Source of the DNA: Brevundimonas sp. AAP58
GTDB taxonomy: Bacteria > Pseudomonadota > Alphaproteobacteria > Caulobacterales > Caulobacteraceae
DNA: 64,000 nt
NCBI RefSeq assembly: GCF_001295975.1
Contig: NZ_LJHU01000018.1
Coordinates: 62,001 to 126,000 of the forward strand
Reading direction: 5' to 3'
Of this stretch, positions 1-64,000 are shown piece by piece (the stretch's first letter is position 1; every line of letters starts with the position of its first letter). The notes under the pieces were generated by a model. It did not search any database, was not told the DNA's origin, and was given only the letters and a program-made list of their open reading frames with translations. The translations under genes were made by a program, and so were the position numbers.

Positions 1-206
1 ATGGTCAGGAAGATCACCGGAGCGATGACCATCTTCACCAGCTTGATGAAGCCGTCGCCCAGCGGTTTCAGGCTCTCGCCGAACTCCGGGAAGAAATGGC
101 CGATCGCGCCGCCCAGCAGGATGGCGCCCAGCACCTGGACATAGAGGTGGCTCCACCACGGGCGCGGTCCCGCCGAGGCCTGTCCATGATCAGACGCGAT
201 ATGCAT
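1..206 (-). CDS. dctA: C4-dicarboxylate transporter DctA, N-terminal part
   Basis: Inner-membrane symporter for succinate, fumarate and malate; only the first 68 codons lie in the window and the gene runs off the left edge. The reverse-strand translation begins [13 protein letters not shown] and continues through [35 protein letters not shown] and [12 protein letters not shown], which is the highly characteristic start of the DctA family. The start codon is at 206-204. It is divergent from dctB, the usual arrangement where DctBD controls dctA, and two DctD-type inverted repeats lie in the gap. Identification rests on motif recall over a short fragment but the match is strong. Confidence 0.88.
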
Positions 207-361
207 ACACCCTCCGCCGTCGGCGCGGCCGTCGTTTCCCATGGGCGATCTGTCGTCGCCTTGGCCTCAGTCTGAAACCTCTCGCGCGGTCCACCAAATC
301 GCACGGCCTGCAAAAAAAGGTGTTTTGAATCATATTGTTGATAGTTCGTCCGGAAGACATC

Positions 362-410
362 GTCCGGATTTCCACACATAACTCTGGTCAACTTGTGCGG
401 ATTTCCGCAC
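362..410. promoter_or_regulatory. Two tandem DctD-type operator repeats
   Basis: Seen: GTCCGGATTTCCACAC at 362-377 and GTGCGGATTTCCGCAC at 395-410. The second is a perfect 7-bp inverted repeat around TT; the first is a degenerate copy. Their centres are 33 bp apart, about three helical turns. Paired sites of this type upstream of dctA are the known upstream activator sequences of DctD in rhizobia. They lie 156-204 bp from the dctA start and just before the dctB start. I found no GG-N10-GC sigma-54 element between them and dctA. Confidence 0.7.
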
Positions 411-419
411 AGTCGAGGT

Positions 420-2252
420 ATGAACCAGACTCTGTCGCAGCTGGGAAAGTATCTCGCTGGGCGCTCCGCCAGGCCCTGGCTCACCCTGCTTGCCGGCTGG
501 CTGGTGATGTCCCTTCTGGCCATGACAATCGCCGCCGAACTGGCCCGCAGGGACGCTGTTTCGGAACTGGCCAGGCGGGCCGACGCCAACGCCGCGCTTC
601 ACGCCGCGGTTCTTCGAAGCGAGCTTGAAAAGCAGCGTTCGGTCCCCGTGGTTCTGGCCGAGGATCCCGATGTGGCCGCCTTGCTGGCCGATCCCGGACC
701 CGCCGCCGCCGATCGCGTCAGCGCAAAACTCGAGAACCTCGCGATCCAGATGCGCGCGGCCGCCATCTATGTTCTGGACGACGGGGGGCTGGCGCGCGCC
801 GCCAGCAACTGGCGCGAGCCCACGAGCTTCGTCGGGTCCAACTATGCGTTTCGCCCCTACTTCACGGGCTCCCTGTCGGCGGGAGCCGCCGAGTTCTTCG
901 CGCTTGGCACAGTCAGCGGCCGTCCAGGCCTCTATCTGGCCCGCCGCATCGGGCCAGCGGACGAGCCGCTCGGTGTGGTCGTGGTCAAGGTGGAGTTCGA
1001 CACCCTCGAAGCCGAATGGCGTCGTACCGGGGAACCCGCCTTCGTCACTGATCAGCGGGGCGTTGTTCTGGTCACCAGCGAACCCACCTGGCGCTTTCGG
1101 CGCAGTCGTGAACTGACGCCCGAAGAACGTCAGGCCATTCTCGAAGATCAGACACTAAGCGGCCAGGCGCTCGACCCCCTTCCCTACAGCGGCGAAGCCG
1201 GCAGCATCGTCGAAATCGCGCGTGGACCCGCGGCCGGGGAATGGATGCTGGCCCAGACGGAAACGGACACACCGGGCTGGACCCTGCATTTGCTTGATCC
1301 GGTCCAGCGGGCCACGGCCACGGCCACGACCAACGCCAGGGTCATCGCCCTCCTGCTGGTCACCCTCGCAGCCACGGCCGTCGCGGTCCTTTTGCGACGG
1401 CGTCAGCAAGCCCTCGCTCGTGCCAAGGCCGATGAAACGGCGCGGGCAGAACTGGAGCGCCGGATCGATGACCGTACCTCTGAACTCCGCGACGCCAACA
1501 GCCGGCTCAAGAGCGAGATCGACGAGCGCCGCCGCGCCGAGGCGAGCCGGGAAATCCTGCGCGAGGAACTGGTCCAGGCCAGCCGTCTCGCCACGCTTGG
1601 CCAGATCGCCGCCGGCGTGGCTCATGAGATCAACCAGCCGGTTGCGGCGATCCGCCTCCACTCCGAAACCGCAGCGAGACACCTCGAGCGGGGCGACGAG
1701 ACTGCCGCGCGGCGAAACCTGGATCAGGTTTCCACCCTGACCGAGCGGATCGGAACCATCACCAACGAGCTGCGGGCGTTCTCCCGCAAGGCTGGCCGTT
1801 CGGTGACGACCGTATCGCTCGCCACGGCCGTGGACGGCGCCTTGCTCCTGATCGGCCACCGACTACGCGACCATGGGGTGACGCTCCACCGCTCCGGGCT
1901 GGATGAGCTGCAGGTGATGGCCGACCCGGTCCGGCTCGAGCAGGTCGTCATCAACCTTCTCCAGAACGCGTACGAAGCGTTGCTGGACGCCCAGACCCCC
2001 GACCCGGTGATCCGCCTCGAGGCCCGCAGGGTGGACCGCCATGTCGAGCTGCAGGTGTCCGATAACGGCCCCGGCATTGATCCGGCCATCGCCTCCACCC
2101 TGTTCACGCCCTTCGTCACCACCAAGACCCAGGGTCTCGGCCTCGGGCTGGTGATCTGCCGGGACATCGTCGCCGGCTTTGGCGGGGAGCTCAGCCTCAA
2201 GCCCACGCCGCAGGGCACCGCGTTCATCGTGGTGCTGGAGGCCGCGCGGTGA
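420..2252 (+). CDS. dctB: C4-dicarboxylate sensor histidine kinase DctB
   Basis: Membrane sensor kinase of about 610 residues. An N-terminal membrane segment (LLAGWLVMSLLAMTIA) is followed by a periplasmic PAS-like sensor region, a second membrane segment (IALLLVTLAATAVAVLL, near residue 310), a coiled-coil linker, the H-box GVAHEINQPVAAIRLH, and an ATPase domain with N-box (NLLQNAYEAL), G1 (DNGPGID) and G2 (GLGLGL). The ATG at 420 is chosen over upstream in-frame starts, which would lie inside the second operator repeat. The stop overlaps the GTG start of dctD by 4 nt, so the two are translationally coupled. By family it senses external dicarboxylates and phosphorylates DctD. Confidence 0.85.
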   Translation: MNQTLSQLGKYLAGRSARPWLTLLAGWLVMSLLAMTIAAELARRDAVSELARRADANAALHAAVLRSELEKQRSVPVVLAEDPDVAALLADPGPAAADRVSAKLENLAIQMRAAAIYVLDDGGLARAASNWREPTSFVGSNYAFRPYFTGSLSAGAAEFFALGTVSGRPGLYLARRIGPADEPLGVVVVKVEFDTLEAEWRRTGEPAFVTDQRGVVLVTSEPTWRFRRSRELTPEERQAILEDQTLSGQALDPLPYSGEAGSIVEIARGPAAGEWMLAQTETDTPGWTLHLLDPVQRATATATTNARVIALLLVTLAATAVAVLLRRRQQALARAKADETARAELERRIDDRTSELRDANSRLKSEIDERRRAEASREILREELVQASRLATLGQIAAGVAHEINQPVAAIRLHSETAARHLERGDETAARRNLDQVSTLTERIGTITNELRAFSRKAGRSVTTVSLATAVDGALLLIGHRLRDHGVTLHRSGLDELQVMADPVRLEQVVINLLQNAYEALLDAQTPDPVIRLEARRVDRHVELQVSDNGPGIDPAIASTLFTPFVTTKTQGLGLGLVICRDIVAGFGGELSLKPTPQGTAFIVVLEAAR

Positions 2253-3601
2253 ATTTCGCCCGGCCGAACTCCGTGACCCTCGTGGACGACGACCACGACT
2301 TCCGCTTGGCCCTTGCTGAACGCCTCAAGCTTGAAGATTTCGAGGTGCGCGATTTTGCGTCTGCCGAGCTGGCGCTCAAGGCTCTCTCCGCCGATTACGC
2401 CGGTGTCGTGGTGACGGACCTGCGTATGCCCGGCATGGACGGGCGGGGTCTCCTGGCCCGCGTTCAGGCACTGGACCCGGACCTTCCCGTCGTCATGATG
2501 ACCGGCCATGGGGATATCGATGACGCCGTCGATGCACTGAAAAATGGCGCCTACGACTTCGTCGCCAAGCCGCTCGATTTTGCCAGGCTGGGCGAGACCC
2601 TCCGCCGGGCGCTCGAGAAGCGGGGTCTGATCCTCGATAATCGCGCTCTGGCCCGGGCCTTCCAAACCGCGCGCCCCCAGACGCTCCTTCTGGGCGAAAG
2701 CCCGGCCATCCAGCGGCTCAGGTCAATCATCGATCAGGTGGCCGACGCCGACATGGATGTCCTGATCGAAGGGCCTACCGGCTCCGGCAAGGAGGTCGTC
2801 GCCCGTGCGCTGCATGACGGCGGCCGTCGCCGGGTCCACCCCTTCGTCGCCGTCAACTGCGGAGCCCTGCCTGAAGGCCTGATCGAGATGGAACTCTTCG
2901 GCAGCGAGTCCGGCGCCTTTCCGGGCGCGCTGCGTCGCCGGGTCGGCCTGGTCGAACAGAGCCACAGGGGCACCTTGTTTCTCGACGAGTTGGAGTGCCT
3001 CTCGCCCGCCGCTCAGGTCGCCCTTCTGCGGGTCATCGAGGAGCGGTCGGTCCATCCGATCGGTGCGGTTACGCCGCGGGTGCTTGATCTGCGGATCCTG
3101 GCGGCCTCCAAGGTCGATCTTGCCGCCGCGGTCGCGGCCGGCACCTTTCGCGAAGATCTGTTCTATCGCCTGAACGTGCTGAAACTGGTCGTTCCCCGGC
3201 TCGCCGACAGGCGAGAGGACATTCCGCTCCTCTTCGCCCACTTCCTGGCGCTTGCATCCGCCCGAGCAGGGGTTGCGCCGCGCCCCATCACGGATCAGGT
3301 CCGCAAGAGGCTGATCGAGGACCCCTGGTCGGGAAACGTCCGCGAGTTGGCCAACTTCGCCGAGCAGTTCGCCCTGGGTCTGAAGGAAGAGGAGCCGGCG
3401 ATCGAGGCCGGCCCGATCAGCCTGGTGGAGCGCGTCGAGGCGTTCGAGCGCTCCATCCTTGAGGATGCGCTGGTCCGCCACAAAGGCGCAGTCGCCAGCA
3501 TCTGTCTGGATCTCAAGGTCCCGCGAAAGACTCTCTACGACAAGCTGGCGCGCCATAATCTGCGCACGGCCAACTACCGAAAGGGTAGGCAACCTCAGTA
3601 G
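2249..3601 (+). CDS. dctD: C4-dicarboxylate response regulator DctD (NtrC family)
   Basis: NtrC-type activator of 450 residues. The receiver domain has the acidic pocket near residue 13 and phospho-acceptor D57 in TDLRMPGMDG. The AAA+ domain has Walker A GPTGSGKE (175-182) and Walker B LFLDELE (about 243-249). A C-terminal Fis-type helix-turn-helix is near 420-445 (ICLDLKVPRKTLYDKL). The start is GTG, overlapping dctB. Oddity: the loop that contacts sigma-54, normally GAFTGA, reads GAFPGA (222-227), replacing the key threonine with proline. It is expected to bind the repeats at 362-410 and control dctA; whether it does so through sigma-54 is uncertain. Confidence 0.87.
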   Translation: MNFARPNSVTLVDDDHDFRLALAERLKLEDFEVRDFASAELALKALSADYAGVVVTDLRMPGMDGRGLLARVQALDPDLPVVMMTGHGDIDDAVDALKNGAYDFVAKPLDFARLGETLRRALEKRGLILDNRALARAFQTARPQTLLLGESPAIQRLRSIIDQVADADMDVLIEGPTGSGKEVVARALHDGGRRRVHPFVAVNCGALPEGLIEMELFGSESGAFPGALRRRVGLVEQSHRGTLFLDELECLSPAAQVALLRVIEERSVHPIGAVTPRVLDLRILAASKVDLAAAVAAGTFREDLFYRLNVLKLVVPRLADRREDIPLLFAHFLALASARAGVAPRPITDQVRKRLIEDPWSGNVRELANFAEQFALGLKEEEPAIEAGPISLVERVEAFERSILEDALVRHKGAVASICLDLKVPRKTLYDKLARHNLRTANYRKGRQPQ

Positions 3602-3742
3602 GGGAGGGTCGACATGAGACTGCGCTGAGACCCGCACCGAAGACGGGTCCATGGCGTCGGCCAACCTCAGTCCCGCCGGACCCAAGACCATGTCGATCCG
3701 GCGCCGCATCTCATCCTATTGGCGACGTGTGCGGAAAATGCG

Positions 3743-3835
3743 TTCCCCGTGCGTCGGGTGTTCTGCATCGGACGGAACCACGCCGCTTGCGCGTGCGATG
3801 GGACCAACCCCGACCACAAGCCGCCGTTCTTCCTT
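3743..3835 (+). pseudogene. Remnant of a fumarylacetoacetate hydrolase family gene
   Basis: The 325-bp gap between dctD and the phytase holds no intact gene. One frame reads FPVRRVFCIGRNHAA followed by NPDHKPPFFL, which resembles the N-terminal FPVRR-(V/I)-(F/Y)-C-(V/I)-GRNYAAHA and PPFFF signature of FAH-family fumarylpyruvate hydrolases. Similarity stops on both sides, the conserved tyrosine is a histidine, and the rest of the enzyme is absent. I interpret it as a decayed fragment; the short match is suggestive rather than proven. Confidence 0.5.
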
Positions 3836-3868
3836 GCCGCCTCTGCCGAGACCCACGTCAGACGCCGG

Positions 3869-3897
3869 AAAAAAGGCCCGGTCGCCAGACCGGGCCC
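3869..3897 (-). terminator. Rho-independent terminator of the phytase gene
   Basis: A 9-bp perfect stem (3875-3883 with 3888-3896, GGCCCGGTC and its complement) with a GCCA loop is followed on the minus strand by a TTTTTT run. It lies about 30 bp beyond the phytase stop codon. Confidence 0.88.
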
Positions 3898-3926
3898 TTC
3901 TGTCCTTTCCGGGCTTTGCTCGCCGC

Positions 3927-5009
3927 TCAGAGGCCCAGCGCCGCCTTGATGTCGCGCCAGTCGACGATCTTGTAGTTCTGCTGGCCAGGATTGGGCGAGT
4001 CGATGTCGTCGTGGAAGGCGACGGCACCTTGCGGGAACGGACCGATCGGACCCGAGAAGGCGTCCAGGCCATCCGTGGACGTGACGCCATCGATGACAGG
4101 ACCATCGACGATGGCGAAGCGGCCCAGATAGACGTGGCCGTCGCCCTCGATGCGATAGACCGGGTAGGTGCTGTCGCCCTGGCTGGAGACGATCAGGTAT
4201 TCCACGCCACCGTCGCGCATGATCGACAGGCCCTCGACGTCGTCGCGGATGCGAATGCGGTCGACGCGCGCGATTTCCGTCGGGGTGCCGCTGCCCGCCG
4301 GATCGAAGTCAAAGCGCCAGACGCCGACGTCCTCCTCGCCGACGTACAGGGTGTCGGCGGCGTCGTTGACGACGCAACCTTCGAGTTGGCTGCCCAGCGT
4401 CAGGACGCGTGGCGCTCCGATGACCGGACCGGTCGGACCGGCGACAACGGTCATCTGATGGACCGTCCCGGCCTTGGTGGTCACGACTATATGGAAGTCA
4501 TCGCCCCGCCGCCCGACGCAGAAGCCATAGGGCTCGTACGGTGTGGCGTGGAAGCCGTAGTCGACCGTCGCCAGCGTCGCCGGGTCGAACAGGTAGAGGT
4601 TGACCCCGTTGGCGCCCGGCGCGTCGTTGCTGGCCGCGACGAGCACGCGCTCTCCCTGTGGGGTCGGGAAGCCGGCTCTCAGATCGACGTTGTTGACGGG
4701 ACCCGACGGCAGGAACTGCCGAACTGTGCCGTCCAGATTGTGGACATACAGTCCGTCCGACTTGTCGGTGCCGAACATGACCGCGCGTGACGGGTCGGCC
4801 GGATCCGCCCAGAGCGCGGGATCATCGGCGTCGACGGCGGTGTCGGTGGTCACGACGGTCTCCACCGCCGCCATGACCGGTCGGGCTGGATCGCCTGGCG
4901 CGAGCACGCCCTGAGGGCCGCGATCTTCCTCCAGAGACGCGCAAGACGCTCCGAGCACAGACAATCCCACAACTGTCAATAAAGCGAAATATTTTGGTCG
5001 CCTAATCAT
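3927..5009 (-). CDS. Beta-propeller 3-phytase, lipoprotein
   Basis: Secreted or outer-membrane-anchored enzyme that releases phosphate from myo-inositol hexakisphosphate with Ca2+. Family blocks in order: DDPALWADP, MFGTDKSDGLYVHNLDG, NNVDLR, EGCVVNDAADTLYVGEEDVGVWRF, DVEGLSIM and LIVSSQGDSTYPVYRI, the usual beta-propeller phytase landmarks. The length (360 residues) fits. The start at 5009 (MIRRPKYF) has a GAGGGGG ribosome site 7 nt upstream; longer starts would lack one. The N-terminus is a signal peptide ending in a lipobox-like LGASC. It is divergent from a TonB receptor 91 bp away, so the pair probably forms a phytate-use unit. Confidence 0.88.
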   Translation of the reverse strand: MIRRPKYFALLTVVGLSVLGASCASLEEDRGPQGVLAPGDPARPVMAAVETVVTTDTAVDADDPALWADPADPSRAVMFGTDKSDGLYVHNLDGTVRQFLPSGPVNNVDLRAGFPTPQGERVLVAASNDAPGANGVNLYLFDPATLATVDYGFHATPYEPYGFCVGRRGDDFHIVVTTKAGTVHQMTVVAGPTGPVIGAPRVLTLGSQLEGCVVNDAADTLYVGEEDVGVWRFDFDPAGSGTPTEIARVDRIRIRDDVEGLSIMRDGGVEYLIVSSQGDSTYPVYRIEGDGHVYLGRFAIVDGPVIDGVTSTDGLDAFSGPIGPFPQGAVAFHDDIDSPNPGQQNYKIVDWRDIKAALGL

Positions 5010-5060
5010 CACTAGCCCCCTCGACATCGGCAATCTATGCCGCCGCAGAACACGATCCTT

Positions 5061-5080
5061 GTCGCGGGTCAACCCGCGAC
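5061..5080. promoter_or_regulatory. Perfect 20-bp palindrome between phytase and TonB receptor
   Basis: GTCGCGGGTCAACCCGCGAC is a perfect inverted repeat (9-bp arms, 2-bp centre) in the 91-bp divergent intergenic region, 20 bp before the receptor ATG and 51 bp before the phytase ATG. It could be the operator of a shared regulator or a hairpin in the receptor leader. No Pho box was recognised beside it. Confidence 0.45.
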
Positions 5081-5100
5081 GACTGTGCGGGGGCACTCCG

Positions 5101-7929
5101 ATGAAGACCAAGACAACGCTGATGACCGGGCTGGCCCTGGTTCCCATGACATGGGCGCTGGCGACAGCTGCCGTCGCCGATCCCGTGACCGGCACCGTTT
5201 CCGACAGCTCGGCCACGCGGGGGCTTCAGGGCGCCGAGGTCACCATCGTCGAACTGGGTCAGACCGCGATCGTCGGGGCTGACGGGACCTTCCGCTTCGG
5301 CGACGTCCCGGCCGGCGTCTACACGGTGCGCGCCCGGTTCGCCGGTGCCGCCGAGCAGGTTCAGTCGCTCACGGTCGCCGATGGCGGCACCGCCACCCTC
5401 GACTTCGTTCTGTCTCCGCTGGCGGTCGCCGGCTCGGGCGAGGTCGTCGACGACGTTCTGGTCATCGGCCAGCGCGCCAACTTCCTCAGCGCCATCTCGC
5501 GCCAGCGCGCCGCCGACACGGTCCAGACCGTCCTGACGCGCGACGCCATCGGCCAGTTTCCCGATCAGAACGTGGCCGAGGCCCTGCGCCGCGCGCCTGG
5601 CATCAACGTCCTGAACGACCAGGGCGAGGGCCGCTTCGTCTCGGTTCGGGGCCTGGACCCCAACCTCAACTCGGCCTCGATCAACGGCAACCGCGTTCTG
5701 GCGACCGGCGGCGACGAGCGCGCCGTGGCGCTCGACGTCATCCCGTCCGAGCTGATCGAGTCCATCGAGATCCGGAAGTCGCTGACGCCCGACATGGACG
5801 GCGACACCATCGGTGGGTCGATCGAGATCTTCACTACCAGCTCCCTGGACCGGCGTCGGAACCTCTACACGGCCTCGATCGAGGGCTCCTACAACGACCA
5901 GAACGAGCAGACCTCGCCCAAGGGCAGCTTCGACTTCGTCCACCGTTTCAACGACCGCTTCGGCATCGCGGGCGGTGCGAGCTACTACAATCGCGAGTTC
6001 GCCACCGACAACATCGAGATGGACGGCTGGGAAGAGGACGGTGCCAATGCCTATGCCGAGGACCTCGAATACCGTGACTACGACGTCACCCGCGAACGCT
6101 ACGGCGCGACCCTGACCCTGGACTATCGTCCCAACGACTCGACGCAGCTCTATCTGCGCGGCCTGTATTCAAAGTTCGACGATACCGAGCTGCGCACACG
6201 GCTGATCTTCGGTTTTGACGAGCCGACCTCGACGACGGCGAACAGCGCGACCTTTGATTCAGCCGATGAGCGCATCCGCGTGGAGCGCGATCTGAAGGAC
6301 CGGCGCGAGGTTCAGTCGGTCCGCACCCTTTCGGCCGGAGGTCGGACCGACGCCGGGGCGTGGCGCTTCACCTACGACCTGGCCTACTCCGAAGCCGACC
6401 AGACCGAGGACGGGTCGATCGACCCCATCGAGTTCCGTCGCGACTTCGAGAACCCCGGCGAGCTGGGCGTGACCATCGACTATTCCGATCTGCGGATGCC
6501 GACCTATCGGATCGACTTCGGTCAGGCCAACTTCCTGCGCGCCTCGGACTATGAGTTCAATGCGCTCGAACTCACCACCGACGAGAACGCCCGCGACCGC
6601 GAGTTCAGCGCCAGGTTCGACGCCGCCTACGACTTCCAGATCGCCGCGGGCAGCCTGGAGTTCAAGTTCGGCGGCAAGGCCCGTCAACGCGACAAGGAGC
6701 TCAGCTTCATCTTCGACATCTTCGACGGCTACGACGGCGACTTCACCCTGGCCGACGTGCCGGGCGTCCAGTCGTACGGCCTGGCGGTCATCGACCCCAT
6801 CCCCGGCCTCATCGAGGTCCGCGACTTCTTCGCCGCCAACCGTTCGCGCTTCGAGCGCAACGATCTGGACAGCGCCTTCGCCTCGAACGCCGAGAGCTAC
6901 ACCGCCGACGAGGATATCTACGCGGGCTATGCGCAGCTGCGCTTCGAGAACGAGGACCTGCGCATCATCGGCGGCGTCCGGGTCGAACACACCGAGACCG
7001 AGCTGGACGGCAGCCGCCTTGAGCTGGTCGAGGAGGGAGCGGTCCGCAATGGCGTCGCCCTGGCCGACGACACCCTGTTCATCACGCCGGTCCAGTTCGA
7101 CAGCAGCTACACCGACGTCCTGCCCAGCGTGAACATCCGCTATACCCTGGCCGACGACCTGATCGCCCGCTTCGGCGCTTTCCGCTCGGTCGTGCGCCCC
7201 AGCTTCGGCCAGCAGGCGCCGCGATTCCTGATCGAGGAGAACGAGGACGGCGAACGCTCGGGCGAGTTCGGCAATCCGGACCTCGACCCCTACAAGGCCT
7301 GGAACCTCGACGCGACGCTGGAGTGGTATTTCGCGCCCCAGGCCGTGCTGCAGGGCGGCGTCTTCTACAAGTCGATCGAGGACTACATCATCGCCGCCGA
7401 GTTCGAGAACGGCGTCTTCAACGGCATCGCCTACGAAGAGGCGGTGATCCCGATCAACGGCGACGACGCCACCGTGTTTGGCGTGGAGCTGAGCTACGGC
7501 CAGGCCCTGACCTTCCTGCCCGGTCCGTTCGACGGCCTGCTGGTCAACTTCAACTACACCTATACCGACGCCGAAGGCGAGGTTCTGGGCCGTACCATCC
7601 CCCTGCCGACCTCCTCGGAGCACACCTTCAACGCGGTGCTCGGCTACGAGAAGGGTCCGCTGAGCCTGCGCGCGGCCGGGGCCTATCGCTCGGGCTACCT
7701 CGACGAACTGGGGGGAGACGCCGACAGCGACCGCTATGTGCGTTCGCACTTCCAGGTCGATCTCAGCGGCAAGTATCGCCTCAACGAGAACGTCCAGCTG
7801 TTCGGCGAACTCGTGAACCTGAACGACGCGACCTACACCGCCTTCCAGCGCGGCCCCGGGCGCGACCGCCTGCTCCAGTACGAGGAGTATTCGTGGACGG
7901 CCAAGTTCGGCGTGCGGCTGAACTTCTGA
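5101..7929 (+). CDS. TonB-dependent receptor, probable phytate importer
   Basis: Outer-membrane gated barrel of 942 residues. A signal peptide (MKTKTTLMTGLALVPMTWALATAAVA) precedes a carboxypeptidase-regulatory-like beta domain (about 30-110), a TonB-box-like DDVLVIGQR, a plug domain (FPDQNVAEALRRAPGINV, RFVSVRGLDPNLNSASINGNRV, GGSIEIFT) and a long C-terminal barrel ending in an aromatic F. The ATG at 5101 is chosen because the signal peptide starts there, with a GGGGG ribosome site. The divergent phytase suggests the substrate is phytate or its breakdown products. The ligand is an inference; the receptor class is clear. Confidence 0.9.
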   Translation: MKTKTTLMTGLALVPMTWALATAAVADPVTGTVSDSSATRGLQGAEVTIVELGQTAIVGADGTFRFGDVPAGVYTVRARFAGAAEQVQSLTVADGGTATLDFVLSPLAVAGSGEVVDDVLVIGQRANFLSAISRQRAADTVQTVLTRDAIGQFPDQNVAEALRRAPGINVLNDQGEGRFVSVRGLDPNLNSASINGNRVLATGGDERAVALDVIPSELIESIEIRKSLTPDMDGDTIGGSIEIFTTSSLDRRRNLYTASIEGSYNDQNEQTSPKGSFDFVHRFNDRFGIAGGASYYNREFATDNIEMDGWEEDGANAYAEDLEYRDYDVTRERYGATLTLDYRPNDSTQLYLRGLYSKFDDTELRTRLIFGFDEPTSTTANSATFDSADERIRVERDLKDRREVQSVRTLSAGGRTDAGAWRFTYDLAYSEADQTEDGSIDPIEFRRDFENPGELGVTIDYSDLRMPTYRIDFGQANFLRASDYEFNALELTTDENARDREFSARFDAAYDFQIAAGSLEFKFGGKARQRDKELSFIFDIFDGYDGDFTLADVPGVQSYGLAVIDPIPGLIEVRDFFAANRSRFERNDLDSAFASNAESYTADEDIYAGYAQLRFENEDLRIIGGVRVEHTETELDGSRLELVEEGAVRNGVALADDTLFITPVQFDSSYTDVLPSVNIRYTLADDLIARFGAFRSVVRPSFGQQAPRFLIEENEDGERSGEFGNPDLDPYKAWNLDATLEWYFAPQAVLQGGVFYKSIEDYIIAAEFENGVFNGIAYEEAVIPINGDDATVFGVELSYGQALTFLPGPFDGLLVNFNYTYTDAEGEVLGRTIPLPTSSEHTFNAVLGYEKGPLSLRAAGAYRSGYLDELGGDADSDRYVRSHFQVDLSGKYRLNENVQLFGELVNLNDATYTAFQRGPGRDRLLQYEEYSWTAKFGVRLNF

Positions 7930-7950
7930 TCCATCCTCGTCTCGAAACGG

Positions 7951-7983
7951 AAAGGGCCGGGCGGCGACGTCCGGCCCTTTTTC
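7951..7983 (+). terminator. Rho-independent terminator after the TonB receptor
   Basis: A stem AAAGGGCCGG (7951-7960) pairs with CCGGCCCTTT (7971-7980), followed by further T residues, 20 bp past the receptor stop codon. Confidence 0.88.
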
Positions 7984-8140
7984 GTTCCGGCGAAGCTTTG
8001 CGCGGCACCTCGCGCGATTGCGACTGGACCGGCGGGGCCAGCCCCTCTAACCGCCGTTCCGCGACCATTGCGGCATCGCCCTTGCTGGTTCGGGGCGAGG
8101 TGCCCCCGGGTCGGCGCCATTTCGGGAAGAGTGCTGTTCG

Positions 8141-9931
8141 ATGTTCATGGAAGGCGATGTCGATTGGGTCCTGGTGCTGGGGTTGATCGCCGCCGTCACG
8201 ACCGTCGTCGCCGTCCTGTCGCTCGCCTACGCCTGGACCCACCGCGAGCGTCACGTCACGACCGCCGACGAACTGTCCGCCGTCGCCCGCGCCCGCCAGG
8301 AGGCCGAAACGCGCCTCTATGAGACCCTGAACGCGATCCCCGTCGCCCTGGTCCAGACCGATCGTGGGGGCAAATTCGTCTTCGCCAACCGCGCCGCGCA
8401 CCAGCTTCTAGGTCGCAAGGACAATGAGCTGATCGGCCTGCGCTTCCACTCGGCCACCTGGGGCATCACCTACCCCGACGGCCGCCAGGTGCCGCCCGAC
8501 CTCCTGCCCAGCGCCCGGGCGCTCCGCGGCCAGACGGTCAAGGGCTTCCAGCACATCCTCGCCAATCCGGCCACGCGCCGGAAGATGCTGGTCTCGGTCA
8601 CCGCGATGCCGATCGAGGATGCGCTGGGCCAGATCATCGGCTCGACGGCCGCCATCGTGGAGACCGAGGGCCTGACGACGCCAGAAGTGCCCCCGATCGA
8701 ACCGACCCCCGCCTTGCCCGACCCGAACGAGACCACACGGCGCGTGTTCGAGGCCGCAGCCAGCGCCTTGGTCGTCATCGCACCCAACGGCGTGATCAAG
8801 GAGGCGAACCGCACCGCCCTCGCTTGCTTCGGCCTGGGACCGGACGTCGTGGGGCTGGATTTCGCCGACCATTTCATGGCCGAGGCGGAACGGGTCGAAT
8901 GTCGCCAGGCCCTGCGTGCCGCTGCCGGCGCCGTGAGGGGCGAGAGGGTCGAGAGCCTGACCTCCAGCCTGGGCGGCCCGCGCGGCTTTGGCTGGCGGGT
9001 CTTGCCTCTGGCCAGGCCAGACGGCGTGGTCGACGCCTTGCTGCTCGCTGGAGACCCCCTATCCGATCCGATCGAGATCATGATGGAAGCGGTGCCTGAG
9101 CCGGCGGGTCCGATGATCGAGGATGGCCTGTCCGGGATCGAAGCCGCCCAAGCGGTGCCTGCCGAGCGCGAGGCCGCTCTGGTTGCCGAGCGCGACGCGG
9201 CGGTGGCCGCCGCCGAGGCTGCCCGTGACGAAGCCCGGCGCGCGCTGGAACGCAGCGAGGCCGCCCACAGGTTGGAGAGCGTCGGTCGGCTCACCGGCGG
9301 CGTGGCCCAGGATTTCAACGCCCTGCTCACGGTCATGACCGGCGCGCTCGACATGCTGCTGAAATCCATCGACGATCCCGCCCGTGTGCGCCGTTTGGGC
9401 GAGGCGGCGCTGGCCGCGGGACAGAAGGGCGAGGTCCTTACGCGGCGTATCGCGGCATTTTCACAGGGCGAAGCGGCAGAGGCCCGCGATCTGGACGCTG
9501 GCGTCCTGTTGCGTGCCATGGAGACACGGATCCGCGCCCTCGCCGGTCCCGGTGTGGACCTGATGATGGAGGCCCCCCGGAACGAGGCACCCGTTCGGGT
9601 CGATCCCGTCGGTTTCGAGGGCGCGGTCATGGCGCTGGTCAGAAACGCTGTGGAAGCCGTCGGGGGGGCAGGGGCCGTGGCCGTGCGCCTGGAGTTGCTG
9701 CAAGATGAAGTGCGTCTGACTGTTCGCGACACCGGCCCGGGGCTGGACGAGGCGACCGCCGCCCGGGCGCTGGAGCCCTTCTTTACCACCCGTCCCGGAC
9801 AGGCAGGCCTTGGCTTGGCCCAGGTCCAGGCCTTCGCGCGCCTGTCCGCTGGCCAACTCGCTCTCAAGGGGGATCCCGAGGGCGGCACCGAGGCAACACT
9901 GACCCTGCCGCTTGTCGGTCCCGTCCCCTGA
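8141..9931 (+). CDS. PAS-domain histidine kinase-like protein lacking the phospho-histidine
   Basis: A 596-residue membrane protein: one N-terminal transmembrane helix (residues 8-31), a PAS domain (about 58-175), a proline-rich linker, a second PAS-like domain (about 200-305), an alanine/glutamate coiled coil (340-380), a dimerisation box and an ATPase domain with NAVEA, DTGPGLDE, FFTT and GLGLA motifs. The H-box reads LTGGVAQDFNALLTVM, so the histidine expected at position 390 is glutamine and the usual DFNN is DFNA. The ATP-binding side looks intact. It may act as a phosphatase, an allosteric partner or a degenerate kinase. No response regulator is adjacent. ATG 8141 follows GGGAAGAG; ATG 8147 is also possible. 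Confidence 0.8.
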   Translation: MFMEGDVDWVLVLGLIAAVTTVVAVLSLAYAWTHRERHVTTADELSAVARARQEAETRLYETLNAIPVALVQTDRGGKFVFANRAAHQLLGRKDNELIGLRFHSATWGITYPDGRQVPPDLLPSARALRGQTVKGFQHILANPATRRKMLVSVTAMPIEDALGQIIGSTAAIVETEGLTTPEVPPIEPTPALPDPNETTRRVFEAAASALVVIAPNGVIKEANRTALACFGLGPDVVGLDFADHFMAEAERVECRQALRAAAGAVRGERVESLTSSLGGPRGFGWRVLPLARPDGVVDALLLAGDPLSDPIEIMMEAVPEPAGPMIEDGLSGIEAAQAVPAEREAALVAERDAAVAAAEAARDEARRALERSEAAHRLESVGRLTGGVAQDFNALLTVMTGALDMLLKSIDDPARVRRLGEAALAAGQKGEVLTRRIAAFSQGEAAEARDLDAGVLLRAMETRIRALAGPGVDLMMEAPRNEAPVRVDPVGFEGAVMALVRNAVEAVGGAGAVAVRLELLQDEVRLTVRDTGPGLDEATAARALEPFFTTRPGQAGLGLAQVQAFARLSAGQLALKGDPEGGTEATLTLPLVGPVP

Positions 9932-10000
9932 GGACGACGCAGCCTCTCGCCGAAAAACCTGCGTTCTGTTAGGCGTTGGCCTTCGGCGGAGGGGGTTCCG

Positions 10001-10492
10001 ATGGTCTGGTTATGGCGGGCAGGTCTTGGTTTTCTGATTGCGGCGTATGCGACCTGGATGGCTTGGCCCCTGATTCAGCCGCTGGCGGCGGGGGGCTCGA
10101 TCTCAGAGCCGATCACCGCCGCGTCACAGGAAATGGCGCGCGTGGGCGGTCTGCTCCCATCACTATGGATCGGGTCGATCTTGCTCTACCTGATCGCCGC
10201 AGCATTGACTGCGGTGCGCGCAGGGGCGGCTCCCGGTGCCTATTTTCTCGGCTTTGGAAGCGAAGTCATCCAGCGGGTTCTGTTGCAGTGGACCCCGGAG
10301 GCATCCATCACCGATACCTTGGCCCGCGTCGCAGCGGCATTAGCCACCCTGAAGATCGGGATGGAGCCCGGCCCCGCGTCTCTCGCCGCCCTTTTCGCCG
10401 TCGGCCTGCTCGTGGTCATGACGGGCACATGGCGTGGCCAGAATGGGCAAGCCCTGACCCGACACTGGACCCAGCCGCCCGTCTACGCCTGA
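10001..10492 (+). CDS. Small integral membrane protein, paralogue of the next gene
   Basis: 163 residues with at least three hydrophobic segments (LGFLIAAYATWMAWPLIQPL, LWIGSILLYLIAAALTAV, SLAALFAVGLLVVMTG). No enzyme motif is visible and I do not recognise a named family. GGAGGGGG sits 6 nt before the ATG. It shares a pattern with the following gene: AAYATWMAWPLIQPL against IAYAGWLAWPFLTPF, and LLYLIAAALTAVRAGAAPGAYFLGF against LLYLIAAVMLSAGNPRAAIAYFLGF. The pair therefore probably arose by tandem duplication. Function unknown. Confidence 0.7.
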   Translation: MVWLWRAGLGFLIAAYATWMAWPLIQPLAAGGSISEPITAASQEMARVGGLLPSLWIGSILLYLIAAALTAVRAGAAPGAYFLGFGSEVIQRVLLQWTPEASITDTLARVAAALATLKIGMEPGPASLAALFAVGLLVVMTGTWRGQNGQALTRHWTQPPVYA

Positions 10493-10517
10493 CCCCTTCG
10501 TCGCCCGCGAGGCCGTC

Positions 10518-11021
10518 ATGACCTTTGTCCGATACCTGCTCGTCGCGGCGGTGATCGCCTATGCTGGCTGGCTGGCCTGGCCGTTCCTGACGCCCTTCTT
10601 CGAGGGCGCGCCAGTCGACGTGGCCCTGGAGCGGGCGCGTGGCATGATCGAGGCTGGCGGCGGCCTGTCCAGCGCGGCCCTTTGGGTCGGGGCGGTGCTG
10701 CTGTATCTGATCGCGGCGGTGATGCTGAGCGCGGGCAACCCTCGCGCGGCGATCGCCTATTTCCTGGGCTTCATCGCCGACGCGGTGCTCCGCCTCGCCA
10801 TCGACAGGGGCCGCGCCGGTCCGACGGAGGCGTCGATCCAGGCGGACAGCTATGGCGGCGGGGAATTGGCCCAGCGGTCGGCGGAAGCCGTCGCGCCCGC
10901 CGGCCTTCCCGTCGACCCGACCTGGCTGATCCTGGGCGTCCTCCTCGTGATCGGCCTCATCATCGTCGCCCTGTCCCGCCGGAGGGGTCGACGGCGCGTC
11001 CCTGGCCAACTCACCGGCTGA
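10518..11021 (+). CDS. Small integral membrane protein, tandem paralogue
   Basis: 167 residues with the same three-segment layout as the preceding gene, 25 bp upstream, and a basic C-terminal tail (SRRRGRRRVPGQ). It begins MTFVRYLLVAAVIAYAGWLAWPFLTPFF. The conserved AYFLGF-(I/G)-(A/S)-(D/E) stretch shared by both copies is the best candidate for a functional site. The two genes are probably co-transcribed. No function is assigned. Confidence 0.7.
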   Translation: MTFVRYLLVAAVIAYAGWLAWPFLTPFFEGAPVDVALERARGMIEAGGGLSSAALWVGAVLLYLIAAVMLSAGNPRAAIAYFLGFIADAVLRLAIDRGRAGPTEASIQADSYGGGELAQRSAEAVAPAGLPVDPTWLILGVLLVIGLIIVALSRRRGRRRVPGQLTG

Positions 11022-11103
11022 ACAACCTTCGACACCCCGTCCGATTCTGACGCAAGGGTCGGCTAGTCTGTCCCTTGATCGCGGGCCGCCCCCGGACGGC
11101 GGT

Positions 11104-11182
11104 GAGAGTCCCTGGACAGGGACTCTCAGCGATCCTGAAGACAATCAATCGCTTGGCGTGGGAGTGAGAGTCACTCCCACGC
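11104..11182. repeat. Three consecutive inverted repeats before lpdA
   Basis: In 79 bp there are three back-to-back dyads: GAGAGTCCC with GGGACTCTC (11104-11112 / 11119-11127), AGCGAT with ATCGCT (11128-11133 / 11148-11153), and a perfect 12-bp pair starting GCGTGGGAGTGA with a 3-nt loop (11156-11167 / 11171-11182). No T-run follows, so a simple intrinsic terminator is unlikely. They lie 120-200 bp before the lpdA ATG and could be leader-RNA hairpins, a REP-like element or an operator array. Confidence 0.6.
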
Positions 11183-11304
11183 CTGTCCCGCCACTCTCGC
11201 CGCCCTCGACTTCGCTTCCCATATCCGCCGCGGCGGTTGACCCCGACGGGTCAGGCGCTAGGACAGCCCCCGTCCTCCCGACCGCGCCCATCTCCGAGGT
11301 TTCC

Positions 11305-12723
11305 ATGGCCGACGCCACGCCCGCCGCTCCCGCCCAGTACGATGTCGTCGTGATCGGCGGTGGACCGGGCGGCTACAACGCCGCCATCCGCGCGGGGCAA
11401 CTGGGGCTGAAGGTCGCCTGCGTCGAGATGCGCGAGACGCTCGGCGGCACCTGCCTGAACGTCGGCTGCATGCCGTCCAAGGCCCTGCTGCACGCCTCGG
11501 AGCTCTACGAGATGGCGGCCAAGGACTTCGCCGGCATCGGCATCGAGGTCGCGCCCAAGCTGAACCTCGTTCAGATGATGAAGCAGAAGCAGGACAGCGT
11601 GACGGCGCTCACCAAGGGCATCGAGTTCCTGTTCAAGAAGAACAAGGCCGACTGGATCAAGGGCCGAGGCCGCATCACCGGTCCCGGGACAGTCGAGGTC
11701 GAGGCGGCGGACGGCTCCAGAACCACGCTGAAGGCCCGCGACATCGTCATCGCCACGGGCTCGGAGCCCACGCCCCTGCCGGGGGTCGACTTCGTTCCGG
11801 GCAAGGTGGTCGATTCGACCGGTGCCCTGTCGCTTCCGGCCGTGCCCAAGAAGCTGATCGTCGTTGGTGCCGGCATCATCGGGCTCGAGCTCGGCTCGGT
11901 CTGGCGCCGCCTGGGGGCCGAGGTCACCGTCGTCGAGTACCTGCCGCGCATCACGCCCGGCATGGACTCCGACCTCGCCACCGCCTTCCAGCGGGCGCTC
12001 ACCAAGCAGGGCATGACCTTCAAGCTGGGTTCGAAAGTAACCGGCTCCAAGGTCACCAAGGACGGCGTCGAACTGACCGTGGAACCGGCCGCCGGCGGCG
12101 CGGCCGAGACCCTGACCGGCGACGTCGTGCTGGTCGCCATCGGCCGTCGTCCCTACACGGCGGGGCTGGGCCTGGAGTCCGTCGGCGTGACGCCCGACCA
12201 ACGCGGCTTCGTCGCCTCGAACCACTTCAAGGTGGCCGATGGCGTCTGGGTCATCGGCGACGTGACCCACGGCCCCATGCTGGCCCACAAGGCGGAAGAA
12301 GACGCCGTCGCCGCCATCGAGCTGATCGCGGGCAAGGCCGGTCATGTGGACTACAATCTGGTCCCGAGTGTCGTCTACACCTTCCCGGAGGTGGCCTGGG
12401 TCGGCAAGACCGAGGACCAGCTGAAGGCCGAGGGCGTGGCCTACAAGTCCGGCAAATTCCCCTTCACCGCCAACTCCAGAGCCAAGATCAACCACGAGAC
12501 AGACGGCTACGCCAAGGTCCTGGCGGACGCGGCGACGGACCGCATCCTGGGCGTCCACATCATGGGTCCCCAGGCCGGAGAGATGATCGGCGAGGCCTGC
12601 GTGGCCATGGCCTTCGGCGGCGCTTCTGAAGACCTCGCCCGCACCAGCCACGCCCACCCGACCCGCTCCGAGGCCGTCAAGCAGGCGGCCATGGGCGTCG
12701 AAGGCTGGACGATGCAGGCCTGA
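11305..12723 (+). CDS. lpdA: Dihydrolipoyl dehydrogenase
   Basis: FAD- and NAD-dependent E3 subunit that reoxidises the lipoyl groups of 2-oxo-acid dehydrogenases, 472 residues. The N-terminal FAD motif VVVIGGGPGGYNAA is followed by the redox disulfide GGTCLNVGCMPSK, the NAD fold (IVVGAGIIGLELGSVW), the second FAD motif (GVWVIGDVTHGPMLAHKAEED), and the C-terminal catalytic HAHPTRSE. ATG 11305 has GAGG 6 nt upstream and gives the family's usual start; an earlier in-frame GTG would begin inside the hairpin cluster. No E1 or E2 gene is adjacent, so it probably serves the complex encoded elsewhere. It converges with xerC with no gap. Confidence 0.95.
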   Translation: MADATPAAPAQYDVVVIGGGPGGYNAAIRAGQLGLKVACVEMRETLGGTCLNVGCMPSKALLHASELYEMAAKDFAGIGIEVAPKLNLVQMMKQKQDSVTALTKGIEFLFKKNKADWIKGRGRITGPGTVEVEAADGSRTTLKARDIVIATGSEPTPLPGVDFVPGKVVDSTGALSLPAVPKKLIVVGAGIIGLELGSVWRRLGAEVTVVEYLPRITPGMDSDLATAFQRALTKQGMTFKLGSKVTGSKVTKDGVELTVEPAAGGAAETLTGDVVLVAIGRRPYTAGLGLESVGVTPDQRGFVASNHFKVADGVWVIGDVTHGPMLAHKAEEDAVAAIELIAGKAGHVDYNLVPSVVYTFPEVAWVGKTEDQLKAEGVAYKSGKFPFTANSRAKINHETDGYAKVLADAATDRILGVHIMGPQAGEMIGEACVAMAFGGASEDLARTSHAHPTRSEAVKQAAMGVEGWTMQA

Positions 12724-13638
12724 TCAGGCCCGAGGGTGCGCCGCCGCATAAGCCCCCAGCAGATGGGCGGCATCGACGGCGGTGTATTTCTGCGTCGTCG
12801 ACAGGCTGGCGTGGCCCAGCAGTTCCTGGATTGAACGCAGGTCGGCTCCAGCGCCCAGCAAGTGGGTGGCGAAGCTGTGCCGGAGCGCATGCGGCGTCGC
12901 CGAGGCCGGCAGGCCCAGCCGCCCACGCAGGCGCTGCACGGTCGCCTGGACGTGCCGCGCGGACAGCGGGCCGCCCCGCCGGGCCCGGAACAGGGCATCG
13001 GAAGGTTCCAGCGGAAAGGGCTGGGCAACGACGGCCCGATCAACCGCCTCGCGCACGGCGGGCAGGACAGGTACCATCCGCGTCTTGCCGCCCTTTCCGG
13101 TGATCCGCAGGGTCTCGGCGAGCGGCGCATCGGTGCGGGTCAGGCTCAGCGCCTCTGAAATCCGCAGGCCGCAGCCGTAAAGCAGGCTCAGCACAGCGGC
13201 GTCCCTCAACGCCTCCCAGGGCTCGGCGTCGGGGTCGAGGCCGGGCTCGGCCAGGAGCCCCTTGGCCTGATCGGCGCTGACCGGCCGGGGCAGGGACGGC
13301 TTGATCTTGGGTCCTCGCACCAGCGCCAGCTGAGGCGTCGGCACGCCGCAGCGCCGGTCCAGAAAGCCGTGAAAGGTGCGGATGGCCGACAGGGTCTGGC
13401 TCAGCGACCGCGCCGACAGGGGATGATCGCCGCTGCGCCGCTCCGCCAGATGCGCCCGGACTTCGGCGGCCGTGACGGTCCCCAGGTCCGCCAGCCGTTG
13501 GGGCTCCCCGCGATGCCGCTCCAGAAAGGCCAGCCAGGTCCGGCCGATGTGGCCATAAGCCTCCAGCGTGCGCGGCGACAGACGGCGCTCGTGCGCCAGA
13601 TGTTCCAGCCAGGCCTGAAGCGCCTCGGCGGCGGTCAT
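12724..13638 (-). CDS. xerC: Tyrosine recombinase XerC
   Basis: Site-specific recombinase that with XerD resolves chromosome dimers at dif. 304 residues: an N-terminal SAM-like core-binding domain (1-95) and a catalytic domain with GCGLRISEAL (first Arg), TGKGGKTRMVPVLP (Lys), LRHSFATHLL (His-x-x-Arg) and LGHASLSTTQKYT (second His and the nucleophile Tyr). The start lies one base after the stop of the DUF484 gene, a pairing often seen in proteobacteria. The stop is adjacent to that of lpdA on the other strand. Confidence 0.93.
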   Translation of the reverse strand: MTAAEALQAWLEHLAHERRLSPRTLEAYGHIGRTWLAFLERHRGEPQRLADLGTVTAAEVRAHLAERRSGDHPLSARSLSQTLSAIRTFHGFLDRRCGVPTPQLALVRGPKIKPSLPRPVSADQAKGLLAEPGLDPDAEPWEALRDAAVLSLLYGCGLRISEALSLTRTDAPLAETLRITGKGGKTRMVPVLPAVREAVDRAVVAQPFPLEPSDALFRARRGGPLSARHVQATVQRLRGRLGLPASATPHALRHSFATHLLGAGADLRSIQELLGHASLSTTQKYTAVDAAHLLGAYAAAHPRA

Positions 13639-13639
13639 C

Positions 13640-14350
13640 TCAGCTCAGGACCGGCCAGCGCTCGGCCGTGCGCGCCACCACCGCCGCGACGAAGGCCACC
13701 AGCTCGCAGCCCATGCCGGCCGTAAAGCCTTCCGGCTCCGGCGATCCGAAGGCCGCCAGCGCCGGGCGCGCCTCCTCGCCCCGCTCGCCGCCCAGATGAA
13801 GCGCCATGCGGATCAGGGCGACCGACTTCACCTCTTCGCCCGCCGGGCCGAACAGATCGAGCTCCGGAAACATGGGCCCCAGCCAGGTCAGGCCGTGCCC
13901 GCCCAGCCAGGCGTCCACGCCGCCCGGTTCCAGCGCCTTCCAGCCGAAGGGCACGCCGCCGGGCTTTTCCACCGCGATGGCGGCGGCGGACAGGCCGAAG
14001 CGCGCCTGGGCGGCGACGTCCAGACGCCGGGCCAGGTCGGAGTGGCTGCGCGCCTCCATCAGGTCCAGCGCGGCGACATGGGTCTGGGTCTGGGCGGCGA
14101 AGTTGGCGCGGGCGACGTCCTCGATGCGTTTGCGCGCATCCGCCTCCCGCTCGGCGGCGGCCTCGAGCTTGGTCAGAGCGGTGCGCCCGAACTCGACGAC
14201 GTTTCGGCCTCGCGCGATCAGCCCGATCTCTTCCAGCAGCGACCGGTCGTCCAGCAGGGTGTCGGGATTGGCCTGCAGCCAGGCGCGGATCTCCGGCCAG
14301 TGCGGCTCGCGCGGGGCGAACAGATCGGCGGTCTCTTCCTTCGACATCAC
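13640..14350 (-). CDS. DUF484 family protein
   Basis: 236-residue soluble protein with the DUF484 pattern: an N-terminal EIRAWLQANPDTLLDDRSLLEEI segment, a coiled-coil region rich in Ala/Glu/Arg, then a GAF-like domain that includes ALHLGGERG and LAAFGSPEPEGFTAGMGCEL. The molecular function is not established. It directly precedes xerC, which is the usual neighbour and implies co-transcription. The second Met (14347) is an alternative start. Confidence 0.85.
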   Translation of the reverse strand: MMSKEETADLFAPREPHWPEIRAWLQANPDTLLDDRSLLEEIGLIARGRNVVEFGRTALTKLEAAAEREADARKRIEDVARANFAAQTQTHVAALDLMEARSHSDLARRLDVAAQARFGLSAAAIAVEKPGGVPFGWKALEPGGVDAWLGGHGLTWLGPMFPELDLFGPAGEEVKSVALIRMALHLGGERGEEARPALAAFGSPEPEGFTAGMGCELVAFVAAVVARTAERWPVLS

Positions 14351-14391
14351 GCGGTCGGCGCTCCTCCCGGAGGGCGCGCCGGGCCGCAGAA

Positions 14392-15045
14392 TCAGAGAAT
14401 CGACTGGCCGGTCTTGCCCCAGTCGGCCAGGAAGGCATCAAGCCCCTTGTCGGTTAACGGGTGCTTGACCAGGGCCTTGAAGGTGTCGGCCGGAAGGGTC
14501 GCCGCGTCCGCGCCCGCCAGCGCCGCGGCCTCGACGTGGGCAGGATGGCGCAGGCTGGCGGCGAGAATTTCCGTCTCGAAGCCGTGGGTGTCGTAAAGGA
14601 CGCGGATGGCCTCGATCAGTTCGGACCCATTCGCCCCGTGGTCATCCAGCCGACCGACGAACGGCGAGACGAAGGTCGCGCCCGCCTTGGCCGCCAGCAT
14701 CGCCTGGGCCACCGAGAAGCACAGGGTGACGTTGGTCTTGATGCCCTTGTCCGAGAACGCCCGGGCGGCCCGCAGGCCGTCCCAGGTCAGGGGCAGTTTG
14801 ACGACCACGTTGGGGGCGATGGCGGCCAGCTTGTCGCCCTCGCGCACCATGGTCTCGAAGTCGGTCGCCACGGCCTCGGCCGAAATCGGCCCCTCGACCA
14901 GGGCGCAAATCTCGGCGATGACCTCGGCGATGTTGCGACCGCTCTTGGCGATCAAGGACGGGTTGGTGGTCACCCCGTCGACCATGCCGGTGGGGACCAT
15001 CTCCCGGATGACGGCGACGTCTGCGGTGTCGAGGAACAGTTTCAT
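14392..15045 (-). CDS. fsa: Fructose-6-phosphate aldolase / small transaldolase
   Basis: Class I aldolase of the small transaldolase family, 217 residues. It starts [13 protein letters not shown] and shows [20 protein letters not shown] (Schiff-base Lys), [44 protein letters not shown] and [12 protein letters not shown], all family signatures. The start at 15045 gives the expected N-terminus. It either cleaves fructose-6-phosphate or acts as transaldolase in the pentose phosphate pathway; sequence alone does not separate these. It is divergent from priA, with only 30 bp between the starts. Confidence 0.9.
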
Positions 15046-15075
15046 GGCGCGGTGTCTAGCCGAACGGGACGCCCG

Positions 15076-17238
15076 GTGAAAGTCGCCTCGGTCCTTCTGC
15101 CCCTGCCGGTGCCCGAGGCCTTCGACTATGAGGTGCCCGAGGCGCTCGACCTCGCGCGCGGCGATCAGGTCGCGGTGCCGCTCGGTCCGCGCCTCATGCG
15201 CGGCATCGTCTCGGAGGTGCACGAGACGACCGGCTCAAACCGGCGGCTGAAGGCGGTGGAGCAACGGTTGACCGACCCGCCGGTGCCGGGCGGCGCGCTC
15301 GACTTCGTCGAATGGGCCGCACGCTGGACGCTCAGTCCGCCCGGCGAGATGGCGGCGCTTACGCTGAAGGGGCTGCGCAACCCCGCGCCGCGGCCCGAAC
15401 GTCGCGTGCGCCGCGTCGGCGACCGCACGCCCGCCCGGCCCACGCCCGCCCGCACGGCGGTGCTGGACGCTCTGGGCGACCGCGCCCTGCCCGCCGCCGA
15501 TCTGACCCGGGCGGCAGCCGTCTCGTCCGGCGTCGTCAAGGGCCTGATCGACGAGGGCGTGCTGGAGGTCGTCGAGATCGCCGCCGTCGCCGCCTTCGAC
15601 CCGCCGGATCCCGACCACCGCCCCGCGACGCTGAACCCCGACCAGGCGGCGGCCGCCCAGGCTATCGGCGAGGCCGTCGCCAGGGATGGCTTCTCCGCCT
15701 TCCTGCTCGACGGCGTCACCGGCTCGGGCAAGACCGAGGCCTATCTCGAGGCCGTGGCGCGGACACTGCGGGCGGATCCGACGGCGCAAATCCTGATCCT
15801 CCTGCCCGAGATCGCCCTGACCCAGGCCGTGATCGAGCGCATCACCGACCGCTTTGGCTCAGCCCCTGCCGAGTGGCACTCGGGCGTCTCCGGCCCCCGG
15901 CGACGCCAGGTGTGGGAAGCGGTCGTCGCCGGCCGGTGTAACATCGTGGTCGGAGCGCGTTCAGCCCTGTTCCTGCCGTTCCAGCGTCTGCGCCTGCTGA
16001 TCGTCGACGAGGAGCACGACGGCTCGTTCAAGCAGGAGGACGGCCTCGTCTATCACGGCCGCGACCTCGCCGTGGCCCGCGCCCGGATCGAAAGCGCGAC
16101 CGCCGTTCTGGCCTCGGCCACCCCGTCGCTGGAGACCCTGTGGAACGCGCGTCAGGGACGATACGCCTGGCTCCGGCTCGGACGGCGGCACGGGGCGGCG
16201 ACCCTGCCGGACATCCGCCTGCTGGACCTGCGCGAGCACCCGCCCGAACGGGAACAATGGCTCTCGCCGCCGCTCCGCACCGCAATGGCCGAGACGCTGG
16301 CGGTTGGGGAGCAGACCCTGCTGTTCCTCAACCGGCGCGGCTATGCCCCGGTCGTCCTCTGCCGCGCCTGCGGTCACCGGCTGACTGCGCCGGACACCGA
16401 CAGCTGGCTGGTCGAGCATCGCTACACCGGCCGGCTGATCTGCCACCTGACAGGCTTTTCCATGCCGCGCCCCAAGGCCTGCCCGGCCTGCGGAGCCGAG
16501 GACACGCTGGTCTCGGTCGGCCCCGGCGTCGAGCGGGTCGAGGAAGAGGTGCGGCTGCTGTTCCCCGACGCCCGCACCGCCGTGTTCAGCTCCGACACCG
16601 TGCCCGACGGCAAGGCCGCGCGCGCCCTGATCCAGCGCATGACAGACGGTGAGATCGACATCCTGGTCGCCACCCAGGCCGCCGCCAAGGGCCACAACTT
16701 CCCACGCCTGACGCTGGTCGGCGTGGTCGACGCCGACCTGGGCCTGAGGGGTGGCGACCTGCGCGCGGCCGAGCGCACCTTCCAGCTCCTGACCCAGGCG
16801 ACGGGCCGCGCGGGGCGCGCCGACCGGCCCGGCCGCGCGCTGCTCCAGACCTGGACGCCCGAGCATCCCGTACTGATGGCGCTGGCCGCCGGCGACCGTG
16901 ACGCGTTCGTGGAGGCCGAGATGGCGGAGCGGCAGATGGCCTCGCTCCCACCGCACGGCCGATTGGCTGCGCTGATCCTGTCCGGCGAGGACGCGGGCGC
17001 GGTCGAACGCACGGCCTCGGCGCTGGCGGCCGCCATCCCCAACGCAGAGCGGCTCGAGGTCTATGGTCCCGCCGATGCTCCTTTGGCCCTCGTGCGCGGA
17101 CGCCGTCGCAAGCGGCTGCTGGTCCGCGCCGACCGCGACGTCGATCTGCAAGGCTTCCTGCGCGCCTGGCTGGCGCGGGTGAAGGTGCCCGGCTCGGTCC
17201 GGCTCAGCGTCGATGTCGATCCCTACAGTTTTCTGTGA
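15076..17238 (+). CDS. priA: Primosomal helicase PriA
   Basis: Superfamily 2 helicase that restarts stalled replication forks, 720 residues. The N-terminal DNA-binding domain begins [21 protein letters not shown]. The helicase core has Walker [45 protein letters not shown] and [13 protein letters not shown]. The start is GTG at 15076, which gives the family's N-terminus. Oddity: the zinc module between the helicase lobes keeps CRAC and CPAC but has TAPDTD where a CxxC pair is expected and CHLT where CxxC is expected, so three of eight cysteines are missing. Confidence 0.92.
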
Positions 17239-17247
17239 TCCCAAACC

Positions 17248-17380
17248 TTCCGCTCATCCCGGCGAAAGCCGGGACCCAGTTCTTGAGTGAGGCAGGACGG
17301 GTCGATCCGGCGTCGGGTTAGATCGGCGCCCTTTGATCTCCCAAAGCACTGGGTCCCGGCTTTCGCCGGGATGAGCGGAA
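17248..17380. repeat. Long inverted repeat with REP-like arms
   Basis: Two perfect 33-bp arms in inverted orientation (17248-17280 and 17348-17380) flank a 67-bp centre. Each arm contains its own small hairpin, CCCGGC-GAAA-GCCGGG. This CATCCCGGCGAAAGCCGGGA type of element is a common dispersed extragenic repeat in alphaproteobacteria. It lies between the convergent priA and phosphotransferase genes and may also act as a two-way terminator. Confidence 0.85.
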
Positions 17381-17391
17381 AGGAAGGGAGG

Positions 17392-18474
17392 CTAAGCCCC
17401 CGCCTTCTTCGCGAAGCTCCACGCGCCTGCCGCCAGGGGTTCGACCTGGGCCGCCATCGTGCGGGCATGGGCCGAGGCCGCGGTGCCATCCCGCACCCGC
17501 CCGGCGATGCCCTGGCAGATCGCCGCGAGGCGGAACAGGTTATAGGCGAACAGCCAGTCCAGATTGGCAGGCGGCGGCGAACCGGTCTTGTCGACGTAGC
17601 GGGCGACGGTCTCTTCGACCGAGGGGATGCCGAGCGCGTTCAGGTCCGCGCCGGCCAGGCCGTTGCGCAGGCTCGCCGGAATGGCCCAGGCGATCAGCAG
17701 GTAGGAGAAATCCGCCATCGGATCGCCCAGCGTCGACAGCTCCCAGTCCAGCACCGCCCGCACCTCGGGCGCGTCGGGCGCCAGGATCATGTTGTCGAGC
17801 CGGAAGTCGCCGTGGACGATCCGCGTCGGTCCTTCGGGCGGCAACCCCTGCGGCAGGAACGCGATCAGCCGGTCCATGTCGGGGATCGGATGGGTCTCGG
17901 ACGCCTGATACTGCTTGGTCCAGCGGCCTACTTGGCGGGCGAAATAATTGCCGGGCTTGCCGTAGTCTGAAAGGCCGATCGCGGCCGGGTCGAAACGGTG
18001 GAGCGCCGCGAGCGTGTCCACCTGGGCGTCGTAGATGGCGCGGCGCTGATCCGGCGTCATGCCCGGCAGCTTCAGGTCCCACAGGACCCGGCCCTCGACC
18101 TTGTCCATCACGTAGAACATCGAGCCGATCACGCCGTCGTCCGTGCACAGGGCATGGGGACGGGCGACCGGGAAGCCCTGGGCGTGCAGCGCCGAGATGA
18201 CCGTGAACTCGCGATCCACCGCGTGCGCCGACGGCAGCAGCGTCCCCGGCGGTTTGCGCCGCAGCACATAGGCGGCGGTGGGCGTGGTCAGCTCATAGGT
18301 CGGGTTCGACTGCCCGCCCTTGAACTGGCGCACCATCAGCGGCCCGGCGTAGCCCGCCACATGGGCCGCCATCCAGGCGTCGAGCGCAGCCTCGTCCAGG
18401 CGATAGCGGGGATCGACCTCGCGGGTGCCGGAGAAGGTCGATTGCGGGTCGTCGAGGGCGGCGGAGTCAGTCAT
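17392..18474 (-). CDS. APH-family phosphotransferase
   Basis: Kinase-fold protein of 360 residues from the aminoglycoside/choline phosphotransferase superfamily, subgroup found with acyl-CoA dehydrogenases. Visible motifs: FKGGQSNPTYEL (nucleotide loop), YVLRRKPPGTLL (Lys), REFTVISAL, the catalytic IVHGDFRLDNMI, and metal-binding LDWELSTLGDP. The substrate is unknown. The ATG at 18474 overlaps the glpK stop by 8 nt (ATGACTGA), so it is translationally coupled to glycerol kinase, which suggests a polyol- or lipid-related substrate, but that is inference. Confidence 0.82.
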   Translation of the reverse strand: MTDSAALDDPQSTFSGTREVDPRYRLDEAALDAWMAAHVAGYAGPLMVRQFKGGQSNPTYELTTPTAAYVLRRKPPGTLLPSAHAVDREFTVISALHAQGFPVARPHALCTDDGVIGSMFYVMDKVEGRVLWDLKLPGMTPDQRRAIYDAQVDTLAALHRFDPAAIGLSDYGKPGNYFARQVGRWTKQYQASETHPIPDMDRLIAFLPQGLPPEGPTRIVHGDFRLDNMILAPDAPEVRAVLDWELSTLGDPMADFSYLLIAWAIPASLRNGLAGADLNALGIPSVEETVARYVDKTGSPPPANLDWLFAYNLFRLAAICQGIAGRVRDGTAASAHARTMAAQVEPLAAGAWSFAKKAGA

Positions 18475-19963
18475 GGGCGGCGACAATGGCCGCCCGCACC
18501 GCGCGACGCCAGCCCCCCAGCAACCGCTCGCGCTCGGCGGCGTCCATGCGCGGCGTCCAGACGGCGGGCGCCTCGTCGCCGCGCGGCTCCAGGTCGTCGA
18601 TCAGCCCCGCGCCAAAGGCCGCCAGCCGCGCAGCCCCCAGCGCCGTCATCTCCTGGAACGCCGGGCGCTCGACCGTGACCTCGCAGATGTCGGCGACGAA
18701 CTGCATGGCGAAGGCGTTGGCCGTGACCCCGCCGTCGACCTTGAGCACGCCCAGCCTCGGCGCCCCGTCCGCGGCCAGCGCATCCAGCAGGTCGCGCGTC
18801 TGAAAGGCGAGCGCCTCCAGCCCCGCGCGGACAAAGTGGGCCGGCGTGGAGTCCCGCGTCAGGCCGATGACCGCGCCGCGCGCGTCCGGCTCCCACCAGG
18901 GCGCGCCGAGCCCCGTGAAGCCGGGCACCAGATAGACCCCGCCGTTGTCCTTCAAGCCCTGCGCCAGCGCCTCCGAGCCCCGGCTGTCGGCGATCATGCC
19001 CACGCCGTCCCTCAGCCACTGGATCGCCGACCCCGCTGAGAAGATGGAGCCCTCCAGCGCATAGGCGCCGTCGCCATCCACCGCGTAGCCGAGCGTGCCC
19101 AGAAGCCGGCTGGTCGAAGCCACCGGCGCCGGCCCCACATTGGCGACCAGAAAGGCGCCGGTGCCGTAGGTGATCTTGGCGTCGCCGGCTTTCAGCGCCC
19201 CGTGGCCGACCAGCGCCGCCTGCTGGTCGCCCGCCGAGCCGGTGATGGGCAAGGCACGGCCGAATAGTCCGGCCTCGGTCTGGCCGAGCTCTCCAGCGCA
19301 TTCGCGAATGTCCGGCAGGGCGGCGCGCGGAACCCGGAACAGGGCGCACAGGTCGTCGCGCCAGACCCGGTCTTTCAAGTCCATCAGGGAGGTTCGGCTG
19401 GCGTTGGTGGCGTCAGTGGCGTGGGCCGCACCGCCCGTCAGCTTCCAGATCAGCCAGGTCTCGATGGTGCCCAGAAGCGCCTCGCGCCGCTCGGCCCGCG
19501 CCCGCGCGCCGGGCACGGCGTCCAGCAGCCATGCGAACTTGGTGGCCGAGAAATAGGGGTCCAGTATCAGCCCCGTCGCGGCCTGCACCGCCGCCTCATT
19601 CCCCTCGGCCTTCAGGCGGTCGGTGACGTCGGCGGTCCGCCGGTCCTGCCAGACGATGGCGCGGTGCAGCGGCTCGCCGGTCGCGGCGTCCCAGATCACC
19701 GCCGTCTCGCGCTGGTTGGTGATACCGATCGCCGAGAACCGACCGATCCCGCCGGCCTTGGCGATGACCTCGCGGCAGGTCTGGAGCGTCGCGGTCCAGA
19801 TCTCGGCGGCGTCATGCTCGACCCAGCCCGAGGCTGGAAAGTGCTGCTGGAGCGCGATCTGGCTGATGGCGACCGGGTGCAATCCCCCCTCGTCCCTCAG
19901 CTCGAACGCGATGGCGCGTGTGGAGGTGGTGCCCTGGTCGATGGCGAGGATGCAGGTCGTCAT
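18467..19963 (-). CDS. glpK: Glycerol kinase
   Basis: FGGY-family kinase, 498 residues, converting glycerol to glycerol-3-phosphate with ATP. It begins ILAIDQGTTSTRAIAF and shows WVEHDAAEIW, AIGITNQRET, IVWQDRRTAD, YFSATKFAWLLD, ITGSAGDQQAALVGHG, KITYGTGAFLVANVG and KVDGGVTANAFAMQFVADI. The length is typical. The following phosphotransferase overlaps its end. No glpF or glpD lies in the window. It is divergent from the threonine dehydratase gene with a 45-bp gap. Confidence 0.94.
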   Translation of the reverse strand: MTTCILAIDQGTTSTRAIAFELRDEGGLHPVAISQIALQQHFPASGWVEHDAAEIWTATLQTCREVIAKAGGIGRFSAIGITNQRETAVIWDAATGEPLHRAIVWQDRRTADVTDRLKAEGNEAAVQAATGLILDPYFSATKFAWLLDAVPGARARAERREALLGTIETWLIWKLTGGAAHATDATNASRTSLMDLKDRVWRDDLCALFRVPRAALPDIRECAGELGQTEAGLFGRALPITGSAGDQQAALVGHGALKAGDAKITYGTGAFLVANVGPAPVASTSRLLGTLGYAVDGDGAYALEGSIFSAGSAIQWLRDGVGMIADSRGSEALAQGLKDNGGVYLVPGFTGLGAPWWEPDARGAVIGLTRDSTPAHFVRAGLEALAFQTRDLLDALAADGAPRLGVLKVDGGVTANAFAMQFVADICEVTVERPAFQEMTALGAARLAAFGAGLIDDLEPRGDEAPAVWTPRMDAAERERLLGGWRRAVRAAIVAAHD

Positions 19964-20008
19964 GGCGCCACCTTACGCAGGATCGGGCGATGCGCTAATC
20001 CGCCAGAC

Positions 20009-21001
20009 ATGGCTGACCGCATCGCTTCCTTCGAGGGCGTCATCGACGCCGCCCGTCAGATCGAGGGGGTCGCCGTCCGCACCCCCCTGATCGAGAGCCC
20101 CGCCCTGAACGAACGCGCGGGCGGGCGTATCCTGCTGAAGGCCGAGAACCTGCAGGTCGCGGGCGCCTTCAAGTTCCGGGGCGCCTACAACCGCATCAGC
20201 CGCCTGACGGACGATGAGCGCGAGCGCGGGGTCGTCGCCTTCTCGTCCGGAAACCACGCCCAGGGCGTGGCGGCCGCCGCTCTGAAGGTCGGGACCAGCG
20301 CCACCATCGTCATGCCGGCCGACAGCCCGGCCATCAAGATCGCGGGCGTCCGGCGCTTCGGCGGCGAGGTGCGCCTCTATGACCGCTGGACCGAGAGCCG
20401 CGAGGAGATCGGCGCTGCGCTGGCGGCCGAAAAGAACGCGGTGCTGGTGCCGCCCTTCGACGATCCCTTCGTCATCGAGGGTCAGGGCACGAGCGGGCTG
20501 GAGATCCTGCAGCAGGCCGACACGGCGATCGATCAACTGGTCTGCTGCTGCTCGGGCGGCGGGCTGATGGCCGGGATCAACCTGGTGCTGGAGGCCAAGA
20601 GCCCCAAGACGCTCAGCTGGGCCGTCGAGCCCGAGAACTTCGACGACACGGCGCGGTCCCTGGCGGCCAAGCAGCGGGTGGGGCATCCCAAGGCCCCGCC
20701 CTCGATCTGCGACGCGCTTCAGACCCCGATCCCCGGCGAGCTGACCTTCCCGATCAACCAGCGCGTCCTGAAGGGCGCGCTGGGCGTCAGCGACCTGGAG
20801 GCGGCCGAGGCCGTCCGCTACGCCTTCCATACGCTGAAGCTGGTGCTAGAGCCGGGCGGGGCGGCGGCGCTGGCGGCTGTGCTGGCGGGCAAGGTCGACA
20901 CGCGCGACCGGACCACCGCCGTCATCCTGTCGGGCGGCAACATCGACCCCGCCCTGTTCGCCGAGATCATCGAAGACCGCTTCACCGGAGCCGCCGCATG
21001 A
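20009..21001 (+). CDS. Threonine/serine dehydratase (PLP type II fold)
   Basis: PLP enzyme of 330 residues. The cofactor lysine is in VAGAFKFRGAYNRI; SSGNHAQGVA and the phosphate-binding CSGGGLMAG loop follow. LSGGNID near the end is typical of threonine ammonia-lyase and serine racemase relatives. It is too short to carry a C-terminal regulatory ACT domain, so it fits the catabolic or racemase-like branch. ATG 20009 is chosen for the family N-terminus. The stop overlaps the next ATG (ATGA), coupling it to the MaoC hydratase. Confidence 0.87.
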   Translation: MADRIASFEGVIDAARQIEGVAVRTPLIESPALNERAGGRILLKAENLQVAGAFKFRGAYNRISRLTDDERERGVVAFSSGNHAQGVAAAALKVGTSATIVMPADSPAIKIAGVRRFGGEVRLYDRWTESREEIGAALAAEKNAVLVPPFDDPFVIEGQGTSGLEILQQADTAIDQLVCCCSGGGLMAGINLVLEAKSPKTLSWAVEPENFDDTARSLAAKQRVGHPKAPPSICDALQTPIPGELTFPINQRVLKGALGVSDLEAAEAVRYAFHTLKLVLEPGGAAALAAVLAGKVDTRDRTTAVILSGGNIDPALFAEIIEDRFTGAAA

Positions 21002-21453
21002 CCAAGCCGAGTGACCTGCAATCCCTGATCGGCCAGGAGGTCGGCGTCAGCCGCTGGGTCGAGATCGACCAGGCCCGCATCGACGCCTTCGCCAAGATCA
21101 CCGAGGATGAGCAGTTCATCCACGTCGATCCGGAAGCCGCCAAGGCCACCCCGTTCGGCGGGACCATCGCCCACGGCTTCCTGACCCTCAGCCTCGCGTC
21201 CGCGATGTCCTACGACGCGGTCAAGCCGCTCGAGGGCGTGGTGATGGGCGTCAACTACGGCTTCGACAAGCTGCGCTTTCTCGCCCCGGTGCCCGCCGGA
21301 TCGAAGGTGCGGGGCCGCTTCAAGCTGTTGTCGGCCGAGGACAAGGGTGGCGGGCGCTGGCTGCTGAAGCACGAGCTGACCGTCGAAATCGAAGGCTCAG
21401 AGAAGCCCGCCCTGATCGCCGAATGGCTCGGAATGCAGGTCATATCGGTCTGA
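20998..21453 (+). CDS. MaoC-like (R)-specific enoyl-CoA hydratase
   Basis: Hot-dog fold hydratase, 151 residues. The hydratase motif is seen as ITEDEQFIHVDPEAAKATPFGGTIAHGFLTLSL, with catalytic Asp/His in D-x4-H and the AHGFL turn. YGFDKLRFLAPVPAGSKVRGRF is also characteristic. It probably hydrates trans-2-enoyl-CoA to (R)-3-hydroxyacyl-CoA. It starts within the stop of the dehydratase gene (ATGA). Confidence 0.87.
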   Translation: MTKPSDLQSLIGQEVGVSRWVEIDQARIDAFAKITEDEQFIHVDPEAAKATPFGGTIAHGFLTLSLASAMSYDAVKPLEGVVMGVNYGFDKLRFLAPVPAGSKVRGRFKLLSAEDKGGGRWLLKHELTVEIEGSEKPALIAEWLGMQVISV

Positions 21454-21464
21454 CCTGGAAAAGT

Positions 21465-21481
21465 ACTTTACATTCCAAAGT
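21465..21481. promoter_or_regulatory. AT-rich dyad before the alpha/beta hydrolase
   Basis: ACTTT-ACATTCC-AAAGT is an inverted repeat with a 7-bp centre in an AT-rich stretch that stands out against the GC-rich background, 38 bp before the hydrolase ATG. An overlapping AAAGTACTTT palindrome precedes it. It is a candidate operator or promoter; no regulator gene is adjacent. Confidence 0.35.
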
Positions 21482-21518
21482 GACTGCCGCATATCCCGGG
21501 CACACAGGAGACATCGCC

Positions 21519-22451
21519 ATGTTCAGAACGCTCGCTTGCGCCGCCGCCGCCCTCTGCCTCGCCGCCCCGGCCTTCGCCCAGAGCCGCGAGGAGGCCGACC
21601 ACTCGCATCATCGCCACGCCGACTTCGAGTCCACCCGCATGCACGTCCGTGTCGACGGCGAGGCGGGTCCGGGGGTGCGCGACATCATCCTTATCCCGGG
21701 CCTCAGCTCCTCGCCCAAGGTGTGGCAGGGCACGATCGATCATCTGGGCGCGGGCTGGCGGGTCCACTCCATCCACATCCAGGGCTTCGCCGGAGCCCCG
21801 GTCGAGGGCAACGCCGAAGGCCCCGTCGCCGCGCCGGTCGCCGAGGAAATCGCCCGCTACATCGCCGAGCAGGGTCTGGATAAGCCCGCCGTCGTCGGCC
21901 ACTCCATGGGCGGCACCATCGGCATGATGCTGGCGGCGCGTCACCCCGATGCGGTCGGCAAGCTCATGGTCGTGGACATGGTGCCCTTCATGGGCGCGAT
22001 GTTCGGCCAGCCGGGGACCAATCCGACCGTCGAGAGCGTCACGCCGATCGCCGACCAGGTCCACGCCCAGATGCTGAACAGCCCCGAAGAGGCCTACCGC
22101 GCCCAGGCCGCCCAGACGGTGGCGGCCATGGTCCGCGACGAGGCGGCCGAGCCCATGATCCTGGCCGACACGGCGTCCAGCGACCGCACGGTCTCGTCCA
22201 ATGCTTACCGCGAGCTGATCGTGACCGACCTGCGGCCCGAGCTGGCCAACATCACCGTCCCGACCGAGGTGGTCTACGTCGCCTTCGACTTCCCCGGCAT
22301 GACGCCCGAGATGACCGACGGCATCTACCGCATGTCCTACGCGACCCTGCCGGGCGTGGAGCTGACCCGCATCGACGACGCGGCGCACTTCCTCTTCATC
22401 GACCAGCCCCAGGCCTTCTTCGCCGAGTTGGACGCCTTCCTGGCGCAATGA
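21519..22451 (+). CDS. Exported alpha/beta hydrolase
   Basis: 310 residues with a signal peptide (MFRTLACAAAALCLAAPAFA) followed by a His-rich HSHHRH segment. Hydrolase landmarks: IILIPGLSSSPKVW (oxyanion hole), VVGHSMGGTIGMMLA (nucleophile Ser) and DAAHFLFIDQP (catalytic His). ATG 21519 has AGGAGA 7 nt upstream and gives the signal peptide. It is expected to act in the periplasm; substrate unknown. The stop overlaps the next gene's ATG by 4 nt. Confidence 0.85.
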   Translation: MFRTLACAAAALCLAAPAFAQSREEADHSHHRHADFESTRMHVRVDGEAGPGVRDIILIPGLSSSPKVWQGTIDHLGAGWRVHSIHIQGFAGAPVEGNAEGPVAAPVAEEIARYIAEQGLDKPAVVGHSMGGTIGMMLAARHPDAVGKLMVVDMVPFMGAMFGQPGTNPTVESVTPIADQVHAQMLNSPEEAYRAQAAQTVAAMVRDEAAEPMILADTASSDRTVSSNAYRELIVTDLRPELANITVPTEVVYVAFDFPGMTPEMTDGIYRMSYATLPGVELTRIDDAAHFLFIDQPQAFFAELDAFLAQ

Positions 22452-23080
22452 CGGACCCGGCCGCTCGCATCATCGGCCTCTATGACGACCAGGCCGAGGG
22501 CTGGATCGCCGATCGCGGTCCGGCCCTTGGCGGTTCCGCCAAATCCATTGACGAGATCGAGGCTTTCAACCGGTTTGCCGCGGCCTTGCCGCCAGGCGGA
22601 ACCGTGCTCGACGTTGGCTGCGGCTCCGGCTGGCCCTGGGGCGCCGCGCTGATCGGACGCGGCCTTCGCGTTACTGGCTTGGACGCGTCACCTCGCCTCA
22701 TAGCCCATGCCGCGCAGACCTTGCCCGACGGCGAATGGGTCGTCGGCGACATGCGCGCGTTCGACCTTGATCGCTCGTTCGACGGCGTGCTCGTTTGGTA
22801 TAGCCTGTTCCACTTGGCCCCGGGCGATCAGCGCCGGGCGCTACGCTGCCTGCTGCCGCACACGCGACCCGGCGGCGTTCTGATGATGACTATAGCGACC
22901 GGGGCCGGCGTGAGCATCGGCGACTGGCGCGGCGAGCGACTCTATCACGCAAGTCTCGGCGAAGAGGCCTATGCGGCCATCCTGGACAATGCCGGCTTCA
23001 TCCGGGCTAACCGTGAGGGACGACCCGAGACAGGCTCAACGGCATGGATGCTCAGGCGACGGATGGATCATCAACTCTGA
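22448..23080 (+). CDS. Class I SAM-dependent methyltransferase
   Basis: 210 residues with motif I VLDVGCGSGWPWGAAL, LRVTGLDASPRLI (acidic end of beta-2), GDMRAFDLDRSFDGVLVWYSLFHL (motif IV region) and LLPHTRPGGVLMMTI (motif VI). The substrate is not deducible. The ATG overlaps the stop of the hydrolase, so the two are coupled. Confidence 0.85.
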   Translation: MTDPAARIIGLYDDQAEGWIADRGPALGGSAKSIDEIEAFNRFAAALPPGGTVLDVGCGSGWPWGAALIGRGLRVTGLDASPRLIAHAAQTLPDGEWVVGDMRAFDLDRSFDGVLVWYSLFHLAPGDQRRALRCLLPHTRPGGVLMMTIATGAGVSIGDWRGERLYHASLGEEAYAAILDNAGFIRANREGRPETGSTAWMLRRRMDHQL

Positions 23081-23157
23081 TCGCCAAACAGCGTTCCCGG
23101 ACTGGATCAGGGCGCTTGCCAAGGCTAGAAAGCCAAAGGGATGCAGGGGATGACGTC

Positions 23158-23742
23158 ATGCGTAACGGTCTGACCTGGTTGTTTGGTCTGGCGCTAGGCC
23201 TGATCCTGGCCGGTTGCGCCGCCGCGCCGGCGATCTCTCCCGGTGCCCAGACGGGCGATGTGGCCGCCGCCGTGCGGATCGTGCCCGAGTATCGGCTCGG
23301 CCCCGCCGACAAGGTCCGGATCAATGTGTTCGGCGAGGAAGCCCTGACCGGCGAATTCACCGTCGGCAACTCGGGCAAGGTGTCCCTGCCCCTGATCGGC
23401 GAAGTCCAGGCCGAAGGCCTGACGATCGCCGAGCTGCAGGAATCCATCGCCGAGGCGCTGCGGCAGGGCTACATCAACGAACCGCGCGTCAACGCCGAGG
23501 TGCTGAACTACCGGCCCTTCTACATCCTGGGCGAAGTCAACACGCCGGGCGAGTATCCCTACACAGCCAATCTGACGGTGCTGAACGCCGTGGCCACTGC
23601 GGGCGGCTTCACCTACCGGGCCGACACGCGCCGGGTCTATATCCGCCGTGCCGACAGTGGCGGGGAACAGGTCTATCCCCTGACGACCAATACTCAGGTG
23701 GCACCCGGCGACACCATTCGCATCGGTGAGCGCTTCTTCTAG
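23158..23742 (+). CDS. Polysaccharide export lipoprotein (Wza-type, SLBB)
   Basis: 194-residue outer-membrane lipoprotein. Signal peptide and lipobox LILAGC (Cys near residue 20), then a polysaccharide biosynthesis/export domain (YRLGPADKVRINVFGEEALTGEFTVGNSGKVSLPLIGEV) and an SLBB domain (FYILGEVNTPGEYPY, NAVATAGGFTYRA). Short single-SLBB proteins like this form or seal the export channel for capsule or exopolysaccharide. ATG 23158 follows CAGGGGA. No other polysaccharide export gene is adjacent. Confidence 0.88.
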   Translation: MRNGLTWLFGLALGLILAGCAAAPAISPGAQTGDVAAAVRIVPEYRLGPADKVRINVFGEEALTGEFTVGNSGKVSLPLIGEVQAEGLTIAELQESIAEALRQGYINEPRVNAEVLNYRPFYILGEVNTPGEYPYTANLTVLNAVATAGGFTYRADTRRVYIRRADSGGEQVYPLTTNTQVAPGDTIRIGERFF

Positions 23743-23744
23743 GC

Positions 23745-24311
23745 TCAGCCCGCGATCAGGACCCACAGCCCCGTCGCGGCAAACGCGGCGGCGGCGGCCA
23801 TGCGGATGTATGTCAGCGGCAATCTGCGGGCCGTCGCCTCGCCCAGCCAGACCGCCGGGCCGTTGACCAGCATCATGCCGATCGTGGATCCGATGATGAC
23901 CAGCAACAGGTTCTCGAAGCGGATGGCCAGGCCGGCGGTGGCGATCTGGGTCTTGTCACCCATCTCGACCAGAAAGAAGGCCGCCGTGGTCGTCGAGAAC
24001 ACGCCCCAGGCGCTCCTCTCCGCCGGTTCGGCCTGATCGACCTCCAGGGTGTCGGGGATCAGGGCCCAGATCGCGAATCCGAGAAACGCGATCCCAACCG
24101 CCCAGCGCATCCAGGGGCCATCCAGATACTGGGCGGCCAAGACGCCCGCCACAGCGGCGAAGGCATGGTTGACCAGGGTGGCGGCCAGGATACCCAGGAC
24201 GATCGGCGTCGGCCGTCGCCAGGTCGCCGCGAGCGCGATCGCCAGCAGCATAGTCTTGTCCCCGATCTCCGCCAGGGAGACGAGGCCGACGGAGATCAGC
24301 ACGGCGTCCAA
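23745..24311 (-). CDS. TMEM165/GDT1 (UPF0016) family cation exporter
   Basis: Six-helix inner-membrane transporter of 188 residues. The two family hallmark motifs are present: LAEIGDKTMLLA and LVEMGDKTQIAT, separated by hydrophobic helices. Bacterial members export Mn2+. I place the start at TTG 24311 (LDAVLISVGLVSLAEIGDKT), which matches the usual family N-terminus; GTG 24302 is the alternative, and longer ORF extensions run into the leader. A yybP-ykoY manganese riboswitch lies upstream on the same strand, strongly supporting a Mn2+ efflux role. Confidence 0.85.
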   Translation of the reverse strand: MDAVLISVGLVSLAEIGDKTMLLAIALAATWRRPTPIVLGILAATLVNHAFAAVAGVLAAQYLDGPWMRWAVGIAFLGFAIWALIPDTLEVDQAEPAERSAWGVFSTTTAAFFLVEMGDKTQIATAGLAIRFENLLLVIIGSTIGMMLVNGPAVWLGEATARRLPLTYIRMAAAAAFAATGLWVLIAG

Positions 24312-24419
24312 AACGCACTCGTTCGCGGGGCCTCGGCGGACGGACCTGTGGCGTTCGCAGCCGGACCCCGCGTGGAATCGACCCTGCGAAGCCAACGGTC
24401 TTGTCAGGGCATTTCATGT

Positions 24420-24505
24420 GTCCCTACCGCTCGGCTCGCGGAGCCTCGCTGCTTGAGGGACGGTCCCTAACGCTCGGCTCGCGGAGCCTCGCTGCCTGAG
24501 GGACG
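24420..24505. repeat. Two tandem 43-bp repeats in the riboswitch leader
   Basis: Copies at 24420-24462 and 24463-24505 abut exactly and differ at two positions. Each unit starts GTCCCT and ends AGGGAC plus G, and contains GGCTC-GCG-GAGCC at its centre, so each can fold as an independent hairpin. The pair sits between the conserved aptamer core and the exporter start codon. Confidence 0.85.
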
Positions 24506-24508
24506 GTC

Positions 24509-24640
24509 GGCAGACCCAATGGTCTCGCCATGAAATGCTCCGCTCGCGCCATCCTCTCCGGGCGAGAGGAAGTCTGTTGACGCGGGCCCCGCTGAACGCG
24601 CGGGCGACTACTCCCCGATGACGCGAAGTCGTGTAGTCGC
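24509..24640 (-). ncRNA. yybP-ykoY manganese riboswitch
   Basis: On the minus strand the leader carries the conserved blocks of this Mn2+ aptamer in order: GGGGAGTAG (24616-24608), GCGTCAACA in the middle, and GGCGAGACCATTGGG ending near 24515. Variable hairpins separate the blocks, as in the family. A 9-bp hairpin (24603-24611 with 24633-24641) overlaps the 5' block. A possible promoter upstream, TTGCCC-17-TACACG, is weak. Immediately 5' of GGCGAGACC is GCATTTCATG, which is perfectly complementary to CATGAAATGC further downstream (plus coordinates 24409-24418), a candidate switching helix. The gene controlled is the GDT1-type exporter. Confidence 0.88.
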
Positions 24641-24688
24641 CGCCACACCACAGGGCAAGCCAGGCCCCGGAGGTAGACAGTCTAAAAT

Positions 24689-24701
24689 GGTTAATATAAC
24701 C
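24689..24701. promoter_or_regulatory. AT-rich 13-bp palindrome in the divergent intergenic region
   Basis: GGTTA-ATA-TAACC lies between the riboswitch and the divergent repeat-protein gene at 24791, in the most AT-rich stretch of this 479-bp gap. It is a candidate operator; the regulator is unknown. Confidence 0.3.
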
Positions 24702-24790
24702 GTGTTGCTGCGGGTCGCCGGCCTCCTCCAAGGTTCGCCTGATAGGAGAAAAGTGAAGTCTCGCAAGGACTTGAGAGGGGAGCTGACTGA

Positions 24791-25246
24791 ATGGATCCGA
24801 TCACTTCGATCGTGGCCTCCATGCTGATCTCGGGCGCGCCGGCGTCGGATGGTCACGGATGCCACGAACGCCCGCACGGCTCGCATGACGCCTGCGCGTG
24901 CACCCGCGTCGTCGACTTCTACGGCCCGTGGACGGGTGGAGGCGGCTATACGCCTCCCGGCGGCTGGCCGCCGCCGATCCACGTCCCGGCCGGCCCGGCC
25001 ATTCACGTCGCTTCGCCGGGCTACCGGGTGATCGGCCGTCCGGTCCACGTCGCCGGCCCGGTCGTCCACATCCAGGGCCCGCCGGTCTATGTGGACGCCC
25101 CGCCGATCCGCATCGCGCCGGCCCAGATCTACGTCCAGCGTCCCGAGGTCCATGTGCGGCCGTCGGAGATCATGGTCGAGCCGCCGCAGGTCCACTTCTC
25201 GGACTGCACCGACGGAACTGTCTGCACACCCGTCGGCGGCCACTAA
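24791..25246 (+). CDS. Hypothetical Pro/Val/His repeat protein
   Basis: 151 residues, no family recognised. Residues about 60-135 consist of short degenerate repeats of alternating hydrophobic and polar residues separated by proline: PPIHVPAGPAIHVASPG, RPVHVAGPVVHIQGPP, VYVDAPPIRIAPAQIYV, QRPEVHVRPSEIMVEPPQVHF. This suggests a repetitive beta structure. Four cysteines lie in two pairs, one in the N-terminal third (CHERPHGSHDACAC) and one near the end (CTDGTVC). A GAGAGGGGAG ribosome site precedes the ATG and a strong terminator follows. The His/Cys content and its position divergent from a Mn2+ riboswitch leave metal binding open, without proof. Confidence 0.65.
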   Translation: MDPITSIVASMLISGAPASDGHGCHERPHGSHDACACTRVVDFYGPWTGGGGYTPPGGWPPPIHVPAGPAIHVASPGYRVIGRPVHVAGPVVHIQGPPVYVDAPPIRIAPAQIYVQRPEVHVRPSEIMVEPPQVHFSDCTDGTVCTPVGGH

Positions 25247-25270
25247 GCTCCGCCACAACCAGATGCTTGA

Positions 25271-25299
25271 GGGGTCCGGACACCGTCCGGACCCCTTTT
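25271..25299 (+). terminator. Rho-independent terminator
   Basis: A perfect 11-bp stem GGGGTCCGGAC / GTCCGGACCCC with an ACC loop, followed by TTTT, 25 bp after the repeat-protein stop codon. Confidence 0.9.
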
Positions 25300-25351
25300 G
25301 CTCGGCGGTAGCGCCTATCGCATCGGAACAGCGGCTGCGCTAGGAAGCGCC

Positions 25352-25972
25352 ATGACCGTTCACTTTCATGAGGGCGACCTGCCCGACGGCCTGGACCTGG
25401 GCCCCGCAGTCGCTGTGGATTCCGAGACCCTGGGCCTACGCTTTCGCCGCGATCCCCTGTGCGTGGTCCAGCTATCGGCCGGTGACGGCGACGCTCATGT
25501 CGTGCGTCTGAACAGGCCCAGCTACGACTGCCCGAACCTGCGACGGCTGATGGCCGATCCGTCCGTGCTGAAGATCTTCCATTTCGGTCGCTTCGACATC
25601 GCCATGCTGGAGCTGCACCTCGGTGTGGAGACCCGCCCGGTCTACTGCACCAAGATCGCCTCCAAGCTGGCCCGAACCTACACCGATCGGCACGGGCTGA
25701 AGGACGTGGCGCGCGAACTGGCGGGCATCGACCTGTCGAAGGCCCAGCAGTCCTCGGACTGGGGCGCAGCGGAGCTGTCCCCGGCCCAGCTGGAATACGC
25801 CGCCTCTGATGTCCTGCACCTGCACGTCATCAAGGCGAAGCTCGATGAAATGCTGGCGCGCGAAGGGCGCACCGCCATGGCCCAGGCCTGTTTCGACTTC
25901 CTGCCGGTCCGCGCGCGGCTCGACCTCATGGGCTTCGAGGACGACATCTTCGCCCACACCTGGACCAAATGA
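25352..25972 (+). CDS. rnd: Ribonuclease D (short DEDD 3'-5' exonuclease)
   Basis: 206 residues comprising only the exonuclease domain. DEDDy residues: AVDSETLGL (Asp, Glu), FHFGRFDIAML (Asp) and LEYAASDVLHL (Tyr and Asp). HGLKDVARELAGIDLSKAQQSSDWGAAELS is typical of RNase D. The C-terminal HRDC domains of enterobacterial Rnd are absent, as in many alphaproteobacteria. ATG 25352 is used because upstream codons overlap the terminator. The stop overlaps lptC (ATGA). Confidence 0.88.
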   Translation: MTVHFHEGDLPDGLDLGPAVAVDSETLGLRFRRDPLCVVQLSAGDGDAHVVRLNRPSYDCPNLRRLMADPSVLKIFHFGRFDIAMLELHLGVETRPVYCTKIASKLARTYTDRHGLKDVARELAGIDLSKAQQSSDWGAAELSPAQLEYAASDVLHLHVIKAKLDEMLAREGRTAMAQACFDFLPVRARLDLMGFEDDIFAHTWTK

Positions 25973-26628
25973 GCCAGAGCGACCCGGCCCACGACCGCAA
26001 GGCCGCCGACGAGGCGCGGCTGGCGGCTGAGGCCGAGCGGTGGCGCGCGCGGTCGCAACGGGTGCGCCTCTATCGCCGCCTGCTGCCCATCCTGATCGTG
26101 GTGCTGGCGGGGAGCGCCCTGACCTGGACTGTCTTCCGAACGGTCATGTCCGGCGTTGAGCGCGAGGCCAGCCAGGCGCGCGACATTCGCCTCGATAACC
26201 CCATGTTCCACGGCCAGGACGCCGAGGGGCGCAGCTTCGTCATCGGGGCGGAGGGCGCGGTGCGCGATCCTGCGACCGGTCGGTTCCGCCTGAACGGCCC
26301 GGTGCTGCGGCTCAATCTCGGGGGAGCCAAGGTGACCGAGATGACGGCCGACGCCGGCCTCTACAACGAGACCGAACGCACGGTGACCATCGGCCCTAAC
26401 GTCCGCATCTCCGACGGCGGCTCCGGCTTCGTCCTGACCACGCCCGAGGCGGTCGTGAACACGGCCACCGGGGTCGTGACCGGCGACAAGGGCGTCGAGG
26501 GCCGCGGGCCGCTTGGAACCATTTCCGCGACGTCCTATGCCATATATGAACAGGGCCAGCGGGTCGTGTTCAGCGGCTCGGGCGAAAACAAGGTGCGGGG
26601 CACGATCGCCGCCGCCTCCGGTGAATGA
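25969..26628 (+). CDS. lptC: LPS export protein LptC
   Basis: 219-residue bitopic inner-membrane protein of the Lpt bridge. A basic cytoplasmic N-terminus leads to one transmembrane helix (LLPILIVVLAGSALTWTVFRTV, about residues 39-60), followed by a periplasmic beta-jellyroll of the LptA/LptC type (NPMFHGQDAEGRSFVIGAEGAVRD, TADAGLYNETERTVTIGPNVRISD). It is coupled to rnd upstream and lptA downstream by 4-nt overlaps. Confidence 0.87.
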   Translation: MSQSDPAHDRKAADEARLAAEAERWRARSQRVRLYRRLLPILIVVLAGSALTWTVFRTVMSGVEREASQARDIRLDNPMFHGQDAEGRSFVIGAEGAVRDPATGRFRLNGPVLRLNLGGAKVTEMTADAGLYNETERTVTIGPNVRISDGGSGFVLTTPEAVVNTATGVVTGDKGVEGRGPLGTISATSYAIYEQGQRVVFSGSGENKVRGTIAAASGE

Positions 26629-27113
26629 CCATGAAGACGACGCATCTCCTGGTGACGGCCGCGACCGTCCTCGTGCTCACGGCGGGCGGCATGGCGCTGG
26701 CCCAGAGCCGGCCGAACACGTCGAACCAGCCGATCGGCTACGGCGCGGACTCGGGTGAGTTGACCAACACCAGCCTGGCGCTGCGCGGTCGCGCGGAGAT
26801 CACCCAGGGGCAGGCACGGCTGCGTGCGAACGCCATCGAAGGCGATGTCGCAGACGGCGACCTCACTGAGCTGCGCGCCACCGGCGATGTCTATTACGTC
26901 ACCCCGACCGAGACGATCCGGGGCGACCGGGCGGTCTACACCGTGTCCAACGCCACCGTCGTGGTGACCGGCGACGTCATCCTGCGTCAGGGGCAGAACG
27001 TCCTGACCGGCTCGCGCCTCAGCTACAATGTCGACACCGGCCAGGCCCGAATCGAGGGCGGCGGCCAGGGCGGGCGCGTGCGTGGCGTCTTCTATCCGGA
27101 AGGGTCGAACTGA
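26625..27113 (+). CDS. lptA: LPS periplasmic bridge protein LptA
   Basis: 162 residues with a signal peptide (LLVTAATVLVLTAGGMALA) and an OstA-like beta-jellyroll: LALRGRAEITQGQARLRANAIEGDV, ELRATGDVYYVTPTETIRGDRAVYTV and VVVTGDVILRQGQNVLTGSRLSYNVDTGQARIEGG. It bridges LPS from LptC to LptD. The start at 26625 overlaps the lptC stop; ATG 26631 is equally possible. Confidence 0.87.
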   Translation: MTMKTTHLLVTAATVLVLTAGGMALAQSRPNTSNQPIGYGADSGELTNTSLALRGRAEITQGQARLRANAIEGDVADGDLTELRATGDVYYVTPTETIRGDRAVYTVSNATVVVTGDVILRQGQNVLTGSRLSYNVDTGQARIEGGGQGGRVRGVFYPEGSN

Positions 27114-27141
27114 GGCCCGCGAAGGCCCGGTCGGCGACCCG

Positions 27142-27936
27142 ATGGCGCGCAAGGAACTCTCAGCCCTGAACCTGAAGGAGCGCGAGGCCGAATCGGCCGC
27201 CGCGCCGCAGCCCGCTCTCGACAAGGGCCTTCGGGTCCAGAACATCGCCCGGGCCTTCGGCGCGCGTCAGGTGGTACGCGACGTCTCGCTGACCGTTCAG
27301 CGCGGCGAGGTCGCGGGCCTGCTCGGTCCCAACGGCGCCGGCAAGACCACTTGCTTCTACATGATCACCGGCCTGATCCCGGCCGACAGCGGCTCCATCT
27401 GGCTGGACGGCGTCGATATCACCAGCCAGCCGATGTACCAGCGCGCCCGCATGGGCGTGGGCTATCTGGCGCAGGAAGCCTCGATCTTCCGCGGCATGAC
27501 CGTGGAGCAGAACGTCATGTCGGTGGTCGAACTGAACGCCACCGGCAAGGCCATCGAGACCGAAACGACCCGCCTGCTCGACGAGTTGAACATCGGCCAC
27601 CTGCGCCACGCCCCGGCCACCGCCTTGTCGGGCGGCGAGCGTCGGCGCGTCGAGATCGCGCGGTCACTGGCCGGCCGGCCAAGCTTCATGCTGCTGGACG
27701 AGCCCTTCGCAGGCATTGATCCCCTGGCCATCGCCGACATCCGCCAGGTGATCCGCTACCTCGCGGGCGAAGGCATCGGCGTCCTGATAACCGACCACAA
27801 TGTGCGCGAGACGCTGGACATCATCGACCGCGCCTCGATCATCTCCAACGGCGAGGTCCTCTTCGAAGGCACCGCTGACGAGGTCATCCACGACCCTGAG
27901 GTCCGCCGGGTCTACCTCGGCGACCTCTACGGCTGA
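27142..27936 (+). CDS. lptB: LPS export ATPase LptB
   Basis: 264-residue ABC ATPase powering the Lpt machine. Walker A GLLGPNGAGKTTCFYM, Q-loop YLAQEASIFRGMTVEQN, signature LSGGERRRVEIAR, Walker B FMLLDEPFAGIDP, H-loop TDHNVRE. An N-terminal extension of about 35 residues precedes the domain. ATG 27142 lies 28 bp after lptA. In many proteobacteria rpoN follows lptB; here it does not. Confidence 0.93.
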   Translation: MARKELSALNLKEREAESAAAPQPALDKGLRVQNIARAFGARQVVRDVSLTVQRGEVAGLLGPNGAGKTTCFYMITGLIPADSGSIWLDGVDITSQPMYQRARMGVGYLAQEASIFRGMTVEQNVMSVVELNATGKAIETETTRLLDELNIGHLRHAPATALSGGERRRVEIARSLAGRPSFMLLDEPFAGIDPLAIADIRQVIRYLAGEGIGVLITDHNVRETLDIIDRASIISNGEVLFEGTADEVIHDPEVRRVYLGDLYG

Positions 27937-28026
27937 AGCCGACGAGGTCGTGGGGAGCGCGATCTCCTTGCAGGCTTGTCCGGCTGGGCGATAGCGCGAA
28001 TCACAGTCGGTCAATATCGTTGCGGC

Positions 28027-28842
28027 ATGGTCCAAACCTCTGCAGGGGTGATTGCCGTCCTGTCCTCCCTGTCGGAGCTCGACCTGGGCATCCTCAGGTG
28101 CACTGCCGCTGGACTGACCTCAAAAGAAATCGCCCCCATCGTCGGCCGATCACACCATACGGTTGACGACCGACTCAAGGTGATCGTCAGGCGACTTGGA
28201 TGCCGCACGCGGCAGCAGGCAGGGAGGATGCTGCTCCTCCACGAACGCGGGCTGGACCCCCTCAGTGATTGGGGGCCCCAAACATCGGCGCTCGTGGCGA
28301 ATCGAGGGTCCTTGTCAGGCTTCTCTTCGGATGGAGGAGCCCATGACGATTCAGACCCTTCCCGTGGAAGACCGGAGCGTTCGCCCGGCGCAAGACATTG
28401 CCAGTCTCAATTTTCCGCTACCGATACACTTGCCGCCGCTCACTCCGGAGCAGAAGCTCAGCCTCATGGCGGAGCAGTCGGAGTTCGACCGGCGCTTCCG
28501 TCCGCTTCGGCATCGGGAGGACGATATTCTGATCGTGAGCTGGGCGGAGATACAACGGCAGTTCCTCGATCTCTGCGCACCGTGGGACCGGTCAGACCCC
28601 GCCGTCATGATCCGCGTCGCCCAGCAGAACTCAGCTTACGAATCCGCAGAGAAGACGCTCCGGACGCTTTTCGTGATGAACCACATGCGATCTTCGATCG
28701 ATACGCCGAGGCCGCGGAGTATTTCGACCTCGAGCCAAGAGCGTTGAAGGCCGTTCGACTGGTCTCTCATCTGATGGTCGCAAGCGTGACATGCGCGGCG
28801 CTTATCCTGCTTGTCATCACGTGCATCGAGGCGGCGACCTGA
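28027..28842 (+). CDS. LuxR-type HTH protein; reading frame runs on downstream
   Basis: Residues 1-85 form a LuxR/GerE helix-turn-helix: LSELDLGILRCTAAGLTSKEIAPIVGRSHHTVDDRLKVIVRRLGCRTRQQAGRMLL. No receiver domain is present. The same frame stays open to 28842, but the middle (about 28340-28660) is low-complexity and lies opposite a better coding frame (28343). The last 60 codons (FDRYAEAAEYFDLEPRALKAVRLVSHLMVASVTCAALILLVITCIEAA) again look genuine and end in a membrane helix. Either this is a HTH-linker-membrane protein, or the HTH gene really ends near 28340 and the tail belongs to the next gene through a frameshift. Confidence 0.5.
   Translation: MVQTSAGVIAVLSSLSELDLGILRCTAAGLTSKEIAPIVGRSHHTVDDRLKVIVRRLGCRTRQQAGRMLLLHERGLDPLSDWGPQTSALVANRGSLSGFSSDGGAHDDSDPSRGRPERSPGARHCQSQFSATDTLAAAHSGAEAQPHGGAVGVRPALPSASASGGRYSDRELGGDTTAVPRSLRTVGPVRPRRHDPRRPAELSLRIRREDAPDAFRDEPHAIFDRYAEAAEYFDLEPRALKAVRLVSHLMVASVTCAALILLVITCIEAAT
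28343..28747 (+). CDS. Hypothetical protein, probably frameshifted near its C-terminus
   Basis: 134 codons in the second frame, starting MTIQTLPVEDRSVRPAQ after a good GGAGGAG ribosome site at 28333. The interior (EQSEFDRRFRPLRHREDDILIVSWAEIQRQFLDLCAPWDRSDPAVMIRVAQQNSAYESAEKTL) has GC-rich third positions and looks coding. From about 28660 the codon pattern deteriorates here and improves in the first frame, which ends at 28842 with an amphipathic stretch and a membrane helix. A one-base deletion between 28655 and 28680 would explain this. Family unknown. Confidence 0.5.
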   Translation: MTIQTLPVEDRSVRPAQDIASLNFPLPIHLPPLTPEQKLSLMAEQSEFDRRFRPLRHREDDILIVSWAEIQRQFLDLCAPWDRSDPAVMIRVAQQNSAYESAEKTLRTLFVMNHMRSSIDTPRPRSISTSSQER

Positions 28843-28856
28843 GGCTCGGCTTCAAT

Positions 28857-28873
28857 GCCTGAGTGTCTCAGGC
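28857..28873. terminator. Hairpin between convergent genes
   Basis: GCCTGAG-TGT-CTCAGGC, a perfect 7-bp stem, lies between the hypothetical gene and the convergent response regulator. No T-run follows on either strand, so the terminator role is tentative. Confidence 0.35.
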
Positions 28874-28910
28874 GACGTCTCTCTTGGGGGACACAACCAA
28901 AGTCATCGTC

Positions 28911-29597
28911 TCAGGGCTGTAGTCGATAGCCCCCGGAATCAGTCAGCAGCAGTCTTGCAAGTCCAGGCTCAGGCTCGATTTTCTGGCGCAGGCGATAGAT
29001 GTGGGTCTCGAGCGTGTGGGTCGTGACACCCGCGTTGTAGCCCCAAACCTCGGTCAGCAATTCCTCGCGCGACACCGGCTTGGCCCCGGCGCGGTAGAGA
29101 TACTTGAGGATGTTGGTCTCCTTCTCCGTCAACCGCACCTTCCTGCCTGCTGTGTCCGTGAGCATCTTGGCTGCGGGACGGAACTCATAGGGTCCAATCT
29201 GAAAGACAGCGTCCTCGGACTGCTCATGACTGCGCAGGTGGGCGCGAATGCGAGCGAGCAGTACGGCGAAGCGGAAGGGCTTGGTGACATAGTCGTTGGC
29301 ACCGCTGTCCAACCCCAGCACGGTGTCGGCGTCGGAGTCCTGCGCTGTCAGCATGATGATCGGGGTCGACACGCCATCCTTGCGGAGCAGACGGCAGGCT
29401 TCGCGGCCATCCATGTCGGGCAAATCGATATCCAGGAGGATCAAGTCAGCGCGAATCTCGCGGCCCAGGCGAATACCTTCGCTGGCCGTCGCGGCCTGAA
29501 CGGCGCGAAACTCCTCATGCAGCGCCAGTTGCTCGGCCAGCGCCTCACGCAGGTCGTCGTCGTCGTCAATGAGAAGTACAGTCTTGGCTGTCGGCAT
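28911..29597 (-). CDS. OmpR-family response regulator
   Basis: 228 residues. The receiver domain begins TVLLIDDDDDLREAL, with phospho-Asp in LILLDIDLPDMDGREA and Lys in DYVTKPF. A winged-helix domain follows (KVRLTEKETNILKYLYRAGAKPVSREELLTEVWGYNAGVTTHTLETHIYRLRQKIE). DNA-binding activator or repressor. No kinase gene is adjacent, so the partner is unknown. Confidence 0.9.
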   Translation of the reverse strand: MPTAKTVLLIDDDDDLREALAEQLALHEEFRAVQAATASEGIRLGREIRADLILLDIDLPDMDGREACRLLRKDGVSTPIIMLTAQDSDADTVLGLDSGANDYVTKPFRFAVLLARIRAHLRSHEQSEDAVFQIGPYEFRPAAKMLTDTAGRKVRLTEKETNILKYLYRAGAKPVSREELLTEVWGYNAGVTTHTLETHIYRLRQKIEPEPGLARLLLTDSGGYRLQP

Positions 29598-29657
29598 GGA
29601 CCTAACATGGCGAGGCTTGTCGTCCCCGCCAAGGCGAAGGTCGAAAAGGGTTTGGAA

Positions 29658-30380
29658 TCAGATGCTAGAGGGCGCGACAGACGGGTTTCGTTCCCCGAAC
29701 AGGGCCGTTCCCAGCCGCACATGGGTTGCGCCGAGGCGAATCGCGGCCTCGTAGTCGTTGCTCATGCCCATCGACAGAATGGACAGATCGTTCCTCGCCG
29801 CGATCTTGGCCAGCAAGGCGAAGTGCAGGATTGGCTCCTCGTCCGCAGGCGGAATGGCCATGACGCCTTCGATCAGCAGGCCTGCCGCGCGCGCCGAGAC
29901 GATCAGGGCGTCGGCGTCGCGGGGCCAGACACCAGCCTTCTGGGGTTCTTCACCCGTGTTGACCTGGACCAGCACACGCGGGCGGCGACCGAGCTTGTCC
30001 TGAGCGGCGGCAAGCGCCCCGATCAGCTTCTCGCGATCCAGCGTCTCGATGACGTCGAACAGGGCGACGGCCTCGACTGCCTTGTTGGACTGTAACGGGC
30101 CGATCAGGCGCAGTTCGAGATCGGGTATATCGGGGCGTCGATCGGTCCAGCGGCCTTGCGCCTCCTGAACCCGGTTCTCGCCAAAGACACGCAGGCCGGT
30201 CGCGAGCGCCGCGTCGATCGCTTCGGGCGGCTGGGTCTTGGACACAGCGGTCAGGGTGACGGAGGCGGGATCGCGCCCGGCCGCGCGGGCGGCGGCGTCC
30301 ATGCGCGCCCGGATCGCAAGCAGACGCTGGCTCAGCAGGTGGCTGGACGACGGCGTCGAAGCGGAGGATGAGGCGGCCAT
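29658..30380 (-). CDS. YggS/PLPBP family PLP homeostasis protein
   Basis: 240-residue fold-type III PLP-binding protein. Cofactor lysine in VTLTAVSKTQPPEAI; also VFGENRVQEAQ, LIGPLQSNKA, LVQVNTGEEPQKAG, LSMGMSNDYEAAIRLGATHVRLGTALFG, all family signatures. It buffers PLP rather than catalysing a known reaction. The ATG (30380-30378) overlaps the ATG of the divergent thiE-like gene within one CCATGG, so the intergenic distance is less than zero. The serine-rich first 25 residues are longer than usual. Confidence 0.9.
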   Translation of the reverse strand: MAASSSASTPSSSHLLSQRLLAIRARMDAAARAAGRDPASVTLTAVSKTQPPEAIDAALATGLRVFGENRVQEAQGRWTDRRPDIPDLELRLIGPLQSNKAVEAVALFDVIETLDREKLIGALAAAQDKLGRRPRVLVQVNTGEEPQKAGVWPRDADALIVSARAAGLLIEGVMAIPPADEEPILHFALLAKIAARNDLSILSMGMSNDYEAAIRLGATHVRLGTALFGERNPSVAPSSI

Positions 30381-31026
30381 GGAGGATGCGTCGCGTTCGG
30401 AAGGAGCCCGCCTTTGGGCCGGGGCACAGGCTCTAGCCCGAGCGCGGCTGGCTGTCAGGGGGGGCGAACCGTCGCGCGTGCCGCCGCTGCTGTTCCTCAC
30501 CGATCCCGAGCGGACGCCTCGTCCGTGGGAGATCGCCGCGCGCATGCCCCAGGGCTCTGGCGTCGTTTATCGCGGTTTCGGCCGGCCCGAGGCACCAGCT
30601 GAGGCGCGACGCTTGCGGGCCGTGACGCGGGAGCGGGGCATCGCTCTCCTGATCGGTCTGGATATTGATCTGGCCGACGCGGTCGAGGCCGACGGAGTAC
30701 ATCTGCCAGAGCGCAGTCTCAGCGCCGCCTATGCCCTGTCCGGAAAACGGCCCGACTGGCTTCTGACCGGTGCGGTTCATTCGGTCGAGGCGGCCCTGGC
30801 CGCTCGCGATCTGGACGCGGTCCTGCTGTCCCCGATCTTTCCAGCGGGGGGCGTCTCTTCAGCGAAGTCCCCTCTCGGGTTGGACGCCCTGTCTGCGGCG
30901 AGCACGGGGGTCACGCCGGTTTTCGCGCTCGGTGGGGTGACCGCAGGAAACGTCGGCAGCCTCGCCGATAGTCACTGTGCAGGTATCGCCACCATCGGAG
31001 GCCTGTTCGACGCCTTCGGCCCCTGA
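30379..31026 (+). CDS. thiE: Thiamine phosphate synthase-like protein
   Basis: 215-residue TIM barrel of the ThiE/TenI family: PPLLFLTDPERTPRPWEIAARMP, GSGVVYRGFG, ALLIGLDIDLADAVEADGVHLPE, WLLTGAVHSVEAALAARDLDAVLLSPIFPAGG, KSPLGLDALSA and VFALGGVTAGNVGSL. The phosphate-binding GGV and SPIF regions fit. It is more divergent than ThiE in a thi operon and no other thiamine gene is near, so a TenI-like role is possible. The ATG overlaps the yggS-type start; downstream starts are conceivable. Confidence 0.7.
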   Translation: MEDASRSEGARLWAGAQALARARLAVRGGEPSRVPPLLFLTDPERTPRPWEIAARMPQGSGVVYRGFGRPEAPAEARRLRAVTRERGIALLIGLDIDLADAVEADGVHLPERSLSAAYALSGKRPDWLLTGAVHSVEAALAARDLDAVLLSPIFPAGGVSSAKSPLGLDALSAASTGVTPVFALGGVTAGNVGSLADSHCAGIATIGGLFDAFGP

Positions 31027-31030
31027 ACAA

Positions 31031-31912
31031 TCAGGGCAGGTCGCGCAGGAACTCGAAGATCTCGGACTTCGCCGCCGCTTCGTCCAGCATGGGGGCGTGG
31101 CCGACGCCGGGTACCTCGACGTAACGCATGGTCGGGGCGGCCTTCTGCATGCGCTGGGCGATGTCGGCGCTGAGCAGGTCGGAGGTCTCGCCCCGGATCA
31201 GCAGGGTTGGTCGCTTCTTCGCCAGCCGCCGGAAATAGGGCCACAGGTTGGGAACCAGGGCCTTGGTGCCAGCCGCCTTGATCGGGACCGAGATGTCCGG
31301 ATCGTAGTCCAGCACCGGCGACCCCTCCGTCCCCTCCCGGAACACCCGGCGCGCGAAGGCGTCCCAGTCGGCGTCGCTGTAATGAGGAAAGGCCACGCCG
31401 TTAATCTCGCGGACATAGGCCGCCGCCGCCGCCCAGGTCGGAGTGTCGACCGGCTTGCCGGAATAGGCGGCGATGCGCGCCAGCCCCGCCTTGTCCACCT
31501 CGGGGCCGATGTCGTTCAGGATGGCGGCGGCCACGGCCCGGCTGCGCAGCGCCGTCACCGCCATGGTGATCAGTCCGCCCATGGAGGTGCCGAGGAACAC
31601 AGCGCGCGCGATGCCGGCCGCATCCAGCAGTTCCAGCACGTCCTTTGCATACACCGGTGGCTGATAGGTCATGGGGTCGGTGGCGCGATCCGACTTGCCA
31701 CGCCCGCGCACGTCAACCGCCAGCACGCGTCGGCCACTGCGCGCGATCAGCCCGGCGATATGCGCAAAATCAGCGGAGTTGCGGGTCAGACCGTGGATGG
31801 CGATGACTGGCAGCCGAACGGACCCATCGCCGCCGCCATAATCCCGCGCGTAAAGGCTGAGGCCGTCCGACGAGGTCCAGCGGCGTTCGGCATAGGGTTG
31901 CGGCTCTGACAC
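31031..31912 (-). CDS. Alpha/beta hydrolase
   Basis: 293 residues, cytoplasmic. Oxyanion-hole IAIHGLTRNSADF, RRVLAVDVRGRGKSDRA, nucleophile VFLGTSMGGLITM and catalytic His VPGVGHAPMLDE. This belongs to the large esterase/haloalkane dehalogenase-like group; substrate unknown. Its stop lies 5 bp from the convergent thiE-like stop. Confidence 0.85.
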   Translation of the reverse strand: MSEPQPYAERRWTSSDGLSLYARDYGGGDGSVRLPVIAIHGLTRNSADFAHIAGLIARSGRRVLAVDVRGRGKSDRATDPMTYQPPVYAKDVLELLDAAGIARAVFLGTSMGGLITMAVTALRSRAVAAAILNDIGPEVDKAGLARIAAYSGKPVDTPTWAAAAAYVREINGVAFPHYSDADWDAFARRVFREGTEGSPVLDYDPDISVPIKAAGTKALVPNLWPYFRRLAKKRPTLLIRGETSDLLSADIAQRMQKAAPTMRYVEVPGVGHAPMLDEAAAKSEIFEFLRDLP

Positions 31913-31978
31913 ATCACGCTCCGTCTTCGACGCCCTCGCGTCAGAATTCAGGGTATTTCATTGCCGGAAGAATTGCGA

Positions 31979-32500
31979 TCAAGCGCCGATCAGGTCTCGT
32001 ACGAAGGCGTCCAGATTTCCCGTCTCGAACAGAAAGCCCGGAATGCCCGCCCGGCGCGCGGCCTCTAGGTCGCTCTGGCGGTCCCCGATCAGGTAGGAGC
32101 GCGACAGGTCGATGCCATGATCGGCGGCCGCTCTCAGGATCATGCCGGGGTTGGGCTTACGATCGGGATGGTCCGGATGGCGGTATCGCTCATCCTCGGC
32201 GTCAGCGTGAAACGGACAGGCGTAGACCGCGCCGATCCGCGCGCCCTTCGCCGCCAGACGCCGCACCAGCAGGTCGTTGAAGCGGTGCATCTGCTCTTCG
32301 CTGAACATCCCCCGCGCCACGCCCGACTGGTTGGTGACGATGACGACGAGATAGCCGAGCGCATTCAGACGCCGCACAGCCTCCGGCGCGCCGGGGATCA
32401 GGACGAGGTGTTCCTCCCGATGCGGATAGCCGCTGTCCTCGATCAGGACGCCGTCGCGATCGAGGAAGACGGCGGGCACGGTGGGCTGGGCAGGCGACAC
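31979..32500 (-). CDS. gmhB: D-glycero-D-manno-heptose 1,7-bisphosphate phosphatase-type HAD protein
   Basis: HAD-IIIA phosphatase of 173 residues: motif I VFLDRDGVLIED, YLVVIVTNQSGVARGMFS (motif II), KPNPGMILRAA (motif III Lys) and SYLIGDRQSDLEAARRAG (motif IV). The family makes heptose-1-phosphate for LPS core. The zinc loop of E. coli GmhB (CxH...CxC) is only half kept: CPFHADAEDERYRHPDHPDRKP has no second Cys pair, so metal binding may differ. It is divergent from the amino-sugar pair. Confidence 0.83.
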   Translation of the reverse strand: MSPAQPTVPAVFLDRDGVLIEDSGYPHREEHLVLIPGAPEAVRRLNALGYLVVIVTNQSGVARGMFSEEQMHRFNDLLVRRLAAKGARIGAVYACPFHADAEDERYRHPDHPDRKPNPGMILRAAADHGIDLSRSYLIGDRQSDLEAARRAGIPGFLFETGNLDAFVRDLIGA

Positions 32501-32659
32501 GGAGAACTCCGAAACGGGGCCGTCTGCATACGGTCGACCGTTGCAAGGCGCAACGCGATGTGAGCCCGTGTCGGTTGGCGATCCCCTCTCGTCGCGTTAG
32601 AGGCGGCACACCGGACGGACGGGCGTGGATCGCGCCGTCGCGACAGAGGCATCCCGCAC

Positions 32660-33820
32660 ATGAGCATCGCCTTCATCGACCTGCAGGCCCAGCGCCGTCG
32701 CCTGAACGGGCGGATCGAGGCCGCCGTCATGGCCGCCGTCGAGAGCGGAGCCTATGTCATGGGGCCGCAGGTGCGCGAGTTCGAAACCATGCTGGCCGAG
32801 TTCGGCCAGGCCAGGCACGCCCTGTCCTGCGCCAACGGCACCGAGGCTCTGGTACTTCCGCTGATGGCTTGGGGCATCCGGCCGGGAGACGCGGTGTTCG
32901 TGCCCAGCTTCACCTTCTGCGCCACCGCCGAGGTCGTGCCGTGGCTGGGGGCCACGCCGGTCTTCGTCGACATTGACGACCGCACCTACAACATGGACCC
33001 GGCCCATCTGGAGGCCGCCATCGAAGCGACGATCGCCGAGGGCCGTCTGAAGCCCAAGGTCGTGATCGCCGTCGATCTGTTCGGTCAGCCCGCCGACTAC
33101 CCGGCCATCCGGGCCATCTGCGACCGGCACGGGCTGAAGCTGATCTCGGATTCGGCTCAGGGCTTCGGCTGCACGCTGGATGGATCTCATCCACTCAAAT
33201 GGGCCGACGTCACCACCGCCAGCTTCTTCCCGGCCAAGCCGCTGGGTTGCTACGGCGACGGCGGGGCGGTGCTAACCAACGATGACGATCTGGCGCAGGA
33301 GATCGACAGCTACCGCGTCCACGGCAAGGCGGTGGCCAAGGATCTGGCCGGCCGCACCTTCGATCACGACCCCAAGTATCTGAACATGCGTGTCGGCATG
33401 AACAGCCGTCTGGACACCGTCCAGGCGGCCGTCCTGATCGAGAAGCTGAAGATCTTCCCCGAAGAGATCGCGTGGCGGAACCGCATCGCAGCCCGCTACA
33501 ACGAAATGCTGGCACCCCACGTCACCGCCGTGCCGTTTGTCCCGGCGGGCAACATCTCGAACTGGGCCCAGTACACGATCGAGCACCCGAACCGCGACGG
33601 TCTGGCCGTCCACCTGAAGGCCGAGGGGGTTCCGAGCGCGGTCTATTATCCGATCCCGTGCCACCTCCAGCCGGCCTATTCGCACCATCCGCGCGGGCCC
33701 GGTGGCCTGCCGGTCACGGAGGCCAAGAAGGAAGTGGTGATCAGCCTGCCGATGCACTCCGATCTGGACGAGACGACCCAGGACCGCATCGTCGCCGCCG
33801 TCGCCAGCTTCCAGGGGTGA
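32660..33820 (+). CDS. DegT/DnrJ/EryC1/StrS sugar aminotransferase
   Basis: 386-residue PLP aminotransferase of the VioA/WbpE/GnnB group. FIDLQAQ start, YVMGPQVREFE, SCANGTEALVL, FVPSFTFCATAEVV, SDSAQGFGCTLDG (PLP Asp) and SFFPAKPLGCYGDGGA (PLP Lys). Such enzymes transfer an amino group to a UDP- or dTDP-keto sugar. The next gene, 4 bp on, is a Gfo/Idh dehydrogenase. Together they match the GnnA/GnnB logic for UDP-2,3-diamino sugars used in the diaminoglucose lipid A reported for Brevundimonas; WbpB/WbpE-type O-antigen sugars are the alternative. Confidence 0.86.
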   Translation: MSIAFIDLQAQRRRLNGRIEAAVMAAVESGAYVMGPQVREFETMLAEFGQARHALSCANGTEALVLPLMAWGIRPGDAVFVPSFTFCATAEVVPWLGATPVFVDIDDRTYNMDPAHLEAAIEATIAEGRLKPKVVIAVDLFGQPADYPAIRAICDRHGLKLISDSAQGFGCTLDGSHPLKWADVTTASFFPAKPLGCYGDGGAVLTNDDDLAQEIDSYRVHGKAVAKDLAGRTFDHDPKYLNMRVGMNSRLDTVQAAVLIEKLKIFPEEIAWRNRIAARYNEMLAPHVTAVPFVPAGNISNWAQYTIEHPNRDGLAVHLKAEGVPSAVYYPIPCHLQPAYSHHPRGPGGLPVTEAKKEVVISLPMHSDLDETTQDRIVAAVASFQG

Positions 33821-33824
33821 TCCG

Positions 33825-34760
33825 ATGAGCCCGCAAACCACCCCCCTCAAGGTCGGCGTGGCCGGCGTCGGCGTCATGGGCCGCAACCATGCGCGCGTCC
33901 TCGCCGATATCCGCGATTTTGACCTGACGACCATCTTCGACGCGGACGCCGTGACCGCCCAGGGTGTCGCGGACGTCTATGAGGCCCAAGCCGTCACCAC
34001 CGCGGAGGCCTTCGTGGCCGCCGGGCTGGACGCGGCGGTGGTGTCGACGCCGAACCGCACTCACGCGGACCTGACCGTCGCCCTACTGGAAAGGGGCGTC
34101 CACGTCCTGGTCGAGAAGCCCATCGCCGCCACCGTCGCCGATGCTCGGCGCATGATCGACGCGGCCGAGGCCAACGGCCGGGTGCTGATGGTCGGCCAGG
34201 TCGAGCGCTTCAATCCGGCGGTCGAGGCGGTCAAGCGCGCCATCGCGGGCGAGGACGTCATCTCCATCCAGATCACCCGCGTGGGCCCCTTCCCGCCCCG
34301 CATGGGCGAAGTGGGCGTGGTCATCGACCTGGCGGTTCACGACATCGACATCATCCGTCACCTGACCGACTCCGAGGTCGCCGAGGTCCAGCCTCAACTG
34401 GCCCGCACACGCGCCGAGCGCGAGGACACGGCGCTGCTCCAGTTCCGCATGGAGAACGGGGTGATCGCCCACATCACCACCAACTGGGTGACGCCCTACA
34501 AGACCCGCACCCTGCAGGTGGCCACCCAGAACAAGTTCGTCGTCGCCGACCTGATGACCCGCCAGGTCACCGAATACTTCGGCCAGCAGCCCGACGGCAG
34601 CTATTCCACGCGCGGGGTCCACTCCTGGCCCAACGAGCCCCTGAAGAAGGAACTGGAAGCCTTCGCCCACGCCATCCGCACGGGCGAGCCCCCCGCCGTC
34701 ACCGGCGAGGATGGACTGCGCAATCTGGAAGTCGCGCTGCGTTGCCTCGGCGAGGGTTGA
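33825..34760 (+). CDS. Gfo/Idh/MocA-type sugar-nucleotide dehydrogenase
   Basis: 311-residue NAD(P)-dependent oxidoreductase. N-terminal Rossmann motif VGVAGVGVMGRNHARVL, AAVVSTPNRTHADL, and the family EKP motif VLVEKPIAATVADARRMI; then QVERFNPAVEA and VIDLAVHDIDIIRHL with the catalytic-site His. It probably oxidises the 3-hydroxyl of a UDP-sugar to the ketone used by the upstream aminotransferase. The two form an operon. Confidence 0.86.
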   Translation: MSPQTTPLKVGVAGVGVMGRNHARVLADIRDFDLTTIFDADAVTAQGVADVYEAQAVTTAEAFVAAGLDAAVVSTPNRTHADLTVALLERGVHVLVEKPIAATVADARRMIDAAEANGRVLMVGQVERFNPAVEAVKRAIAGEDVISIQITRVGPFPPRMGEVGVVIDLAVHDIDIIRHLTDSEVAEVQPQLARTRAEREDTALLQFRMENGVIAHITTNWVTPYKTRTLQVATQNKFVVADLMTRQVTEYFGQQPDGSYSTRGVHSWPNEPLKKELEAFAHAIRTGEPPAVTGEDGLRNLEVALRCLGEG

Positions 34761-34997
34761 TCAGGACCCGCCGAGCCTTGTGGCCCCTGTGATCCGGCAG
34801 GCGTAGTCCAGCTCGGGACGGCCAGTCGTGGCGCTTCCGTTCGGGGCCAGGACGCCGCCGCGTGCACGACAGTCTGCTGTCAGGCGGTCGAGTTCGGTCG
34901 TATAGCGATCCTGGCCGTCGCCAGGGGCGGTGGCGCATCCCCCCAGGGTCGCGGTAGCGAGCAGAAGGGCAGCCACCACGGCGTGAGATACTGTCAT
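34761..34997 (-). CDS. Small hypothetical lipoprotein
   Basis: 78 residues starting MTVSHAVVAALLLATATLGGCAT, a signal peptide with lipobox LGGC. The mature part is about 58 residues with two further cysteines (DCRARGG, DYACRIT) and no recognised domain. The ribosome site GAGGAGAAA lies 6 nt before the ATG. Stop is directly adjacent to that of the convergent dehydrogenase. Confidence 0.72.
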   Translation of the reverse strand: MTVSHAVVAALLLATATLGGCATAPGDGQDRYTTELDRLTADCRARGGVLAPNGSATTGRPELDYACRITGATRLGGS

Positions 34998-35029
34998 CGT
35001 CTTTCTCCTCGTTTCACATTCGATCCGCA

Positions 35030-35656
35030 TCAGGCCCCGGTCGCAATCAGGGCATCGTCCAGTTCTCGAGCTCTCAGGGCCGCGGGTCGTCCCAGGATGC
35101 GGCCCGCATAGGCCTTGAAAGTCTCGCGTTCCGGCAGGGTCTTGAACTGCAGGCCCCAGCCAATCTGGGATCCGACATAGACGTCCGCCGCGCTGAACCG
35201 CTCGCCAAGGACATAGGGCCCGGCCTCGACCGCCGTCTCGAGCGCATCGACCATCTGCTCATAGGTGCCATAGCCGACCATGCCCTGGCGTTCCGGTGGC
35301 ACCTGCCACCCCATAGACCGGGCGGTGACAGCCGAGTCCACCGGTCCGGCGGCGAAGAACAACCATCGCAGATAGGTTCCCCGCGCCGGATCGTCCAAGG
35401 CCGGAGCCAGACCCGCCCGGGGGAAGGCGTCGGCGAGGTAGGCACAGATGGCGGCGCATTCCGTCACCGTCACGCCGCGATGGCGGATGGCGGGCACCTT
35501 GCCCATCGGATTGATGGCCAAATAGTCCGCGCCCTTCATCGTCGTGCCGTAGTCCAGCACCTCGGTCCGATAGGGCTGGCCCAGCTCTTCCAGCATCCAT
35601 CGCGCGATGCGGCCCCGCGACATGGGGTTGGTGTAGAAAACGATCTCTTCGGACAT
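35030..35656 (-). CDS. Glutathione S-transferase family protein
   Basis: 208 residues. The N-terminal thioredoxin-like domain reads MSEEIVFYTNPMSRGRIARWMLEELGQPYRTEVLDYG, with NPMGKVPAIRHRGVTVTECAAICAYLADAFP (cis-Pro and glutathione-binding segment). A helical C-terminal domain includes YVLGERFSAADVYVGSQIGWGL. It probably conjugates or reduces with glutathione; substrate unknown. Start 35656 gives the family N-terminus. Confidence 0.88.
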   Translation of the reverse strand: MSEEIVFYTNPMSRGRIARWMLEELGQPYRTEVLDYGTTMKGADYLAINPMGKVPAIRHRGVTVTECAAICAYLADAFPRAGLAPALDDPARGTYLRWLFFAAGPVDSAVTARSMGWQVPPERQGMVGYGTYEQMVDALETAVEAGPYVLGERFSAADVYVGSQIGWGLQFKTLPERETFKAYAGRILGRPAALRARELDDALIATGA

Positions 35657-35876
35657 GGACTGGCCTCCGCTCGCGGACGATGCGCGCGCGTGGTCTGGCC
35701 CGCAAGCGGCGCGCGCCGCCTGTTCATTCACGTTTCGCGGATGGACAGGGCCCGCCGTTCACGAAAGCCGCGCGGTCGTTTCCGGAAGTCCGGTGGCGGG
35801 TCGACGGGCAGCGGGGCGAGGGTCGGGACATCGGAGGCCGATGGTCGGTCTCCCACTCGATCCAAGGAGATCAAAC

Positions 35877-36299
35877 ATGATCCGCGCCCTGACCCTGATC
35901 GCCGCCCTGGCTTTGCCGACGACCTCCGCGCTGGCCCAGTCGACCCACAGCCTGACGGTGACTTTCGAACCGGGGCGGGGCGGTGGCGCGATCCTGATGG
36001 CCCTGCACGACGGCGCTTCCTACGTCGGTCGGTCCCGGGAACCGGTGCGCCAGGCCCGTCTCGACGTCGTCGCCGGAGAGCTGAGCGTGGTGTTCGAAGG
36101 GCTCGAGGCGGGGGAATACGGCATCACCGCCTTTCATGACGTGAACGGCAATGGGGAGATGGACACCAACCCCTTCGGCATGCCGGTGGAACCTTACGCC
36201 TTCTCCAACAACGCCGTCGGCAACATGGGTCCGGCCCGTTGGGAACAGGCCCGGTTCACGGTCCAGGGCGAGACGACCCAGACCATATCGATCCGCTGA
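35877..36299 (+). CDS. Exported DUF2141 protein
   Basis: 140 residues with a signal peptide (MIRALTLIAALALPTTSALA) and a DUF2141 domain: SLTVTFEPGRGGGAILMALHDGASYVG, LSVVFEGLEAGEYGITAFHDVNGNGEMDTNPFGMPVEPYAFSNNA. The DVNGNGEMDTN stretch resembles a calcium-binding loop. Function unknown. RBS AAGGAGA is 7 nt before the ATG. A paralogue lies at 39125. Confidence 0.82.
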   Translation: MIRALTLIAALALPTTSALAQSTHSLTVTFEPGRGGGAILMALHDGASYVGRSREPVRQARLDVVAGELSVVFEGLEAGEYGITAFHDVNGNGEMDTNPFGMPVEPYAFSNNAVGNMGPARWEQARFTVQGETTQTISIR

Positions 36300-36381
36300 C
36301 TCTCCGGTGAGCGGCCTGGCGTGACGCAGCCGCCCGCCGCTCCCTGGCGAAGCCTTCCAAACTCTCATGATGGTGTCTGAC

Positions 36382-37866
36382 ATGAACGCGTCCCGCCGAA
36401 ACTTCCTGATGAGCGCAGCCGCCCTGTCGGCCGCCGTCGCCACGCCCGAAAAGGTCCTGGCCGCGATAGCCCAGGACGCTGCAGCGCCGTGGGCCTTGGC
36501 GACCGCCGATCTGGAGAGCGATATCGCGCCGCGCGCGATGCGGCTGGTGCATGGGCGGGCCCCCACGGGGCTCTCGGGCACGCTGTTCCGAAACGGGCCT
36601 GGCCTGTTCCGCAGGCCTGGCGGGTCCGCTACGCACTGGTTCGACGGCGACGGTCTGATGCGATCGTTCCGGATCGAAGACGGGTCCGTCACCCTCGCGG
36701 CCCGCTTCGCCGACACGCCCAAGCGTCGGACCGAGAGCGAGTTGGACGCGGTGGTCACGCCGGGCTTCGGCACCGCAGGCGACGCCCGCGCGCGACTGGG
36801 CTCCAACGATGACGCCAACGCCGCCAATACAGCCGTCATGGTCACGGGCGACAAGGTCTGGGCGCTGTGGGAAGGCGGCTCACCGTTGCAGATGGACGCC
36901 GCGACCCTCGCCACCGAGTGCTTCGTCACCTTGAGGGACGACCTGAGAGGCATGCCGTTCCAGGCCCATCCCCGGCACGCGCCGGACGGCACGGTCTGGA
37001 ACGTCGGGACCAGCGGCGATCGCGCCATCGTTTGGCACATGGAGCGGTCCGGTGAGCTGATCGACGCCCAGGTCGTCCGGCTGCCGCGTGCGAGCTATCT
37101 GCACGATTTCACTGCGACCGAACGCCATCTGATCTTCGTGCTGCAGCCCTGGGTCTTCGCGCGCCGGCAGATGCCGGTCCTGACGCAGTTCGACTGGCGC
37201 CCCGAGCTGGGCACCCAGGTCCTGTTGGTGGACAAGGCCGATCTGTCGTCGACCCGGACCTTCGAGCTGCCGACCTTCAGCTATTTCCACCTGGGTGACG
37301 GATGGGAGGAGGCGGACGGCACGATCCGGTTCGACGTGGCGGCAAGCGAGGACGTCTCCTTCGCGGTCGAGGGCGCGCGTGTTCTGGTGGCCCAGCGTGG
37401 CATCGTGCCGGGACGCCCCGGTCGGCTCAAGCTCGTGACCCTTCATGCCGACGGCCGGGCCGAAATGACGTCTTTCGGCGTCAATGCAGAATTTCCCAAG
37501 AGCGACCCCCGGCGGCCCTGCCAGCGACGAGCCTTGACCGTGCACACGACCGGCGAGACATCGGCCCGCCCCCTGCCCACCGGTCTGGGGATCCAGGACT
37601 GGTCGACGGGTCGCAACCTCGCCTTCCGGTTCGATGACACCCAGATCATCGAAGAGGCCGTCTTCGTCCCCAAGCCCGGAACGTCAGCCGAGCGCGACGC
37701 CTGGCTGGTCGCTCCGTCGATCAATCTGGTCGAAGGGGTCACCGAGCTGCATGTCTTCGACGCGGCGGGGCTCGGGGACGGACCGGTGGCGACCTGGCGG
37801 GCCGACGTGGCCCTGCCGGCGGGGTTCCATGGAGCCTGGCGGAGCCAGGCCGTGAGCCCGCGGTAG
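36382..37866 (+). CDS. Carotenoid/lignostilbene oxygenase (RPE65 family) with Tat signal
   Basis: 494 residues. A twin-arginine signal (NASRRNFLMSAAALSAAVA) is followed by an RPE65-family propeller: GLSGTLFRNGPGLFRRPGG, THWFDGDGLMRSFRI, and four iron-ligand histidine regions (FQAHPRHAP, YLHDFTATE, YFHLGDG, PAGFHGAW). The family cleaves carotenoid or stilbene double bonds with non-heme Fe(II). The Tat signal implies folding with metal in the cytoplasm and export to the periplasm, which is unusual for this family. Start 36382 gives the short n-region; ATG 36367 is in frame too. Confidence 0.85.
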   Translation: MNASRRNFLMSAAALSAAVATPEKVLAAIAQDAAAPWALATADLESDIAPRAMRLVHGRAPTGLSGTLFRNGPGLFRRPGGSATHWFDGDGLMRSFRIEDGSVTLAARFADTPKRRTESELDAVVTPGFGTAGDARARLGSNDDANAANTAVMVTGDKVWALWEGGSPLQMDAATLATECFVTLRDDLRGMPFQAHPRHAPDGTVWNVGTSGDRAIVWHMERSGELIDAQVVRLPRASYLHDFTATERHLIFVLQPWVFARRQMPVLTQFDWRPELGTQVLLVDKADLSSTRTFELPTFSYFHLGDGWEEADGTIRFDVAASEDVSFAVEGARVLVAQRGIVPGRPGRLKLVTLHADGRAEMTSFGVNAEFPKSDPRRPCQRRALTVHTTGETSARPLPTGLGIQDWSTGRNLAFRFDDTQIIEEAVFVPKPGTSAERDAWLVAPSINLVEGVTELHVFDAAGLGDGPVATWRADVALPAGFHGAWRSQAVSPR

Positions 37867-37901
37867 AAGCCGCGCCCATCCCGTGTCAGACCCTGCTCAA
37901 C

Positions 37902-37911
37902 GGGGGGGGGG
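37902..37911. repeat. Homopolymeric G10 tract at a ribosome-binding position
   Basis: Ten consecutive G residues end 3 bp before the ATG at 37915, where the Shine-Dalgarno sequence and spacer would be. Tracts of this length slip during replication in other bacteria and can vary expression. Confidence 0.8.
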
Positions 37912-37914
37912 CGG

Positions 37915-38241
37915 ATGCACGAAACGGCATATCTGGAACGCGAGTTCGAGCTGGACGGCGGCGGCCTGCTGGTCCGCTTCCATGCCCCGTTCAAGGCTCC
38001 GGGCGGGGAGTTCCAATGCTGGTATTCCATAGGCTGGCCGGAGCAGAAAGTTCGCGGTGCTGCGTGCGGATTGGACGGTGTTCAGGCGCTGATGTTGGCG
38101 ATGCGGACGGTTCAAACAGAGCTCGTCGAAAGCGACGCCTACAAGGACGGGCGGCTGACCTGGTGTGATCAGGCCGACCTTGACCTTCCGCCGACCTGGG
38201 GCATCGGATCGCTTTACGATGTTCCTCCTGAACCGGACTGA
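37915..38241 (+). CDS. Hypothetical protein behind a poly-G tract
   Basis: 108 residues beginning MHETAYLEREFELDGGGLLVRFHAPFKAPGGEFQCWYSIGW and ending LTWCDQADLDLPPTWGIGSLYDVPPEPD. No signal peptide or membrane segment; probably a small cytoplasmic alpha-beta protein. No family is recognised with confidence. It is separated from the oxygenase by about 48 bp and converges with the LytTR gene. Confidence 0.62.
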   Translation: MHETAYLEREFELDGGGLLVRFHAPFKAPGGEFQCWYSIGWPEQKVRGAACGLDGVQALMLAMRTVQTELVESDAYKDGRLTWCDQADLDLPPTWGIGSLYDVPPEPD

Positions 38242-38276
38242 ACGCCGTACGCATCCCCACCTCTCGCCAGGTTTCG

Positions 38277-39059
38277 TCAGTACCAGCCGGCGTCGCGCAG
38301 AGCCTTGGCGTAGCGCCTGCTGACCGGGGCGGTGATCCCTCCCTCCAGCGTCAGTGTGGCCCGTCCGTCGCCGCGTGAAACGTCCCGAACGGCCTCCTTC
38401 GCCACCCACCAGCTCCGGTGCGTCTGGGCACCCTCCAGCCCTTCAAGCTCGTCCAGCGCATCGGACAGCCGCATCAGGATCAGGTCCGATCCCCTGTCCG
38501 TGTGGATACGCAGATAGTGGTCTTCGGCCTGAACGGCGCGAATGGTGCCGCCGCGCAGACGCGGCGGCAGGCGCTCGGGGAACCGGGCCGGGGCCGCTCC
38601 GGCCGCAGCCGCATGGGTCTGAACCGGCTGGGACTTCGACACGAACACATTGATCGCGCTCATCACTGCCGTGACGACAGCGACTGGCCCGATCAGATGG
38701 GGCAGCATCTGCACAGGGTACAGGCGGCCGGAAAAGACCAGGCCCGAAATCAACCAGACGAGCAAGGACACCGGCCCGGTAATCGCCGCCGTCAGCAGCG
38801 CGATGGATAGCCAGGGGCGTTCATCAGCGTCCACCCACCGCGAGACGATGCGCGAGCACAGATGGCCCCAGACGGCACCGGCCACCATCAGCGGAATCCA
38901 GTAAGCCAAGCGCGTGGCCATGGGGGCATCGGCGCTGCCCAGCGCGCCAACGATGGCCAGGAATATCCCTGCGGCAACCGCAATTCCGAGGCCCCGCCAG
39001 AGATCGAGATAGCCACCTCTGACGCTCGCCGCGTTTTCCGGTCGTGTCTTGTCGGACAT
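38277..39059 (-). CDS. Membrane-bound LytTR-family transcription regulator
   Basis: 260 residues. Four predicted membrane helices in the N-terminal half (GIAVAAGIFLAIVGALG, YWIPLMVAGAVWGHLC, LSIALLTAAITGPVSLLVWLISGLVF, LIGPVAVVTAVMSAINVFV) are joined by an Ala/Pro linker to a C-terminal LytTR DNA-binding domain (IRAVQAEDHYLRIHTDRGSDLILMRLSDALDEL, THRSWWVAKEAV, PVSRRYAKALRDAGW). It probably senses a membrane signal. It is divergent from the DUF2141 gene at 39125, a plausible target. Confidence 0.87.
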   Translation of the reverse strand: MSDKTRPENAASVRGGYLDLWRGLGIAVAAGIFLAIVGALGSADAPMATRLAYWIPLMVAGAVWGHLCSRIVSRWVDADERPWLSIALLTAAITGPVSLLVWLISGLVFSGRLYPVQMLPHLIGPVAVVTAVMSAINVFVSKSQPVQTHAAAAGAAPARFPERLPPRLRGGTIRAVQAEDHYLRIHTDRGSDLILMRLSDALDELEGLEGAQTHRSWWVAKEAVRDVSRGDGRATLTLEGGITAPVSRRYAKALRDAGWY

Positions 39060-39124
39060 GGCTGGACGTCGTCTCTACAGTGGTGTTTCGCTTGCGGGGA
39101 GCGAGATCACGAAAAGGCGTTTCG

Positions 39125-39541
39125 ATGAAGTTGGCAATCGCAATGACCGCCTCTGCCTTGCTCGTGGCGGTGCCAGCCACTGCCGCGGATCTCCATCTGA
39201 CCCTCCGCACCCAGAGCTCCGGTGGCTCGATCGCGGTCGCGGTCTACGCCAACGCCGAGGATTTCCGAGCCAGCCGCAATCCGGTAGCCACCCGTGTCGT
39301 GCCGGCGTCGGGAGGCGCGACTTCGGTGACAATATCGGGCCTGGCCCCCGGCCGTTACGCGGTGGGCGCCTTTCACGACGCGGACGGCAACGGCGAGCTG
39401 ACCCTGTGGCCCATCGGCCTGCCACGCGAGGCCTATGGATTTTCCAGGAACGCCCGGGGCCGATTTGGCCCTCCCGCCTTCGAAGGCGCGGCCTTCGACC
39501 TGCCGGCCGAGGGCACACGTCAGGCCATCACGCTACGCTAG
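39125..39541 (+). CDS. Exported DUF2141 protein, second copy
   Basis: 138 residues with a signal peptide (MKLAIAMTASALLVAVPATA) and a DUF2141 domain (LHLTLRTQSSGGSIAVAVYANAEDF, ISGLAPGRYAVGAFHDADGNGELTLWPIGLPREAYGFSRNARGRFGPPAFEGAAF). It is paralogous to the protein at 35877. It is divergent from the LytTR regulator; its 3' end overlaps the convergent TetR gene by 14 nt. Confidence 0.82.
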   Translation: MKLAIAMTASALLVAVPATAADLHLTLRTQSSGGSIAVAVYANAEDFRASRNPVATRVVPASGGATSVTISGLAPGRYAVGAFHDADGNGELTLWPIGLPREAYGFSRNARGRFGPPAFEGAAFDLPAEGTRQAITLR

Positions 39542-40247
39542 ACGGCGGACATACAGCCCGGAATCCGGCCGCCGCGAAGCGAACCATGTAGTCACATGCT
39601 GTCTCCAGATCGCCCGATCGGCACAGTCCGGCAGACAGCCTATCCAACCGTCCGGTCTCGCCCAGCGTGAGGGTCAGGGCCCCTGAAAGATTGTGGTAGG
39701 CCCAGTACAGGTCGACCTCGCGCGCGTGCGGAAGAACGACCTTGACCAGTTCAATGAGCCTCCGGATCGCCGGGTCGAAATAGCGCGCCATGGTCTCGCC
39801 ACCGAACGTCGGATTGGCATTGGTCTGGGCCACCAGCGCCGCATAGTGCTTCCAGCCTGGTCCCCCCTTCAGCGACCACTGGAAGGGCGGATCAAGGAAG
39901 GCGCGCAGCAAGCCTTCCAGCGTCATGGTACCGGCGTTGGCCAGGGCGTAGCGGTTGATCGCCTCCACCCGCTCATTGTTCCAGACCTCGGCCCTGCGCA
40001 GGAAGACGGCGTCGAACAGGCCGCGCTTGGCCCCGAAGTAGTAGTGAACCAGCGCCGTATCCACGCCCGCCTCGCGCGCCACCTCGCGGATGGTGACGCC
40101 ATAGAAGCCGTGCTTGGAAAACAGATCTTCAGCCGCGTCGAGGATCAGCCCACGCGTATCGCCGGTGGCCTCGGCCTTTACCTTGGGCGGGCGACCACGA
40201 CGAGCGGGCGCGGCGGGCGTCTGCGGGCGCTTGTCCAGCTTGGTCAT
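39528..40247 (-). CDS. TetR-family transcription regulator
   Basis: 239 residues. A basic proline-rich tail (PARRGRPPKVKAE) precedes the HTH (DTRGLILDAAEDLFSKHGFYGVTIREVAREAGVDTALVHYYFGAKRGLFDAVF) and a ligand-binding domain with a C-terminal dimerisation segment. It is divergent from the TonB receptor at 40425 and probably represses the receptor-MFS unit; a dyad at 40376-40392 could be its operator. Confidence 0.88.
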   Translation of the reverse strand: MTKLDKRPQTPAAPARRGRPPKVKAEATGDTRGLILDAAEDLFSKHGFYGVTIREVAREAGVDTALVHYYFGAKRGLFDAVFLRRAEVWNNERVEAINRYALANAGTMTLEGLLRAFLDPPFQWSLKGGPGWKHYAALVAQTNANPTFGGETMARYFDPAIRRLIELVKVVLPHAREVDLYWAYHNLSGALTLTLGETGRLDRLSAGLCRSGDLETACDYMVRFAAAGFRAVCPPSSVA

Positions 40248-40375
40248 CCGGCGAAGCTAGTCCCCCCGGGCCGGTCGGTGCAACGGCGCCACAGACGAAG
40301 CCCAGTCGCCACTCAGCCAGGCGCTGCCGTTTGACACCGGGGCCAAACATCGTCAGTTTCCAGGAAAATCATTGA

Positions 40376-40392
40376 ACGCTGAATAAAAGCGT
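40376..40392. promoter_or_regulatory. Candidate TetR operator
   Basis: ACGCT-GAATAAA-AGCGT is an inverted repeat in the divergent TetR/TonB-receptor gap, 32 bp before the receptor ATG. A TTGACA hexamer at 40331-40336 could be a -35 element but no good -10 follows at the usual distance. Confidence 0.35.
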
Positions 40393-40424
40393 CCGCTGGA
40401 AACACATCAGGGAAGGGGTTTCAC

Positions 40425-42635
40425 ATGAACAGAATCATGAAGAGCGTTCTACTGGCCGGGGCCGCATGGAGCGCCGCCTCCACCATGACGATGGCCCAAG
40501 AGGTGGCGTCCTCGCAGGAACAGGCGACCTCGCTCGGCGAGATCGTCGTCACGGCCCGCCGCCGGGATGAGCAGCTCAAGGACGTGCCGATCGCCGTCTC
40601 TGCCCTGTCGTCCGAGCGTCTGGAACAGACGGGCGCCGCTGATATAACGACACTGCAGCAGCAGACTCCCAACGCCACGGTCCAGGTGGCGCGTGGCTCC
40701 AACTCCACCCTGATCAGCTTCATTCGCGGCATCGGCCAGCAGGATCCGCTCTGGGGTTTCGAGCCCGGTGTCGGCCTGTATATCGATGACGTCTATGTCG
40801 CCCGTCCGCAGGGCGCGGTGCTGGACATTTTCGACGTGGATCGAATCGAGGTGCTGCGCGGGCCGCAGGGCACGCTCTACGGCCGCAACACCATCGGCGG
40901 AGCCATCAAGTACGTGACCCGGCGTTTGGGTAGCGAGCCCAACTTCATGGCGCGTGGCACGATCGGCAGCTACAACCAGCGCGACCTGGTGGTCTCGGCG
41001 GACCTGCCCTTCACGGATCAACTGTCGTTCGGCGGGGCTATCGCGAAGTATGACCGCGACGGCTTTGGCACCAACCTGTTCACGGGCGAGGAGCACTACG
41101 ACAGAGACGTCACCGCCTATCGCGCCAGCGCGGAGTGGGCACCTACCGACCAACTCTTCGTGCGGCTGGCCTTCGATAGGGTCGAAGATGACTCTGCGCC
41201 GCGCCACGGCCATCGTGAAGTCAACTCGACCACTGGCGGGTTCACGCCCCCGGCTAATGTCTACGACACCAATGCCGGCATTCAGGGTGCCCAATCCGTG
41301 GAAACCCAAGGCACCTCGCTGACGGCGGAGTATGTCGTGAACGATATGCTGACGCTGAAGTCGATCTCCGCCTGGCGGAGCGGCGATACCGCGACGGTCA
41401 TCGATTTCGATCAGTCCCCGCTGCCGACACTGGATGTCCCGGCGATCTACGCAGACGATCAGTTCACCCAGGAATTCCAGGCCATCTTCGAGGGCGAGCG
41501 CTGGTCCGGGGTCGCCGGCCTCTACTATCTCGACGGCGAAAGCTCCGGCGTCTTCGACACCATCGCCGGGAATCTCGGCGTGGCGATCGCGGCGGCCGGT
41601 TACGTCAACACCGAGTCCTTCTCGGCCTATGCGGACTTCAGCTTCGACCTGTCGGACCGGCTGCATGCGTCGATCGGCGGGCGCTATACCCGCGACGACA
41701 AGGACGCGGGGGTCCAGCGCTTCTTCTACCTCGGAGCGACCCGCACTCCGCTGACCGGCGGCGCGGCACGTCCGATCCTGCAGACGCGCACCAACTACAC
41801 GGCCTCGGACAGCTTTGAGCAGTTCACGCCGCGCGCCAGCATCTCCTATGACTTCACCGAGGAGCTGACCGGCTATGCCTCGATCAGCCAAGGCTTCAAG
41901 TCGGGTGGCTGGGATATGCGTGGCGACGCCTTCCTCGTGCCCCAGACCGTCGATGGCTACGACCCTGAAACGGTCACGGCCTATGAGCTGGGCCTGAAGG
42001 GCACGGCGTTCGACCGTCGCCTGTCGTTCGCCTCGGCGGTCTTCTATTCGGACTACGAGGACCTTCAGATCACGACCCAGCAGGTGGCCACCCCGCCCGC
42101 GACCGGCATTGCCTCGGTCGTCGACAACGTCGGTCAGGCCACGATCTACGGCTTCGAGTTCGAAGGTACCGCCTTCCTGACCGACAACCTGACCTCGAAC
42201 TTCGCGATCGGCTATCTGAAGAACGAGTTCGACGAGTTCATCACCTTGGTCACGGGCACGCCGGTTGATATCTCCGCAACGCGGACACCGCAGAACTCGC
42301 CGGAATGGACGGCCTACTGGGGCGTCACCTGGACAGGCAATCTGGCGGGCGGCGAGCTGGCCATTACACCGTCGTTGGCCTATCGCGGCGACTTCAGCCT
42401 GTTCGACGCGCCGGATCCTGTCCTGGATCAGGACGCCTACACCCTGGTGGACCTGTCGGCGGTCTGGACCTCCCCCGACGGCCACTATCAGGTCGGTGTG
42501 TTCGGCAAGAACCTGACCGACGAGGAATACCGCATCGGCGGCTACAACTTCGCAGGTGCCACCTTCAACAACTCGATCTCGGCCTTCTATGGCCCGCCGC
42601 GCACCATCTCGGCGTCGCTGACGGTCCGCTACTAG
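40425..42635 (+). CDS. TonB-dependent receptor of the TetR-MFS unit
   Basis: 736 residues. Signal peptide (MNRIMKSVLLAGAAWSAASTMTMA), TonB box EIVVTARRRDEQLKDVPIAVS, plug domain (GAADITTLQQQTPNATV, IRGIGQQDP, YIDDVYVARPQGAVLDIFDVDRIEVLRGPQGTLYGRNTIGGAIKYVT) and a 22-strand-type barrel ending in SASLTVRY. This is the sphingomonad/caulobacterial subtype used for diverse organic substrates. Ligand unknown. GGAAGGGG is the ribosome site. A terminator and an MFS gene follow. Confidence 0.9.
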   Translation: MNRIMKSVLLAGAAWSAASTMTMAQEVASSQEQATSLGEIVVTARRRDEQLKDVPIAVSALSSERLEQTGAADITTLQQQTPNATVQVARGSNSTLISFIRGIGQQDPLWGFEPGVGLYIDDVYVARPQGAVLDIFDVDRIEVLRGPQGTLYGRNTIGGAIKYVTRRLGSEPNFMARGTIGSYNQRDLVVSADLPFTDQLSFGGAIAKYDRDGFGTNLFTGEEHYDRDVTAYRASAEWAPTDQLFVRLAFDRVEDDSAPRHGHREVNSTTGGFTPPANVYDTNAGIQGAQSVETQGTSLTAEYVVNDMLTLKSISAWRSGDTATVIDFDQSPLPTLDVPAIYADDQFTQEFQAIFEGERWSGVAGLYYLDGESSGVFDTIAGNLGVAIAAAGYVNTESFSAYADFSFDLSDRLHASIGGRYTRDDKDAGVQRFFYLGATRTPLTGGAARPILQTRTNYTASDSFEQFTPRASISYDFTEELTGYASISQGFKSGGWDMRGDAFLVPQTVDGYDPETVTAYELGLKGTAFDRRLSFASAVFYSDYEDLQITTQQVATPPATGIASVVDNVGQATIYGFEFEGTAFLTDNLTSNFAIGYLKNEFDEFITLVTGTPVDISATRTPQNSPEWTAYWGVTWTGNLAGGELAITPSLAYRGDFSLFDAPDPVLDQDAYTLVDLSAVWTSPDGHYQVGVFGKNLTDEEYRIGGYNFAGATFNNSISAFYGPPRTISASLTVRY

Positions 42636-42682
42636 ACCGCGACCGCTCCAGAAGGCCGGTTCGCCATCGGAGCGATGATGTC

Positions 42683-42715
42683 GGGCGGTGGTTCGAAAGG
42701 ACCACCGCCCTTTTT
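42683..42715 (+). terminator. Rho-independent terminator after the TonB receptor
   Basis: A 10-bp stem GGGCGGTGGT / ACCACCGCCC with an 8-nt loop, followed by TTTTT. It separates the receptor from the MFS gene. Confidence 0.9.
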
Positions 42716-42795
42716 CTTGGCAGGACGCCGACGCACCCGCTACCGTCCTTCCGAACGGGCCCGGCAGAGGCCAAGGACGAGGATCGAGGGAGCGC

Positions 42796-44325
42796 ATGAC
42801 GGACACGGCATCTTCACAGACGGCTGAGGCCCCGGTTCGTCCCGGCTATCGCTTCTATGTCCTCGCGATCCTGATCCTCGTCTACATGCTGAACTTCCTC
42901 GACCGGCAGATCATCGGCATCCTGGCCGGGCCGCTGAAGGAAGAGTTCAATCTCTCCGACAGCCAGTTCGGCCTTCTGGGCGGCATAGCCTTCGCCTCGG
43001 TCTATTCGACACTCGCCATTCCGCTGGCGGCGCTGGCCGACCGGGCCAGCCGGGTCTGGATCATGACCGGCGCGCTCGCGGTCTGGTCGGGTTTCACCGC
43101 CCTGTGTGGCGTGGCCCAGAATTTCACGCAGCTGTTTCTCTTCCGCATGGGCGTGGGCGTGGGCGAGGCCGGCGGCGTGGCTCCGGCCTATTCGCTGGTC
43201 GCGGATTACTTTCCGCCGGAGCAGCGGGCTCGCGCGCTGGCGGGGTTCGCTTTCGGCATTCCTCTGGGCACGGCGGCGGGCACGCTCGTCGGGGGACTGC
43301 TGGCGGCCAGCTATGGCTGGCGCACGGCCTTCATCGTGGTGGGTCTGCTGGGCCTTCTGGTCGCCCCGATCCTTCGCCTGACGGTCAGGGATCCGAAGCG
43401 CGGCGGCACCGACGCGGCCAGGGTCGCACATCCCGCCGCTGCCACGACCACAGTCGCCGCCGCTGCTCCGAAAGGCCCGGACGGCGTGGGCCGCTTGGCA
43501 TCCGGAATCATGCTTGGCCTTGGCGTTGGTTCGTTGGCGCTTGCGGCCCTGAACCAGTTTGGCGGCGTGGCCATCGGCAACGCGCTGGTGCTCGCGTTCG
43601 GAGGCCTGCTGGCGCTGGTGATCGGCGTGTCCTTCTGGATCGCGCGGGCCACGGCGTCGGTGGTGCTGCCAAAACCCAGCTTCTGGCTGTTGGCGCTGGG
43701 CGCGGCTTCGTCGTCGGTGTGCGGCTACGGCGTGGCGGGATGGCTGCCGCTGTTCTTCATGCGCAGCTTCGAGCTGACCCTGGCTCAGACCAGCTGGTAC
43801 TACTCCGGCATCGCCCTGATCGGCGGTATCCTGGGCATCTGGGGCGGAGGTCTGATCGCCGACAAGCTGGCCAAGCGCGGCAAGGGCGCCTATCCGCTGA
43901 CGCCGGCCGTCGCCTTCCTGATCTCGGCCCCCCTGTTCATCGCGGCGATGAACTCGCCCTGGATCATCGGGCTGGTTCTGCCCGGTGGCGGGTCGCCGGC
44001 GGCGCAGCTGACCCTGGCCTTCCTGATCTTCATCATCCCGACGGGTCTCAACCTGGCTTGGTTGGGGCCCATCACGGCCGCCATCCAGCACATCGCGCCG
44101 GCCCCCATGCGCTCCACGGCCTCGGCCATCTTCCTGCTGTTCAACAACCTGCTCGGGATTGCGGTCGGCTTCTATTACTTCGGCTGGATGAGCGATTTGC
44201 TGGCACCCCGCTTCGGCGAGGAGAGCCTGCGCTGGGCCATCTACACCGGCATGGGCTTCTACGTGCTGGCCGCCTTCCTGCTGATCGGCGCCTCGCGGAC
44301 GCTGAAGCGCGACTGGGTGGAGTAG
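42796..44325 (+). CDS. MFS transporter (spinster-like)
   Basis: 509-residue inner-membrane transporter with about 12 helices. [44 protein letters not shown] is typical of the spinster/organic-anion MFS group, and [20 protein letters not shown] is the loop 2-3 signature. A long central loop precedes helix 7. It may carry the receptor's substrate into the cytoplasm. ATG 42796 follows GAGGGAG. Confidence 0.87.
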
Positions 44326-44341
44326 ATCGACCGGGGAACGG

Positions 44342-44371
44342 TTGCGCCTGCGAAGGCGCGCCGCCTATAAG
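44342..44371 (+). promoter_or_regulatory. Candidate promoter of sucC
   Basis: TTGCGC (44342-44347), an 18-bp spacer and TATAAG (44366-44371) lie 40 bp before the sucC ATG. The hexamers are fair matches to a housekeeping promoter. Confidence 0.4.
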
Positions 44372-44410
44372 CGCCGCAACTTCTCCCCACAAGACGGCGG
44401 CGGTCCTCCC

Positions 44411-45601
<1,191 letters not shown>

Positions 45602-46483
45602 ATGGAGACCAAGCGCTCCAACCTGCTGGGAGTCGCGGTCGACTGGCCGCGAGAGTTACCGGGCGAGCGGCACTTTCGTCGCCCCCACTTTCAGGAGTGC
45701 TATGGTCAGGCTCTCACCTCGACGGACACGCCCGACGGTATCGTCTCGACGGTTGGAGCGGCCCTTCGGGACTCCAACAGGCCGGACTTCGAGACCGTCT
45801 CCAAAGCCGGTCTTTCGCTGCTCGCCTGCGCCGACAGACTTGTCGCGACGGACGCGGCCTGCAGCGGCGACATCGACGCAGTCGATGGCGTCAAGAAGGC
45901 GGTCGAGTACTATCATTTCGCGGGGAACAACTTCTCGCGCCTTAACCAGTTCGAGCGGGCCGCGGAGTTCTACCTCTGCTCGGGACTGGCCGGGATCGCC
46001 CTGCTGAAGTTCACCCGCCCTGCCGCGCGAGACAAACTGGCGGCGACGACCGAGCTGGCTCATCGGTCCCTGCTGCGCGCCAGATCGTTTTTCCGGCAAT
46101 CGGGCGATGATCTGAACGCGGAACGCGCCTGGGTCGAGGCCTTCGAGTTGCAACGGCTCAACAGTCCAGTCTTTTCCCTGAAGCGAGCCGGCTTCGAGGT
46201 ATGGCGCACCGCGTCGCGCTATGGGACCGAGATGACGGCGGGGGGCTGGCTGATGATCCTCGGCAGCTGGGTGCTGTTCACGGGTCTCAGGCTCCAGTTC
46301 TCCGTCGAGCCTCCTTCCTTGAGCGAAGCGGCTGTCGATGCCGCGCTGGCCCTTTTGACCCTGGATGAAATCTCCGGTTCGGGCGTCCCGATCGGTCTGC
46401 GTTTCGCCAATGCGGTCATCGGTCTTGGGCTGACCGGCTTGCTGGTTCAGCTGATTTTCCAGAAGCTGTCGTCACGAAGTTGA
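45602..46483 (+). CDS. Hypothetical TPR-like membrane protein
   Basis: 293 residues, starting at the base after the sucC stop. The N-terminal half is soluble and helical, with TPR-like pairs ([76 protein letters not shown]). The C-terminal part has two likely membrane segments ([20 protein letters not shown] and [19 protein letters not shown]). No family recognised. It lies in the insert between sucC and sucD. Confidence 0.68.
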
Positions 46484-46505
46484 GGCCCCGCTCTAATCCA
46501 CGGAT

Positions 46506-46518
46506 TGTGTGCTACACA
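46506..46518. promoter_or_regulatory. Candidate operator of the toxin-antitoxin genes
   Basis: TGTGT-GCT-ACACA, a 13-bp inverted repeat, lies 21 bp before the antitoxin start, where autoregulated VapBC operons carry the operator. Confidence 0.4.
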
Positions 46519-46539
46519 TAACCCGCGTATGCTTCAGTC

Positions 46540-46803
46540 GTGACCCGCAACCTCACCCTCGCCATCGACGACGACCTGCTCGACAAGGTGCGGGTGCTGG
46601 CGGCCATGAAGCGGACCAGTGTCAACGAGATGGTCCGGGGCTTCCTCACGCGGCTCGTCGAGCAGGAAACCTCCAAGGACGAGGCCCGCGAGGCGTTGCT
46701 CCGGTTGATCGACGAGTCCGAAGGTCGGGGAGGCGAAGGTTGGCGCCCCCCAACCCGCGAAGAGACCTACAGCGGGGAGCCTCGGTTTGATCGCGAATAC
46801 TGA
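46540..46803 (+). CDS. Antitoxin, ribbon-helix-helix type (VapB-like)
   Basis: 87 residues from GTG 46540. The N-terminal segment NLTLAIDDDLLDKVRVLAAMKRTSVNEMVRGFLTRLVEQ is a ribbon-helix-helix DNA-binding fold; the acidic and polar C-terminus (EGWRPPTREETYSGEPRFDREY) would bind the toxin. It overlaps the PIN gene by 17 nt. Confidence 0.82.
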   Translation: MTRNLTLAIDDDLLDKVRVLAAMKRTSVNEMVRGFLTRLVEQETSKDEAREALLRLIDESEGRGGEGWRPPTREETYSGEPRFDREY

Positions 46804-47212
46804 GGTCTTTCTCGACACCAACATCCTCCTCTACGCCGCCCTGGGGCGCGACCATGCCGGTCATCGGTGGGAGCGCGCGCGCGAGATTGTGCTGACCGAG
46901 GACTACTGCACCTCGGGCCAGGTGCTCGCCGAGTTCTATAACAACGCCACCCGTAAGGGCGCGCCCCCGCTTTCGTCGGACAAGGCCCGCGAATGGGTCC
47001 GCGTGGTCGCGATGAAGCCCTGCCAACCGATCACGTCCGACGTTGTGGTGGCGGGCATCGATTACGCCCGCCGCTACCAGTTGTCCTATTGGGATGGTGC
47101 GATCATCGCCGCAGCCGAGCGGATCGGCGCGCGCGTCCTGTATTCCGAAGACCTCAATCACGGTCAGACCTATGGGTCGGTCCGCGTCGAAAATCCCTTC
47201 CTCCCCGCCTGA
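46787..47212 (+). CDS. PIN-domain toxin (VapC-like)
   Basis: 141-residue PIN ribonuclease. Acidic residues D10 (VFLDTNILLYA), E49 (QVLAEFYNN), D103 (SYWDGAIIAAA) and D122 (LYSEDLNHGQ) form the expected Mg2+ site. The start is TTG at 46787 inside the antitoxin gene. Members cleave tRNA or rRNA. It lies directly before sucD, 18 bp away. Confidence 0.87.
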   Translation: MIANTEVFLDTNILLYAALGRDHAGHRWERAREIVLTEDYCTSGQVLAEFYNNATRKGAPPLSSDKAREWVRVVAMKPCQPITSDVVVAGIDYARRYQLSYWDGAIIAAAERIGARVLYSEDLNHGQTYGSVRVENPFLPA

Positions 47213-47230
47213 CTTCAGAAGCGAGCCGTC

Positions 47231-48133
47231 ATGTCCATCCTCGTCAATCGCGATACCAAGATCATCGTCCAGGGCCTGACCGGAAAGACCGGCGGGTTCC
47301 ACACCGAACAGGCGCTGGCCTATTACGGCACCCAGATGGTCGGCGGCGTGCACCCGACCAAGGGCGGCCAGACCTGGACCGGGTCGAACGGCGAGACCCT
47401 GCCGATCTACGCCTCGGTGGCGGAGGCGAAGGACGCCACGGGCGCGACCGCCTCGGTCATCTATGTGCCGCCCGCGGGCGCGGCCGACGCCATCATCGAG
47501 GCCATCGAGGCCGAGGTGCCCTTCATCACCTGCATCACCGAGGGCATTCCGGTGCTGGACATGGTGCGGGTCAAGGCGCGGCTGGATCGCTCGAACAGCC
47601 GCCTGCTGGGCCCCAACTGCCCCGGCGTCCTGACCCCCGAAGAGTGCAAGATCGGCATCATGCCGGGCTCCATCTTCAAGAAGGGCAATGTCGGCATCGT
47701 CTCGCGCTCGGGCACCCTGACCTATGAGGCGGTGTTCCAGACCTCCAACGAGGGCCTGGGCCAGACGACCGCCGTCGGCATCGGCGGCGATCCGGTCAAG
47801 GGCACGGAGTTCATCGACGTGCTGGAGATGTTCCTGGCCGACGACGCCACCCAGTCCATCATCATGATCGGCGAGATCGGCGGCGGCGCCGAGGAAGACG
47901 CCGCCCAGTTCCTGATCGACGAGGCCAAGAAGGGCCGCAAGAAGCCCATGGCCGGCTTCATCGCCGGTCGTACCGCTCCCAAGGGCCGCACCATGGGCCA
48001 CGCCGGCGCGGTCGTCTCGGGCGGCAAGGGCGACGCCGAGTCCAAGATCGCGGCCATGGAAGCGGCCGGCATCAAGGTCTCGCCCTCGCCCGCGCGTCTG
48101 GGCAAGACGCTGGTGGAAGTGCTGAAGGGGTAA
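47231..48133 (+). CDS. sucD: Succinyl-CoA synthetase alpha subunit
   Basis: 300 residues. [118 protein letters not shown] and the phospho-histidine [17 protein letters not shown] (His near residue 257). It partners with SucC. Confidence 0.95.
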
Positions 48134-48135
48134 CT

Positions 48136-48156
48136 CCCTCTCCCGGAGGGAGAGGG
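48136..48156. terminator. Hairpin between convergent sucD and cckA
   Basis: CCCTCTCCC-GGA-GGGAGAGGG, a perfect 9-bp stem, directly follows the sucD stop and directly precedes the cckA stop. No T-run of more than two follows, so it is a probable but weak two-way terminator. Confidence 0.55.
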
Positions 48157-48157
48157 T

Positions 48158-50212
48158 TCAGCCCCCCTGCAGCTGCTGCTTCACGCGCTCGGCGAGCGTC
48201 TTGATGTCCAGCGGCTTGGGCAGGAAGGACACGCCCGTCTCGTCCTGGAGCAGGTCCGAGAAGTCGCTCTCGGCGTAACCGGAGATGAACATCACCGGCG
48301 CGTCGCCCAGATAGGGCCGAGCCTTCTTGAGCAGGCTCGGCCCGTCCAGTCCCGGCATGATGACGTCGCTGATCAGCATGTCGATCTGGCCCGACCATTG
48401 CTCGGCCAGGGCCAGCGCCTCCTCGCCGTCGGCGGCCTCGATGACCTCATAGCCGCGTTGGCGCAGAAGCCTGGCGGCGATGCCGCGCACGGCGGCCTCG
48501 TCCTCGACGAACAGGATGCGGCCGTTACCCGACAGATCGCGGGGCGCGGCCTTGGCCTTGACCTCGACCGGGGCGACCTCGATCAGTTCCTGCGCCGAGG
48601 CGGCCGGCAGGAAGATGCGGAAGGCGGCGCCCGCCCCCTCGATGTTGGCGACCGCGATGTGGCCGCCCGCCTGCTGGGCGATGCCGTAGACGGTCGCAAG
48701 CCCCATGCCTGTGCCCTCGTTCACCGCCTTGGTGGTGAAGAAGGGCTCGAAGATCTTGTCGAGGATGGCGGGGGGCACACCGGGGCCGGTGTCGGACACC
48801 TCGATCAGGGCACCGTCTTCGGCGGGGGCCTCCAGCCAGCCGAGTTCGCGGGCCTCGCCTTGCGTCAGGCGCCGCGTGCGGATGGTGACGACCGCGTCGC
48901 CCGGCGCGACCACGCCACGCATGGCGTCGCGGGCATTGACGGCGAGGTTCATCACCGCCGTCTCCAGCTGGGACTTGTCGGCGAGCACAACCGGCAGATC
49001 GCGGCCATAGTCGGTTTCCAGCCGCACGTCCTCGCGCAGCAGGCGGCGCAGCAGGACGGCGAACTCGCCGACCAGTTCGCCCAGGTCCAGCCGCTCGCGG
49101 CGGACCGTGGATTTTCGGGAGAAGGCCAGCAGCTTTCTGACCAGGTCGGCAGCGCGGATGGCGGTCTGGCGGATCTCGTTCAGGCCCTCATAGGAGGGAT
49201 CCCCGACCGGGTGGCGTTCCAGCAGACCCGACAGCTGGAGCTGGATGGCCGTCAGCAGGTTGTTGAAGTCGTGGGCCACGCCGCCCGCGAGCTGGCCCAC
49301 GGCCTGCATCTTCTGAGCCTGCGACAGCTGAAGCTCCATCGACTTCTGGGTAGAAACGTCGAACAGCCAGACGCGGCGCTTGTCGCCCTCGGGCGCGACA
49401 TAGAGGTGGAGCGACCGGTCGGGATGCGCGCGAGCGACCAGCTCGATCGGCCCCGACGACCCCTCCTCCAGCCGCCGGCGGGCCTCGGCCACGCCGTTGG
49501 GCTCGAACAGGTGGCCGAAGGCGGCGTCTCGAGCCGCGGCGGGGCCGGTCAGGACGGCCAAAGCCGGATTGGCGTCCTCGGCGTGGCCGGCGAACAGGTC
49601 CTCGCCCGCGATCACCGCCGAGCCGAACGGGGCGCCGGCGGCCATGGCGCGGCTCTCGCCGGCCGAGGCGGCGTAGCCGTTGGCTGCAATCGGCGCGGGC
49701 GTGGCGGAGTGCGTCAGGGCGGCCTCGGGCGCTTCGCGCACCAGGAAGCGGCCCTGCCCGGCCTGGGCGATCAGCACCTCGATCTCGCGTTCGCCGATGG
49801 TGACGATCGCGCGCCCCTGTTCGCCTTTGCGAGCCTGGGCAAAGGCCATGTAGAGGGCCTGGGCCGAGCCGCCGCGTGGCAGCGCCGTGGTCGCGCCGTT
49901 CTGCGAGGCCCAGGCCCCGTTGAAAGCCAGCACCTGACCGGACGCCCAGACGAGGGCGGCGGGCTCAGCCAGCGCGTCCAGCATCTCGACCGCCACGTCG
50001 CCGTCGGGCCGGGCGGGGCGGCGCGCCTCCTGCCGCCCGAAGGCGAACAGGCCGAGCAGGGCCACGGCGGCCACGGCCACCATCAGGATCATGTGCGGTG
50101 TCGAGGTGGGGGCGGTCTGGAAGGCGGGCCAGGCCAGAGCGGCCACGGCGACGGCGAAGCCCAGCGCCATCAGAACGAGCGACAGGTCGAAACGGCGGGG
50201 GGCGGCGGTCAT
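48158..50212 (-). CDS. cckA: Cell-cycle hybrid histidine kinase CckA
   Basis: 684 residues. Two N-terminal membrane helices ([39 protein letters not shown]) precede two PAS-like regions, the H-box [21 protein letters not shown], the ATPase ([34 protein letters not shown]) and a C-terminal receiver ([15 protein letters not shown], phospho-Asp in [19 protein letters not shown]). CckA phosphorylates ChpT and through it CtrA and CpdR, controlling the caulobacterial cell cycle. It lies 16 bp after flhB and is probably in one operon with fliQ-fliR-flhB. Confidence 0.93.
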
Positions 50213-50228
50213 GGGCGCACCTTTCGAA

Positions 50229-51317
50229 TCAGGGAGTATAGCGCCCGCGCCGCTTCTGCATCACGAAGCCGATGACCCTGGCCGCGGCCTCGAAATGCTC
50301 GCGCGGAATGGTCTCGTCGATGTCGACGGCGGCGTACAGCGCCCGGGCAAGCGGCACGTTTTCGACGATCGGCACGTCGTGCTCTTTGGCCACCTCGCGG
50401 ATGCGGAGCGCGACCGCATCGACGCCCTTGGCCAGGCAGACCGGTGCGGCGTCGCCCTGATCGGGCTCGTAGCGGAGCGCTACGGAGTAGTGGGTCGGGT
50501 TGGTGACGATGACCGTGGCCTTGGGGACGTTGGCCATCATGCGCTGGCGGCTCTTCTGCATGCGGATATGCTTCAGGCGCGCCTTGACGTGCGGGTCGCC
50601 CTCGGACTGCTTGTAGTCCTCCTTCAGCTCTTCCTTGGTCATGCGCATGCGCTTGGCGAAGCGCATACGCTGCCAGAAGACGTCGCCGACCGCCGTCAGG
50701 CCCAGCAGCACGATGGTGGAGGCCATCAGGGCAATCACCAGATCCCGCGCCAGTGGCAGGATGGTCGCTGGATGCATCGCCGCCATACCCTCGAACTCGC
50801 GGGCGTGGGGTCTGAGCACCATCCAGCACACCACCGAGACGACCATGAGCTTGATGAGGGTCTGGACGAACTGCATCAGGCCGTCCGGGCCGAAGATGCG
50901 CTTGAAGCCCTTGAGCGGATTAATCTTGTCCAGTTTCGGCTTCATCCGCTCGGCCGAAAAGATCAGACCACCGGTCTGGGCGACAGTGCCGGACACCCCG
51001 CCCAGGATGGTGGCGAACATGACCGCGGCCAGAAAGGGCGCGACAGCCCAGAGCGCCTTGACCCCCAGCTCCACGCCTGCGCCCGCCTCCAGCCCGCCCA
51101 TGAGGCGGTGCGGCATGGCGATAAAGGGCACCAGGGCCTCGGCCATGGTGGTGGCGAACCAGCCGCCGCCCATCAGGATGACCGCCGCCGCGCCCATGAG
51201 ACTGAGCGTCGGGGCGACGTCCATGGACTTGGCGACGTCGCCCTTGCGTCTGGCCTCCTCGAGTTTTCGTGGGGTGGCCTCTTCTGTCTTGGACTCGGGA
51301 TCCTGATCCTCAGCCAC
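50229..51317 (-). CDS. flhB: Flagellar export protein FlhB
   Basis: 362 residues. The charged N-terminus EDQDPESKTEEATPRKLEEARRKGDVAKS is diagnostic. Four membrane helices follow, then the cytoplasmic domain with the autocleavage site VTNPTHYSVALRYE, which switches export specificity from hook to filament. The start is GTG, overlapping the fliR stop by 8 nt (GTGGCTGA). Confidence 0.95.
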   Translation of the reverse strand: MAEDQDPESKTEEATPRKLEEARRKGDVAKSMDVAPTLSLMGAAAVILMGGGWFATTMAEALVPFIAMPHRLMGGLEAGAGVELGVKALWAVAPFLAAVMFATILGGVSGTVAQTGGLIFSAERMKPKLDKINPLKGFKRIFGPDGLMQFVQTLIKLMVVSVVCWMVLRPHAREFEGMAAMHPATILPLARDLVIALMASTIVLLGLTAVGDVFWQRMRFAKRMRMTKEELKEDYKQSEGDPHVKARLKHIRMQKSRQRMMANVPKATVIVTNPTHYSVALRYEPDQGDAAPVCLAKGVDAVALRIREVAKEHDVPIVENVPLARALYAAVDIDETIPREHFEAAARVIGFVMQKRRGRYTP

Positions 51318-52086
51318 CGACGCCTCCGGACGAGACGAACAGGTTGGCGAGGTCGCGATATCGGTCGATGAAGACCGTCCCGAGCACCCCCAGTGACAGG
51401 GCGAAGACCGACAGGCCGAGGATGACGCTCAGCGGGGCGGCGACGAAGAAGATCTGGAAGGCCGGCATGACCCGCCCGACCAGACCCGAGGCGAGGTTGA
51501 ATACCAGGGCGAACACGATCACCGGCGCGGCGAGCTGCACGCCCAGAAGGAAGCTGTCGCCGACGGTGCGAACGGCCAGTTCGACGAAATCACCGGTGAC
51601 CAGCGGTCGGGCGGGCGCGATCAGCTCGTAGGACCCCACCAGACCGGCGATGAACAGGTGATGGGTGTTGGTGGCGAAGACCAGCACCGTGCCCATCAGC
51701 ATCAGGAAGGCGGCGATGGTGGTGCCGGGCGAGGCCTGGAGCGGGTTGGTGGTCTGGGCGAAACTGAGCGTCGTCTGGAGCGACACGATCTCTCCAGCGA
51801 CAGCGAGCGCAGCCGTGAAAGCCCGCAGGATTGCGCCGATGGCCAGGCCGATGATGACCTCGCGGATCACCCAGCCGATGGAGGCACCGAGGCTTTCGGG
51901 AAGCGGCGGCAGCGAGCCGCCGACGACCGGCCACAGAGCCAGGGCCACCACCAGAGCCAGCGACAGGCGGATGCGCGGCGGGACATAGCTTTCGCCGATG
52001 CCGGGCAGGCTGAGGAAGATGGCCCCGATCCGGGCGAAGATCAGCCCACCAGCCCAGACCTGATCGGCGGTGGCGTAGGGTTCCAC
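51310..52086 (-). CDS. fliR: Flagellar export protein FliR
   Basis: 258-residue, six-helix membrane protein of the flagellar type III export gate. WAGGLIFARIGAIFLSLPGIGESYVPPRIRLSLALVVALALWPVV and the TNTHHLFIAGLVGSYELI region are typical. The GTG at 52086 shares a base with the fliQ stop (TAGTG); longer reading-frame extensions overlap fliQ and are rejected. Confidence 0.92.
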   Translation of the reverse strand: MEPYATADQVWAGGLIFARIGAIFLSLPGIGESYVPPRIRLSLALVVALALWPVVGGSLPPLPESLGASIGWVIREVIIGLAIGAILRAFTAALAVAGEIVSLQTTLSFAQTTNPLQASPGTTIAAFLMLMGTVLVFATNTHHLFIAGLVGSYELIAPARPLVTGDFVELAVRTVGDSFLLGVQLAAPVIVFALVFNLASGLVGRVMPAFQIFFVAAPLSVILGLSVFALSLGVLGTVFIDRYRDLANLFVSSGGVGG

Positions 52087-52349
52087 TACATCCCCGAGAT
52101 GCGGGCCGCGATCTCGCGCATGAAGGTGCCGAGCAATCCGCCCATCAGCGGCAGGAACAGCAGGAGCGACACGAAGATGGCGATGATCTTGGGCGCATAG
52201 ACCAGCGACTGTTCCTGGATCTGCGTCAGGGCCTGGAACAGGCCGATGCCGACGCCGACGATCAGGCCGACCAGCAGCACGGGCGCGCACAGCTGGATGG
52301 TCAGCCACAGGGCGTCGCGGCCCACGTCCAGAACTTCCGCGCCGCTCAT
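52086..52349 (-). CDS. fliQ: Flagellar export protein FliQ
   Basis: 87 residues with two membrane helices: DALWLTIQLCAPVLLVGLIVGVGIGLFQALTQIQEQSLVYAPKIIAIFVSLLLFLPLMGGLLGTFMREI. This is the full family pattern. It is the first gene of the fliQ-fliR-flhB-cckA string, with a CtrA-like box about 85 bp upstream. Confidence 0.94.
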   Translation of the reverse strand: MSGAEVLDVGRDALWLTIQLCAPVLLVGLIVGVGIGLFQALTQIQEQSLVYAPKIIAIFVSLLLFLPLMGGLLGTFMREIAARISGM

Positions 52350-52430
52350 CGCGCCTACTCCACCCTATTGGCCTGACGGCCTTCGGCCTGCTGGAGGCCG
52401 GATACTGGGCAAGAAATGCCGGGAGCGTGG

Positions 52431-52445
52431 TTAACGCCGGGTTAC
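52431..52445 (-). promoter_or_regulatory. CtrA-type box upstream of fliQ
   Basis: On the fliQ strand the sequence reads GTAA-CCCGGCG-TTAACC, matching the CtrA consensus TTAA-N7-TTAAC with one mismatch. In Caulobacter, fliQ is a known early flagellar CtrA target, which supports the reading. Function here is inferred. Confidence 0.6.
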
Positions 52446-52494
52446 AGGCGGCGGCCCGACCCTTGCGCGGCAGAGGCCAGAACAGAGGTTTTCC

Positions 52495-53646
52495 ATGGCC
52501 TGGACCGCGATTTCGACCCGAAACGAGACACCGCCCATCGCGCGCGGGGGTTGGCTGGACGCGCTGCGGTTCATCGTGGCCTCGCTGATCATCCTGCATC
52601 ACTTCCAGGCGGCCGGGCCGGTGCCCCTGGCCGAGGCGCTCCATCCGGTGTTCGAGCGGGGCGGGTTCCTGCTGACCAACTTCTTCCTGATCGACAGCGG
52701 CTATGTGCTGATGCGGGTCTATGGCGGCTCGGTCGGATCAGGGCGAATGTCGCCGGGCGACTTCTTGCTGAAGCGGTTCCTCCGGGTCTATCCGGCCCAT
52801 CTGATCATGGTGCTGGGGCTGGTGGCCCTGGTCATCGTCGGATCGGCGGTCGGGTTCGCCCCGCGTAATCCCGAATGGTTCGCGTGGGACCAGCTGCCGG
52901 CGCAGGCGGCCTTGGTCCAGTCATTCGGCGTCTATGGCGGGCTGGGCTGGAACGCGCCCAGCTGGTCGATCTCGGCGCTGCTGGGCTGCTATCTGGCGTT
53001 TCCGTGGATCCTGACGGCGCTGAAGCGGGTCGGGCCGTGGACGGCGCTGGTCGCGGCGGCGGGGCTGTATCTGCTGGCCAACCAGCTGACCCACAGCCTG
53101 CTCGGCTATCCCGTCTATCAGATGCCGATGATGTACGGCGTGTGGCGGGCGCTGCCGCTGTTCATGCTGGGCATGGCGCTGGCGGTGTTCTCCGAGCGGG
53201 TGTTCGTGGCACCGCGCCTGGCGCGGATCGTCGGGGTGGCGGCGGCGGTCGGGCTGGCGACGGTGCAGGCCTTCGACAAGCATGCGCTGATCTCGATCGT
53301 CTTCATCAGCCTGATCCTGCTGGCGGCGGGGGCCATCCCGGTGACGCGGCCGTCCAAGTGGGTGGAGAAGGCCAGCGTCGTCTCCTTCGCCATGTTCATC
53401 ACCAATGAGCCGGTGAGGATCGCCTGGTTCGGCGTGGTCAATGTGCTGATTGCGCGCCTAGCCCTGCCGGTCGGGGTGCAGTGGGGGCTGTGGGCCCTGG
53501 GGGTGGCTGCGGCGTTCGCCTTCGCCTTCGCCTTCCACGCGATGGTCGATCAGCCGATCCAGAACCGGATCAAGGGCTGGCTGGCGCGGCGGCGGACGGC
53601 TCGGGGTCCGGTCGAGGCCGGGCCGGTGGTATCGATCGAGGGCTAG
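52495..53646 (+). CDS. Acyltransferase 3 family membrane protein
   Basis: 383-residue, roughly ten-helix membrane acyltransferase. WLDALRFIVASLIILHHFQ is the family N-terminal motif with the catalytic-type His; FFLIDSGYVLM and LLKRFLRVYPAHLIMVLG (R-x-x-R/P) follow. The family O-acetylates or acylates envelope sugars such as LPS or exopolysaccharide. Target unknown. ATG 52495 follows AGAGG. Confidence 0.88.
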   Translation: MAWTAISTRNETPPIARGGWLDALRFIVASLIILHHFQAAGPVPLAEALHPVFERGGFLLTNFFLIDSGYVLMRVYGGSVGSGRMSPGDFLLKRFLRVYPAHLIMVLGLVALVIVGSAVGFAPRNPEWFAWDQLPAQAALVQSFGVYGGLGWNAPSWSISALLGCYLAFPWILTALKRVGPWTALVAAAGLYLLANQLTHSLLGYPVYQMPMMYGVWRALPLFMLGMALAVFSERVFVAPRLARIVGVAAAVGLATVQAFDKHALISIVFISLILLAAGAIPVTRPSKWVEKASVVSFAMFITNEPVRIAWFGVVNVLIARLALPVGVQWGLWALGVAAAFAFAFAFHAMVDQPIQNRIKGWLARRRTARGPVEAGPVVSIEG

Positions 53647-53673
53647 GCCAGTCGTCGTGCGTTCCGACTTCTC

Positions 53674-53843
53674 CTTTCGTCATTCCGGGCGACGGGAGCG
53701 AAGCGACCAGAGACCCGGAACAGGGCGGCGCGCGAGAGCGCGAACCTGTCACGCACGAGTCTCCTGACGCATTTCGCCTGCGCTCCGCTCCGGCGCCGCC
53801 CTGTTCCGGGTCTCCGCTGCGCTCCGCCCGGAATGACGAAAGA
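53674..53843. repeat. Imperfect inverted repeat, REP-like
   Basis: The left arm (53674-53731) and right arm (53793-53843) are inverted copies that share TTTCGTCATTCCGGGCG, a GAGCG/AGCG segment, and GAGACCCGGAACAGGGCGG; the left arm has a few extra bases. It fills most of the 275-bp gap after the acyltransferase gene. Elements of this kind are common between alphaproteobacterial genes and may end transcription. Confidence 0.8.
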
Positions 53844-53921
53844 AAATGGGCGCGAGCCATCGCGCTGAAGTCAGGAACCATCCGCTTGCGGCGTCGGGGC
53901 GAACCGTGCCCTTGATCGGAG

Positions 53922-55064
53922 ATGAGTGACGCGTGTCTGAAGGACGTCTTCATCACCGGGACCGGGGCTTTTCTGCCCGGTGACCCCGTCGGCGTCGAGG
54001 CGATGGAGGACCACATCGGCCGGATCGGCCGACGATCCTCGGCGGTCGGGCGGCGCGCTCTGCGCTGGAACGGGGTCGAGACGCGGCACTATGCGCTCGA
54101 TCGCGATGGACGACCGCTGCATTCCAACGCCTCCATGACCGCCGATGCGCTCCGGGCGGCGCTGGACGACGCGGGGCTGGCGGCCGCGGACCTCGACTTT
54201 CTGGCGACGGCGACGACCCAGGGCGACTATCTAGTCCCCGGCCACGCGGCGGCGGTGCATGGCGAGCTGGCTTGCGGCCCGATGGAGATCGCCAGCCACC
54301 AGTCGGTGTGCGCCTCGGCCCTCACAGCACTCAAGCATGCCTGGCTCTCGGTGCGGGCAGGGGAAGCCGAGGTCGCGGCGACGGCGGCCGGGGAGTTCTC
54401 ATCCCGCTGGTTCCGGCCGCAGTTCTATGAGGGCACGACGCTGGTCGACGCCAGGGGCCGGGCGCGGGTCGAGGCGGACTTCCTGAGGTTCACCCTGTCG
54501 GACGGGGCGGGCGCGGTGGTGCTGGAGCCCAAGCCCAGGCCGGAAGGGCTGTCGCTGAAGATCGAGTGGATCGACCTGACCTCGCTGGCCGGGCGGTTCG
54601 ACCCGTGCATGTGGGCGGGCTCAACCTTCGCCGATCGCTCCGACATGCGTTCGGCCTGGAGCCACGCGGGGCCGGTCGCGGCCCATGCGGCCGGGGCGGT
54701 GGCGCTGGTTCAGGATTTCGAGCTGCTGAAGATCGTGATCCGCGCCTGGATCGGGGTCTGGCTGGAGAAGGTGGATACGGGACGAATCGTGCCGGACCAG
54801 ATCGATCACCTGCTGTGCCATTATTCCGCGCGGTCGCTGAGGGAAGAGATCGTGGGACTGCTGGAGAGCACGGCTGCCATGATCCCCGAGGAGAAGTGGT
54901 TCTCGAACCTGTCCAGCGTCGGCAATATCGGGGCGGCCTCGATCTGGGTCATGCTGGACGCCTTCCTGAAGTCCGGACGGGCCAAGCGGGGCGAGCGCGT
55001 GCTGCTGATCGTGCCCGAGAGCGGTCGGGCCATGGTGGGATTCGCGATGGGCGAGGTGGTGTGA
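53922..55064 (+). CDS. Beta-ketoacyl-ACP synthase III-like enzyme
   Basis: 380 residues with a thiolase fold. Active-site Cys130 in HQSVCASALTALKHAWLSV, catalytic His in DHLLCHYSAR, and Asn in SVGNIGAASIWVMLD. LRFTLSDGAGAVVLEPKP is typical. It is longer than housekeeping FabH and differs from it (for example IASHQSVCAS), so it is probably a specialised condensing enzyme. The stop overlaps the next gene's ATG (TGATG). With the next two genes it forms a tightly coupled operon of unknown product. Confidence 0.85.
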   Translation: MSDACLKDVFITGTGAFLPGDPVGVEAMEDHIGRIGRRSSAVGRRALRWNGVETRHYALDRDGRPLHSNASMTADALRAALDDAGLAAADLDFLATATTQGDYLVPGHAAAVHGELACGPMEIASHQSVCASALTALKHAWLSVRAGEAEVAATAAGEFSSRWFRPQFYEGTTLVDARGRARVEADFLRFTLSDGAGAVVLEPKPRPEGLSLKIEWIDLTSLAGRFDPCMWAGSTFADRSDMRSAWSHAGPVAAHAAGAVALVQDFELLKIVIRAWIGVWLEKVDTGRIVPDQIDHLLCHYSARSLREEIVGLLESTAAMIPEEKWFSNLSSVGNIGAASIWVMLDAFLKSGRAKRGERVLLIVPESGRAMVGFAMGEVV

Positions 55065-55747
55065 TGGCGGACGGCGCGCGGATCGATGACCCGGTGGCGG
55101 ACACCCTGCGAAAGCTGGCGCTGGTGTTCGCCGACTTCGAGCAGCGGCTGGAGGCGACGCCCCTGATCCGCAAGCTGACGCGTGGGCGGTTCGAGCTGGC
55201 GGACTATCACGCCTTCCTGATCAACCTGCGCCAGCAGGTGAAGGACGGGGCGCTGTGGATGAGCCGCGCGGCCTCCAACATCGGCGAGGATCACCTGGAA
55301 CTGCGCTCGACCCTGATGCGCCATGCGGTGACCGAGCACCGCGATTTCCGCCTGCTGGAAGCGGATTTCGTCGCGTCCGGCGGGGAGCTGTCGGTCATCC
55401 GATCGGCGAAGAAGAACGTCGGGTCCGAGGCCCTGTCGGCCTGGATGTTCCATGAGGCGTCGAAGCCCGACCCGTTCGGCCTGCTGGGCGCCATGTTCAT
55501 CATCGAAGGGCTGGGCTCGATCAAGGCCGCGCCCTGGGGGCGTCAGGTCAAGGAACGGCTGGGCCTGCCCGACGAGGCGGTGCGGTTCCTGCTCTATCAC
55601 GGCGAGAACGACGCCGAGCACATGGCCGAGTTCGAGGAAATGCTCCGCATGGTCCTGCCCGACGACGCGGTCGCCGAGCGCATCGTGACGACGGCGAAGG
55701 TGACGGCCCGGCTCTATGCCCTGCAGATCGAGGAGATCGGCGCTTGA
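55064..55747 (+). CDS. Heme-oxygenase-like diiron protein
   Basis: 227-residue all-helical protein of the iron-containing redox (TenA/heme-oxygenase-like) superfamily. Candidate metal ligands: H87, E91 and H92 in RHAVTEHRDF, E148 in FIIEGLGS, and H179, D183 and H186 in YHGENDAEHMAEF, matching the H-x3-D-x2-H helix of heme-oxygenase-like diiron oxidases such as UndA and SznF. No heme-proximal motif is evident. The reaction is unknown; the neighbouring KAS III-like enzyme suggests an acyl substrate. It overlaps both neighbours by 1-4 nt. Confidence 0.78.
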   Translation: MADGARIDDPVADTLRKLALVFADFEQRLEATPLIRKLTRGRFELADYHAFLINLRQQVKDGALWMSRAASNIGEDHLELRSTLMRHAVTEHRDFRLLEADFVASGGELSVIRSAKKNVGSEALSAWMFHEASKPDPFGLLGAMFIIEGLGSIKAAPWGRQVKERLGLPDEAVRFLLYHGENDAEHMAEFEEMLRMVLPDDAVAERIVTTAKVTARLYALQIEEIGA

Positions 55748-56697
55748 GCCTGTCTGACGGCGGGGCCGCCTGGAAATCCGATCCGTTCGATCCACGCCGA
55801 TACGACAGCCGCGATCCGGACCCGTGGCTGGCGCTCTATCTCGACCACTCCCTGCCGATCGATCCCGGGGCCAAGCGGGCCCTGCTCATGGGCGCCCGGT
55901 CGTGGTCGCGGCGGTGGCTGTTTCCGGTCAGCCGGCCGCTGGTGTTCCTGTTCTTCTGTCTGGTGAAGGTGCTGCGCGCCATCTCGCCCCGCTACCCCAA
56001 CCTGAACGGCCTGCTGCACAAGTCCATCCACTGGGGCTTGCGGACTTTCGGCAGCCCGGAGTGCAACACCCTGATCCTGCGCCATTTCCACGTCGGGACC
56101 GAACTGCTCGCCTTCATGAAGGCCAACGCCGGGATCGATCCGGAGCTGGTCAAGACCGTGCCGCTCAAGCCCCTGACGCTGAGGGATCTGGAGGACAACG
56201 TCTTCCTTCAGCACGACCTGAATGTCTTCAACTTCATCATCGAGCTGAACCTGGCCCTGCGGGCGGCGGGCAAGGAGATCACGCCGCCGGACCGGGTGGA
56301 TTTCTCCATGATCTCCGACATCGACCCGGCCTTCGAACGCTTCCCGACGGGCCCCCTGAACCGCATCGACATCCAGACGGCGGTGGAGTTCTACACGCCG
56401 CTCTATGCGCTGATGCTGCCCCGCGCCGACTTCATGCGCGCCAGTCACTCGCTGCAGCTGGACGAGATCGTGGGCATCTACATCGGACGGATCCTCGGCA
56501 CCGACTACCACATGAGCTTCGTCAAGAACGGCCATCCGCTGGTGGCCCTGTCGACGCTGCAGGCGGGCTACCGGCTGATGATGCACGGCCTGGACTGTGA
56601 GGCCATGCATGGGTGGCTGCGGGTCCTGAAGGCGCGCCAGGAGGCCGGTCTGCCGCTCGATCCGCGCGATCCTACGGGCGGGCCAGAACTTGACTAG
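55744..56697 (+). CDS. Unknown protein of the KAS III-diiron operon
   Basis: 317 residues, TTG start overlapping the previous stop (TTGA). One likely membrane or membrane-associated helix lies near residues 60-77 (VSRPLVFLFFCLVKVLRAI). The rest is helical and rich in His and acidic residues: LILRHFHVGTELLAFM, VFLQHDLNVFNFIIELN, RASHSLQLDEIVGIYIGR, TDYHMSFVKNGHPLVAL and MMHGLDCEAMHGWLR. The spacing of His/Glu/Asp on helices would permit a metal site, but no known family motif was recognised. Its coupling to the two upstream genes implies a common pathway. Confidence 0.7.
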   Translation: MSLSDGGAAWKSDPFDPRRYDSRDPDPWLALYLDHSLPIDPGAKRALLMGARSWSRRWLFPVSRPLVFLFFCLVKVLRAISPRYPNLNGLLHKSIHWGLRTFGSPECNTLILRHFHVGTELLAFMKANAGIDPELVKTVPLKPLTLRDLEDNVFLQHDLNVFNFIIELNLALRAAGKEITPPDRVDFSMISDIDPAFERFPTGPLNRIDIQTAVEFYTPLYALMLPRADFMRASHSLQLDEIVGIYIGRILGTDYHMSFVKNGHPLVALSTLQAGYRLMMHGLDCEAMHGWLRVLKARQEAGLPLDPRDPTGGPELD

Positions 56698-56708
56698 GCT
56701 GGGCTGGC

Positions 56709-57506
56709 CTAGGCGGGCTGGAGGGCGACCGCGACGCCCTCGGCGGTCAGTCGCTCGGACAGGGCCGCGATAGCCGCCTCGACCGCTGCCGCGTCGCGCC
56801 CGCGCACCACCAGGTTCGTGCCGATCTCGCCCTGTGTTCCCGCGCCGAACGGATAGCTGCCGAAGCTCAGGTCGCGGCTGGCCTTCGCCGCCTCGGACAG
56901 GGTCGCGGCGACCGCGCCTTCCCCCACGCCGGTGACGCGCAGCGTCCGCGCATGGACCACCGCCCCGGTCCGCAGCCGCGGTGCCACGTCCTCCAGCATC
57001 GCCGTCATGATCTTCGGTACGCCCGCCATGACGAAGACGTTGTCGACCTGAAATCCCGGCGCGTCGGTCACCGGATTAGCGATCAGGACGCCGCCATCGG
57101 GAATGCGCGCCATGCGCCGCCGCGCCGCGTTCAGCTCGTCGCCGTAGCGGCGCTCGAGGATGGCCAAGGCCTCCGGGTGCTCCTCGATGCCGAGGCCGAA
57201 CGCCCGGGCCACGCAGTCGGCGGTGATGTCGTCGTGCGTCGGGCCGATGCCGCCAGTGGTGAAGACGTAGTCGTGGGCGTGACGCAGCGCGTTCAGGGCG
57301 TCGATGATCTGGTCCTCACGGTCGCCGACGGTGCGGGCTTCCAGCAGGTCGATGCCCAGGGCCGCCAGGAAACGGGCGATGGTGTTCAGATTGGTGTCGG
57401 CCGTCCGGCCCGACAGTATCTCGTCGCCGATTATTAATGCGGCAGCGGTCTTACAGACTTGATTCCCGGGAGCGGGAGGGTTTTCCAGGCTCTGATTGAG
57501 CGTCAT
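56709..57506 (-). CDS. CinA-type molybdopterin-binding domain protein
   Basis: 265 residues with only the N-terminal MoCF/CinA domain: AALIIGDEILSGRTADTNLNTIARFLAALGIDLLEARTVGD, YVFTTGGIGPTHDDITADCVA, NPVTDAPGFQVDNVFVMAGVP. The PncC deamidase domain of full CinA is absent. Members hydrolyse ADP-ribose or related nucleotides, but the role of stand-alone copies is unclear. The start ATG 57506 lies inside the 3' end of the upstream gene (56-nt overlap), and residues 1-17 look foreign to the family. Confidence 0.83.
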   Translation of the reverse strand: MTLNQSLENPPAPGNQVCKTAAALIIGDEILSGRTADTNLNTIARFLAALGIDLLEARTVGDREDQIIDALNALRHAHDYVFTTGGIGPTHDDITADCVARAFGLGIEEHPEALAILERRYGDELNAARRRMARIPDGGVLIANPVTDAPGFQVDNVFVMAGVPKIMTAMLEDVAPRLRTGAVVHARTLRVTGVGEGAVAATLSEAAKASRDLSFGSYPFGAGTQGEIGTNLVVRGRDAAAVEAAIAALSERLTAEGVAVALQPA

Positions 57507-57741
57507 TCAAACTCTTCGCAGAAAAATAGCCGTAAAGAGCAGAGCCTACCGCGCCGGCGATGGGAACAGCACCGACAACGAACAAGGGGAGAGCATTGGC
57601 GGCTGCGACAGCGGCTCCAACGCCAGCAGCCAAGGTTCCATAAGTGCCAAACTGCAAAGCCTTGATCGTGCCCCCGGCATCAACCTTTACGCGACCAGGA
57701 TCAGCGCGATGGATGTTCGATTTTTCGTGAGCGTCTGTCAT
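57451..57741 (-). CDS. Hypothetical glycine/alanine-rich membrane protein of a low-GC islet
   Basis: 96 residues: MTDAHEKSNIHRADPGRVKVDAGGTIKALQFGTYGTLAAGVGAAVAAANALPLFVVGAVPIAGAVGSALYGYFSAKSLNDAQSEPGKPSRSRESSL. Two closely spaced hydrophobic segments suggest a helical hairpin in the membrane. The ATG overlaps the stop of the upstream gene (TAATG). Base composition is clearly lower in G+C than the surroundings. No family recognised. Confidence 0.6.
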   Translation of the reverse strand: MTDAHEKSNIHRADPGRVKVDAGGTIKALQFGTYGTLAAGVGAAVAAANALPLFVVGAVPIAGAVGSALYGYFSAKSLNDAQSEPGKPSRSRESSL

Positions 57742-58172
57742 TAGTACACTCCTGTAGCGGCTCGCGCCGCTGCCGCAGATATAGCGGCTACTAGTGCGGA
57801 TTGCCATGAAAGATGGGAAAGCGAGCTAAGGTCGAACGGCTCACCGTCTTTATCCAAGGTTCCTGTGTGAGCCAGCGCCATCACGAAATAGGCACCCACT
57901 GCGAAAATCATGACCAGCAAACATGTGGAAAGGATGGCCGTCGCCAAACCGGCGCTGATTGATTGGCCACTTGATGAAAGCTGATTTTTCCAGAGGTCCA
58001 TGATCAGAATCGCTGAGACCCCGACCACGTAGAAAAAGAGCACGCCATCCTTCAAAACAGACGCTGTGGTGGGTCGTCTTCCCGCAATGGCTTGAGCGAA
58101 CCAAACTGATCCCACCGGAACAGCAGGCAGGACTAGGTTTCCGAACAACCAGATTAGAAAATTTGGATTCAA
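57741..58172 (-). CDS. Hypothetical four-helix membrane protein of a low-GC islet
   Basis: 143 residues from TTG 58172: NPNFLIWLFGNLVLPAVPVGSVWFAQ, VLKDGVLFFYVVGVSAILIMDLW, ISAGLATAILSTCLLVMIFAVGAYFVMALA and a C-terminal AAISAAAARAATG. Three to four membrane segments are likely. Codon use and G+C are atypical for this window, pointing to recent acquisition together with the next gene. No function assigned. Confidence 0.6.
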   Translation of the reverse strand: MNPNFLIWLFGNLVLPAVPVGSVWFAQAIAGRRPTTASVLKDGVLFFYVVGVSAILIMDLWKNQLSSSGQSISAGLATAILSTCLLVMIFAVGAYFVMALAHTGTLDKDGEPFDLSSLSHLSWQSALVAAISAAAARAATGVY

Positions 58173-58345
58173 TCCAGCCCCCCGTCTTTAGGGGTCGCAG
58201 ACTTCGTCATTCTCGCGAGGATTGCAATGCTCAATGCCTCAATCAACCAAGCGACACCCGCCCCTCAAACCGCTTGAGGTTCTGTGCTATCGTCGCCATC
58301 TGACGCCCCAACTGGTCCCGGACGGACCGCCGAGACCCGACCCGC

Positions 58346-59167
58346 ATGTACGAGACGCCCGAGCTGGAAGCCGACACCCTGGTCCGCACCAGCGCCATCC
58401 GCATCTATGACGACCCCGCCGACTTCGAGGGCATGCGGGCGGCCGGGCGGCTGGTGGCCGAGGCGCTGGACATGATCGCGCCCTACGTCGTGCCCGGCGT
58501 GACGACGGAAGAGCTCGACGACCGCATCCGCCAGTTCACTCTGGACCGGGGCGGGATGCCCGCGTGCCTCGGCTACAAGGGCTACATGAAGACGGTCTGC
58601 ACCTCGATCAATCACGTGGTGTGCCACGGCATCCCCGGCGACCGGGTGCTGAAGGACGGCGACATCGTCAACATCGACCACACCGTCATCGTCGACGGCT
58701 GGCACGGCGACTCCAGCCGCATGTATGCGGTCGGCCAGATCAACGCGCGGGCCAGGAAGCTGGTCGACGTGACCTATGAGGCGCTGGCGCTGGGCCTGGA
58801 GCAGGTGAAGCCCGGCAACACCTTCGGCGACATCGGCTACGCCATCCAGCGTCACGTCGAGGCCAACCGCATGTCGGTCGTGCGCGACTTCTGCGGCCAT
58901 GGAATCGGGCGGTTGTTCCACGACAGCCCCAACGTCCTGCACTATGGCCGAAAGGGCGAGGGCGCGGTGCTGAAGCCCGGCATGATCTTCACCGTCGAGC
59001 CGATGGTGAATCTGGGCAAGCCGCACGTGAAGGTGCTGTCCGACGGCTGGACCGCCGTGACCCGCGACAAGTCCCTGTCGGCCCAATGCGAGCACACCGT
59101 CGGCGTGACCGAGGACGGGGTGGAGATCTTCACCGCCAGCCCCGCCGGCCTGTTCCGCCCGAACTGA
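58346..59167 (+). CDS. map: Methionine aminopeptidase, type I
   Basis: 273-residue metalloprotease removing initiator Met. Ligands in order: NIDHTVIVDGWHGDSSRM (two Asp), DFCGHGIGRLFHDSPNV (His), IFTVEPMVNLG (Glu) and QCEHTVGVTEDG (Glu). Substrate-site His: NHVVCHGIPGDRVL. The N-terminal 25 residues are longer than in E. coli Map but common in alphaproteobacteria. Confidence 0.94.
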   Translation: MYETPELEADTLVRTSAIRIYDDPADFEGMRAAGRLVAEALDMIAPYVVPGVTTEELDDRIRQFTLDRGGMPACLGYKGYMKTVCTSINHVVCHGIPGDRVLKDGDIVNIDHTVIVDGWHGDSSRMYAVGQINARARKLVDVTYEALALGLEQVKPGNTFGDIGYAIQRHVEANRMSVVRDFCGHGIGRLFHDSPNVLHYGRKGEGAVLKPGMIFTVEPMVNLGKPHVKVLSDGWTAVTRDKSLSAQCEHTVGVTEDGVEIFTASPAGLFRPN

Positions 59168-59227
59168 CCGGACTTGAACGCGGCCCGGCAGCCGCTAGCG
59201 TGAACCCGTGATTGCACGGGGGCGGGC

Positions 59228-59971
59228 TTGAGCGAAGAAAGCGAAGACACCGCCCGTGCGGCTCCGAAGCCCCTGCCCCACCACGCGGGCCATCGTGAAC
59301 GTCTGCGCCAACGGGCGCGGACGGCGGGGCTGACCCATCTGCCGGACTATGAACTGCTGGAGCTGTTCCTGTTCCGCAGCCAGCCGCAGGGCGACGTCAA
59401 GCCGATCGCCAAGGCGCTATTGGCCCGGTTCGGATCGCTGGCGGCTGTGCTGGCCGCCTCCGTCGAGGAGCTGATGACGGTCCGGACCGAGGATACACGG
59501 GGGCGCACCAAGGGGATCGGGGTCGAGACGGCGCTGGATCTGGCGGCGCTGCACGAGGTCGCCCAGCGCGTGGCCAAGGAACCGGCCATCAAGCGGCCGG
59601 TGATCTCGTCGTGGACGGCGTTGCTGGCCTATGTCCGGGTGGCGTTGCAGCACGAGCCGAGGGAGCAGTTCCGGGTCTTGTATCTGGACAAGAAGAACCA
59701 GCTGATCCTGGACGAGGTCCAGAACCGGGGCACGGTCGATCACGCCCCGGTCTATCCCCGCGAGGTGGTGCGGCGCGGGCTGGAGGTCTCGGCCGCCGCC
59801 ATGATCCTGGTCCACAACCACCCGTCCGGCGACCCGACGCCCAGCCGCGCCGACATCGACATGACCAAGCAGATCGTCCAGGCGGCCAGGGCCCTGTCGG
59901 TCGAGGTCCACGACCATCTGATCGTGGGCCGCGACGGAGTGACCAGCTTCAAGTCTCTGGGACTGATGTAG
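59228..59971 (+). CDS. radC: RadC-family JAB/MPN protein
   Basis: 247 residues from TTG 59228. An N-terminal helix-hairpin-helix region ([57 protein letters not shown]) precedes the MPN domain with the JAMM motif [21 protein letters not shown]. The family is often called a DNA repair protein, but its biochemical role is not settled. Confidence 0.9.
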
Positions 59972-59977
59972 CCCCGG

Positions 59978-62041
59978 TCAGAACCGCGTCGACAGCGTCA
60001 GCCGGGCGTTGAGCGGCGCGCCGGTCGAGATGTTGGCGTTGTTGTGGGCGTCGGGGAAATGGTCGGCGTCGAACAGGTTCTCGATGTTCAGCTGGACCTC
60101 GACCCGGTCGGACACCTCATAGAAGGCGGCGGCGTCGACCCGGGTGAAGCCGGGCAGGCGGGTCGCGGCCGACGAGGTCCGGATGGCGGCGAACTGGTCG
60201 GACTGATGCGTCACGCCCAGGCCCAACCCCAGACGCGGCGTGACCTCATAGCGGTTCCACAGGCTGAACTGCTGCTCCGGCACCTGGGCCAGGCGGACGA
60301 AGTCGTTGCCCTTCAGCACGCCGTCCTGCCAGGCGTAACCGGTGCTGATCTGCCAGCGGTCGGTGATGTTGCCGGTCGCGGCCAGTTCCAGGCCGGTGGT
60401 GCGGGTCTCGCCGACGTTAATGCTGAGCGCCGGGTTGTTCGGGTCGGGGGTCGTCGCGTTGGTGCGGTCCAGCTGGAACAGGGCGGCGGTCACGAACAGG
60501 TTCGGGCTGGCCTGCCACTTCAGGCCGACCTCATGGTTGGTGAACCGTTCGGGTTCGAGGTTCTCCTGCGCCGTCGTCAGGCTCAGGAACTGGTCGCCCG
60601 AGCGCGGCAGGAAGGAGCGGCTGTAGCTGGCGTAGAGCGACAGGTCCGGACCTGGCTTGAAGATCAGGCCCAGCCGCGGCGAGACCTTTTCGTCGGTCCG
60701 CGAGAACGGCCGGTCAGGCGTGGCGAACAGGTCGACGCCGGAGATGTCGAAGCGGTCGAAGCGCAGGCCGGCGACGATGTCGAAGCGGTCGCCCAGGCTG
60801 ATCTGGTCCTGCACATAGGCCGAGACGGTCTCGACGGTGGACTCGGTCTGGCGCGCCAGGGTCGGGAAGGTCACGGTCGGGAAAACCGGGTTGGTCAGGC
60901 TGAAGGTCGCGTTGGACAGAACGCCGTTGCGACGCGAATTCGCCGAGGTCTGGTCGCCGTATTCGAGGCCGAACAGGATCTTATGCTGCAGCGGGCCGGT
61001 GGTGGTTTCCCACACCAGGTTGGACTGGATCAGGATGTTCTCGCGCGTGGTCGGGTCGGTGTAGGCCGCCAGAGGCACGGTCCCGGTCTGGCTGGTCGCC
61101 GGGCCGTTCGGATAGACGTTGGTGTAGACCTTGTCGAAGTCGCCCCACAGCGCCGTGGTCGACCAGTTCAGGCCCTCGGCCAGTTCGCCGTCCAGGCGGG
61201 CCTTCAAGATGTGAGCCTCCAGCGTCGTGCGGTTGACGCCGGGCACGCCGAAGAACTGGTCGCGATAGCCCTCCAGCGGGCGACCGTTGAGCGACGGCAC
61301 GCCGCGATCGGTCGAGCGGTCGTCGTCGACGTACTCATAGGACAGGCCCGCCGACCAGCCGGGCGCCAGCTCGGCGGCGACGTAGGGGTTCACGGCGAAC
61401 CGCTGGCCCTCGTAGAAGTCGCGGTGGTTGCCCAGCTCCTCATAGACGGCGTTCAGGCGGAATGCGGCCATCTCGCCGATCGGGGCGTTCAGATCGGCCG
61501 ACAGGTCCCAGGCACCGAAGCTGTTCGCCGACAGGCGCGAGCCGAAGAACATCTCGCCCGCTTGGGGCGTCTTCTGCACCCGGTTGACGATGCCGCCGCC
61601 GCCGCCCCGTCCGAAGATCAGGGCATAGGGGCCCTTCAGCACCTCGACCCGCTCCAGATTGTAGAGGCCGCGGAAGTACTGCACGTCGTCGCGCACGCCA
61701 TCGAGGAAGAAGTCGGCGGTGGTGTTCTGGCCGCGCAGGGTGATCTGGTCGCGGTTGCCTTCGCCCTGGCCGATGGTGACGCCGGGCACATAGCGAAGCA
61801 CATCCGACAGGCTGTAGGCGGCCTGGTCGTCCAGCTGCTGGCGAGTGACGACATTGACGCTCTGGGGCACGTCGATCAGGGGGGTGTCGGTCTTGGTCGC
61901 CGTGACCGAGTTCAGGGCGACGTAGCCGCGCGTCTGGCCCGTGACGATGATGGGGCTGAGCTGATCCGCCGGATCCTCCGCCACGGATACAGCCGGGACC
62001 ATCACGGTGAAGAGAGCGGTAGAAACCAGCAGAGCGCGCAC
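59978..62041 (-). CDS. TonB-dependent siderophore receptor
   Basis: 687 residues from GTG 62041, with an AGAGG ribosome site. Signal peptide (RALLVSTALFTVMVPAVSVA), TonB box SPIIVTGQ, and a plug typical of ferric-catecholate or hydroxamate receptors: TDTPLIDVPQSVNVVTRQQLDDQAAYSLSDVLRYVPGVTIGQGEGNRDQITLRGQNTTADFFLDGVRDDVQYFRGLYNLERVEVLKGPYALIFGRGGGGGIVNRV. The barrel ends LNARLTLSTRF. It probably imports a ferric siderophore made by other organisms, as no siderophore genes lie nearby. Confidence 0.9.
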   Translation of the reverse strand: MRALLVSTALFTVMVPAVSVAEDPADQLSPIIVTGQTRGYVALNSVTATKTDTPLIDVPQSVNVVTRQQLDDQAAYSLSDVLRYVPGVTIGQGEGNRDQITLRGQNTTADFFLDGVRDDVQYFRGLYNLERVEVLKGPYALIFGRGGGGGIVNRVQKTPQAGEMFFGSRLSANSFGAWDLSADLNAPIGEMAAFRLNAVYEELGNHRDFYEGQRFAVNPYVAAELAPGWSAGLSYEYVDDDRSTDRGVPSLNGRPLEGYRDQFFGVPGVNRTTLEAHILKARLDGELAEGLNWSTTALWGDFDKVYTNVYPNGPATSQTGTVPLAAYTDPTTRENILIQSNLVWETTTGPLQHKILFGLEYGDQTSANSRRNGVLSNATFSLTNPVFPTVTFPTLARQTESTVETVSAYVQDQISLGDRFDIVAGLRFDRFDISGVDLFATPDRPFSRTDEKVSPRLGLIFKPGPDLSLYASYSRSFLPRSGDQFLSLTTAQENLEPERFTNHEVGLKWQASPNLFVTAALFQLDRTNATTPDPNNPALSINVGETRTTGLELAATGNITDRWQISTGYAWQDGVLKGNDFVRLAQVPEQQFSLWNRYEVTPRLGLGLGVTHQSDQFAAIRTSSAATRLPGFTRVDAAAFYEVSDRVEVQLNIENLFDADHFPDAHNNANISTGAPLNARLTLSTRF

Positions 62042-62107
62042 AGAGGACCTCTAGATCAACACGGGCCGGAAGCCCTACTGCGACGCATTCTTAATTTCAA
62101 CAAAAAA

Positions 62108-62122
62108 TGAGAGCGGGTCTCA
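62108..62122 (-). promoter_or_regulatory. Candidate iron-responsive operator
   Basis: TGAGA-CCCGC-TCTCA (minus strand) is a perfect inverted repeat within an AT-richer TTGCGATTGAG...CTCATTTTTTG context, 67 bp before the siderophore receptor start. The position fits a Fur or other iron regulator, but the match to a known consensus is partial. Confidence 0.35.
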
Positions 62123-62270
62123 ATCGCAATTCCGACGGGGCTTGCGACCGGCCATCCACCCCCATCGCGCCTGGGGGTTCGCGCGTGTGGCTGGGCCGCC
62201 AATGAGGAAAGAGAAGGCCACGACAGCGCAATAATTCTGCAAGGCGATTGCTCTCGGTCACGCGAGAAGG

Positions 62271-62347
62271 TGGTGGCTGGGGGCGGGATCGAACCGCCGA
62301 CCTGTGGGTTATGAATCCACCGCTCTAACCATCTGAGCTACCCAGCC
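62271..62347 (-). tRNA. tRNA-Met (anticodon CAT)
   Basis: On the minus strand the gene folds as a cloverleaf: acceptor GGCTGGG / CCCAGCC, D-arm GCTCAGATGGTTAGAGC, anticodon loop TTCATAA, T-arm GGCGGTTCGATCCCGCC, discriminator A and encoded CCA. The first anticodon-stem pair next to the loop is mismatched (A-C). The CAT anticodon could be elongator Met or, if lysidine-modified, Ile2; the TTCATAA loop favours elongator Met. Confidence 0.9.
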
Positions 62348-62564
62348 CCGTGGGGGCGTCGCGGGCGGGCGCAAGTGGCCGGGCGCGCGAGAGGCGTGCC
62401 TATATCGTCCGCGCCCCGCCGGTTCAAGCCGTCACATGGTCGAGGTCTGCGCAGGACGCGACCCGCCGCGACAGGCCGTCGCGTCGGACCCGCAACCGGA
62501 ACGGTGGCGCTTTGGCGTCGTTCCCGCCATAGAGCCGAACATCAGACCCATCGGAGACCGATCC

Positions 62565-63815
62565 ATGCGCCCCATGCTGCTCGCCGCCGCCACCTCCCTG
62601 ATCGCCTTCGCCGCCGCCTGCGGTGCCAATGGCGAGCCCAGCGCCGCCGGGCCGCAGCAGACCGGCGCGCCCGTCGAGACGCGGCCCGCCAACGCGCCGG
62701 ATCAGCAGCCGGCCTTTGCCAACCAGACCCGCGCGCCGGGTGTGACGACCGAGCGGGTCCTGGCCCACACGGTGGTCGCCTCGGGCCTGGTCCAGCCCTG
62801 GGGTCTGGCGCTGCTGCCCGACGGGCGCTGGCTGGTGACCGAGCTGGGCGGCAATCTGCGCATCGTCACAGCCGACGGCCAAGTGGGCCAGCCGATCGCG
62901 GGGCTGCCGGCCGTGGACGCCGTCGGGCAGGGCGGCCTGCTGGACGTCGCGGTGGGTCCGACCTTCGGCCAGGACCGCATGATCTACTGGAGCTATGCCG
63001 AGCGGCGACCCGACGGCCAGGGCGGGGACGGCAACGCCACTTCGGTCGCGCGGGGTGCCCTGTCGGCGGATGGGACGCGGGTGGAGAACGTTCAGGTCAT
63101 CTTCCGGGCGCTGCCGGTCTATGACGGCACCCACCACTTCGGCTCGGCCCTCGCCTTCGACCCGCAAGGCCACCTGTTCATCACGCTCGGCGACCGTTCG
63201 GACGCGCCGATGCGGCCGCAGGCGCAAGCCCTGAACAGCCACATGGGCAAGACCATCCGCATCAACGCCGATGGCTCCGTGCCCGCGGACAATCCCTTCG
63301 TCGGTCGTGCCGACGCCCTGCCCGAGATCTGGTCGCTGGGCCATCGCAATGTCCAGGGCGTGGCCATCCAGCCGGGCACTGGTGCCGCCTGGACGGTCGA
63401 GCACGGGACGCGCGGCGGCGACGAGATCAATCTGGTCGAGGGCGGCAAGAACTACGGCTGGCCGGAAGTCACCTACGGCATCGAGTATCGCGGCACGCCG
63501 ATCGCCGGCAGCGTCACGGCTCGCGCGGACACCGAACAGCCCGTCTACTACTGGGATCCCTCGATCGCGCCGGGCGGCCAGATTTTCTACGAAGGCGCCA
63601 TGTTCCCGGAGTGGCAGGGCAATCTGCTGGTCGCCGCCCTGCGCGACAAGCACATCGCCCGCCTGGTGATCGAGAACGGCCGGGTGGTCGGCGAAGAGCG
63701 CCTGCTGACTGATCTGGGCGAGCGCGTGCGCGACATCGCCATCGCCCCCGACGGTGCCGTCTGGGCCATCACCGACGAGGACAACGGCAAGCTGGTCCGC
63801 CTGGCGGCCGAGTAG
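62565..63815 (+). CDS. PQQ-dependent sugar dehydrogenase (Asd/GdhB-type) lipoprotein
   Basis: 416 residues. Signal peptide with a lipobox-like AFAAAC, then a six-bladed soluble PQQ glucose/sorbosone dehydrogenase fold: GLVQPWGLALLPDGRWLVTELGGNLRIV, GQGGLLDVAVGPTF, YDGTHHFGSALAFDPQGHLFITLGDR, KTIRINADGSVPADNPFV, EIWSLGHRNVQGVAIQP, WTVEHGTRGGDEINLVEGGKNYGWPEVTYG and YYWDPSIAPGGQIFYEG. It oxidises aldose sugars in the periplasm using PQQ if available. ATG 62565 follows CGGAGA. Confidence 0.9.
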   Translation: MRPMLLAAATSLIAFAAACGANGEPSAAGPQQTGAPVETRPANAPDQQPAFANQTRAPGVTTERVLAHTVVASGLVQPWGLALLPDGRWLVTELGGNLRIVTADGQVGQPIAGLPAVDAVGQGGLLDVAVGPTFGQDRMIYWSYAERRPDGQGGDGNATSVARGALSADGTRVENVQVIFRALPVYDGTHHFGSALAFDPQGHLFITLGDRSDAPMRPQAQALNSHMGKTIRINADGSVPADNPFVGRADALPEIWSLGHRNVQGVAIQPGTGAAWTVEHGTRGGDEINLVEGGKNYGWPEVTYGIEYRGTPIAGSVTARADTEQPVYYWDPSIAPGGQIFYEGAMFPEWQGNLLVAALRDKHIARLVIENGRVVGEERLLTDLGERVRDIAIAPDGAVWAITDEDNGKLVRLAAE

Positions 63816-63825
63816 TCGGCCGACG

Positions 63826-63850
63826 CCGGAAGGGCGATCAGCCCTTCCGG
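63826..63850. terminator. Hairpin overlapping the stop of the last small gene
   Basis: CCGGAAGGGC-GATCA-GCCCTTCCGG, a perfect 10-bp stem, lies 10 bp after the sugar dehydrogenase stop. The loop contains the stop codon of the convergent 50-codon gene. No T-run follows. Confidence 0.55.
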
Positions 63851-63990
63851 TCGATCTTCAGTGGAACGAAGTTGGACGGGTGGCTGACCACGCGCTGGCT
63901 GGCGCGCGGCTGGCGCTGACCGACCAGGAGCCCGCCCCACAGGGCGAAGGACATCATGGCGTGCTGGAGGTTCTTGTCCTTGTCGTTCAT
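63838..63990 (-). CDS. Small hypothetical protein of 50 residues
   Basis: Starts MNDKDKNLQHAMMSFALWGGLLVGQ and ends PSNFVPLKIDRKG. It has a short hydrophobic stretch (MMSFALWGGLLVG), a basic middle and no recognised family. Codon third positions are GC-rich as in real genes of this genome. The stop lies inside the hairpin that terminates the facing gene. Confidence 0.6.
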   Translation of the reverse strand: MNDKDKNLQHAMMSFALWGGLLVGQRQPRASQRVVSHPSNFVPLKIDRKG

Positions 63991-64000
63991 CGTGTGCGTC

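Follow-up and report, generated by a model that had tools for sequence, protein, structure and literature searches.

What do the three overlapping genes that Brevundimonas sp. AAP58 carries for a condensing enzyme, a heme-oxygenase-like protein and a protein of a family without assigned function make together? The genes lie on the plus strand of a window of 64,000 nucleotides (the whole stretch of DNA analysed, from whose first letter all positions are counted):

53922 to 55064, plus strand, gene 1: ketosynthase (KAS) of a StlD/DarB-related branch, 380 aa
55064 to 55747, plus strand, gene 2: heme-oxygenase-like (HDO-fold) protein, PF14518, 227 aa
55744 to 56697, plus strand, gene 3: DUF6999 protein, PF22523, 317 aa, TTG start

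Genes 1 and 2 overlap by 1 nt (TGATG) and genes 2 and 3 by 4 nt (TTGA), confirming the overlaps of 1-4 nt given in the initial annotation. Overlaps of the KAS and HDO genes (-1 or -4 nt) also occur in most Caulobacterales loci, and those of the HDO and DUF6999 genes (-4 nt) in many. The nearest matches of the trio are Brevundimonas records, with identities of up to 97% for gene 3. Relative to six Brevundimonas or other Caulobacteraceae relatives, dN/dS is 0.04-0.30 for all three genes, and purifying selection acts on each of them. Within the operon we identified no dedicated acyl carrier protein, Rfam gave no match in the operon region and a promoter scan found no sigma-70-like site. An acyltransferase 3 gene had also been described upstream, beyond a repeat, and both are present:

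52495 to 53646, upstream of the operon: acyltransferase-3 gene (PF01757)
53674 to 53842, between acyltransferase and operon: nested inverted repeat, outer arms 18 nt (100% complementary), inner arms 27 nt (93%)

Since the acyltransferase adjoins the trio only in the window's closest relatives, we place it outside the unit and rejected it as a fourth part. The repeat looks like a dispersed palindromic element, as its outer arm sequence has 11 copies in the genome, several of them in facing pairs ~150-160 nt apart.

Beyond the window, we identified the trio in ~50 loci of Pseudomonadota, in the same order and on the same strand in all (three of them have the ketosynthase cut by a contig end). 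This number of matching gene orders is far beyond chance and strongly favours the grouping proposed in the initial annotation. Among the hosts are Brevundimonas, Caulobacter vibrioides, Phenylobacterium, Sneathiella, a Pseudoalteromonas plasmid and other Pseudomonadota. Spacing is tight nearly everywhere, the widest gaps being 1116 nt between KAS and HDO in L074 and 599 nt before DUF6999 in L090. DUF6999 is patchily distributed, with occurrences in 9 of 398 genomes of the phylum sample, 6 of 289 of the class sample, 25 of 299 of the window's order, and 11 of 200 and 2 of 198 of a second and third order, respectively. The HDO profile, searched over 200 genomes of the window's order, returned two clearly separate groups: 16 orthologues (E 1e-101 or better) in 16 genomes, all 16 of which are DUF6999-positive, and 14 paralogues (E 4e-24 or worse) in genomes not found to carry DUF6999. 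Pairwise distances over 44 loci are correlated for all gene pairs (r 0.96 for KAS/HDO, and 0.87 for both KAS/DUF6999 and HDO/DUF6999). That the three genes form one biosynthetic unit we consider secure. We found no open-licence paper on a trio of this kind, and the KAS-HDO-DUF6999 combination appears to be undescribed in the searchable open-licence literature.

A mobile or phage origin of the trio was rejected, as there was no phage match and the one plasmid match is a large Pseudoalteromonas replicon. On that plasmid, a 185-aa hypothetical gene without a Pfam match lies directly 5' of the trio (L081:6621-7178), and a 188-aa gene of similar size and place, also without a Pfam match, was found in a second locus (L062:11941-12507). 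In a third, a transporter, an acyltransferase and an AMP-binding (acyl-ACP-synthetase-like) domain, fused in one protein of 1133 aa, are encoded directly 3' of the trio (L061:5697-9098).

The ketosynthase and the HDO are encoded by a single ORF of 618-657 aa in 11 loci (L055-L060, L082-L086), all outside the Alphaproteobacteria. Such a fusion, lying next to a partner gene that is conserved, argues strongly for an action of the HDO on the ketosynthase product, and it is for this reason that we propose such a step. As the three genes always occur together and two of them are sometimes fused, a single oxidised lipid, not described previously, is very probably their joint product. The fusions also bear on the idea that the HDO consumes O2 or peroxide as a protection against stress, the other two genes being incidental. 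Such consumption has been proposed for DtpC of Acinetobacter baumannii, which carries an HDO domain and restricts peroxide in dried cells (PMC13232832), but the idea is highly improbable for an HDO whose orthologues are joined to a ketosynthase in 11 loci and, in the order sample, were found solely alongside DUF6999.

Immediately upstream of the fusions, a PF04116 fatty-acid hydroxylase and a PF00487 desaturase are both encoded in eight loci; one locus has just the desaturase, and two have just the hydroxylase. With one or both enzymes at 11 of 11 fused loci, they might be regarded as core partners of a trio that alters existing acyl chains, for example in envelope remodelling. The acyltransferase/acyl-ACP-synthetase-type gene directly 3' of the trio in L061 and the borderline membrane helix of DUF6999 (see below) are consistent with modification of membrane lipids. 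Nevertheless, neither hydroxylase nor desaturase was found at any unfused trio locus, and an existing chain needs no condensing enzyme; we regard this explanation as improbable.

The Cys-His-Asn triad of the condensing enzyme, described as intact in the initial annotation, was seen as C130-H300-N335:

54309 to 54311, plus strand: Cys130 of gene 1, catalytic, unchanged across 29 aligned sequences
54819 to 54821, plus strand: His300 of gene 1, triad member
54924 to 54926, plus strand: Asn335 of gene 1, triad member

These catalytic residues are common to StlD, DarB-type enzymes and FabH; C130, E158, H300 and N335 are kept in 28 of 28 trio rows and also in the StlD and DarB-type rows. The best structure match of gene 1 is StlD (5gk0, E 1e-68). 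Gene 1 stays under the cut-offs of both StlD/DarB models, with 347 bits for NF005293 (cut-off 450) and 308 bits for NF053539 (cut-off 550), so its product may differ from theirs. The cut-off of the FabH model TIGR00747 was not reached either (61.5 bits, cut-off 292.1). We placed 28 trio rows in a tree together with StlD, three FabH and seven ketosynthases of DAR/aryl-polyene-type clusters. The trio ketosynthases branch outside the DarB/StlD clade (97/92) as its sister, with weak support for their single origin (38/18), and are set apart from FabH (100/100). Judged by its sequence, gene 1 encodes a sister of the StlD/DarB ketosynthases and not a FabH.

Residue 105, which we take to be the OleA/PpyS base position (transferred through FabH F87), is Val, Leu or Met in the trio ketosynthases and not Glu; StlD and DarB are likewise aliphatic there. 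OleA and PpyS, KAS III-like enzymes of the thiolase fold by which two acyl chains are coupled, require this Glu, which reaches in from the neighbouring monomer, as a base (PMC4578411). The trio enzyme shares their superfamily, and a two-chain condensation would also be compatible with the fusions. Even so, given the replaced Glu and the weak matches to OleA (E 5e-8 or worse, where StlD reaches E 1e-68), it is quite improbable that two saturated acyl thioesters undergo a non-decarboxylative head-to-head Claisen condensation to a beta-ketoacid, pyrone or ketone that the HDO then oxidises.

The StlD/DarB relationship offers a more specific comparison. DarB-class enzymes join two acyl thioesters, converting a beta-ketoacyl and an enoyl thioester to 2,5-dialkylcyclohexane-1,3-diones (PMC4578411), and we propose a similar joining for the trio ketosynthase. 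DarA is annotated as an aromatase (PMC3949708). Within the 299-genome sample, seven of the seven ketosynthases over the StlD/DarB cut-off adjoin a flavodoxin-like DarA-type gene or sit in such a cluster, and DarH was identified in one of these seven DarA-type loci. No DarA-type aromatase adjoins the trio, and none was found in 16 of 17 trio genomes; the remaining genome (G379) has a DarA homologue located elsewhere. Thus, the trio resembles DarA-DarB and StlC-StlD (dialkylresorcinol and isopropylstilbene biosynthesis, respectively) in its ketosynthase, a sister enzyme that shares their catalytic residues and likewise lacks the OleA-type Glu, and differs in having an HDO and DUF6999 in place of the adjoining aromatase. 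Because DarA accompanies DarB-type enzymes but turned up in just one of the 17 trio genomes, we propose that the HDO supplies the oxidation.

Gene 2 matches PF14518 with 40 bits (cut-off 28.9), and its model (pLDDT 95.4) superposes on 3dde with Z 27.1 and rmsd 1.8 over 216, and on CADD with Z 24.8. The protein is thus predicted to have the heme-oxygenase-like fold of UndA, CADD, BesC, SznF, HrmI and AetD, from which it differs in being partnered, and sometimes fused, with a ketosynthase. The structure models were made without the plasmid locus L081. Among PDB entries, 3bjd of P. aeruginosa, titled 'putative 3-oxoacyl-(acyl-carrier-protein) synthase', superposes over the same ranges and with near-equal Z as the HDO FlcD, so its title looks misannotated. 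The H-x3-D-x2-H motif noted initially is present as H179-GEN-D183-AE-H186, and further putative ligands precede it:

55322 to 55345, plus strand: H87-x3-E91-x2-D94 of gene 2, altered first-helix motif, invariant in 29 sequences
55505 to 55507, plus strand: E148 of gene 2, middle carboxylate ligand place, invariant, in the 'IIEG' helix aligned with 3dde
55598 to 55621, plus strand: H179-x3-D183-x2-H186 of gene 2, standard last-helix ligand motif, invariant

We take the ligands of CADD to be E81, H88, E142, H174, D178 and H181, which would place them on H87, D94, E148, H179, D183 and H186 (offset 5-6). The motif E-H-X-H-D/E-H is found in ~85% of HDO groups (PMC11363339). Gene 2 shares its last four places (E148, H179, D183 and H186) with the HDOs named above; the first pair does not fit, being E91/D94 with H87 in place of E/H, so that the first helix reads H-x3-E-x2-D. 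In the alignment, D94 falls on the standard His and H87 lies seven residues earlier, and E-x2-H stands at this place in 3dde and in four Caulobacterales HDO paralogues. HDO-fold proteins from trio-less Caulobacterales genomes (L110-L113) have the usual E-x2-H motif. A His at the H87 place can reach the metal site, since H72 of AetD, in a motif of equivalent spacing (H72-x3-D76-x2-H79), helped to bind a stray metal in one crystal (PMC10654658). With non-standard first-helix ligands, the HDO may not bind two irons. We consider gene 2 to encode a probable non-heme iron oxidase.

The initial annotation had suggested that an acyl chain could be extended and then oxidised, cleaved or decarboxylated in the manner of UndA. 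The pairing of a condensing enzyme with an O2-using HDO is upheld by the gene fusion. We do not favour simple chain extension with a subsequent decarboxylation as in UndA, because the ketosynthase groups by StlD/DarB, enzymes that condense two acyl chains and cyclise them. UndA (4wwj, 6p5q) is among the fold matches of gene 2 but not among the closest, and the ketosynthase is not FabH-like. Although the fusions also point to a hand-over from ketosynthase to HDO in such a scheme, it seems unlikely that a beta-ketoacyl chain is made and then decarboxylated or cleaved to an alkene, ketone or aldehyde.

Gene 3, initially assigned to an unknown family, is a clear member of PF22523 (DUF6999; 368 bits, cut-off 27), itself a family without assigned function. 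Our search of the open-licence literature found no function, structure or paper for DUF6999. The model is confident (pLDDT 90.6) and all helical, and hydropathy indicates one borderline membrane helix near residues 59-77. Fold searches returned nothing usable with Foldseek against the PDB (best E 0.88), VIA (best Z 3.9, mostly GPCR bundles) or BFVD (best E 0.2), which does not prove a new fold, and profile searches against the PDB and Pfam gave nothing convincing. The possibility that DUF6999 is a divergent HDO was rejected, the profile comparison giving a probability of 0.1. Several His, Asp and Glu residues look like a candidate active or metal site:

56083 to 56601, plus strand: H114, H157, D158, D209, D240, H281 and E286 of gene 3, unchanged in 33-34 sequences with identities as low as 25%

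Gene order, co-occurrence, fusion, clade, the predicted fold of gene 2 and residue conservation are the basis on which we tentatively propose that the trio is an O2-dependent relative of dialkylresorcinol (DAR) biosynthesis, making an oxidised two-chain lipid. Given its clade and active site, the ketosynthase would load an acyl thioester on C130 and draw a second one from general fatty-acid metabolism. Their head-to-head joining would, as with DarB and StlD, generate a beta-dicarbonyl product of the cyclohexane-1,3-dione type or similar. The HDO, in place of the missing flavodoxin-like DarA aromatase, would hold its metals by some or all of H87, E91, D94, E148, H179, D183 and H186, activate O2 and oxidise the ketosynthase product on direct hand-over, by aromatising desaturation, oxidative decarboxylation or hydroxylation. 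In the least certain step, the membrane-associated DUF6999 protein may carry out a further reaction or deliver the greasy intermediate. In some lineages, the membrane hydroxylase and the desaturase could further modify the chains. It is possible, if doubtful, that the trio represents an unrecognised class of bacterial lipid pathway, with a dedicated KAS-HDO pair, a new H-x3-E-x2-D ligand arrangement, a third enzyme of new fold with its own His/Asp/Glu site and a lipid class that is not yet known.

Functionally validated HDOs number only about a dozen (PMC13108848). The HDO family of the trio is therefore a useful entry point, with the likely source of its substrate written into its own polypeptide, and in vitro work could conveniently use the natural KAS-HDO fusions, each of which is a single protein. 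If the proposed pathway is true, DUF6999 would gain a function, and the HDO superfamily would be extended by a branch that is coupled to a ketosynthase and has an unusual metal site. The pathway would also point to a lipid not yet known in bacteria, including the model Caulobacter vibrioides, where it would be tractable for deletion and lipidomics.
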